A stretch of DNA of 37,746 nucleotides from assembly GCA_902812415.1 (NCBI GenBank), contig CADDZJ010000037.1, positions 1-37,746 on the forward strand. Direction: 5' to 3'. Positions 1 to 37,746 of this stretch are shown piece after piece. Each line of letters opens with the position of its first letter. Positions within the stretch are counted from its first letter, which is position 1. Below the pieces are notes generated by a model. It ran no database searches. It was not told the DNA's origin and saw only the letters and a list, made by a program, of their open reading frames with translations. The DNA comes from Acidobacteriota bacterium (GTDB lineage Bacteria > Acidobacteriota > Terriglobia > UBA7540). The translations under genes and the position numbers were made by a program.

Positions 1-1750
1 GCGAGTTGGGCGTATCCTGTTCGCTGATGGTGCGTCCGCGCAGCAAATGCGTGCCGATGGTTTCAAAATAATGCGGCCCTACGCAGACGAACGAAGCGCC
101 GTCCCGCTCGTCCGGCGAACGGCCTTCAATATGGAAGTTGAAGCCCCAATTAGCGCCCCGCATCGGGCTGTAAGTTGAATAGCTGGCGCTGAGCACGCCC
201 GGAATTTGCGGCAGGCGCTGTTCAAGCTGCTGGTAAAGGCCATAAAGCTGATCGGGTTTATATCCGGCAAGGGCGGGATTCACCCGCACAATCAGGCGGT
301 TTTGAGGCGTAAAGCCAAAGTTCTGATTCTCGACGTTGCGCAGGCTTTCGGTTAACAGGCCCGCGCCAATCAGGAGCACTGCCGAGAGCGCGACCTGAAC
401 CACGACGAGGGATTTTTGTGGCGATGAGGAACGGTCATGTGTGGAGCGCCCCGCGCCGCGCAAGGCGTCGGCAGGGTCAGCGCGCGAAGCCACCCATGCG
501 GGCGCGGCGCCGAAAATGACGCCTGTCGCGAGTGAAAGCAGGAAGGCGAAGCCCAGCACCGCAAGCGACGGCGTGGGATGGATGGGAATGTCGTGCGCGC
601 CTCGGAAGGCGATCAGCAGTATGGCGCGAGCGCCAGCAAAGGCTACAAAAAGTCCAGCCACTCCGCCCACGACCGCAAACAGAACGCTTTCAGTCAGAAT
701 CTGGCGGATCAGCGTTCTTCGAGGCGCGCCCAGCGCCACGCGAATGGCGGTTTCTCCGCGCGTCGCGGCGCCCCGAGCGAGAAACAGGTTTGCAATATTG
801 GCGCAGGCAATCAGCAGCACCAGTCCGGCGATAATCATCAGCAGGCGAAGGCCCGACTTCGTTTGATCCTGCATCTGGGTCACGCCAGCCCCGCCGGGGG
901 CAATCGTGATGTGCTGCTTCTTGATCTGCGAACGGTCGTAGGCGGTGAGGTCCGGTCGCGCGCTGAGCCATCGCTGAAGCTCAACGGTAGCTTCCGATTG
1001 AATGTTGGCGGCGCTTGCGCCGGGCTTCAACCGTCCGATCACGTGAAGCCAATGCAGGCCGGGATTGCTCAGGATCGAATTCGGTCCCTGGAGCATGGGT
1101 TCTGTCGCAAGCGGCAGCCAGAAATCCGGCGGGTCGGCGCGCAGTGTGTCTCCGAAAAAGCCGGGCGGCGCGATGCCGACGACGATGTAAGGCATGGTGT
1201 TGATGGTAAAAGTCGAGCCGATCACCCTGGGATCAAGGCCAAAATGCGTTTGCCAGGTGCGATAGCTCATCACGGCTACGGGCGGGGCGTTGGGTGTGTC
1301 ATCCATGGGCGTGATAACTCTTCCGGCAAATGCGCCGACGCCGAACATGGAGAAGTAATTGCCTGAGACGAACTCTTCGCTGTAGGCCTGCGCCGGCCCG
1401 GTCGACCCGCTGCGGCGCACGCTCACGTTTTGCGGAGCCGCCTGGAAGGCGGCCATCTGACTGAACTGAGGTGTGTGGTCGCGGAGTTGTTTGTAAAGAT
1501 CGTAGGAATAAATATCCCAATTATCCTGCATCCCACCCAGCACGCAGCAGTTGTCGGCGTTCCCGACACGATAGAGCTGGCCGGGGTCGGTTACAGGCAG
1601 GCTCTTAAGCAGCACCGCATCGACCAGTGTGAAGATTGCGGTGTTCGCCCCGATTCCCAGGGCGAGCGTAATGATCGACACCAGCGCGAATCCGGGCGAA
1701 CGGCGCATGCGGCGGAATGCATAGCGAAGATCCTGCATCAGCGTGGACAT
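1..1750 (-). CDS. ADOP/MacB-type ABC transporter permease, 3'-truncated by window edge
   Basis: The frame opens at ATG 1750 and stays open for 583 codons until the window edge, so the C-terminus is missing. The N-terminus MSTLMQDLRYAFRRM, followed by RSPGFALVSIITLALGIGAN (first membrane helix, about residues 20-40), is the signature start of acidobacterial orphan permeases in the MacB_PCD/FtsX family. A periplasmic MacB-core region follows. A second hydrophobic block with LLIACANIANLFLARGA lies near residue 300, then RVALGAPRRTLIRQ and further helices, before a second periplasmic domain begins. Such proteins carry a duplicated permease unit of about 800 residues and usually lack an adjacent ATPase. 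They are thought to export or extrude unknown substrates across the inner membrane. The family call is firm; the substrate is unknown. Confidence 0.9.
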   Translation of the reverse strand, partial: MSTLMQDLRYAFRRMRRSPGFALVSIITLALGIGANTAIFTLVDAVLLKSLPVTDPGQLYRVGNADNCCVLGGMQDNWDIYSYDLYKQLRDHTPQFSQMAAFQAAPQNVSVRRSGSTGPAQAYSEEFVSGNYFSMFGVGAFAGRVITPMDDTPNAPPVAVMSYRTWQTHFGLDPRVIGSTFTINTMPYIVVGIAPPGFFGDTLRADPPDFWLPLATEPMLQGPNSILSNPGLHWLHVIGRLKPGASAANIQSEATVELQRWLSARPDLTAYDRSQIKKQHITIAPGGAGVTQMQDQTKSGLRLLMIIAGLVLLIACANIANLFLARGAATRGETAIRVALGAPRRTLIRQILTESVLFAVVGGVAGLFVAFAGARAILLIAFRGAHDIPIHPTPSLAVLGFAFLLSLATGVIFGAAPAWVASRADPADALRGAGRSTHDRSSSPQKSLVVVQVALSAVLLIGAGLLTESLRNVENQNFGFTPQNRLIVRVNPALAGYKPDQLYGLYQQLEQRLPQIPGVLSASYSTYSPMRGANWGFNFHIEGRSPDERDGASFVCVGPHYFETIGTHLLRGRTISEQDTPNS

Positions 1751-1911
1751 GTGAACGTCTCCTGGCTGTTACTACGACAACCGCACCCCCGTAGTTCCAT
1801 TAAGACGCCTGAAAATCAAATCCGTTATCATCCACGCTGTCAGTCTTGGCCTGCCTTGATAGAACAAGGCCGCCCGGACGGTGACGCTAGTCGCATGTCA
1901 TATAAATACCT

Positions 1912-1945
1912 GGACTGAACCCATGGGCGGGACGCCCGTGCTACG
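1912..1945. repeat. Short intergenic palindrome (GGGCG-GGA-CGCCC)
   Basis: Upstream of the permease start is a small hairpin with arms GGGCG and CGCCC. It abuts the 65-bp repeat that follows. It looks like one of the REP-type palindromes common in acidobacterial intergenic DNA. No function is claimed. Confidence 0.4.
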
Positions 1946-2010
1946 GTTGTAACATGGTCATCCTGGCCATGACCACACATTGTCCAGAAACGCTAATGAC
2001 GCATGACTGG
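1946..2010 (+). repeat. 65-bp dispersed repeat, copy A
   Basis: This stretch contains CATGGTCATCCTGGCCATGA and later GAAACGC and GCGCATG-like words. It matches the reverse complement of 4659-4725 over its whole length, with roughly four-fifths identity by eye. The two copies are inverted and bracket the spy-like gene and selD. No open frame is shared, so it is noncoding repeat DNA. Confidence 0.6.
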
Positions 2011-2079
2011 ATTGTAAAGGCGGACGGCATCATCCCAGCGAGCCAAGGCGCATGCCATGTCTCCCCAACGCCCATTTCG

Positions 2080-2670
2080 TGTCATCGAATGGCGAACAAT
2101 TTCCCCATTTTTCAGTTAAGTCCATTCTTTGCTGTTCGTTAGTATGGAACGAACAAATTAAATTCATAAGTCATTTGGAATCTTTGAGATACATGGGATT
2201 TTGGAAATTGTTGGTAAACACCGAGTGAATAACAAGCCAATAACCTCCCTGCTTTCAATAAAATAGCTTCTTTTTTGCGCTCATCAGACCTAAACATTCT
2301 TTTTTTTCCGCAGCGCACCAGCAGATGAGAACCGCGGCTGTCATCAGGGCGGATTTTGACTCTGCCGGGAGTGCACTCATCCGCCCATTGACTGTTCTCA
2401 CCTTTCCCTACAGGGATGCTGGTGAGGGGAACTCGTCGGCAGATTGCCCGCGTATCGGTTTCCAATTTCATTCCGGCCTCTGGCTGCCCTTCTTCCTGGC
2501 CACCGTCGCGGGGTCTCGTGAAAGGGTTGCGTTGGAGAGTGTTTTCAAGCATTAGCCTATCATAATAGCCTAACCTCGTCAAGCCCGAACACCCCACGGA
2601 TCGGCCGGTTGCCGCATCGGGAAGGAAAAACTACAGCCTCGCGCCAAAACGCCAAGAAGAATTCATGAAT
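2080..2670. repeat. About 0.55-kb dispersed repeat, copy A
   Basis: This fills most of the gap between the permease and the spy-like gene. It is homologous to 26977-27529 in the same orientation. Closest identity lies in the first 230 bp (shared words include GAACAATTTCCCCATTTTTC, TTTTGGAAATTGTTGGTAAA and CTAAACATTCT), with a weaker middle. A distinctive end has paired AGCCTA/TAGGCTA words (2553-2573) and a shared tail. A minus-strand frame is open through much of it, but the other copy has a stop in the same frame. Both copies precede or follow gene-free DNA. I do not recognise the family; a decayed small mobile element or noncoding repeat are both possible. Confidence 0.6.
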
Positions 2671-2740
2671 AGGTGGCTGAAAAACCCTGAGGGCCTGTCA
2701 TTCTGAGAAGCCGAAGGCGACGAAAAGTCCCGGTATTTGT
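2671..2740. repeat. REP-like repeat, copy A (GTCATTCTGAG family)
   Basis: The words CTGTCATTCTGAG, GAAGGCGACGAA and TCCCGGTATT match 23747-23815 in the same order and orientation. This copy lacks the inverted second arm present in the other, so it is a half-element. It sits upstream of the spy-like gene. Confidence 0.55.
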
Positions 2741-2886
2741 TTAAGTCTAAAAATGCAGACGATCGTAAATAATCTCGGACCGGATGAAACGGCGTCTTGA
2801 GCCGGCGCGTATATCACTTTGGAAGGCCCGTGAACGGAGCAAAGTAAGGATCGTTCACAATGAAGACAAGTTAAGGAGTAAAAGCT

Positions 2887-3432
2887 ATGGAAATCAGAGC
2901 AATAAAGACGCGGTCGATGATGACTGAAAGCCAAATCGAGGCCTGGAGGTGGCGAAGGCGGATGGAAAGTCGAAGAGCACAGTTTTTTTCTGCGGGGGTA
3001 TTTCTGCTCGCGGCAATGGCGCTCATTTTTCTTTCCATCACTCCAGCCTTTCCGGCACAGCAGGATCAGCCTGCCAGCCAGCAGGGAAATGCGCCTCAAG
3101 AGGGGATGCATCGGCGGCGCGGCAATGAACTGGATTGGCTGAGCCACACGTTGAACCTGACCGACCAGCAGAAGTCGCAAATTAAGCCGATTCTCGAAGA
3201 TCAACGCAAGCAGATGATGTCTTTGCGGCAGGACACCTCGCTTTCACCGCAGGAAAAGCGCGCAAAGTTCATGGAAATCAGAAGCAAGACCCTCGATAAG
3301 ATCCGGCCCATTCTGACCGAGGAACAGCGAGCCACGCTGGAGCAGATGCAAAAGCGGCGTGAGGAGCGAATGAAGGCCTGGAGAGAAAGACGCCAGGGGA
3401 GTCAGGGATCGTCGGCTCCGCAAAGCCAGTGA
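2887..3432 (+). CDS. Spy/CpxP-like periplasmic LTXXQ-motif protein
   Basis: The 181-residue product has a basic N-terminal stretch, a hydrophobic segment at about residues 35-53 (LLAAMALIFLSITPAFPA) resembling a signal peptide or anchor, and then a helical, charged domain. That domain carries two LTxxQ-type motifs, LTDQQKSQIKPIL and LTEEQRATLEQM, typical of the Spy/CpxP/LTXXQ family of periplasmic chaperones and stress sensors. The tail is rich in Arg, Glu and Met. The chosen ATG has a good ribosome site (AGGAG at 2874-2878, 8 bases upstream). An internal ATG at 2962 would give a more normal signal peptide. It stands alone between repeats and the convergent selD. The exact role is unknown; binding of metals or unfolded proteins is family-level inference. 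Confidence 0.75.
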   Translation: MEIRAIKTRSMMTESQIEAWRWRRRMESRRAQFFSAGVFLLAAMALIFLSITPAFPAQQDQPASQQGNAPQEGMHRRRGNELDWLSHTLNLTDQQKSQIKPILEDQRKQMMSLRQDTSLSPQEKRAKFMEIRSKTLDKIRPILTEEQRATLEQMQKRREERMKAWRERRQGSQGSSAPQSQ

Positions 3433-3543
3433 GGTTCGTCGCGGATCGCAGCACAGGTAGTCACCGCGAGTGTTTTTTCCTGACCCCGGCTCGTCATCGC
3501 ACGAAGAACCCACGATCAATCACAAGCCGATGGACTGGGGCTA

Positions 3544-3566
3544 CCCCCCTTACGATGAGAGGGGGG
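3544..3566. terminator. Hairpin between convergent genes, possible bidirectional terminator
   Basis: Arms CCCCCCT and AGGGGGG form a 7-bp stem with a 9-base loop between the stops of the plus-strand spy-like gene and the minus-strand selD. The flanking T-tract is weak on both sides, so termination is a reasonable guess rather than certain. Confidence 0.5.
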
Positions 3567-3585
3567 CGTTTCGGTAAATGTTCTG

Positions 3586-4641
3586 TCAATGAACGGAAAT
3601 CAAGGGCTTGGTCTTTTCAATCGCCGTTCCAATTTCGCGCGCTGGGATGCGGCGATCCTGGAGATCAACCAGTAACCGAGCGGCGTCGGAGGGAGAGCAG
3701 GAAAGAAGCAAGCCCCCCGAAGTCTGGGGATCATAGAGGAGGTTCCGGACAGGCTCGGGGATGCCGTCTGAAAACTCGACGCATCCGGAGACGAACTCGA
3801 TGTTGCGCTTGAGCCCGCCGGGCAAGTGTCCTTCGCGGGCGGCATCGAGCGCGCCGGGCAGGAACTCAACTTGTGAGGAATCGATGACGAGGCTCACTCC
3901 GCTGCCGGCCGCCATCTCGCGGGCATGTCCGAGCAACCCGAATCCGGTAATATCCGTCGCAGCGTGTACCTCGTACTTTAGCGCCAGCTCACTGGCCTCG
4001 TGATTCAGCGCGCACATCGATTCGACGGCCGCGCGGACGGATTCCTCGCTTGCGCGGCTTTTTTTGAGGGCGGTTCCAATCACGCCGGTGCCGAGGCGCT
4101 TCGTCAAGAGCAGCCGGTCGCCGGGGCGCGCGCTGGAGTTTGCGAGGATGCGATGGGGATTGATCAGGCCGGTTACCGCGTAGCCGAACTTGATTTCTTC
4201 GTCGCCAATGCTGTGACCCCCGATCACGGTGCAACCAGCCTCCTGCATCTTGGAGAGGCCTCCCCGAAGAATATTTTCCAGGATTTCAAGGCTTGCACCG
4301 GCGTTAGGGAAGCCAACAATCGAAAGCGCCGTCAAAGGGCGTCCGCCCATGGCGTAGATGTCGCTCAGCGAATTGGCGGCTGCGATCTGGCCGAAGGTAA
4401 ACGGGTCATCGACGATAGGAGTAAAGAAATCAACCGTCTGGACAAGCGCAAGATCGGGCTGTCCGGGCAGACGATACACTCCGGCGTCGTCGGCGGTATC
4501 AAAGCCAACAACGACATTGGGATCCATCTGCCGGGGCAAGCGCGATAGAACAGAGTCCAAAATACCTGGACTCAATTTGGCCGCTCAACCCGCAGCTTTC
4601 ACCATGCCCGTAAGCCGTGTGCGTTCATCCATAGAATTCAT
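3586..4641 (-). CDS. selD: Selenide, water dikinase SelD, itself a predicted selenoprotein (UGA-encoded Sec19)
   Basis: SelD makes selenophosphate from selenide and ATP for Sec-tRNA synthesis and tRNA selenouridine. A TTG-started frame of 329 residues begins just after the catalytic loop. Reading upstream through an in-frame TGA (4587-4585) restores the missing N-terminus: LTGMVKAAG, then U, then AAKLSPGILDSVL. This matches the family pattern G-C/U-x-x-K, with Lys22 as the conserved catalytic lysine. Starting from ATG 4641 gives 351 residues, the normal SelD length (E. coli 347, Cys17); ATG 4632 is an alternative start. Further hallmarks are the DFFTPIVDDP, ANSLSDIYAMGG, GGHSI and TDITGFGLLGH blocks, and PQTSGGLL near the C-terminus. 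No strong Shine-Dalgarno is visible. Standard annotation would truncate it or call it a pseudogene. Sec decoding needs selA/selB/selC elsewhere in the genome. Confidence 0.93.
4553..4573 (-). promoter_or_regulatory. Bacterial SECIS-like hairpin in the selD mRNA
   Basis: On the minus strand, arms GAGTCCA (4573-4567) and TGGACTC (4559-4553) form a perfect 7-bp stem with the 7-base loop GGTATTT. The loop begins 18 bases after the TGA and opens with GG, matching the known bacterial SECIS rules (loop G at position 1 or 2, 16-37 bases from UGA). Below a T-T mismatch the stem can extend by three more weak pairs. SelB would bind this hairpin to insert Sec. Confidence 0.85.
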
Positions 4642-4658
4642 TATAGGCCGAGTCGGAG

Positions 4659-4725
4659 CCGGCCATGCGCTACTCGCGTTTCCGGAGAATGCATGGTCAT
4701 GGCCAGGATGGCCATGCTACAGTTC
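4659..4725 (-). repeat. 65-bp dispersed repeat, copy B (inverted)
   Basis: This lies exactly between the stop of the metallopeptidase gene and the start region of selD, so it is probably transcribed in the selD leader. It matches 1946-2010 in reverse complement. Confidence 0.6.
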
Positions 4726-6426
4726 TCACTCCACCCGCACTTTGAAAGAGAAGATCGGATCGATATCCACGGGCACGTCGCTTGCGGCCTTGAGCGCCGT
4801 CGCGAGCTCAGGCGGCATGGCATCGTAGCGTTTGAACCAGGATTCCGCTCGCGCGCGGTCGCCGGTGGCTTCGATTTCAAGCAGAATGCGGGCTAGGCTG
4901 GCAAAGGCTTCAGGCATCCGCGAATAATCCACGCGGTAACGGCCCGAGCTTCGGTCACGGCGGATCGCATTCTGCCCGGAAAGATAGTTGAATTCCATCA
5001 TCTCCGCCTGCCCGTGCGCCTCCGCAGTCCCATAGCGAATCGTGCGAAAGAGGCCCGCAACGTAGGAAGCGTAATAGCCGTCAAGGTCGCTTTGGGGAAG
5101 CGCGCCGTGATCGGTGAGCCATTTCAGTCCGTACATTCCCACGACGTCCGCCTTGGCTTCTTCGAGTCCTGAGAAGATCGGCCCAATGGCCTCACGAATA
5201 TCCATCTGTCGTCCGTTGCGATGAGCGTAATTCGGGCCGAGGCCGTGAGAAATCTCATGCAGGATCGTGAAAGTGAGGTAGCCTTCGCCCGACGCCTTGG
5301 AAGCCTGATCCGGCTGCATCAGGCGCCTGGCGAGCGGCAGGATCACATAATTCACGCGCGCATCCATAAAGTTCTTGAAGAAAATTTTCTTCGTGCCTCG
5401 TTCGACGTGAATGCGCGGATCGTTGGGCAAATTATCCGCCACAGCCTGATAGCCGTGCCGCAGGTCGCCGGCGCGGAAGGGGCTATCCACTACTTCCATC
5501 GGATTCAGATGGCCGCGCTTGGAAGGCCGGTATTCGGGCGGAACCGGCAGGGCGTTTTGGATTTCCGGCACGTATTTCTGGTAGAGCGCGAGCTTCCTGC
5601 TTTCAGCCTCATTGCGAATCAGCACCGCGGCGCCGTAGGACGTCTTCACGCCCAGAACGTCATCAAGATAGGTTTCATAGGGGGCGAAAATTACGTCGAA
5701 TTTGGGGTTCTTTAAATCAAGCCAGGCGAGGTCGCTGGGGAAATAGTTGTCGTTCAAAAGCGCTTCGGCGCGCAGGCGAAGGAATTTGGCAAAAGCGGGG
5801 TCTTCGCTGTGGGCCGCTGCTTTCCGCAAGTTCTGAGCCGCGCGCTCGAGAAAGGGCCTGTAGGCTTCGGTGTAAGGAATTGCCACGAGCTTGTCATCGC
5901 GGCGCCGCACGATGGTATAAGGGCTGTAGATGGCGGCCTTCTGCTCGGGATGCTCGCGGACGTATTGCTCAACCTCCTGGCGCGTCAGACCCTTGGGATA
6001 GAGTCCGCAGTCCGGCGAATAAGGTTCATCGCCGACAAAAGGCGCGTTGTCGTCGATCAGGTCAAATCGCCCGCCGTTGATCACCAGCATCCGCCGGATT
6101 TTATCCGCGAGCGGATTGGCATTTCCTTCAAGCTTTTTATAAAGCTCCAGCCCTTCAGGATCGCTCTGTCGCCAGTAGATGTCGTCCAGTTGCTGTGAGG
6201 CTTCGACCAGCTTTTCCACCAATTGGCGCTCGCGTGAAGTGAAACGCGAGGCGTCGAAGGGCATTTTGACAGGACGCCACTTGGCTAACCGAGCATCAAG
6301 GTCCGGGGCCACCGGCGGAAGTTTTTGAGAAGTCATCGATTTGGATTGAGGCCTCAGGCCGCTCAGGGTCGAAGTTGCCAATAACAATGCCGCCATGGAG
6401 TTACGCCATAAAACACAGTGATTCAT
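4726..6426 (-). CDS. M49-like (dipeptidyl-peptidase III type) zinc metallopeptidase
   Basis: The product has 566 residues. A short hydrophobic N-terminal stretch (MAALLLATSTLSGL, about residues 11-24) suggests export or a lipoprotein-like leader. The zinc site is visible as HEISH (His390, Glu391, His394), followed about 30 residues later by EEAKAD (Glu422-Asp427). That second motif fits the EExxAD ligand signature of the M49 dipeptidyl-peptidase III superfamily, although the first is HExxH-like rather than the classic HExxGH. Bacterial relatives are often described as DPP III family proteins or zinc-dependent hydrolases of unclear substrate. It is encoded upstream of selD on the same strand and downstream of larB, with short gaps, so co-transcription is possible. 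Peptidase activity is inferred from the motifs only. Confidence 0.7.
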   Translation of the reverse strand: MNHCVLWRNSMAALLLATSTLSGLRPQSKSMTSQKLPPVAPDLDARLAKWRPVKMPFDASRFTSRERQLVEKLVEASQQLDDIYWRQSDPEGLELYKKLEGNANPLADKIRRMLVINGGRFDLIDDNAPFVGDEPYSPDCGLYPKGLTRQEVEQYVREHPEQKAAIYSPYTIVRRRDDKLVAIPYTEAYRPFLERAAQNLRKAAAHSEDPAFAKFLRLRAEALLNDNYFPSDLAWLDLKNPKFDVIFAPYETYLDDVLGVKTSYGAAVLIRNEAESRKLALYQKYVPEIQNALPVPPEYRPSKRGHLNPMEVVDSPFRAGDLRHGYQAVADNLPNDPRIHVERGTKKIFFKNFMDARVNYVILPLARRLMQPDQASKASGEGYLTFTILHEISHGLGPNYAHRNGRQMDIREAIGPIFSGLEEAKADVVGMYGLKWLTDHGALPQSDLDGYYASYVAGLFRTIRYGTAEAHGQAEMMEFNYLSGQNAIRRDRSSGRYRVDYSRMPEAFASLARILLEIEATGDRARAESWFKRYDAMPPELATALKAASDVPVDIDPIFSFKVRVE

Positions 6427-6474
6427 CGTGTAGAGTATGACTTTTCCTCAGCCTTGCAGGTTGTGGGACGGATG

Positions 6475-7221
6475 CTACAAGCGATTCATGACGCTGGCGA
6501 GATAGCCGGCGCCGAAGCCGTTATCGATATTAACGACGGCGATGTTGGATGCGCAACTGTTGAGCATGCCCAGCAAAGCCGCAAGGCCGCGGAAACTTGC
6601 GCCGTAGCCCACGCTGGTCGGAACCGCGATTACGGGAACGCCGACCAGCCCGGCCACGACGCTGGGCAGGGCGCCTTCCATGCCGGCCACGCAGATAATG
6701 ATCCTTGCCTCGCGCAGCAGGCGGCTCTCCCCGATCAGCCGATGGATGCCGGCTACGCCCACATCGTAGAGGGCTTGCGCGCTATTTCCCATAATTTCCA
6801 AAGTCACCAGGGCTTCTTCGGCCACCGGAATGTCCGTGGTTCCGGCTGAAATCACCAGCACTTTGCCTTTTCCGCGAATCGTGCGATCCAGCCGAATCGC
6901 AATGGCTCCCGAGAGAGGATGGAATTCCGCTTTCGGAGCGAATTTACGAATTCGCGCGAAGAGTTCTTCGTCACCGCGCGTAATCAGAATATTGTGACGG
7001 CGAGGAAGCATTCGGCGCACGACGCCTTCCACTTGTTCGGGCTTCTTGCCGCGGCCAAAAATCACTTCCGGAAATCCCTGCCGCAGCGACCGGTGGTGAT
7101 CGATTTTCGCATAGCCCAGGTCTTCGTAGGGCAGATCACGAAGCTTTTCCACCGCGTCATCCACGCTGAGCGAGCCACGACGCACCTGCTGCAATAGTTT
7201 TTTGATTTGCTCAGAAGTCAC
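6475..7221 (-). CDS. larB: Nickel-pincer cofactor biosynthesis protein LarB (NaAD carboxylase)
   Basis: The 248-residue product has an N-terminal helical part (about 1-60, with [25 protein letters not shown]) and a PurE/AIR-carboxylase-like C-terminal domain. LarB hallmarks are the sequence following DHHR ([16 protein letters not shown]), then [42 protein letters not shown] and [17 protein letters not shown]. LarB carboxylates and hydrolyses nicotinic acid adenine dinucleotide, the first step to the nickel-pincer cofactor of lactate racemase-type enzymes. LarC, LarE and LarA genes are not in this window. It is followed on the same strand by the M49-like gene after about 50 bp. The product call is confident; the cofactor's client enzyme here is unknown. 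Confidence 0.93.
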
Positions 7222-7389
7222 CTTTTAACCTCGCAAATATTTGAGCGGAGAAGAATGCAACGCCCGAACGAGCTTCCCAGTATATCAGGCCAGGGAAGAT
7301 GTGTCCGAGAGTTTCGGAAATCGATTCCCAACATGCTGTAATGCATTCTGATGACAAGACTTCTTCTCGAAAAGGCGCTCTCCATATCC

Positions 7390-7417
7390 TTGACAAGGCT
7401 CGATGGGAACCTATAAT
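7390..7417 (+). promoter_or_regulatory. Consensus sigma-70 promoter of the L32/fatty-acid operon
   Basis: TTGACA at 7390-7395 and TATAAT at 7412-7417 are separated by 16 bp, with both boxes perfect. Transcription would begin near 7424, leaving a leader of about 20 bases before the DUF177 gene. Confidence 0.85.
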
Positions 7418-7443
7418 CTAGGGTTTCTCGCTCGGGGTGTGCC

Positions 7444-7953
7444 ATGTTGATCACGCGGGACGAGTTAGCTCTCCATCCGATTACGGTTGACGAGACTTAT
7501 CCCGCAGGGGAGATCGACGAACGCGGTGGCCGATTCCACCAGGCTCAGCCGCTCGAAGTTCATGCCCTGGCGGAGCTTTCAGGCCTGGAAATTCGCATAC
7601 AAGGGCGTCTTGAGACGCGGCTGGAAGTGGAGTGTGATCGGTGCATCACGCTGATGGAGTACCCCGTCAAGCGCAATTTTGATTTATATTATCGTCCTGT
7701 TTCAAGCATTGCGCGCGAAGAGGAAATTGAAATTTCCCGGGATGAATTGGATGTTGCATTCTATTCGGGAGAAGGAATTGAGCTGGCCGATCTGGTGCGG
7801 GAGCAAGTGATTCTCTCGCTGCCCATGAAGATCGTCTGCCAGCCGGATTGCCGCGGTCTCTGCCCTATTTGCGGGACCAACCTGAATTGGGAAACTTGCC
7901 AGTGCCAGCGGCTGGAGAATGAGTCGCCCTTTGCTTCGCTTCGCGGCCAGTAA
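7444..7953 (+). CDS. yceD: YceD/DUF177 family metal-binding protein upstream of L32
   Basis: The product has 169 residues. Cysteine pairs are visible in VECDRC (about residues 60-65) and in the C-terminal CQPDCRGLCPICGTNLN with a later CQC, giving the conserved DUF177 CxxxCxGLCPxCG zinc-ribbon-like tail. The family lies next to rpmF in most bacteria and plants and has been linked to 23S rRNA accumulation or ribosome assembly; no enzymatic role is established. It is the first gene behind the consensus promoter, with rpmF starting 67 bp after its stop. The start codon has only a modest GGGGTG ribosome site. Confidence 0.9.
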   Translation: MLITRDELALHPITVDETYPAGEIDERGGRFHQAQPLEVHALAELSGLEIRIQGRLETRLEVECDRCITLMEYPVKRNFDLYYRPVSSIAREEEIEISRDELDVAFYSGEGIELADLVREQVILSLPMKIVCQPDCRGLCPICGTNLNWETCQCQRLENESPFASLRGQ

Positions 7954-8020
7954 GGCCAGAGGTCGGAGTCCAGGCGATGGTTTGCATTTTTAATGAGAAC
8001 ACCCGGAGCTTGTAAAGAAT

Positions 8021-8206
8021 ATGCCCAATCCCAAACGAAGACATTCAAAAGCCCGTCGGAATCGGAGGCGTTCTCACGACCGCTTGGCCCAGCCCGGAAC
8101 TTCAGAATGCCCTCATTGCCATGAGGCGAAGCTTCCGCACCAAGCCTGCCCCCGCTGCGGGTACTACCGCGGAAGAGAAGCCATTCTGGTTGAAGAAAAC
8201 GCCTGA
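8021..8206 (+). CDS. rpmF: 50S ribosomal protein L32
   Basis: The product has 61 residues and begins MPNPKRRHSKARRNRRRSHD, the standard L32 start. It carries four zinc-ligand cysteines in CPHC and CPRC, with the usual GYYRGRE following. Its length is normal for the family. It sits in the conserved yceD-rpmF-plsX order. L32 is a structural protein of the large subunit near the peptidyl-transferase exit region. Confidence 0.97.
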   Translation: MPNPKRRHSKARRNRRRSHDRLAQPGTSECPHCHEAKLPHQACPRCGYYRGREAILVEENA

Positions 8207-8327
8207 TTTGCGCATTGCGCGCCATCAACCGCATGGGGTTGTGTGCATAAAATCGCAAGGCATGAACGGCGCCAGACGCGGTTGGGCTTACTGAAAGAGG
8301 CGGGATTTTCGAGGCCGCGAGGGACGC

Positions 8328-9392
8328 ATGCCGCGCCCTCCAATCGTTCATCACAACGACTCAGTGCTTTCCGCTAAAGCTATGCTACGCATTGCCGTGG
8401 ATGCGATGGGGACTGATACGGCGCCGCTTTCCGAAGTGGAAGGCGCAATTCAGGCGTCACGGGAGGGGCTGGCTGAAATTGTTCTGGTCGGTCCTCAGGA
8501 TCTGTTAAAGCGCGAGTTGGCGCGAAAGGGAGCTCAAAGGCTGCCGATTGAGATTGTCCATGCCAGTGAGTCGGTGACGATGGGGGATGCCGCCGCCAAG
8601 GCGTTTCGCCGCAAACGCGATTCCTCCATGCAAGTGGCGGCGCGTCTGGTGAGGGACGGCAAAGCGCAGGGCATGGTCAGCGCTGGGAATACCGGCGCGG
8701 TGATGACCAGCGCGAAGATTATCCTCGGCGCGCTGGAGGGCGTGGACCGGCCGGCGTTGGCAGCGGCCTTCCCCACTTCCAAGGGCCGCGCTTCGGTGCT
8801 CCTGGACGTGGGCGCTAACGTGGACTGCAAGCCGCAGCATCTCGAGCAGTTCGCCATCATGGGCGAGATCTACTATCGGGTGATCTTTGGCGCTGAACGC
8901 CCTCGAGTGGGGCTTCTTTCGATCGGCAGCGAGGATCAAAAGGGCAATGAGCTGACGCGCGAAGCCTTTCTTCGGCTGAAGGAATTGCCTCTGAAGTTCG
9001 TCGGCAACGTTGAGGGGCGCGATCTCTATAATGGCCGCGTGGAAGTGATTGTTTGCGATGGGTTCATCGGCAACGTGGCGCTCAAGATCAGCGAAGGGTT
9101 GATCGAAGTGATCGCGGCGTTGCTGAAGGAATCGCTTTCAAGCACCCTCACCTCCAAGATGGGCTACATGCTTTCGCGCAACGCCTTCCGGCGATTCAAG
9201 AAGCGCGTGGACTATACGGAATACGGCGGCGCGCCGCTGCTGGGCGTGCGCGGCGTCTGCATGATCGCGCACGGCAGCTCGAACGCCCACGCGATCAAGA
9301 ACGCCATCCGGGTGGCGGCGGAATTTGTGGAAGGGCGCGTGAACGAGAAGATTGAGCGGGAACTGGCGGGCGCCATCCCAGCCCGAAACTGA
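8328..9392 (+). CDS. plsX: Phosphate acyltransferase PlsX
   Basis: PlsX converts acyl-ACP and phosphate to acyl-phosphate, which PlsY uses to make lysophosphatidic acid, linking fatty-acid and phospholipid synthesis at the membrane. Family blocks are visible: IAVDAMGTD at the N-terminus, [57 protein letters not shown] and [10 protein letters not shown]. From ATG 8328 the product is 354 residues. The family-conserved part starts at the internal ATG 8382 ([12 protein letters not shown], 336 residues), which may be the real start. The upstream start has GAGGG only 4 bases away, and neither site is ideal. It follows rpmF by 121 bp and precedes fabH. Confidence 0.95.
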
Positions 9393-9510
9393 GAAGGTGT
9401 GAATGAATTAATCCGCGCAGTTGTCGCGGCGAACTATGTTCGCCGAAGTTTTTGAAAACAAAGACCCGGCGATCACAGATCGCCGCTACAATGAGATTTT
9501 TTCACAACTT
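9391..9510. repeat. 120-bp nested-palindrome repeat, copy 1
   Basis: It begins at the plsX stop codon. It holds two perfect hairpins, GGCGAAC-TAT-GTTCGCC and GGCGATC-ACA-GATCGCC, inside a larger inverted pair (TCGCGGCGA-like and TCGCCGCTACA). It runs from GAGAAGGTGTGAAT to TTTTTTCACAACTT. The same 120-bp unit recurs at 14106-14225. It could act as a processing or attenuation site between plsX and fabH. Confidence 0.8.
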
Positions 9511-9587
9511 CTGGGGAGTGGAAGCGTAGCTTTCGTGTCTTTCGGTACTATCCAATCTTGAGACCAAAGACTCAATCAAGGAACAAT

Positions 9588-10568
9588 ATGAATATTGCAG
9601 GCATTCTGGGGACCGGATCGGCGTTGCCCAAGAAGGTGGTCACCAACTTTGATCTGGAAAAGCTGGTGGATACGTCGGATCAATGGATCACCGAGCGAAC
9701 CGGAATCAAGGAGCGACGCCAGGCAGCGCCGAATGAGACCACGTCCACGCTATGCATTCAGGCCGCTCACAAGGCTTTGGCGATGGCGAATCTTTCGCCG
9801 ACCGATCTGGATATGATCATCTGCTCAACCATCTCCCCCGACATGCCCTTGCCCTCGACGGCCGCCTTCATTCAGCGCGGGCTCGGCGCCCGCACAGTCC
9901 TGGCGTTTGACCTGGCTGCTGCGTGCTCCGGTTTTCTTTTCGGCATGACCGTTGCGGAACAGTTCATCCGCACAGGCAAGGCGAGGTATGTGCTGGTTGT
10001 TGGGGCTGAATTGCTTTCCCGTTTTTTGGATTACCAGGACCGCGCCACGTGCGTGCTTTTTGGAGATGGGGTAGCGGCGGGTATCATCGGACCGGCTTCA
10101 CCGCCCTCGGGGATACTCGCGACCGAGATGCATACGGATGGCGCGTTTGCGGAGCATCTTTACATCCCCGCCGGCGGCGCCGCCAAGCCGGCATCGTGCG
10201 AAACGGTGAGGGCGCGCGAGCACTATATCAAGATGCGGGGCAACGAGCTTTTCAAGGTAGCGGTGCGGAGCCTGGAGGAGGTCTCGCGCCGCGTGCTGGA
10301 AAAAGCCAACGTCAAACCCGAGGATCTGGATCTGTTCATTCCTCATCAGGCCAACCAACGGATTACCGACGCCGTTCGGGAGCGGTTAGGGGTGGCTCCC
10401 GAGAAGGTCTATTCCAACATCTGCCGCATCGGCAATACTTCCTCCGCATCCATTCCCCTGTGTCTGGATGAATGCGTGCGAGGCGGGCGCATCAAGAAGG
10501 GCGACCTGATTCTGATGTCGGCATTCGGCGCAGGCGTCACTTGGGGATCGGCGCTGATCCGGTGGTAG
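9588..10568 (+). CDS. fabH: Beta-ketoacyl-ACP synthase III (FabH)
   Basis: FabH condenses acetyl-CoA (or a branched acyl-CoA) with malonyl-ACP to start fatty-acid synthesis. The ATG at 9588 (MNIAGILGTGSALPKKVV) has AAGGA 6 bases upstream and matches the family start, giving 326 residues; an upstream in-frame ATG at 9558 lacks support. The catalytic triad is visible: Cys113 in DLAAACSGFLFG, His253 in FIPHQANQRI and Asn283 in RIGNTSSAS. It is separated from plsX by the 120-bp palindromic repeat and is followed by fabD. Confidence 0.97.
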   Translation: MNIAGILGTGSALPKKVVTNFDLEKLVDTSDQWITERTGIKERRQAAPNETTSTLCIQAAHKALAMANLSPTDLDMIICSTISPDMPLPSTAAFIQRGLGARTVLAFDLAAACSGFLFGMTVAEQFIRTGKARYVLVVGAELLSRFLDYQDRATCVLFGDGVAAGIIGPASPPSGILATEMHTDGAFAEHLYIPAGGAAKPASCETVRAREHYIKMRGNELFKVAVRSLEEVSRRVLEKANVKPEDLDLFIPHQANQRITDAVRERLGVAPEKVYSNICRIGNTSSASIPLCLDECVRGGRIKKGDLILMSAFGAGVTWGSALIRW

Positions 10569-10689
10569 GTGGATAAAGGTCCGGCTGGGTCGCGGCTAAG
10601 CGCTGAGAGCAAAGCGCGCGCAGGCGGTGAGTTCGCCGGACGAATTTGCTGCAAGTCTTTTTCCAGGGAAAGCCTACGGGAAAAAAGGG

Positions 10690-11739
10690 ATGACCCAAGT
10701 CGCCCTTCCCGCGATGCTTCATACAACAAACCACAGACAACTGACGAATACTTTGCGCAAAATTGCCTTCCTATTTCCCGGCCAGGGATCGCAGTACCCT
10801 GGGATGGGCCGCGAACTTTTTAACTCCTCCGCTGCTGCGCGTTCCGTCTTTGAGGAAGCCGATCGGGCGTTGGGCTTTTCACTCTCGAAGCTCTGCTTTG
10901 AAGGTCCCGCCGAAGAGCTTCAGCTCACGGCCAATACGCAGCCTGCGATTCTGACCGTTTCGGCTGCCGCAGCGGAGGCGCTGCGGGAAAAAGGGGTGCG
11001 GGCGGACTTCGTTGCCGGTCACAGCCTGGGCGAATACTCGGCGTTGGTTGCGGCGCGCTCTCTGTCTCTGTCGGATGCCGTCCGGCTGGTGCGGAAACGT
11101 GGTGAATACATGCAGGAGGCGGTTCCGGTTGGTCAGGGCGCGATGGCTGCTCTCCTGGGTGGAGATTGGGATTCCATCGAGGCTCTCTGCCGCGATGCGG
11201 CGCAGGGCGAGGTTTGTTCTCCTGCCAATTTGAATTCGCCGGGGCAAGTGGTGATTGCGGGCCACGCAACGGCCATCGGGCGCGCTATGGAATTGGCCCC
11301 GAAACGCGGGATTCGTCGCGCCGTGATGTTGAAGGTGAGCGCTCCTTTTCATTGTTCTCTCATGCAGCCTGCGGCAGACCATCTGGCGCATGATCTCGAT
11401 GAGATCGAAATTCGGGATGCCGAGATTCCCCTGATTAACAATGTGGAGGCGGAGGCGGTTCGCGGGACCGATGAGATCCGCGCGGGCTTGAAGCGTCAGG
11501 TTACGCGCCCTGTGCGCTGGGAAGACTCCATGCGCAAAATACTTTCGGAGCAAGTGACGCTTTTTGTGGAGGTTGGTCCTGGAAAAGTGCTTTCCGGACT
11601 GATGCGGCAGATCGATCGAAATGCGGAATGCCTGCACGTGGAAGATCAAGCTTCCTTAAGGGAAACTGTCGAGCGGATTCACGGAGCGCTTCGTGAAACT
11701 CCCATGCAAGTCCATGGGAGGGAGGGAACCAATGAGTGA
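10690..11739 (+). CDS. fabD: Malonyl-CoA:ACP transacylase (FabD)
   Basis: FabD moves malonyl from CoA to acyl carrier protein. The conserved start RKIAFLFPGQGSQYPGMG, the nucleophile motif GHSLGEYSAL (Ser codon at 11023), the GQVVIAG and SAPFHCSLM blocks (catalytic His) and LFVEVGPGKVL are all present. The start is uncertain. The frame is open from GTG 10627, ATG 10690 is the first good ATG, and a TTG at 10753 directly before RKIAF would place the active Ser at residue 91, as in E. coli FabD. The residues between these starts look non-conserved. The stop overlaps the fabG start by 8 bp, indicating tight coupling. Confidence 0.95.
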   Translation: MTQVALPAMLHTTNHRQLTNTLRKIAFLFPGQGSQYPGMGRELFNSSAAARSVFEEADRALGFSLSKLCFEGPAEELQLTANTQPAILTVSAAAAEALREKGVRADFVAGHSLGEYSALVAARSLSLSDAVRLVRKRGEYMQEAVPVGQGAMAALLGGDWDSIEALCRDAAQGEVCSPANLNSPGQVVIAGHATAIGRAMELAPKRGIRRAVMLKVSAPFHCSLMQPAADHLAHDLDEIEIRDAEIPLINNVEAEAVRGTDEIRAGLKRQVTRPVRWEDSMRKILSEQVTLFVEVGPGKVLSGLMRQIDRNAECLHVEDQASLRETVERIHGALRETPMQVHGREGTNE

Positions 11740-12490
11740 CAGCCGGCAGCTTCTGGAAGGGAAAGTGGCGCTGGTGACGGGCGCTTCGCAGGGGATAGGC
11801 CGGGCCTGCGCGCTGGCGCTCGCAGAAGCAGGCGCGAAGGTGGCGTTGGGAGCGCGGAATCTTGAAAAAGTTCAGGAGGCGGCTGCCGAGGCTGAGCGCA
11901 ATGGATGGTTGGCGCTGCCGCTTCGCCTGGATGTCGCCGATGCCGAATCGGTGAAAGCAACGGTCGATGCGGTTATGCAAGCTTGGCAGAAAATTGATAT
12001 TCTGGTGAACAATGCGGGCATCACCCGCGATAATCTCCTGATGCGTATGAAGCCGGAGGATTGGGAGGAAGTGCTTCAGACAAACCTGAAAGGGGCTTAT
12101 CATTGTATTCGTGCCGTGCTGCCTTTCATGGTGAGGGCGCGATATGGGAAAATCATTAACATTGTGTCCGTCGTGGCGCAGGCGGGGAATCCGGGGCAAG
12201 CGAATTACATCGCTTCAAAGGCAGGATTGATCGGATTGACGAAGGCCGTGGCGGCGGAAGTGGCGAGCCGCAATATCACGGTAAATGCGGTTTCGCCGGG
12301 TTTTATCGAAACGGCCATGACGGAGAAGTTGCCGCAGGCTGTCAAGGAAAAGATTTTGAGCATGGTTCCTTTGGGTCGCATGGGCAAGGATCGCGAAGTG
12401 GCCTATGCTGTGCGATTCCTGGCCTCGGATGAGGCCGCCTATATTACCGGACATTGTCTTAATGTGAACGGCGGAATGTATATGGCGTAA
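11732..12490 (+). CDS. fabG: 3-oxoacyl-ACP reductase (FabG)
   Basis: This is an NADPH-dependent short-chain dehydrogenase that reduces beta-ketoacyl-ACP. The ATG at 11732 (MSDSRQLLEGKVALVTG) has a strong GGAGGG site 5-6 bases upstream and overlaps the fabD stop, giving 252 residues; an in-frame ATG at 11693 lies inside fabD and is unlikely. Visible features are the TGASQGIG cofactor loop, the NNAG motif (ILVNNAGITRDNLL), catalytic Ser in NIVSVVAQAGN, Tyr and Lys in YIASK, and PGFIETAMT. The C-terminal GHCLNVNGGMYMA is typical of FabG. Confidence 0.97.
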   Translation: MSDSRQLLEGKVALVTGASQGIGRACALALAEAGAKVALGARNLEKVQEAAAEAERNGWLALPLRLDVADAESVKATVDAVMQAWQKIDILVNNAGITRDNLLMRMKPEDWEEVLQTNLKGAYHCIRAVLPFMVRARYGKIINIVSVVAQAGNPGQANYIASKAGLIGLTKAVAAEVASRNITVNAVSPGFIETAMTEKLPQAVKEKILSMVPLGRMGKDREVAYAVRFLASDEAAYITGHCLNVNGGMYMA

Positions 12491-12561
12491 GCAGCCTGCT
12501 TGTCACTCGCCGTTTGTCACTGCTAGAATGACTGACCACTTAATCCCGAGGAGGAAGACTG

Positions 12562-12810
12562 ATGGCGTCCATCGAAGAGAAGGTCAAGCAGCTCATTGTA
12601 GAGCAGCTCGGGGTGGATGAGGCGGAGGTTACCCCGACCGCACATTTTATCGAGGATCTGGGGGCGGACTCCCTGGATATCGTGGAACTGGTGATGACGT
12701 TTGAGGAGTCGTTCGGGATTGAAATCCCGGATGAGGATGCAGAAAAAATCCAGACGGTCAAAGACGCCGTGGATTACATCCAGGCCCATGTGAAGTCTTC
12801 GACGAACTGA
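12562..12810 (+). CDS. acpP: Acyl carrier protein
   Basis: The 82-residue acidic protein carries the phosphopantetheine attachment site [12 protein letters not shown], with Ser37 as the modified residue. It has a good GAGGAGGAAG ribosome site before the ATG. It lies between fabG and fabF, the standard order, and shuttles acyl intermediates in the cytoplasm. Confidence 0.98.
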
Positions 12811-12848
12811 CCGCCTGAGAAATATTCTGAGCGAGGAAAGGGTTAAGC

Positions 12849-14093
12849 TTGGAACGAAGAGTCGTCGTCACGGGAGTGGGTTTGGTAAGCCCGGTGGGAG
12901 TGGGAACGGAAGAAACGTGGAAAAACATCCTGGCCGGTCGGAGCGGGGTTGCGCCCATCACCCACTTTGACACCACGGGATTTTCCACCACCATTGCCGC
13001 CGAAGTCAAAGGTTTTGATCCGCTTCAGTTCATCGAGAAAAAAGAGCTGAAGAAGATGGGGCTTTTCATCCAGTTTGCGATGGCGGCGGCGCAATTCGCG
13101 CTGGAACAATCGGGCTTGAAGATTACGCCCGAAACCGCCGAACGGGTGGGAGTCTTCATCGGCTCAGGCATTGGCGGCTTCGACGTGATCGAACGCGAGC
13201 ACACGGCGCTGATGCAAGGAGGACCGCGCCGCATCTCTCCTTTCTTTATCCCCGCATCGATTGTGAATCTGGCGTCGGGCTTTGTTTCCATTCGCTGGGG
13301 AGCGAAAGGGCCGAATTCGGCCACCTGCACGGCCTGCTCTTCGAGCGCCCATTCGGTGGGCGATTCCTACAAGATCATCGCCCGATGCGATGCTGATGCG
13401 ATGATCTGCGGCGGCGCGGAGGCGGCCATTACCCCGATGGGTGTGGGCGGGTTTGCTTCCATGCGCGCGCTGTCTTCCCGCAACGCGGAGCCGGAGAGGG
13501 CCAGCCGGCCTTTTGACCGCGAGCGCGACGGGTTCGTGATTGGCGAGGGCGCCGGAATCCTGATTCTGGAAGAACTGGGATTCGCCCTGAGGCGCGGCGC
13601 TCCTATCCTTGCGGAAATCGTCGGCTATGGGATGTCGGCGGATGCATTTCATATCACTCAGCCGTCAGAGGATGCCGAGGGCGCGGCGCGGGTGATGCGC
13701 AATACGCTGGCCGACGCCCAGGCGCTGCCCGAACAAGTGGACTATATCAATGCGCATGGGACTTCAACCCCTTACAACGACCGCCTGGAGACCTTGGCTA
13801 TCAAGAATATTTTCAAGGATCATGCGAAGAAGCTGGCCGTGAGTTCCACGAAGTCAATGACTGGACATTTGCTGGGCGGCGCCGGAGGCCTTGAGGCAGG
13901 GCTGACGGCGCTCACCCTGCGCGACCAGGTGATTCCCCCCACGATCAATTACGAGAACCCGGACCCGGATTGCGATCTCGATTACGTCCCGAACCGCGCC
14001 CGGCCAGCCCCGGTGGAATACGCGCTTTCCAACTCCTTTGGTTTCGGCGGCACGAACGCCGCGCTGCTGTTTAAACGGTTTGAAAAGCCGTGA
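12849..14093 (+). CDS. fabF: Beta-ketoacyl-ACP synthase II (FabF)
   Basis: FabF elongates acyl-ACP by condensation with malonyl-ACP. The product has 414 residues and starts with TTG (MERRVVVTGVGLVSPVG), with AGGAAAGGG upstream supporting this start. Active residues are visible: Cys163 in TCTACSSSAHSVG, a first His in YINAHGTSTPYND, and a second in KSMTGHLLGGAGG. The C-terminal NSFGFGGTNAALLF is characteristic. It closes the fab cluster and is followed after 12 bp by the second 120-bp palindromic repeat. Confidence 0.97.
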   Translation: MERRVVVTGVGLVSPVGVGTEETWKNILAGRSGVAPITHFDTTGFSTTIAAEVKGFDPLQFIEKKELKKMGLFIQFAMAAAQFALEQSGLKITPETAERVGVFIGSGIGGFDVIEREHTALMQGGPRRISPFFIPASIVNLASGFVSIRWGAKGPNSATCTACSSSAHSVGDSYKIIARCDADAMICGGAEAAITPMGVGGFASMRALSSRNAEPERASRPFDRERDGFVIGEGAGILILEELGFALRRGAPILAEIVGYGMSADAFHITQPSEDAEGAARVMRNTLADAQALPEQVDYINAHGTSTPYNDRLETLAIKNIFKDHAKKLAVSSTKSMTGHLLGGAGGLEAGLTALTLRDQVIPPTINYENPDPDCDLDYVPNRARPAPVEYALSNSFGFGGTNAALLFKRFEKP

Positions 14094-14105
14094 CGAGCGG
14101 CGTGT

Positions 14106-14225
14106 GAGAAGGTGTGAATCCATCAATCCGCGCAGTTGTAGCGGCGAACTCTGTTCGCCGAAGTTTTGGAAAACGAAAACCCGTCGATCAAAGATCGCCG
14201 CTACAGCAATATTTTTTCACAACTT
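14106..14225. repeat. 120-bp nested-palindrome repeat, copy 2
   Basis: Same length and layout as 9391-9510. Hairpin GGCGAAC-TCT-GTTCGCC is perfect, and the outer arms TGTAGCGGCGA and TCGCCGCTACA are perfect here. It lies just after fabF and may act as its transcript end; the T-run TTTTTT near its right end would fit. Confidence 0.8.
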
Positions 14226-14436
14226 GTGACACGCGACGAGCGAGAAGGTTTTGGCGCTTGTGAGAGGCCAGAGAAGGGGCGCGAGGGGTGAGAGTTCTGA
14301 GCGAAACCATCATCTGCTGTTCATCCAGAGTCTTTCCGTTGAGAAATCCTGCGCTGATTTTCGATTTCTTTTGTGAACCGCTGTTTCGCCGGTCATCTGT
14401 TACTAACCACGCGTCAGCAAGCGCCTGTCACTTCTT

Positions 14437-15225
14437 ATGAAAATCGTGGTCTGCCTTAAGCAGGTTCCCGCCCGCGACGCCGTTCTCCGATTGAATTCCG
14501 CCGGAACGTGGATTCAGGAATCCGAAGCCCGCTATGAGATGAATGAGCCGGATATTTACGCCCTCGAAGAGGCCCTCCGGCTGAAAGAGACGATACCGGG
14601 GTCAGCGCATGAAGTGGTGGTCTGCACGCTAGGTCCGGAACGGGCGCAACAGGCGATTAAGGAAGCCTTGGCGAAAGGGGCAGACCGGGCCTTGCATCTC
14701 ATCGACGCTGCTTTCGAGGCCCTTGACGCCCATGGCATTGCCCGCGTCATGTCGGCTGCGCTGAGTCCGGAAAAGCCCGATTTGATTTTGACCGGCCTTC
14801 AGTCGGATGATTTCGGATTTGCCCAGACGGGCGTCATCCTGGCCGAGATTCTGGGACTGCCGCATTCGACCATCATCATGGAGATTCGAATCAAGGATGG
14901 AGCGGTTGAAGTAAAACGGGAACTCGAAAGCGGATGGTTTCAGCGGATGGAATTGCCATTGCCTGCATTGCTCACGATTCAATCCGGAATCAATAAACCG
15001 CGTTATGCCACGCTGAAGGGAATTATGGCTTCCAAAAACAAGCCAATTCGCAAGCTGACTCTGGTGGATTTGGGCCTCAGCATCGGGGATATCGCGCCCA
15101 AACAGAAAATCGTGAAAATTTATGTTCCGGCAAAGCAGGCCAAGGCGGAATTTCTGGAAGGCAGTCCAAAGGAAATAGCGGCCCATCTGGCTGACAAGCT
15201 CAAGAACGAGGCGCGAGTATTATAG
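14437..15225 (+). CDS. etfB: Electron transfer flavoprotein beta subunit
   Basis: EtfB binds AMP and pairs with EtfA to carry electrons from acyl-CoA and other dehydrogenases to the quinone pool. The product has 262 residues starting MKIVVCLKQVPARDA, the family start. It has NEPDIYALEEALRLKE, an LTGLQSDDFGFAQTG block matching the conserved GxQxxDxxxxQxG nucleotide region, and LPALLTIQSGINKPRYATLKGI near the end, the ETF-beta signature region. No strong ribosome site is visible before the ATG. etfA follows after 124 bp. The neighbouring fab cluster is biosynthetic; the Etf partner dehydrogenase is not in this window. Confidence 0.95.
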   Translation: MKIVVCLKQVPARDAVLRLNSAGTWIQESEARYEMNEPDIYALEEALRLKETIPGSAHEVVVCTLGPERAQQAIKEALAKGADRALHLIDAAFEALDAHGIARVMSAALSPEKPDLILTGLQSDDFGFAQTGVILAEILGLPHSTIIMEIRIKDGAVEVKRELESGWFQRMELPLPALLTIQSGINKPRYATLKGIMASKNKPIRKLTLVDLGLSIGDIAPKQKIVKIYVPAKQAKAEFLEGSPKEIAAHLADKLKNEARVL

Positions 15226-15349
15226 AGACGTCCTTCTTTTCCATGTCTCTACCTTTAAGCATTGGAGAGAGGCAAAGCCGGGATAAAAGAAGGGGCGTTC
15301 TTGTTCAAAACCTTACCTTGAAGGATGTGGCGCCTTTTAAAACCGTTCT

Positions 15350-16342
15350 ATGAACAACGAAATCCTGGTTTTCGCGGAGCATCAGAATGGCAAGCTTGTT
15401 CGCGCAACGTGGGAAGGATTGGCTGCGGGCCAGCGGCTGGCCCGGGAATTGGGAGGGGCTGTCTCGGTGGTTATTTTGGGTGGCGGTGTCGCAGATCTGG
15501 CTCATCAACTGGCCCAGGCGAAAGTGCAAGAAGTTCTGGCGGCAGACTCTCCACTCCTTAAAGACTACACTGCGGACGGATATAGCCTGGCGCTCAACCA
15601 GGTTCTGAAGAATCGACCGGTTCGGTATCTTGTGCTGGGCCACACCTACCAGGTTCGCGATTTTGCTCCAAAGCTTGCTGCCAAAATAGGCTCCGGGCTT
15701 ATCAGCGACTGCCTGGCATATCGTCTGGAAAACGACCGACAAATCTTCACCCGGCAGGTCTTTCAGGGTAAGTTTTATGCGGATGTCGAACCGCTGGGTG
15801 GGCCGCCTCACTTGATATCCTTCCAGGCGGGGGCGTTCAGAGAGGATGCGGTTGAACGAGGCTCCTCTGCTGCCGCAGTGAATTCAGTTTCAGTGAATCT
15901 GACGGCTGAGAGCATCCGGGCCAAACCCGGAGAGCGCTTTCGTGAATCTAAGCAATCGGTGGACCTTACACAGGCGGAGATCATTGTTGCAGTCGGGCGG
16001 GGAATTAAGGCGCCCGAAAACCTGGAATTGGTAAAGAAACTCGCGGAAGCCCTGGGCGGAGAAGTGGGAGCCTCACGGCCCATCTGCGACGGAGGCTGGC
16101 TTCCGATGGACCGCCAGATTGGAAGCTCGGGCCAGACGGTCTCGCCCAAGCTTTATGTGGCGCTCGGAATTTCCGGCGCTATTCAACATCAGGTGGGGAT
16201 GAAGGGCGCGCGCACGATCGTGGCGATCAACAAAGATGCCGAAGCGCCTATCTTTGAGATTGCCACCTATGGCATCGTGGGCGACTTGTTTGAGATCGTT
16301 CCGCCGTTGATTGAAGAGATCAAGAAAATTAAAACCGGGTAG
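15350..16342 (+). CDS. etfA: Electron transfer flavoprotein alpha subunit
   Basis: EtfA holds the FAD of the EtfAB heterodimer. The product has 330 residues. The N-terminal domain (MNNEILVFAEHQNGKLVRAT) is of the usual adenine-nucleotide alpha-hydrolase type. The C-terminal FAD domain carries VAVGRGIK, GASRPICDGGWLP, RQIGSSGQTVSPKLYVALG, SGAIQHQVGMKGA and VAINKDAEAPIF, the PROSITE-like ETF-alpha region. It is the second gene of the etfBA pair. A short spacer separates it from the zinc-ribbon gene. Confidence 0.96.
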   Translation: MNNEILVFAEHQNGKLVRATWEGLAAGQRLARELGGAVSVVILGGGVADLAHQLAQAKVQEVLAADSPLLKDYTADGYSLALNQVLKNRPVRYLVLGHTYQVRDFAPKLAAKIGSGLISDCLAYRLENDRQIFTRQVFQGKFYADVEPLGGPPHLISFQAGAFREDAVERGSSAAAVNSVSVNLTAESIRAKPGERFRESKQSVDLTQAEIIVAVGRGIKAPENLELVKKLAEALGGEVGASRPICDGGWLPMDRQIGSSGQTVSPKLYVALGISGAIQHQVGMKGARTIVAINKDAEAPIFEIATYGIVGDLFEIVPPLIEEIKKIKTG

Positions 16343-16436
16343 ATGACATGGGATCGTCAGCTTCTGACGGCGCGTTCGCGTATCATTGAACCCGAGAGAG
16401 AAAAAAACAATAGGCGGGGATTGAGCGAGAGTTTTT

Positions 16437-17081
16437 ATGATTTGTCCGATTTGTCAAAAACGCAAAGCCAAACGGCACTGCCCGGCAAAGTCAGAGATGA
16501 TCTGCGCCATCTGTTGCGGCACGGAGCGCGAAGTGACGATTGATTGCCCCTCGGATTGCCCGCATCTCGTGGCCAGCCGGCAGCATTACGACTCCCGCCG
16601 CGTTGTGGATTGGGAGAAGATGCCCTTCGCTGACCAGCGAATCCCTGAGTCGGCGCTGGAAGTACACCAGCAGCTATTCATGGAATTCTCTTACGGGGTT
16701 CTGGAATGTGCGAGTGAGAATCCGTCCCTGGTGGATTCCGACGTGCAGGCGGCCCTTCAGGCCCTTGCCGAAACCTATCAGACGCTGGCAACCGGAATTG
16801 TCTATGAGAAAGTGCCTGATCATCGCCTGCAACGCGAGCTTTATGACCGGCTGAGGAAGATTATTGAGGAGTATCAGAAAAAGACGGACGGCAGGCTGAT
16901 CGCCAGCCCTCACGCCCGAAACTCAGAGATGCGTGATTTCCTGATCCTATTGACCCAGCTTGCCGCGGGCTGGGCTAACGGCCGGCCGAAAGGGCGGGCA
17001 TTTATGGATATGCTTCGCTCCCAATTTAAGCCGGGAACGTTTGCCTCCAAGGTGGGATCAAGCCTGATTGTGACGCCATGA
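16437..17081 (+). CDS. Uncharacterised protein with N-terminal multi-cysteine zinc-ribbon
   Basis: The 214-residue product is not recognised by name. The first 45 residues are packed with cysteines in CPICQKR, HCPAK, CAICCGTERE and CPSDCPHL, at least eight Cys plus a His. This suggests one or two zinc knuckles, or less likely an iron-sulfur site. The rest looks helical and hydrophilic, with no membrane segment. It lies between etfA and dnaG on the same strand, with a 101-bp gap before dnaG, so it may be co-expressed with primase. Similar small cysteine-headed proteins occur near dnaG/rpoD in related genomes as far as I recall, but a function is not known to me. Confidence 0.65.
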   Translation: MICPICQKRKAKRHCPAKSEMICAICCGTEREVTIDCPSDCPHLVASRQHYDSRRVVDWEKMPFADQRIPESALEVHQQLFMEFSYGVLECASENPSLVDSDVQAALQALAETYQTLATGIVYEKVPDHRLQRELYDRLRKIIEEYQKKTDGRLIASPHARNSEMRDFLILLTQLAAGWANGRPKGRAFMDMLRSQFKPGTFASKVGSSLIVTP

Positions 17082-17182
17082 TCAGCTTTTCTCCGGCGAC
17101 TCATCTTGAAATTCAAGGCGGAATGCATTAAAAATTCAGGAAACGAATTCGCACTGGCTGTTCCTGCGGGGCGCTTTACCCG

Positions 17183-19033
17183 ATGAAGCCTTCTGAGGAA
17201 ATCAAGTCCGCCGTCGATATCGTAAAAATCGTAAGCGATTATGTGCAACTGCGCAAAAGAGGCGCGAATTACGTCGGGATCTGCCCTTTTCATCAGGAAA
17301 AGACTCCTTCCTTTGCCGTTCATGCTGCGAAGCAGATCTTTCATTGTTTTGGTTGCGGGGTGGGAGGCGATGTTTTCAAGTTTGTGATGCTGATTGAAAA
17401 CGTTACCTTCCCCGAGGCTCTGGAACGGGTGGCAGAAAAGGCTGGCATTCCGAAATCGCAAATTTCAGATTTGAGATTTCAAAAACTGGATGACGGTCAG
17501 GCTAAAGAGCGGGCAGCGCTCCATCAAATGCACGAATTCGCCGCTCAGTTTTTTGCAGCGCAACTGGGCGGAACAGCAGAAGGGCGGGCCGCCAAGGCGT
17601 ATCTGGCAGATCGTGGGCTAAGGGATGACGTGCTCGCGCATTTTCGATTGGGATATGCGCCTTCAGAGGGGCGGGCTCTTGCGCGTAAGCTGGCCGAGGC
17701 TGGATTTTCGGGTGAGCTGATGGAGAAAAGCGGCCTGGTGGTAACAGGGCGGGAAGATGTGAGGCCGCAAATCCCAAATTCCGGATCTCAAACTTCAAAT
17801 TTCCCGTCCCAAATCGCACATCCCAAATCTGAGATTTCAAATTTCAGATCTTATACAGACCGCTTCCGGCGTCGCGTCATTTTCCCCATCACCAATGAGA
17901 GCGGCAAGGTAGTGGCCTTTGCAGGGCGCGCCTTGGCTGACGAGCAGCCGAAATATCTCAATTCTCCTGAAACGCCCATCTATACAAAAAGCAGGATTCT
18001 CTATCATCTTCACCAGGCGGGCCCGGCCATTCGCAAAGCGGATGTTGCCATCCTGGTCGAAGGCTATATGGATTGCATCGCGCTGGCTTCGAGCGGGGTT
18101 GAGAACGTTGTTGCTTGCTGCGGCACAAGCTTGACGGCCAGCCAGGTGCGTCTTCTGGCGCGTTACACGCGCCGCGTGATTGTTAATTTTGATCCAGATT
18201 CAGCCGGAACCGCAGCCACTGAGCGTTCCCTAGGAATGTTCCTGGAGGAAGGGTTTGAGGTGCGAGTGCTCGCTCTTCCAGGCGGGCTTGATCCCGACTC
18301 CTTTATCCGCAAAGAGGGGGTGAGCGCTTACCAGCGGCTTCTGGAGCGGGCCCCGACATATCTCGATTATTTGACAGATCGGGCCGCCGCGGCGCATGAT
18401 CTCAGCACGCCGGAGGGGAGAGTCCAAGCGGCCAATGCGGTGCTGCCTTATCTGGCAAAGGTCAGCAACCCATTGTTGCGTCACGAAATGGCTGGCCGGT
18501 TAGCCGAACGCCTGCGGCTGGATGAGGGTTTGCTTCGTAACGAGTTAAAACGCGCGGCGCAGACCGGCGGACGGGAAATTCAGCTTCAACCCGAAGCTGT
18601 TGCGCTGAAAGCCAGCCCTGCGGAGAAGGAGTTGCTTTGGGCATTCCTGGAAAGTGCCGAACTGGCTGCGGAGTTTTTGCCCACGATGGAACGCTGCCTG
18701 GAAGGGCTGCCAACTGCCGGAATCTTCAAAAAGCTCCTCGCGGAGTATCAGCAAGAGGGGAATCTCGATATCAGGCGACTGGAAGACTCGCTCTTGCCGG
18801 AAGAGCGTCGTTACCTGTTTGAGGTTCAATTTACCGCCGAGGAGCCCCCTGACCGAAAAAGGGTTATTTCCTGCTGTAATGCTTTGAAACTTCACCGGAT
18901 GGAACGAGAGCGTACAGACTTGCAGCGGGCCATTGAGCGCGCTCAGCGTGAACATGACCGAGAGACGCTGAGCCGCCTTTTGGAAGCTAAGTTACAATTA
19001 ATCAAGGGCTTAGCTCAACTGAAGCAGGCTTGA
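17183..19033 (+). CDS. dnaG: DNA primase DnaG with two repeat-derived insertions
   Basis: DnaG makes RNA primers at the replication fork. The 616-residue product has the N-terminal zinc-binding domain (CPFHQEKTPSF, then FHCFGCGVGGD), the RNA-polymerase core (RFRRRVIFPITNESGKVVAFAGRAL, PKYLNSPETPIYTKSR) and the TOPRIM domain with ILVEGYMD (Glu293) and NFDPDSAG. A C-terminal helicase-interaction region follows. Unusually, residues 92-100 (SQISDLRFQ) and about 195-223 (starting PQIPNSGSQ, ending NFRS) are low-complexity. Their DNA is AT-rich palindromic repeat sequence. Both lie in linkers, after the zinc domain and just before the core, so activity is probably kept. dnaG sits upstream of rpoD, a common pairing. 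Confidence 0.96.
   Translation: MKPSEEIKSAVDIVKIVSDYVQLRKRGANYVGICPFHQEKTPSFAVHAAKQIFHCFGCGVGGDVFKFVMLIENVTFPEALERVAEKAGIPKSQISDLRFQKLDDGQAKERAALHQMHEFAAQFFAAQLGGTAEGRAAKAYLADRGLRDDVLAHFRLGYAPSEGRALARKLAEAGFSGELMEKSGLVVTGREDVRPQIPNSGSQTSNFPSQIAHPKSEISNFRSYTDRFRRRVIFPITNESGKVVAFAGRALADEQPKYLNSPETPIYTKSRILYHLHQAGPAIRKADVAILVEGYMDCIALASSGVENVVACCGTSLTASQVRLLARYTRRVIVNFDPDSAGTAATERSLGMFLEEGFEVRVLALPGGLDPDSFIRKEGVSAYQRLLERAPTYLDYLTDRAAAAHDLSTPEGRVQAANAVLPYLAKVSNPLLRHEMAGRLAERLRLDEGLLRNELKRAAQTGGREIQLQPEAVALKASPAEKELLWAFLESAELAAEFLPTMERCLEGLPTAGIFKKLLAEYQQEGNLDIRRLEDSLLPEERRYLFEVQFTAEEPPDRKRVISCCNALKLHRMERERTDLQRAIERAQREHDRETLSRLLEAKLQLIKGLAQLKQA
17456..17483 (+). repeat. In-frame palindromic repeat insertion 1 inside dnaG
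   Basis: It contains AAATTTCAGAT (17460-17470) and GAGATTTCAAA (17473-17483). Both 11-mers recur in the second dnaG insertion in a different order. It encodes SQISDLRFQ in the linker after the zinc domain. Confidence 0.65.
17765..17851 (+). repeat. In-frame palindromic repeat insertion 2 inside dnaG
   Basis: About 29 codons of AT-rich DNA with repeated CCCAAAT/TCAAAT words. It ends in an 11-bp-arm palindrome, ATCTGAGATTT-C-AAATTTCAGAT (17827-17849), with one mismatch. It has no reading-frame break and replaces what is a short linker in E. coli DnaG. Confidence 0.75.
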
Positions 19034-19461
19034 GAAAGGCGGGTTTCAGTTTCTGATCATAATTTGGTTACAAGATTGCTTAGTCTGCTATGGTTGTTCA
19101 ATACGTCCTATCCTCAATCCGGCATCTTCAGGCTTTGTCTCATGTTGTAGGGCCAAAGTCTGTTCATAAACCGCTAACTGGTAGGCGTATTATGCATCAA
19201 ATCATATAGGTGGGATTCCTGAAGACTGGGCTTGGCTTGCGGCTCCTGCTCCCCATATGGGAATGTCTTATAGAATTTCGTCGGAATCAGAAAATGTAAA
19301 TCTCTGCCTTAGTAGCGCGGTTCATGAGATTTTGGGTTTAAAGATAGCGATATACGGAGAAAAAACGTCTAGAATATGTGGCGACAGAGGCAGGCGATGC
19401 AAGTCAAAGTGAGCCCAGGAACCAGTCTGATTTGGATTCACCAAGGAGGGAGGTTTAAGCA
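19034..19461. other. 428-bp gene-free spacer, rpoD leader
   Basis: No credible coding frame, tRNA or repeat match was found here. The spacer is more AT-rich than the flanking genes. It must hold the rpoD promoter or leader if rpoD is not read from dnaG; a TAGAAT box near 19370 is a weak -10 candidate without a clear -35. The rpoD ribosome site GGAGGGAGG is at its end. Confidence 0.4.
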
Positions 19462-21147
19462 TTGGCATTTGACGAGAAATTCGATCAAGTTAACAAATTG
19501 ATTCACATGGGCAAGGAGAAAGGTTATCTCCTCTACGACGAGGTGAATGATCTTCTGCCTTCGGATGTGCATTCTGCTGAGGAGTTGGAAGATGTCCTTT
19601 CCATGTTTGATAATGCGGGGATTGAGGTTCTCGAATCTCCCCGGCCTAAACTGAAGGAAGAAGAGGAAGCCAAGCTGGATGAAACCGGCGAAGAGGATCT
19701 GGACCTCACTCCCGGCGGGCTGGATAAGACCAACGACCCTGTGCGCATGTACCTGCGGGAGATGGGAACCGTTCCGTTGCTGACTCGCGAGGGCGAAGTG
19801 GAAATCGCTCGCCGCATTGAGCGCGGCCAGGTGGCGGTGCTGAAAGCCCTTTCACGCTCTCCCATCGTAGTGCAGGAAGTAATCGCTCTTCGGAAAGAGT
19901 TGGCGGAGGGCAAGCGCAATATTAAAGAGATCGTGGTTTTCAATGATGAAGAACTGACGGAAGACAAGATTGAAGACCGCCAGCGAGAGGTGCTGGCCAC
20001 CATTGGCGAGATCATGCGGTTGCGGAAGAGGCTGATGAGCCTGAAAGCGGAGCGCGACCGCATTGCGCGGACACGGCGACCGGATGATTACCGGCGTTAC
20101 AGTCTGGCGGTCGCCCGGCATCGGATCATGATTTCCAAATTGATTCGCTCGATGGGGTTCACGCACTCCGAGAACCGGCGGCTGATTGAGAAGATCCGCG
20201 CCACAGTGGAGGAGGTCCGGCCGCTTGAAAAGGAGATCAATCGCGCTGAGAGGCGGCTGGATGGCGCGCGGGGTAATGGGAGCAAAGAGCTGCGCAAGGA
20301 ATTGCGCCAGCTCAAGGCAAAGTTGGCGGAGATCGAGGACCGGTACGAAGTGAGCGCTTCCGAGATCAAGCGCACATTGCAGACCATGACGACCGGCGAG
20401 CAGCAGGCCGAAGCTGCGAAACGGGAGCTGATTGAAGCTAACCTGCGGCTGGTGGTTTCCATCGCCAAGAAGTACACGAATCGCGGGCTTCAATTCCTGG
20501 ACCTGATTCAGGAAGGCAACATCGGCCTGATGAAGGCGGTGGATAAGTTCGAATACCGGCGCGGCTATAAGTTCTCCACCTACGCAACCTGGTGGATTCG
20601 CCAGGCCATCACGCGCGCTATTGCGGACCAGGCTCGCACCATCCGCATTCCGGTGCATATGATTGAGACCATCAACAAGCTGATTCGCACCTCCCGGCAA
20701 CTGGTGCAGGAATATGGTCGCGAACCAACTTCTGAAGAGATTGCCAAGCGCATGGATATTCCCGTCATCAAGGTGCGCAAGGTGATGAAGATTGCGCAGG
20801 AGCCGATTTCGCTCGAAACGCCGATTGGCGAGGAAGAGGATTCCCATCTGGGCGACTTTATTGAGGATCGGGGCGTAATCTCGCCGGCCGAAGCGGTGAT
20901 CAACATCAACCTGAAAGAGCAGACAGAGGCGGTGCTGAAGACGCTGACGCCGCGCGAAGAGAAGGTGATCAAGATGCGGTTTGGCTTGGATGATGGCAGC
21001 GAGCACACGCTCGAAGAAGTGGGACAGAGCTTTGCCGTCACCCGCGAGCGCATCCGTCAGATTGAAGCCAAAGCGCTGCGCAAGCTGCGACATCCCTCGC
21101 GCAGCCGCAAACTGCGGGCGTTTCTGGACGCGAACGACCGGGAGTAA
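19462..21147 (+). CDS. rpoD: Primary RNA polymerase sigma factor RpoD (sigma-70)
   Basis: The product has 561 residues and starts with TTG behind a very strong AAGGAGGGAGG site. Region 1.1 occupies about residues 1-70 ([23 protein letters not shown]). Region 1.2 contains [22 protein letters not shown] charged non-conserved spacer follows. Regions 2.1-2.4 show [37 protein letters not shown] and [20 protein letters not shown]. Region 3 has [18 protein letters not shown]. Region 4 has [18 protein letters not shown] and [20 protein letters not shown]. It is the housekeeping sigma factor. The stop is 5 bp from the end of the convergent MFS gene, leaving almost no room for a terminator. Confidence 0.98.
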
Positions 21148-21152
21148 TCACG

Positions 21153-22454
21153 CTAATCGCGGCTGAGCGCGGTTTTCGGCTTCAGCTCGCCCACAATGAA
21201 CCAGTAAGAAGCCAGCCCACACAACAAAACCACAACGGCCAGTTGGAACCCGGGAGAATAGGAGCCGGTGCGGCTGATCAGAATTCCGGTCAGCAGAGGC
21301 GCGAGAACGCCGGCGATGTTTCCCGAGAAATTCTCAAAGCCTGTCCAGAGTCCCACTTTTTCCGCGGGCGCGCAGCACTGAAGAATCACAATCAGATTTC
21401 CTGTTGCAAGCCCCACCAGCGAAGCCCCCACGATCAGCCAGATGGCCGCTGTGGCGCTGGCCACATGCTCGGCGGGAATCAGGAGCAGGCCCGTCAGAAA
21501 ACCCGCCGTGACGAGTCCCTTCCGGGTGCGCGTTTCATCATAACCGTAGCGAATCAGGCGGTCGGCGATCCAGCCGCCGAGCGGCTCGCTCACTCCAAAG
21601 ACCAGAAACGGCACCGCGGAATAAAGTCCCGCCTTCAGAATCGTAAGGTGGCGCACTGTCACAAGGTAATCCGGCAGCCAGGTCACAAACAGATACCAGT
21701 AGTAATCGAAACAGAAGAAACCGAGGCAAATGCCGATCAGGTCGCGGTTCAGAGCCAGCTTTCTGAACCCGCGCCCGTCCGCTGATTTTCCTGATCGTGA
21801 GATGATCTGCGCTTTGGAGTTTGGACCGGCATCAGAAAGCGAAGGCCGTTCAGTTGAAGAAGTCTTTTCTTCGGTCTTCCCTTCGCCCGCTCGAATGCGG
21901 GAAGGGAAGACGGCAAACCAGGGGATCAGCCATAAGAGCGCCGCGAAGCCGATCAGCAAAAAGCTCGCCCGCCACCCATAATGGACGAGCAGGATCGGGA
22001 TCAGGATGCCGCCCAGAGCCATCCCGCAGCGCGTTCCAAAATCAAAAAGCCCCGAGGGAAGCCCGCGCTTTTCCGGAGGGAAGAGCAGCGTCACGATTTT
22101 GGTTCCCCCCGGAAGATAAATAGACTCTCCGACGCCCAGAACAATCCGCGTCGAGATCAGAACCAGCAGGCTTCGCGCGGCGCCCGCCAATCCTTGCCCG
22201 AAAGACCAAATGGCGAAGGTGGCCGCATAAAGCCACTTCAGGTTGAAGCGATCGGCGGACCAGCCGATTGGAATCTGCATGAGGGCGTAAGACCAGAAAA
22301 ACGCGGAGAGCAGAAGGCCCTTGCTGGTGGGGTCCAGGTGAAGGTCGCGGGAGATGAGGGGAAGTGCAATCGAGATTGTGGCGCGGTCGAGATAGTTGAT
22401 GAGCGAAGCGACGAACAGCAGGCCGACGATAGACCAACGACGCGCATCGCTCAT
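21153..22454 (-). CDS. MFS transporter, ACS (anion:cation symporter)-like
   Basis: The 433-residue product has about 12 predicted membrane helices in two blocks, separated by a hydrophilic loop around residues 190-230. The first helix contains LINYLDRATISIALP, the typical start of hexuronate/phthalate ACS-family symporters, and GWSADRFNLKW fits the loop 2-3 motif. Several relatives carry sugar acids or organic anions. It is transcribed towards rpoD, downstream of galK on the same strand with a 62-bp gap. A sugar or sugar-acid substrate is plausible from context but unproven. Confidence 0.85.
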   Translation of the reverse strand: MSDARRWSIVGLLFVASLINYLDRATISIALPLISRDLHLDPTSKGLLLSAFFWSYALMQIPIGWSADRFNLKWLYAATFAIWSFGQGLAGAARSLLVLISTRIVLGVGESIYLPGGTKIVTLLFPPEKRGLPSGLFDFGTRCGMALGGILIPILLVHYGWRASFLLIGFAALLWLIPWFAVFPSRIRAGEGKTEEKTSSTERPSLSDAGPNSKAQIISRSGKSADGRGFRKLALNRDLIGICLGFFCFDYYWYLFVTWLPDYLVTVRHLTILKAGLYSAVPFLVFGVSEPLGGWIADRLIRYGYDETRTRKGLVTAGFLTGLLLIPAEHVASATAAIWLIVGASLVGLATGNLIVILQCCAPAEKVGLWTGFENFSGNIAGVLAPLLTGILISRTGSYSPGFQLAVVVLLCGLASYWFIVGELKPKTALSRD

Positions 22455-22516
22455 TAAAACACCTCTGGTCCCAGTAGGCTTGAGCTGCCTGCCCGCTCAT
22501 GAAGTCAAGGCGCGGC

Positions 22517-23662
22517 TCACGTCGCAACCAGCGCGCCGTTTGAAGCCTGGCAGACATAAACTTCCGTCTGAAGCCCCAGGGCCTTTTGATATCCTTGCTG
22601 GATAGCCCTGACGAAGTTTTCCGCCGCTCGCGGGCTTACGAGGCTCACCGTGCAGCCCCCAAAGCCGGCGCCAGTCATGCGCGCTCCATAAACGCCCCAC
22701 TGCTTCAAGGCGAGTTCCACCAGCGTGTCGAGCTCGCGGCTGCTCACTTCATAGTCGTCCCGCAGGCTTTCGTGCGACTGCGTCATGAGTCTTCCGAAAC
22801 GTTCCACATTGCCTTGCTTCAAGGCATCGACGGCGCACTGGACGCGATGATTCTCGGTCACCACGTGGCGCGCTCGCTTAAAGAGAACTCCCGGCAGCGC
22901 CTCTCGGGCCGCTTCGAGTTCGGCAGGCTCCAGCTCGCGCAGCGAGTTGATGGCCAAACCTCGGGCGCGAAGCCGCTCGACGGCCTGCTGGCATTGGCTT
23001 ACCCGGACCTCGTATTCAGATTTCGCCAAAGCGCGCTTCACGCCGGAATTGCACACCACGATCTTGACGTCGGAACTTAAAGGCACGTGGAAGTACGTCA
23101 GGTCGCGGCAATCCAGGAAAAGAGCATGATCCTTCCTGCCGAGCGCCGAAACAAACTGGTCCATAATGCCGGAAGGCACGCCCACGAATTCGTTCTCCGC
23201 TTTTTGAGCGAGTTTGACCAGCGAGACCGGATCGGGCTGGCGGTTCAGAATTTTTTCCCAGAAGACCGCTGCGCCCACTTCGACCGCAGCGGAAGAGCTG
23301 AGACCCGCTTCACGGGGCACGTCTCCGCCGATGACGAGGTCTACGCCGGGCAGTTTGACGCTATCAGCCTGCATGAACTTCGAGATGCCGCGAAGGTAGT
23401 TGCTCCAGGGGTGTTGTTCGTCTTTCTGTACCTGATCGAGATCAAACTCAATCTTGTCCTGAAAATCGATGGAGTAAGCGCGGACTTTCCGGTCCGCCCG
23501 CCGGCGGCCCGCGTACCACACCGAGCGGTCGATGGCCGCGGGCAGCACGAAGCCCTGGTTATAGTCCGTGTGCTCGCCAATCAGATTCACGCGGCCCGGA
23601 GCGCGCGTCACCACTTCCGGCTCCTGGCCGAAAATTTCACGAAAGCTTTCCTCAATCCTCAT
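22517..23662 (-). CDS. galK: Galactokinase
   Basis: GalK phosphorylates galactose at C1 with ATP. It is a GHMP kinase. [19 protein letters not shown] (substrate signature) lies near the N-terminus, [11 protein letters not shown] is the phosphate loop, [14 protein letters not shown] contains the catalytic Asp, and [14 protein letters not shown] is motif 3. Starting at ATG 23662 ([15 protein letters not shown]) gives 381 residues; a TTG three codons upstream has GAGG at better spacing and is an alternative. galT lies upstream on the same strand, 0.24 kb away across a hairpin repeat, so they form a Leloir pair. An epimerase gene is not in the window. Confidence 0.96.
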
Positions 23663-23746
23663 GGGGGTCAACTGGCCTCATTCTCGATCCAGAGTCATGA
23701 ATAGTCAGCGCCTGGTTCCTGCTGAAGCGGCCCTCGGGTCTCAAAC

Positions 23747-23862
23747 AGGTTGCTGGAAAACCCTTGCAGCCTGTCATTCCGAGGAGCTGAAGGCGACGAA
23801 GAATCCCGGTATTGAGTGATTCTGTAAATAACGGGATTCTTCGCTGCCGCTCAGAATGACAA
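23747..23862. repeat. REP-like repeat, copy B, with long hairpin
   Basis: The first half matches 2671-2740 (CTGTCATTCCGAG, GAAGGCGACGAA). Here the full element is present: arms CGAAGAATCCCG (23797-23808) and CGGGATTCTTCG (23832-23843) are a perfect 12-bp inverted repeat, with outer GTCATTC-GAG and CTC-GAATGAC arms. It lies between galT and galK and may act as an RNA processing or termination hairpin. Confidence 0.75.
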
Positions 23863-23909
23863 ATAAGGCGCTCGGAATGACAGCGTTCATAATCTTTTTC
23901 CGCAACCTG

Positions 23910-24872
23910 CTACCCCGGCGCCTGTGTGGGGTTTGCGGCCCGCAATTCCGCGGCTTTTTCTTCCGCCAGGGAATCATTTAAAAACGCTCCGCTGCCGGTT
24001 TCGACGCTGGCCATATATTTTAGTTTGTCTTTGCTGCGGTGCGGAGGATAAAACTCGATATGAAAATGAAAAGAGGGATGCCGGCCCTGGGTGGGTGACT
24101 GATGAAGCAGCATCATATAGGGAAACGAAAAACCATAAAGGTTGTCGTATTTTAAAGTCACCCATTTCAGAATCTGCGCGAGCGCTTCTTCCTCCGCCGG
24201 ACGAAACTCGGAGAGCGTCTGAAGATGGCGCCGCGAAAAGATGTGAACTTCATAGGGCCAGCGCGCATAGAACGGAATAAAAGCGCTGAACTCCTCGTTT
24301 TCAGCAATCATCCGCCGGCCGCCGCTGCGCTCTTTTTTCAGAATCTCGCAGTATAAACAACGGCGATGAGCGCGCTGGTAGGCGCGCGCGGCCGCAACCT
24401 CCTTCTCCAGACGCGGCGGCACAAAAGGAAAGGCGTAAATCTGCCCATGAGGATGGGGCATGGTGACGCCGATGACCGCTCCCTTGTTCTCAAAAATCAG
24501 GACGTAACGAATCCCGGGCAGGCTCCGCAATTCTTCAAATCGCTTTCGCCAGAGCCGAACCAGAAGCGTCAGGTGGGAGAGCGAAAGCTGGGGCAACGAC
24601 GTGTTGTGATCGGGGTGATAGAGCACCACGTCGCATTTCCCGTAAGATTTCCTCACCCGATAGAGATCATCGCCTTCAATTGCCGGTTCAGGCGGCGGAA
24701 CGGAGAAGGCTGGGAAGTCATTGGGATAGATGTAGACGTCGTAGTGATCAGGGACGCGCCCCGAGCCAGGGCAGAAAGGGCACCAGTCCTGGGGCAACAG
24801 AGGCCGATTCTGGCGCTCGGTAGCTGTCGAAACCCACTCGCGAACCGTTGGATTCCAGCGGAGTTCAGTCAT
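23910..24872 (-). CDS. galT: Galactose-1-phosphate uridylyltransferase
   Basis: GalT swaps UMP between UDP-glucose and galactose-1-phosphate. It is a HIT-superfamily protein. The active motif HPHGQ is at residues 140-144, with His142 as the UMP-carrying nucleophile. CPFC near the N-terminus and CLYC in mid-protein look like zinc-ligand pairs. The C-terminal half has FHFHIEFYPP. The ATG at 24872 (MTELRWNPTVREWV) gives 320 residues and the family-typical start; an upstream frame extension lacks conservation. It lies downstream of mqnC and upstream of galK on the minus strand. Confidence 0.94.
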   Translation of the reverse strand: MTELRWNPTVREWVSTATERQNRPLLPQDWCPFCPGSGRVPDHYDVYIYPNDFPAFSVPPPEPAIEGDDLYRVRKSYGKCDVVLYHPDHNTSLPQLSLSHLTLLVRLWRKRFEELRSLPGIRYVLIFENKGAVIGVTMPHPHGQIYAFPFVPPRLEKEVAAARAYQRAHRRCLYCEILKKERSGGRRMIAENEEFSAFIPFYARWPYEVHIFSRRHLQTLSEFRPAEEEALAQILKWVTLKYDNLYGFSFPYMMLLHQSPTQGRHPSFHFHIEFYPPHRSKDKLKYMASVETGSGAFLNDSLAEEKAAELRAANPTQAPG

Positions 24873-24950
24873 CGTCTTGTTTTGCACACGGTTTTGCGGA
24901 GGGCTGAGACTCAGGATGGAAGGCCCCGCGCTCGCCAATTCCGAGTGCGA

Positions 24951-25988
24951 TCAGTTGAGGTAGTAAGTCCGGTAGAGGGTGTCGCGTTTGACCGGACGAA
25001 AACCGGCCTGGGAGATCAGGCGCCGAAGCTCTTCTTCGGTCGAAGTATTTTTGCATCCGGCAGCGTTGACCACGTTTTCTTCAATCAGGATGCTTCCCAC
25101 GTCATTTCCGCCGAAGCGCAGCGCAATCTGGCAGATCTGATGCCCGGGCGTCAGCCACGAGGCCTGAACGTTCAGGAAATTATCCAGATAGATTCTGGAG
25201 ACGGCCAGCGTCTTCAGGTAGTCGATGGCGGTGGCCTCTTCCTTGACAAAACGCCCCAGAGAGGTGTGTTCTCTCTGAAAGAACCACGGAATGAACGCTG
25301 TAAATCCGCCTGTTTCATCCTGCAATTGGCGGAGTCGCTCAAGATGGTTGACGCGATGTTCGAGCGTCTCGCCCACGCCGAACATCATGGTGGCGGTGGT
25401 GCGCAGGCCCAATTGATGCGCGGTGCGATGGACGGAGAGCCACTCTTCAGCGCTGCACTTCAGCCGCGCAATGCGATAGCGGACTTCATCATCCAGAATT
25501 TCCGCGCCCGCGCCGGGAATCGAGTCAAGCCCTGCGTCCGTCAGTTGCGCAATCACATCCCGCACCGTCATGCCGCAAATCTCAGCAATGTTCAGGATTT
25601 CCGGCGCTGAAAAGCAGTGCAAATGCAGCCTGGGATAACGCTTCTTGATGCTGGAGAGGAGATTCACGTAGTAGTCCATCCTGAGATCGGGATGGAGCCC
25701 TCCCTGCATCAGGATTCCCGTTCCGCCCAACGCCAGCGTTTCGTCAATCTTTGTGAAGATCGATTCGAGCGGCTGCACGTAACCCTCCGGCGAATTCACC
25801 GGGCGATAGAAAGCGCAAAAAGAGCAGTATTCCGTGCAGAAATTGGTGTAATTGATATTGCGATCGATCTGATAGGAAATCACGTTTCCGGGATGCAGGC
25901 GCTGGCGGATGGCGTCCGCCTCCATGCCGATGCCCAGAAGGTCGTCAGAACGGAGCATATCTAATGCCTGGTTGTTCGTCAGTCGCAT
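24951..25988 (-). CDS. mqnC: Cyclic dehypoxanthinyl futalosine synthase MqnC (radical SAM)
   Basis: MqnC cyclises dehypoxanthine futalosine in the futalosine route to menaquinone. The radical-SAM cluster motif CTEYCSFCAF (CxxxCxxC) is present at about residues 50-60, after INYTNF. GTGILMQGGLHPDL, PEILNIAEI, LDSIPGAGAEILDDEV, MMFGVGETLEHRV and GGNDVGSILIEENVV follow, all typical of the MqnC/MqnE group; the GGLHPDL form favours MqnC. The ATG at 25988 (MRLTNNQALDMLRSDDLL) has AGAGGA 6 bases upstream, giving 345 residues. It begins 31 bp after the mqnA stop, so the two are co-transcribed. Confidence 0.93.
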   Translation of the reverse strand: MRLTNNQALDMLRSDDLLGIGMEADAIRQRLHPGNVISYQIDRNINYTNFCTEYCSFCAFYRPVNSPEGYVQPLESIFTKIDETLALGGTGILMQGGLHPDLRMDYYVNLLSSIKKRYPRLHLHCFSAPEILNIAEICGMTVRDVIAQLTDAGLDSIPGAGAEILDDEVRYRIARLKCSAEEWLSVHRTAHQLGLRTTATMMFGVGETLEHRVNHLERLRQLQDETGGFTAFIPWFFQREHTSLGRFVKEEATAIDYLKTLAVSRIYLDNFLNVQASWLTPGHQICQIALRFGGNDVGSILIEENVVNAAGCKNTSTEEELRRLISQAGFRPVKRDTLYRTYYLN

Positions 25989-26019
25989 CTCCGATCCTCT
26001 GGCCTCATAACGTGGCGGT

Positions 26020-26844
26020 TCAGCCCCTGGCTCCCTTCGCACCGGTCACTGCAAATCGCAATTCTTTCTCGTTTTGAATCAGCCCAAGCTCACGGGCGAG
26101 CTTATAGAAGAGTTGCAAGCCCTTCAGATTTTCATCGTCCAAAGTATAGTCGATGTTCTCCGTCAGGTAAATCCGAACGTCTTCAACGCTCAGGCCGAGC
26201 CTGGGGGCGTGTTCCGCCGCGATTTCATTCACATGAGCCAGGCCTTCATCCCGCGAAGCGGTGAAATCCGCGCCGAATTCCGCCAGGCGAGCGTCACGCC
26301 GCCCCACCCAGAGCGCGAATACGAAGGGGAGTCTTGTAAATTTCTTCCATTCGGACGCCAGATCATAAATAAAAGGCGTGGGCTTCGACGCGCTCGCAGT
26401 GAGCGCCGGATCGCCAATGAGCAGCGCGGCATCGGCTCGCTGGAGCATCATTTCAAGATTGGGATCAACGGGGATGGCCTGGAAATCCCGGCGGTAGAAT
26501 TTCCGCAGCAGAATGGTGGTGAGAGCGATGGAAGAGCGGGAAGAAGTGTCCATCGCCACGCTTCGCGCCTCTCCGATGGGCACGTTGCTGAAAAGAAGCA
26601 CGCTCTTCACCTCATTCTTTGAGGCAATCGAAATGCCCGGCACGATCTCCACATTCTCCATGCGCTGGTACTCGATGGCGGGGATGATCCCCACGTCCAC
26701 CTTGTGCTGGCGCAAATCGTCGGCGCATTTCGACGGCAGCGTGAACTCAAGCTCAAACCGGCCCCGTTCGCGGCCCTTCAGCATTCCCCAAACCAGCGGC
26801 GCGGTGTTCAGATACTCGACAACTGAAACCCGAAGTTGAGGCAT
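26020..26844 (-). CDS. mqnA: Chorismate dehydratase MqnA
   Basis: MqnA dehydrates chorismate to 3-enolpyruvylbenzoate, the first step of futalosine menaquinone synthesis. The 274-residue product has a periplasmic-binding-protein-like fold. It begins LRVSVVEYLNTAPLVWGM, the family start, followed by LPSKCADDLRQHKVDVGIIP, AMDTSSRSSIALTTILLRKF, ADAALLIGDPAL and LPFVFALWVGR. An AGGTCA stretch sits before the ATG. It heads the mqnA-mqnC-galT-galK-MFS run. The later genes may be a separate unit. Confidence 0.95.
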   Translation of the reverse strand: MPQLRVSVVEYLNTAPLVWGMLKGRERGRFELEFTLPSKCADDLRQHKVDVGIIPAIEYQRMENVEIVPGISIASKNEVKSVLLFSNVPIGEARSVAMDTSSRSSIALTTILLRKFYRRDFQAIPVDPNLEMMLQRADAALLIGDPALTASASKPTPFIYDLASEWKKFTRLPFVFALWVGRRDARLAEFGADFTASRDEGLAHVNEIAAEHAPRLGLSVEDVRIYLTENIDYTLDDENLKGLQLFYKLARELGLIQNEKELRFAVTGAKGARG

Positions 26845-26976
26845 AAAATGACCTGATGCGTTTAACTTCCTATGTTAGCACACGGCTTGTGAGGCTTGGT
26901 TGCGAGACCCAGCCCCGCCTTACGAGGAATGTTCCAGTATGGGCGCATGGCCAAGCGTCCTTATGCGTGGATTTTA

Positions 26977-27529
26977 TGTCATCCGACAACGAACAATTTC
27001 CCCATTTTTCAGTTAAGTCCATTCTTTTCTATACTATTGTGAGAAACGAACAAATGAAATTAATAAATCATTTAGAATCTTTAAGATACAAATAATTTTG
27101 GAAATTGTTGGTAAAGGGTGACTGAACAAGAAGCCAATAACATTCCTGCTTTCAATGTGATAGATTATTTTTCGCGCTCATCAACCCTAAACATTCTCTT
27201 TTTCCGCGCCTCCCTGCGGGAATCGCGGCCCTTTGAACCCCTGATGACAGTCCCGCGCCTAGCCAAAAGCAAGCCGTCCTGATCGATTAGAGCGCCCACT
27301 GCCATTTTGCCTTCGGTTTCCGAATCCATTCCGGTCTCTCGCCGCCCTCTTCCCAGCCGCCGTCGAGGGCCCTCCTGGGGGAAAGGGCCAGGCAAGCACG
27401 TTCACTTATTAGGCTACATAGTTAGCCTATCACAAGTCAAGCCCTGACCGCAAGGGGGTTGATCGGCTGTGCAGAGAAGAACAACGGCCTCTCGCCAAGA
27501 TGCCAAGGCGACAAGGAAGCATTCTGAAT
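26977..27529. repeat. About 0.55-kb dispersed repeat, copy B
   Basis: Homologous to 2080-2670 in the same orientation and also placed in gene-free DNA. It ends with inverted words TAGGCTA and TAGCCTA around 27408-27430 and the shared tail before ATTCTGAAT. The minus-strand frame open in copy A has a TAA here, so coding potential is not conserved. Confidence 0.6.
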
Positions 27530-27610
27530 TTTTCCATTGTCATTCAGCGACACTGTGCTTGTTGAGCGGGGAACTCCAGGGACGATAGCATCGATTCCAT
27601 TTCCCCTAGC

Positions 27611-27638
27611 AGTACTAAAGTACCAGTACTTTCGTACT
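27611..27638. promoter_or_regulatory. 28-bp palindromic operator-like site
   Basis: Arms AGTACTAAAGTAC and GTACTTTCGTACT around a CA spacer pair over 13 bp with one mismatch. It ends one base before a TTGACT box, a place where a dimeric activator or a repressor would bind. Confidence 0.65.
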
Positions 27639-27639
27639 A

Positions 27640-27668
27640 TTGACTCCCCCAGCGTGCAATTGTAAAAG
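27640..27668 (+). promoter_or_regulatory. Candidate sigma-70 promoter of the RHS locus
   Basis: TTGACT (27640-27645), a 17-bp spacer and TAAAAG (27663-27668). The -35 is strong and the -10 weak, which would suit regulation through the adjoining palindrome. Confidence 0.5.
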
Positions 27669-27694
27669 GAATCCGTTTTTACTCAGGGATTAAT

Positions 27695-27792
27695 GCCGGG
27701 TGGGTTAGGGAAATCCACCCGGCGCGCTTTAACCGGACGGAGCCGGGGGAAAGTCCATATGAGGCAGGGGGAAAATTTCAGCCTACCTCATA
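27695..27792 (+). ncRNA. Structured leader RNA with two strong hairpins
   Basis: Hairpin 1 has perfect 9-bp arms GCCGGGTGG (27695-27703) and CCACCCGGC (27715-27723). Hairpin 2 has arms TATGAGGcAGG (27758-27768) and CCTaCCTCATA (27782-27792) with one mismatch. A small CCGG-ACGGAG-CCGG stem lies between. It sits in the roughly 180-base leader before the secreted-protein gene. It matches no riboswitch class I know. Confidence 0.5.
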
Positions 27793-27853
27793 GTCAGCGG
27801 ACCCCACAGTCTTCCAACAAGGCTTAGGATTCACATCCTTCAAGGAGGCCGCG

Positions 27854-28672
27854 ATGTGCACTCGCATTCTGATGGCGATTCTTTTGACGGCAACGTGCGT
27901 CTTTGGGCAGGGGCTGGTTGGGCCTTCAGCCAGCGCGCCGCAATTGCCGTCCATTGTCACAAGTTCTGATCCGCAAGCCCTGGCCGCGCTCGCTCAGGCG
28001 TTGCAGGCGGCGGGCGGGGCGCAGGCGCTTGGCGCCATTCAGGATTTCACCGCCACCGGCCAGATCACCTATTCCTGGGCGGGCAATCCCGACCAGGGCA
28101 CGGTGACCCTGCGCGGACGAGGGCTGGATCAATTCCGGCTGGACGCGAGTTTGCCGGAAGGGACGCGCTCCTGGGCGGTGAGCCACGGCGTGGGCAACCT
28201 CAAGGAAACCGACGGAACGGAGACCAAAATCTCCGGCCATAACGCCCTTGCGCTGGGATCGCTCACTTTCCCTTATCTGCCGCTCGTGGCCGCCTCGCTC
28301 AATTCCACCACCACGGTTTCCACCGTCGGCACGGTACCGGTGAATGGCGCGAACGCCGTTCAGATTCGCGTCCAGCGGCATTACGCCTCCTCTTATGATC
28401 CCAATGGCCTGATCGCCCAACTGACAACCCGCGATTTCTTCATCGATCCCACCACTTCGCTGATCGTCAAAACCGAGCAGATGACCCATCCCCAGGAAAC
28501 CTTCACCGTCAGCCTGCCGGAAGACATCTCCTTTTCCAACTACCGCGCGGTGAACGGCGTGATGGTTCCATTCACCATCACGGACACCGTGAACGGCCAG
28601 CAGATTTGGACCATTCAGTTGAGCGCAATCCAATTCAACACCGGTCTCACGGATGCGGATTTCTCGCTCTAA
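27854..28672 (+). CDS. Secreted protein of unknown function preceding an RHS gene
   Basis: The 272-residue product has a clear signal peptide: MCTRILMAILLTATCVFGQG, with cleavage likely after FGQ or nearby. The mature protein is rich in Thr, Ser and Gly and predicted beta-strand, with a stretch LAALAQALQAAGGAQALGAI near its start. Its layout (start of mature domain with FTATGQITY, end with LTDADFSL) is reminiscent of LolA-like or outer-membrane lipoprotein-sorting folds, but no diagnostic motif is seen. CAAGGAGG precedes the ATG. The gap to the RHS start is 27 bp, so both are one transcript. It may help export or anchor the RHS protein; that is inference. Confidence 0.75.
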   Translation: MCTRILMAILLTATCVFGQGLVGPSASAPQLPSIVTSSDPQALAALAQALQAAGGAQALGAIQDFTATGQITYSWAGNPDQGTVTLRGRGLDQFRLDASLPEGTRSWAVSHGVGNLKETDGTETKISGHNALALGSLTFPYLPLVAASLNSTTTVSTVGTVPVNGANAVQIRVQRHYASSYDPNGLIAQLTTRDFFIDPTTSLIVKTEQMTHPQETFTVSLPEDISFSNYRAVNGVMVPFTITDTVNGQQIWTIQLSAIQFNTGLTDADFSL

Positions 28673-28699
28673 CGCCGCAGTATCCAGGAGGAGGGAATC

Positions 28700-28864
28700 A
28701 TGGAAAGCACATTCTTCGATGCCATCCGAAGCAAGGCATCTCACAGGGCGGAGCGCTATGCAGCGCGCAAGTTTCTTCTGCCCGCGCTCGCGGGCCTGTT
28801 ATGGATGGTTCTGCCTCAATTGGCGCCAGCGCAAAGCTTATATTATCTCTATAACGGCGGGTGA
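28700..28864 (+). pseudogene. Signal-peptide segment of the RHS gene, cut by an in-frame TGA
   Basis: ATG 28700 has a strong AGGAGGAGGGA site and encodes 54 residues with a long hydrophobic export signal (PALAGLLWMVLPQLAPAQS) followed by LYYLYNGG. Then TGA (28862-28864) occurs, and the same frame runs on without break into the RHS protein (PTFLTPEAVERGFVDVANGD). The two parts were clearly one gene. Either this is a nonsense mutation, a sequencing error, or recoding by readthrough. Confidence 0.85.
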
Positions 28865-28903
28865 CCCACGTTTCTGACTCCCGAAGCGGTCGAGCGCGGC
28901 TTT

Positions 28904-31900
28904 GTGGACGTGGCGAATGGCGATTTGCATCTTGAAATCCCGCTTGCTTCGCCTGCGCAGCGTGGCAGCCTGCCCGCCAACTACAAACTCATCTATGACA
29001 GCCGCATCTGGACCATTGTGAATAATGGAACCTCCAAAAGCTGGCAGCCCACCAATCTATCCGCCATGGGAGTGTTTATCAGCGGAGGATGGTCCTCAGG
29101 GTACGAGGATGGAATCAATACCGGGGTTTTTGAGAACGTGCAATATTGCAACCAGACCTCGTATACCACCTATTATGGGCCAACCCTCTTCATGCTCACC
29201 GACGGCACCGTGAAATTCTTCCCCATTTCCACCCAACAGGATGCCGGTTGTGGCAACTCGAATGTGGCGAGTGGCGACGCCTTCGATCAGCATTCGAGCG
29301 GCTTCCACATGTACGTCACCAACTACACCACGCCCAAGGTTTATGCCAAAGATGGAACCATCCTGATCGACGCCACGCAGAGCGCCTACGGCAGAAAGGA
29401 CTCCAATGGCAACTATTTCACGGCGGATTCCAATGGGAACTTAATCGACACCTTGAATCGAACTCCTGTCACCGGGTCGTGGAACGGCAACACGCTGACC
29501 ATTCCGGTTGAAAACTCTCAAGGCTCCACTTCCTCCTATACTGTTACGGTGGCTAACATCAACGTCAGCACCAATTTTGGCGTCTCCGGCGTCACTGAAT
29601 TTTCCGGCACGATTGAGGTGATCACCAGCATTAAGCTGCCTGACGGTACGAGCTACAGCTTCAATTACGATTCTGGGACTACGGCCGGGCATTATGGCTT
29701 GCTGACTTCCATGACGCTGCCCACCGGAGGAACGATTGATTACAGTTGGGCGAATTTCTCGGATGCCTACGGTACAGTCAATCGCTGGCTGGCCAGCCGC
29801 GCTTCGGGCGGCGGCACGTGGACTTACACTCCCTCGGTCATCACCACGTGCTCCAGCAACCAGGTAGGCTGCCAGCAGAAAGTGACGGAAACCAGGCCCA
29901 GCGGCGATGAAACGGTTTATACGTTCACCTTGAACAACGGCGCGTGGAATACGGAAACGGATTACTACAACGGGTCATCGACTCTGCTGAAGAAGGTGAC
30001 CACCACCTACGATTTCTCGAATGCCTGCCCGGACTGTGGCGGCGTAGGCGCTTCTTATATTCGCCCGACGCAAGTGATCACTTCCATGCCGAGCGCCGGG
30101 TCAACGCTCGAAAGCCAGACCGAATATGGCTATGACAGCATCTATTACGGCAACGTCGCCGCCCAGAAGGAATGGAATTACACCACGGGCACGTTTGGCC
30201 CCACGCCCGACCGCGAGACGGATTATACTTATCTCTCAAGCTCGCCTTATGTGAGCGCCAACATCCTGAATCGGGTGACGGACAAGGTGGTTTACCAGAG
30301 CGGAACAAAAGTGGCGGAAACCCAGACCACCTACGATTCCACCAGCCTCACTTCGGTCGCCGGCATCACCCATCACGATGATACGAACTATGGCACGGGC
30401 AACACGGTGCGCGGCAATCCGACAGTGGTTTCACAATGGGTGAGCGGATCAACTTATCTCACCACCACAAACTACTATGACACGACGGGGCAATTGACGA
30501 AGACCACCGATCCGGCAGGCAACAGCGTCACTTACAGCTATACCGATGATTTCTATAATGACAATGGCTCCGGGCGCCCCACGCCCTATACCTCCTCCGC
30601 TGTCACCCATGCCTATCGGACAGGAATGACTTTGCCGGTCTCCGGTTCCATTTACTACGGCTACTATTTCGGCACCGGACAGGAAGCCGTGATGGATGAC
30701 CAGAACGGCTTTCGCACTTACTACCATTTTTACGATCCGTTCAACCGGCCCACCCAAACCAATTTCCCCGACGGCGGCTGGAAGCTGACTAACTATGCGA
30801 CCACCGCGGTGGGCTACTATACCGGCATTACCGACACCACGCCTTCCATTAATTGTACGGGCTGCCGACATGACCATGTTGATCTTGATGGTCTCGGTCG
30901 CACGATTGACAAGATTCTGTGGAATGATCCTGATGGGAAGACGGAGATCGACATCACCTACGATTCTTCGGGACGCGTAGCAAGTCAGAGTAATCCCTAT
31001 CGCAGCACCTCGGATCCGACTTACGGGCTTGAGACCTACAGCTATGACGGGCTTGACCGGCAAACCAGCGATACGCACCCTGACTCGAACGCGGTCAAGA
31101 CCTACTACGGCGCCAGCGTGACGAGCGGCGGAGGCATTGGCACGCCGTTATGTTCCACCTCGACTTATGGTTATGGATACCCCACGCTGACGGTGGATGA
31201 GGCGGGGCACAAGAGCGAGACCTGGGCCGACGCCTTTGGCAGAACCATCGAAGCCGATGAGCCGGATTCGACCGGCGCGCTCACGTTAGGCACTTGCTAC
31301 AAATACGACGCGCTGAATGATTTGACGACGGTCGCGCAGGGCAGCCAGACGCGGACTTATGCCTATGATGGCCTGGGGCGCAAGACGAGCGAAACCACGC
31401 CTGAAGCAGGCACGACGAATTATTACTACACGACCTCGACAGGCGGCCTGTGCGCGGGCGATGCGAGCAAGGTCTGCCGCCGCACCGATGCGCGCAGCAT
31501 CACCACCACCTACAGCTACGACGCCGAAAATCGGCTGACGCAAAAGAGCTATTCTGACAGCACGCCCACGGCGCAGTATTTCTATGACCAGACGAGCGTC
31601 TGGGGCATGACCACCACCAACCCGAAGGGGCACATGACGCTGGAACGGATTGCAGGCGTGGCCGGCACGGCTTACGTGGCTTACGATCCGATGGGGCGCA
31701 TAACGACAACCTACCAATGCACGCCTTATAACTGCGGCAGCGGTTCGTGGCTGATGAACTACACCTATGATCTGGCGGGGGATGAAACGAGTTGGAGCCA
31801 TCCGCAGGGGTTTACGATCACACAGACGTTTTCCACCGCCCGGCGCATTGCGCAGATCACCAGCACCTATTCCGACTCGGCGCATCCGCCGACCCTGGCG

Positions 31901-33568
31901 ACCATCCACTATGCGCCGCAGGGAGCGATCAGCACGCTGGTGAACGGTTGTGTGGGGACAGGGTGCGCCCAGAGCCAGGAGACGTATGACTACAACAACC
32001 GTTTGCAGCCGGTGCGGATCCAGATCGGGACGACGAGCCAGAGCGCAGCGTTTTCCTGCCGGGTGTACAATTACTACAGCAATGTGACGAACCCCACTTC
32101 GTGCTCGATTCCCTCGCAGGGCACAGGCAATGATCGCAACGTGCGCGGGCGGTACTATCAGGACTCGGCCAACAGTTCCCTCACTCACACCGTGAGTTTC
32201 AGCTACGATCCCACGCACCGGCTGACGGGTTCGGTAGCCACGGGCAATGCCACGCACAATCTGACGTTCACTTACGACCGTTATGGGAACATGACCTGCC
32301 AGACGAACGGTCAGACGCAAGGGCCGTGCCCCAATTATTCGTTCAGCGCTTCCACCAATCGCATTACCACTTCCGGGTTTACTTACGATGCTGCCGGTGA
32401 TTTAACCAACGACGGCGCGCACAGCTACCAGTACGATGCGGAAGGAAGATTGATCAGCGTCGATAATGGCACGACGGCAAGCTACCTTTATGACGCGCTG
32501 GGGCAGCGGGTGGAGACGGAGGTGGGCGGGACATACTCGGAGTATATTTTTAACGTTCAGGGCGAGCCGGTGGGGATCAACAACCGCAGCGGGTGGGTGG
32601 AGGATTATATTCCGCTGGGCGGGCGGCACGTGGCGCACTATCATAGCGGGGCGCATTTTATTCATCCCGATGCGCTGGGGACGACGGGGCAGGTGACGAG
32701 CTACAGCGGGACGATGGAGCAGGATGAGTTGCACTATCCGTGGGGGCAGGAATGGACGATGGTGGGGACGATGGAAGAAGAACGCTTTGCCCGGCTCAAC
32801 CATCGGGATTCCGAAACGAGCCTCGATCCCACGCATTTCAGGATGTACGCTTCCGGCCAAGGCCGATGGATGAGTCCTGATCCGCTCGTAGGCCATCCCT
32901 TTAATCCTCAGACTTTTGATCGCTACTCGTATGTGGGTGGTAACCCCAGCAACTGGGTCGATCCAAGGGGTCTGGATTACTGCGCCACGCCGATTTGGGA
33001 CGATCAAGGAAACTTGATCGGGTATGATCCCAATAGCTGTATCCCTGACGATCAATATGCCGGTCAGTTCGGTTATGCATACGTTGCGCCTCAGATCGTG
33101 AATACGGGATTTCCGCCGACTTCCAACGGCGGCTTCTGGACTGGTCTCATGGGTGTCTGGCAAACTGTCATGAACAGTTTAGGGCCTTCGTCCTCTTGGG
33201 TGTCTAACGTTCCGTGGGCAGGATCGATTACGGGATCATTCCCCGTGGCACCACCGGTTGTTGGCGTGGGGCCGACTATCGTCGGCGCCTACAATCCTTC
33301 CCAGGGGCAGGCCTGTGTAGGTGGAGGACTCGCAGCAACAGTTCCGGGGGTTCCCGGTTCAAAGTCGGCCAACTTCGGCCCTCTACTTTTTGGCAACCAG
33401 ACGAACACATCACAGATATTGAGTGGCTGGAGTCTTTCTGTTGGGATACAGCTGTCACCCGGTGTCGGATACCAATACATAGCGAACAGTAATGGAGTGC
33501 TTTCCGGACCTACTGTGGGAGTTCCGGGTGCGTCAGTTTCATTGACATACTCGACATGCAGCCAGTGA
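28904..33568 (+). CDS. Giant RHS/YD-repeat protein, main open frame
   Basis: At least 1,554 residues. The frame actually continues from 28865, directly after the TGA, so GTG 28904 is only a formal start. An N-terminal region with VANGDLHLEIPLASPAQRGS is followed by an array of YD repeats, such as YDGLDRQTSDTHPD, YDGLGRKTSETTPE, YDAENRLTQKSYSD, YDPTHRLTGS and YDALGQRVETEVGG. These form the RHS shell. The core ends with the conserved YASGQGRWMSPDPL and WVDPRGL at about residue 1353. A variable Gly/Ser-rich tip of about 200 residues follows, with no toxin motif that I recognise. Proteins of this type are surface or secreted in acidobacteria. Without the upstream signal it could not be exported by Sec. 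Confidence 0.9.
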   Translation: MDVANGDLHLEIPLASPAQRGSLPANYKLIYDSRIWTIVNNGTSKSWQPTNLSAMGVFISGGWSSGYEDGINTGVFENVQYCNQTSYTTYYGPTLFMLTDGTVKFFPISTQQDAGCGNSNVASGDAFDQHSSGFHMYVTNYTTPKVYAKDGTILIDATQSAYGRKDSNGNYFTADSNGNLIDTLNRTPVTGSWNGNTLTIPVENSQGSTSSYTVTVANINVSTNFGVSGVTEFSGTIEVITSIKLPDGTSYSFNYDSGTTAGHYGLLTSMTLPTGGTIDYSWANFSDAYGTVNRWLASRASGGGTWTYTPSVITTCSSNQVGCQQKVTETRPSGDETVYTFTLNNGAWNTETDYYNGSSTLLKKVTTTYDFSNACPDCGGVGASYIRPTQVITSMPSAGSTLESQTEYGYDSIYYGNVAAQKEWNYTTGTFGPTPDRETDYTYLSSSPYVSANILNRVTDKVVYQSGTKVAETQTTYDSTSLTSVAGITHHDDTNYGTGNTVRGNPTVVSQWVSGSTYLTTTNYYDTTGQLTKTTDPAGNSVTYSYTDDFYNDNGSGRPTPYTSSAVTHAYRTGMTLPVSGSIYYGYYFGTGQEAVMDDQNGFRTYYHFYDPFNRPTQTNFPDGGWKLTNYATTAVGYYTGITDTTPSINCTGCRHDHVDLDGLGRTIDKILWNDPDGKTEIDITYDSSGRVASQSNPYRSTSDPTYGLETYSYDGLDRQTSDTHPDSNAVKTYYGASVTSGGGIGTPLCSTSTYGYGYPTLTVDEAGHKSETWADAFGRTIEADEPDSTGALTLGTCYKYDALNDLTTVAQGSQTRTYAYDGLGRKTSETTPEAGTTNYYYTTSTGGLCAGDASKVCRRTDARSITTTYSYDAENRLTQKSYSDSTPTAQYFYDQTSVWGMTTTNPKGHMTLERIAGVAGTAYVAYDPMGRITTTYQCTPYNCGSGSWLMNYTYDLAGDETSWSHPQGFTITQTFSTARRIAQITSTYSDSAHPPTLATIHYAPQGAISTLVNGCVGTGCAQSQETYDYNNRLQPVRIQIGTTSQSAAFSCRVYNYYSNVTNPTSCSIPSQGTGNDRNVRGRYYQDSANSSLTHTVSFSYDPTHRLTGSVATGNATHNLTFTYDRYGNMTCQTNGQTQGPCPNYSFSASTNRITTSGFTYDAAGDLTNDGAHSYQYDAEGRLISVDNGTTASYLYDALGQRVETEVGGTYSEYIFNVQGEPVGINNRSGWVEDYIPLGGRHVAHYHSGAHFIHPDALGTTGQVTSYSGTMEQDELHYPWGQEWTMVGTMEEERFARLNHRDSETSLDPTHFRMYASGQGRWMSPDPLVGHPFNPQTFDRYSYVGGNPSNWVDPRGLDYCATPIWDDQGNLIGYDPNSCIPDDQYAGQFGYAYVAPQIVNTGFPPTSNGGFWTGLMGVWQTVMNSLGPSSSWVSNVPWAGSITGSFPVAPPVVGVGPTIVGAYNPSQGQACVGGGLAATVPGVPGSKSANFGPLLFGNQTNTSQILSGWSLSVGIQLSPGVGYQYIANSNGVLSGPTVGVPGASVSLTYSTCSQ

Positions 33569-33585
33569 CAAGTACGAGGGGCACG

Positions 33586-34098
33586 ATGACATACGTTCTC
33601 TATTCCATTTGGGTTGTTGCCTTCCTGGCAGTAGGGCTCTGCTTAGCCTTTTTCCCGGGAAAATTCTCTCAGTTTTGGCGTTGGTACGTAAAGCTAGGCA
33701 AATCGTCGATGCCTGATTCTCCGTCTTGGAAGCCTGGGCTAGGTCTCCGATTTGCTGGCCTCGCAATGATTCTCTTCGCGATCTTTATGCTGAGGCCGAT
33801 AACCTCGATGATAGTGAAGGATGGACGTCAGCGAATTGTGCATGTAGCGGGTCTATCGATACATCGTTACGCTCTTGGATGGCCGAATTTCGCTTTTGGA
33901 ATACTTCTAGTTACGGGAGGGCTTTTTTCCATAATCAAGCCTCTTCGGGTGGGCGTTTGGTTTGCCAGCCAATTTTCGCATCAGTCGCCCCCGATGGATG
34001 CCGCCCGGCGCGCTAAGGAGGGTATGCGCTTAATGGGATGTTTGTTCGTGGCAGCCGGAATCTATCTGATTTATATAGTTCTTAAAGTTCGCGGCTAA
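33586..34098 (+). CDS. Small membrane protein downstream of RHS gene
   Basis: Unrecognised. The ATG at 33586 has GAGGGG upstream and starts MTYVLYSIWVVAFLAVGLCL, an N-terminal helix; the 170-residue product has about four hydrophobic segments (near 5-25, 50-65, 100-115 and 145-165). An in-frame ATG at 33556 overlaps the RHS stop and is less likely. It begins 17 bp after the RHS stop, where immunity or accessory genes of RHS systems normally sit. No known immunity motif is visible. The IS630 element lies 6 bp after its stop. The DNA is more AT-rich than the RHS core, a sign of separate origin. Confidence 0.65.
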   Translation: MTYVLYSIWVVAFLAVGLCLAFFPGKFSQFWRWYVKLGKSSMPDSPSWKPGLGLRFAGLAMILFAIFMLRPITSMIVKDGRQRIVHVAGLSIHRYALGWPNFAFGILLVTGGLFSIIKPLRVGVWFASQFSHQSPPMDAARRAKEGMRLMGCLFVAAGIYLIYIVLKVRG

Positions 34099-34104
34099 GG
34101 ATGC

Positions 34105-35313
34105 TAGTGATATGTCCGGTAATTAGCTGGACAACTGATTTTTTCTCTTTCGGTGGCGCGGCTGAGTACAGCCGGGCTGAATCTGTTCCAGAGTCTGGCG
34201 GCAGCGGGAGAGTTTTTGCATAATCGATTCCACGGTGGCCGTCCAAACGAAGGGTTTGGGATCGCCGTTCCATGTGTCCAGGAACTCCATGATGGCGTTT
34301 TGTAGATCCTCGACGCTGTAGAACGATCCCCGGCGCACCCGCTTATTCGTCAGCTCGGCAAACCACCGTTCCACTAGATTGAGCCAACTGGAACTGGTGG
34401 GCACGAAGTGAAGGACGAAGCGAGGATGGCGACGGAGCCAAGCCCGAACCTGGGGCGTATGATGGGTGCCATAGTTGTCCATCACCAGATGCAGCGGTAC
34501 TTCACCGGGAAACTCCTCATCTAAACGACGCAGAAACTTCAGCCATTCCTGATGCCGATGGCGGGCGTAGCACTGACCGATCACTCGGCCCTGCAAAAGC
34601 TCCAGGGCGGCAAACAAGGTAGTCGTTCCGTTGCGCTTGTCATCATGCGTCATCGTCCCGCAACGCCCTTTTTTCAAGGGCAGACCGGGCTGCGTGCGGT
34701 CTAGCGCCTGGATTTGGGATTTTTCATCCACGCACAGCACAATCGCCTGCTGCGGAGGATTCAGGTAAAGGCCTGCGACATCGGTCAGCTTCTCCAAGAA
34801 CTTGGGGTCGCGGGACAGCTTAAAGGTCTTCACCCGGTGCGGTTTGAGATGATGGCTCCTCCAGATATTGCTCACCGTGGACTTGCTCACCCCTTGGCTT
34901 TTCGCCATGAGCCGGCAACTCCATTGCGTCGCCCCCTTCGGCTTGGTTTGCAAGGTGGCATCCACGATGGCTTTGACTTTGTCCGCGTCGTAGAGAGGCT
35001 TGCGTCCCCGGCCGGGGGCTATCTCCCAGAGGCTGTCCGGGCCCTGTGTGGCGAAGCGCTGACGCCACATGATTACGGTCTTGCGATTGATCCGAAGCTG
35101 CTCGGCAATGGCGGTGTCGGACTGGCCTTCGGCGGCCGCCAGTACGATTCGGCCGCGGAGCACCACTTGTTGCGGTGTTCCCAGTGCCTTCACCCATTGC
35201 TGAATCTGGTGCTGGCCTTCGGAATTCAAGCTCAGAGCAGGGGCTGTTCGAGGCATGAGTGAGCATAAATCGAATCCAGTCATTTGTCCAGCTATTTGTT
35301 GGACACAACACTA
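34105..35313 (-). mobile_element. IS630-family insertion sequence, apparently complete
   Basis: The element is bounded by TA at 34105-34106 and 35312-35313, the expected TA target duplication. Imperfect terminal inverted repeats are visible: left GTG-TATGTCC then AGCTGGACAA-TGA, right (reverse) GTGTTGTGTCC then AGCTGGACAAATGA. It carries one transposase gene and no passenger. It separates the small membrane protein from the orphan RHS tip. Confidence 0.88.
34123..35283 (-). CDS. IS630-family transposase
   Basis: The 386-residue product is intact. The N-terminal half is a helix-turn-helix region (VLRGRIVLAAAEGQSDTAIA, INRKTVIMWRQRF, then GVSKSTVSNIWRSHHLKP). The C-terminal half is a DDE endonuclease domain with VDEKSQIQALDRTQP (first Asp), HLVMDNYGTHH (second Asp) and SSSWLNLVERWFAEL (Glu). 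Its length fits the fused single-frame type of IS630. The start at ATG 35283 is inside the right end; ATG 35256 is an alternative. No frameshift or stop is visible, so it may be active. Confidence 0.95.
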   Translation of the reverse strand: MTGFDLCSLMPRTAPALSLNSEGQHQIQQWVKALGTPQQVVLRGRIVLAAAEGQSDTAIAEQLRINRKTVIMWRQRFATQGPDSLWEIAPGRGRKPLYDADKVKAIVDATLQTKPKGATQWSCRLMAKSQGVSKSTVSNIWRSHHLKPHRVKTFKLSRDPKFLEKLTDVAGLYLNPPQQAIVLCVDEKSQIQALDRTQPGLPLKKGRCGTMTHDDKRNGTTTLFAALELLQGRVIGQCYARHRHQEWLKFLRRLDEEFPGEVPLHLVMDNYGTHHTPQVRAWLRRHPRFVLHFVPTSSSWLNLVERWFAELTNKRVRRGSFYSVEDLQNAIMEFLDTWNGDPKPFVWTATVESIMQKLSRCRQTLEQIQPGCTQPRHRKRKNQLSS

Positions 35314-35684
35314 GGTGGACCTTTTGGGGTGTTGGCGGCAGCATAAGTTGGGGCGTTGGTGCCACAGGTTCAATCTACGGTGGCCCGAGCCCGGATGGGT
35401 CAGTTACTGTGTGGACTGGTGGCTTTACTTTTGGAGCGCCAGGCGGTTCCCTTAATTACGGCGGGTCAGTCACGGGCATAGTTCCCATCAATGTTAATCC
35501 CTATTCTGGATACCCGTATTCTGGTCAGCCACAGCAAACTGTGAACATATGGGATCCAAACTTTGATCCGGAAAGTACTATTGAGTATGACCCGTATAAC
35601 ACAATCGTAACTGTTGAGGGTGGCTCTCCAGGTTACGTCGATACTCTCTATGTTCCGGTTGATGAGCAGTGGCTTTATTGCTGA
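35313..35684 (+). pseudogene. Orphan RHS C-terminal tip, 5'-truncated
   Basis: Immediately after the IS an open frame reads RWTFWGVGGSISWGVGATGS and continues with Gly/Ser-rich strands (GGFTFGAPGGSLNYGGSVTG) to a Tyr/Pro/Asp-rich end and a stop at 35682-35684. Its style resembles the tip of the RHS protein at 33300-33568. Joining the DNA across the IS gives no start codon: the frame hits TAG at 34076 within the membrane-protein gene. So it was already a headless fragment before the IS arrived. An ATG at 35259 inside the IS end could give a 141-residue hybrid. Displaced tips are known at RHS loci of other bacteria. Confidence 0.6.
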
Positions 35685-35820
35685 TGGTGGACATTGCAAA
35701 CTACACTTGCTGCGATAAATAGCCGCCTCATCTTCCTTAACGAGGCGTTTGGTTGGTTATATCCTCGGCACAAAGGAATTATTCATTGGGGGATACAGAA
35801 TCACTCACGGCGGAATGCAT

Positions 35821-36465
35821 ATGGAATGGAAAGAATACATATGGTCCAGACGTGCTCTATACCACGCGATACTGAATGCCATTGTAATTGGACTTCTGGT
35901 CGTCGTGGTGTTACACGGGGATGCCTTTCATCACGTGATACCGTCTTGGATAAAAGGTGTGGGTTTTGGGTTGTGGTTGCTTGTGCTTGCTGGCGCAGTC
36001 GTACCAATCATGCGTTACAGGGAGCGCGTGATTCTACAGGACGTCACTACAGAACAATTCCGGATGGAGCCCGGAGAACAACTGCTCCTGCGCCTCAAAT
36101 TATTTGTATGCTATTTCTATCCTCACGCTCAGGATTTCAAACCGAAGATTCCTTTTCGATACTGCTTTCAGGTGAAGCCTCCGTTTTGGATGACGCCTAT
36201 GCTGACAATCTGTCTCACGGATCGGCGCTTGGCGGCGCGATCTATATCGGGCTACACTTGGCGGGTTATCCCTTTTTCAGACATTCGGCAAGTTGAAAAC
36301 ACATACCACGCTCCATTCATGTCCGTTAGGAGTGTGCTGGTAGTTGAATATGAGTTTAAGGGCCGGCGCGAAGCCATAGTCCTACCTGATAATTCCATTG
36401 AAACTCACAAATTGGCAAATTTGTTGAGCGAGCTGACGCGCACAGGTAGCCGGAACGATCTCTGA
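35821..36465 (+). CDS. Membrane protein with C-terminal PH-like domain, unknown function
   Basis: The product has 214 residues from ATG 35821 (MEWKEYIWSRRALYHAIL, GGCGGA 6 bases upstream); ATG 35749 would add 24 unconvincing residues. Two membrane helices lie near residues 16-34 (ILNAIVIGLLVVVVL) and 42-64. The cytoplasmic C-terminal part has MEPGEQLLLRLKLF, then LTICLTDRRLAARSI, WRVIPFSDIRQVENTY and a final helix. That order (strand, LTxRRL, IPxSDIxxVE) is typical of bacterial PH-like/GRAM-like domains. It lies 11 bp upstream of the glycosyltransferase gene. An immunity role for the orphan tip is a guess from position. Confidence 0.6.
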   Translation: MEWKEYIWSRRALYHAILNAIVIGLLVVVVLHGDAFHHVIPSWIKGVGFGLWLLVLAGAVVPIMRYRERVILQDVTTEQFRMEPGEQLLLRLKLFVCYFYPHAQDFKPKIPFRYCFQVKPPFWMTPMLTICLTDRRLAARSISGYTWRVIPFSDIRQVENTYHAPFMSVRSVLVVEYEFKGRREAIVLPDNSIETHKLANLLSELTRTGSRNDL

Positions 36466-36476
36466 CTAGGGAGGTC

Positions 36477-37586
36477 ATGAGAGTGCTTTCATCTTTCTCG
36501 GGAGATAAAGTCGGGCTGCTGTTCTTTTCCCGTGGCCGAGGGCATGGCCATGCCATCCCCGACATGGCTATTGTCGATGAGCTATTCAAGCTGCAAGATG
36601 ATATTGATCTGAGGTTTGTTTCTTATGGAACCGGAGCGAGAACTTTCGCTCAACACGGGAGGCCATTAATCGATCTGGAATTGCCAGATACCAATCCGCT
36701 CTGGGCCACGGCTGTTCGCGCCGGTTCGCTCATCCGTGAGATACAGCCCAGCCTGGTCATTTCCCACGAAGAATTTGCCGTGTTGCCCCTGGCAAAAATC
36801 TTCGGCATTCCGACGGTGTTCATTACCGAATGGTTCAGCGATGCGGAAAGCCTGCCCATGCAGGCGCTGGAATTTGCTGACGAGATTATCTTTATCGAAG
36901 ATGAAGGAATCTTCGAGGAGTCGCCTTCGGTTGAAGGGAAAGTTTACTATACCGGGCCGGTACTGCGCTCATTTTCCTACGGGCGAGCTGACCGTGAGCG
37001 CGCCCGGAAAGAGCTTGGATTTCCCCAAGACGCCTCCGTGATTCTGGTGGTGCCCGGGGGGTGGGCGACTGAAGAGAAGGAGCCCATTTACGATCTGCTG
37101 TTGGCTGCCTTTGACCGGCTGAGAGTTCCCCACAAACTGTTGGTGTGGCTTGCAGGCAGCGATTACGCCACATTGAGAGAACGCCTTGCTGGCCGTGAGG
37201 ATATGCAAGTGAAAGAATACGATTGGCAGATGGACCGGTTGATGGCAGCCAGCGATATAGCCATTACCAAGGCCAATCGCATCACATTGAAGGAACTTGC
37301 GGCTTTGGGCATTCCGTCAATCTCCATTTCGCAGGGCCGCAACCCCATTGACGACGTGCTGATTGAGCGCATTCCCACCAACACTACTCTGGATGCGCGA
37401 ACAGTAACTCCCAGGATGCTGGCTGCCAGCATAGCTGAGAGCCTGAAACAAGCCAGAGATCAGGTTGAGCCCTTGCCCGCCGGTCCGCCCGACAATCCGG
37501 GCGCACGGTTCGCCGCCCAGAGACTTGCAGGTTACATTGAGAAGCTAAAGGCGGTTGCCCCGACAACTGCCTCCCATCGCGTATAG
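36477..37586 (+). CDS. GT-B fold glycosyltransferase, MurG/GT28-like
   Basis: The product has 369 residues; the ATG has GGGAGG 4 bases upstream. The N-terminal domain begins GLLFFSRGRGHGHAIPDMAI, a Gly/His-rich loop typical of MurG-like acceptor domains. The C-terminal domain has VILVVPGGWA, then ASDIAITKANRITLKELAAL and GIPSISISQGRNPIDD, matching the sugar-nucleotide donor site of GT28/GT1-like enzymes (E-hydrophobic-GxP pattern). No signal peptide or membrane helix is visible, so it is cytoplasmic. Donor and acceptor are unknown. It lies between two RHS pieces; whether it belongs to the RHS locus or is a passenger is open. Confidence 0.8.
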   Translation: MRVLSSFSGDKVGLLFFSRGRGHGHAIPDMAIVDELFKLQDDIDLRFVSYGTGARTFAQHGRPLIDLELPDTNPLWATAVRAGSLIREIQPSLVISHEEFAVLPLAKIFGIPTVFITEWFSDAESLPMQALEFADEIIFIEDEGIFEESPSVEGKVYYTGPVLRSFSYGRADRERARKELGFPQDASVILVVPGGWATEEKEPIYDLLLAAFDRLRVPHKLLVWLAGSDYATLRERLAGREDMQVKEYDWQMDRLMAASDIAITKANRITLKELAALGIPSISISQGRNPIDDVLIERIPTNTTLDARTVTPRMLAASIAESLKQARDQVEPLPAGPPDNPGARFAAQRLAGYIEKLKAVAPTTASHRV

Positions 37587-37598
37587 GTTCAGCGCAGG

Positions 37599-37746
37599 AT
37601 TTATCGCACAATCCCAACAGGCGGCCTGTGCGCGGGCGACGCGAGCCAAGTCTGTCGCCGCGCCGATGCGCGCAGCATCACCACCACCTACAGCTACGAC
37701 GCCGAAAACCGCCTGACCTCCAAGACCTATTCTGACAGCACGCCAG
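37599..37746 (+). pseudogene. Second RHS core fragment, starting in mid-gene and cut by window edge
   Basis: From about 37599 the DNA matches 31420-31567 of the RHS gene, closely from TGGLCAGDAS onward (then CRR, DARSITTTYSYDAENRL, SDSTP). There is no start codon or signal peptide; the frame follows the stop of the glycosyltransferase directly. It is therefore a headless duplicate of the RHS core that runs beyond the window. Confidence 0.85.

Follow-up and report, generated by a model that had tools for sequence, protein, structure and literature searches.

We identified an RHS locus in a draft genome of a soil bacterium of the phylum Acidobacteriota which quite probably is a polymorphic toxin locus composed of a shell, a variable toxin tip, an immunity gene and downstream remnants (Table 1). 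The window, i.e., the whole stretch of DNA analyzed (37,746 nucleotides), is the complete contig C37 of this 4.84-Mb draft of 261 contigs. In the explanation we favor, the large gene encodes an RHS shell behind a signal-peptide ORF, and export would take place by Sec. The tip would be freed from the shell at the DPxGL motif and act on the cell envelope of a competitor, and the neighboring gene with four predicted transmembrane (TM) segments would protect the producer as an immunity protein. The downstream part would consist of remnants of earlier or alternative versions of the module, namely a displaced tip (tip 2) and a membrane gene belonging to it, which an IS630 element separates from the main module, and a core piece without a head. 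The cassettes of related genomes all have their own copy of the core end, at which recombination would join a new tip and immunity gene to the full gene.

Table 1. Features of the RHS locus, with positions in the window.
Feature	Position	Strand	Evidence
Signal-peptide ORF, 54 aa	28700-28861	+	Sequence and translation; same frame as RHS gene; TGA 28862-28864 closes the ORF
RHS shell/core	28904-32974	+	PF05593, E 1.8e-24; TIGR03696, E 1.9e-12; DPRGL at core end
Core stretch copied at 37607-37744	31429-31566	+	Direct repeat D1, 88% over 138 nt (ungapped alignment); 91% over 128 nt
Tip 1, 197-aa variable C-terminal domain, candidate toxin	32975-33568	+	Homologs in G031, G004, G013 and G008; alignment
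Candidate immunity protein 1 (imm1), 180 aa, four predicted TM segments	33556-34098	+	Homologs adjoin tip 1 homologs; TM count
IS630 with inverted ends	34107-35311	-	NF033545, E 3.4e-78; inverted repeat I1; TA at 34105-34106 and 35312-35313
Orphan tip 2, without core and without own start codon	35316-35684	+	Reading frame
Candidate immunity protein 2, two predicted TM segments, bPH-like	35749-36465	+	Location behind tip 2; sub-threshold match to PF06713 (E 0.011); TM count
MurG/LpxB-type glycosyltransferase	36477-37586	+	PF04101, E 1e-5; recurrent beside RHS cassettes in G024 (L058-L060)
Headless RHS core fragment	about 37602-37746	+	Homology to main core and to relative's core; contig end cuts the fragment

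The RHS reading frame (28904-33568) starts with a GTG at 28904 and is open over 1,554 codons. Its matches to the RHS repeat (PF05593) and to the RHS-associated core domain (TIGR03696) both exceed the curated cut-off, and the core is closed by the motif DPRGL (32960-32974), after which the tip follows. RHS_repeat was the only Pfam family found, no PAAR domain was matched at the N-terminus, and a search of the protein against PDB sequences gave no match. The upstream signal-peptide ORF has a hydrophobic segment at residues 25-43. An earlier description of the RHS gene as a full gene holds for the single frame from the GTG onward, but not for the signal-peptide ORF, which is severed from it by the in-frame TGA. 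This stop codon may be a mutation or a consensus error, and because it lies in frame after the signal peptide, the main RHS gene may be dead or mis-sequenced. The full-length gene of the related genome G005 has a signal-peptide-like start. Just 5' of the RHS gene and on the same strand lies a gene (27854-28672) whose 272-aa product has a hydrophobic segment at the N-terminus and gave no family match above the cut-off.

The imm1 gene starts at 33556 and overlaps the end of the tip 1 gene by 13 nt. Separate searches of 39 genomes of the family identified tip 1 homologs in four other genomes and imm1 homologs in three, and in G013, G004 and G008 the two matches lie about 160 nt apart or less. A more diverged tip 1-imm1 pair is found side by side in locus L055, and L054 carries a similar membrane gene that matches imm1 only weakly (E 0.01). 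Beyond the family, searches of 396 genomes of the phylum gave weak, broken or partial matches only for both proteins. Single-sequence structure models of tip 1 and tip 2 were uninformative (pLDDT about 32). From the conserved pairing and the evidence from relatives described below, we infer that tip 1 is most likely an antibacterial toxin and the product of the overlapping four-TM gene its immunity protein.

The sequence-only reading had noted that 31420-31567 is closely repeated at 37599-37746 and that the second copy begins in mid-core right after a glycosyltransferase gene, and both observations were borne out. The best-matching segments (31439-31566 and 37617-37744, 128 nt) are 90.6% identical in DNA (E 2e-45), and homology of the fragment to the core of a relative (L071) begins at 37601, about 15 nt past the stop codon of the glycosyltransferase gene (37584-37586). 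Over 48 codons compared between the two core copies there are eight synonymous changes, and 12 substitutions fall within seven amino-acid-changing codons. The order of the genes between the copies was likewise as described earlier: the tip end, a membrane gene, IS630, a headless tip, the bPH-like membrane gene and the glycosyltransferase gene. The window ends with the contig, and therefore the sequence to the right of position 37746 is unreadable. No continuation of the fragment was found by homology on other contigs of the genome, its last 17-31 nt are absent from the six RHS loci of the same genome that were compared, and none of the other genomes of the genus searched contains the right part of the locus. 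The contig stops inside the fragment, and RHS repeats end the contigs of many relatives too, as would be expected if a read end had been misjoined at a repeat to give the fragment, with no second copy in the genome. We consider such an assembly artefact very unlikely, since about 9% of positions differ between the fragment and the main copy, so that the fragment is not a copied read of the latter. Headless cores also lie beside unrelated genes in other assemblies, e.g., on a 305-kb contig (L050) and in MAG JOPF029, and the glycosyltransferase adjoins RHS cassettes in G024 as well. Copies of this gene are next to RHS cassettes on three G024 contigs (L058 1-261, L059 2908-3030 and L060 2538-2701), one of them degenerate. 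As it accompanies RHS cassettes in a second genus as well, the glycosyltransferase may be a regular passenger of RHS arrays.

The IS630 element has a transposase (34123-35283), terminal inverted repeats and a TA target duplication. Tip 2, on its right side, is headless and lacks start signals and is followed by a small membrane gene at 35749, which fits the layout of orphan rhs-CT/rhsI modules. No relatives of tip 2 were found in the 39 family genomes, and no convincing relative of the bPH-like protein in the 396 phylum genomes. A relationship between tip 2 and tip 1 was ruled out (BLASTP E 3.5; hhalign probability 1%). The core stretch which would permit recombination is missing from tip 2, and no tip can be read in the right fragment, which consists of core; because tip 2 keeps no piece of core, it could not be reloaded via core recombination. 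The GC content is 0.570 for the core, 0.573 for IS630, 0.55 for both tip 1 and the glycosyltransferase, 0.51 for tip 2, 0.50 for imm1 and 0.48 for the bPH-like gene. According to the earlier reading, all elements between the two copies exceed the core in AT content. This is correct for imm1, tip 2 and the bPH-like gene, but not for IS630, and the glycosyltransferase and tip 1 are barely lower in GC. AT-richness was rejected as a general sign of foreign tips: base composition is not diagnostic because the tip is below the GC content of its core in just 34 of 59 cassettes of relatives.

Elsewhere in the same genome, two core scraps of about 190-200 nt without tips are present on contigs C16 and C103 (L012 559-757 and L013 8065-8251), which share 85-86% DNA identity with the core of the window and sit among unrelated genes. 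Because these scraps carry no tip, it is a real possibility that the right core fragment may also be a dead scrap. Together with the in-frame TGA after the signal peptide and the headless tip 2 severed by IS630, they fit an explanation in which the locus is decaying RHS debris, with the main gene a pseudogene and the tip, fragment and scraps dead leftovers of recombination kept by drift. We regard this as rather unlikely, since the remainder of the main frame is open, tip 1 and imm1 are undamaged and their pairing is conserved in other genera, and the tips and neighboring genes of relatives are generally open; debris and a live main module may also exist together. The picture of a locus caught in the act of rearrangement was not supported either, given a tip 2 without core, a fragment cut by the contig end, tipless scraps on C16 and C103 and an in-frame stop in the RHS gene.

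The interpretation of the window as a polymorphic toxin locus draws on the RHS loci of related genomes. TIGR03696 cores are present in 32 of the 39 family genomes, often several per contig. Using a core-end model, 71 core ends were located in 29 loci of 16 genomes, including 18 further stretches. At least 62 of these 71 core ends are headless with a stop codon upstream, mostly bearing different tips, and only four are preceded by 800 or more in-frame residues. As many as seven core ends lie on one strand of an array. When the 63 tips of sufficient length were compared, 48 clusters resulted (E 1e-4), and across the 16 genomes the tips diverge after DPxGL. Copies of the core within one genome can be highly similar and yet carry unrelated tips, as found in G024 (97.2% over 579 nt), G005 (93.4% over 595 nt) and G009 (92.5% over 571 nt). 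Ninety-two pairs from the same genome reach 85% identity or more; they are not independent because the arrays have a common history. In these pairs DNA homology ends mostly within a few nucleotides of DPxGL or about 124 nt past it, apart from a few outliers. The +124 nt junction comes mainly from G015, the cassettes of which have a common linker of about 41 residues. Homology ending at set positions is the pattern expected of repeated tip exchange at fixed junctions, that is, a pattern rather than an exchange seen taking place. An unrelated second pair, consisting of a tip and a 147-aa membrane protein, is common to G024 and MAG JOPF029 (42% identity for the tip and 39% for the membrane protein). 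The RHS core in JOPF029 is headless as well, beginning at residue 759 (numbering of the window protein) right after a 6-phosphogluconate dehydrogenase-like gene. Some tip cassettes of G031 are flanked by repeats of about 100-140 nt with 93-98% identity (L053 1-140/1262-1401 and 1059-1165/2142-2248), which may represent a dispersed repeat with a role in the movement of cassettes. The earlier proposal that recombination between repeated cores swaps C-terminal tips is therefore well supported by sequence comparison for the family, with copies of up to 97% identity over 579 nt, unrelated tips and two junctions; at the window locus itself tip exchange would be assumed by analogy.

Pfam searches with the 63 tips identified two phage-type lysozymes (E 7e-29 and 3e-24), two YkuD tips (one just above the cut-off, with an additional match to Tlde1 at E 3e-12, and one below it), one phospholipase-A2-like domain just below the cut-off (E 1e-4) and one further, sub-threshold match to a cell-wall hydrolase. 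Nuclease or deaminase families were not matched by any of the 63 tips, and 58 of them lack a recognizable toxin domain. The gene directly after the lysozyme tip in L077 of G015 (5538-7014) encodes a C-terminal LprI lysozyme-inhibitor domain (E 5.5e-19), which is good evidence that the tips of the relatives are toxins and the neighboring genes immunity genes. Two or more TM segments are predicted for 33 of 62 genes following a tip compared to 17 of 136 controls (Fisher P 4e-9), the control being a rough one made of ORF ends in a few loci and a simple hydropathy rule. HELG-type motifs occur in three tips (L081 3268-3873, L084 2827-3468 and L090 3908-4384) without a family above the cut-off, which suggests that these tips could be metalloprotease toxins. 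The sequence-only reading had proposed a comparison of the tips with polymorphic toxin families, and neither tip 1 nor tip 2 matched a known toxin family. This result, and the Gly-rich tips which might be cell-surface modules, would also agree with a structural or adhesive surface protein with non-toxic variable ends. Such a role seems improbable to us, as array tips of relatives are lysozyme, Tlde1/YkuD and PLA2-like enzymes, one of which adjoins a gene with a lysozyme-inhibitor domain, and the downstream genes are paired with the tips.

The organization of the probable polymorphic toxin locus resembles that of rhs-CT/rhsI and cdiA-CT/cdiI orphan modules, in which a full gene with tip and immunity gene is followed by headless tips without start signals, a core stretch is sometimes kept, IS elements are found in orphan tips and tips switch after DPxGL. 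For CDI/Rhs orphans, headless modules, IS insertions therein, loss of the core stretch in some and the DPxGL boundary have been described (Poole 2011, PMC3150448). The main and orphan rhs genes of Salmonella LT2 share 522 bp at 95% identity, with evidence of recombination (Koskiniemi 2014, PMC3967940), compared to 97% identity over as many as 579 nt in G024. Unlike these orphans, the locus is found in an Acidobacteriota host and has a signal-peptide ORF and no PAAR match, and the family has a second switch point about 124 nt past DPxGL, mainly in one genome. In addition, the orphan tip of the window has no core piece, whereas a core stretch is common, although not required, in typical orphans. 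PAAR-Rhs effectors of the type VI secretion system (T6SS) also have an RHS core with DPxGL and a variable tip, and a T6SS sheath gene is present in this genome. The signal-peptide ORF sets the window apart from these effectors, and T6SS delivery is unsupported by the anatomy because there is no PAAR match. The sheath gene is absent from the drafts of the array-rich genomes G013, G015, G031, G005 and G007.

Standalone toxin-immunity cassettes which recombine onto a constant 5' body have been described across phyla, as have L,D-peptidase tips on RHS proteins, and acidobacteria are among the hosts of several toxin and delivery types (Zhang 2012, PMC3482391). The most prevalent toxins in that survey target nucleic acids; in contrast, none of the 63 tips analyzed here is a recognizable nuclease or deaminase, and the recognized ones are envelope-acting. 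Teneurin-like bacterial proteins combine a YD-shell with variable C-terminal toxins past a PxxxxDPxG cleavage site and with immunity genes, occur in few species per phylum, and include one tip that blocks growth only with a signal peptide and acts on membranes (PMC13018210). The YD shell, the variable tips and the associated candidate immunity genes are shared with the loci described here. However, the FN-plug and NHL features of the teneurin-like proteins were not seen, Pfam having matched RHS repeats only, and their presence in few species per phylum differs from that of RHS cores in this family (32 of 39 genomes). No description of such arrays in Acidobacteriota was found in the literature searched, which lay mostly outside subscription journals.

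A broader reading, which we put forward tentatively and hold somewhat below even chances, is that the family holds large, T6SS-independent, Sec-exported and envelope-specialized RHS arsenals with swaps at fixed junctions and with membrane or periplasmic immunity, in which tip 1-imm1 would be a new membrane-acting family. The tips of such arsenals would comprise wall hydrolases, L,D-transpeptidase-like enzymes, lipases and membrane-active domains, and the junctions would be DPxGL or the end of the linker of about 41 residues.

Orphan toxin-immunity modules are a known kind of system, previously worked out in enterobacteria; new are their scale in Acidobacteriota, the second junction and, possibly, the bias toward the envelope. 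The two conserved candidate toxin-immunity pairs are available and simple to assay, and the lysozyme tip of L077 with its LprI-domain gene could serve directly as a positive control when toxicity and immunity are assayed. RHS repeats also help to explain breaks in the draft genomes of this family. The presence of RHS cores in most genomes of the family, often arrayed as up to seven cassettes, points to a large and little-studied antibacterial arsenal in a phylum that is abundant in soil, an arsenal which mostly escapes annotation through the scarcity of recognizable toxin domains in its tips.
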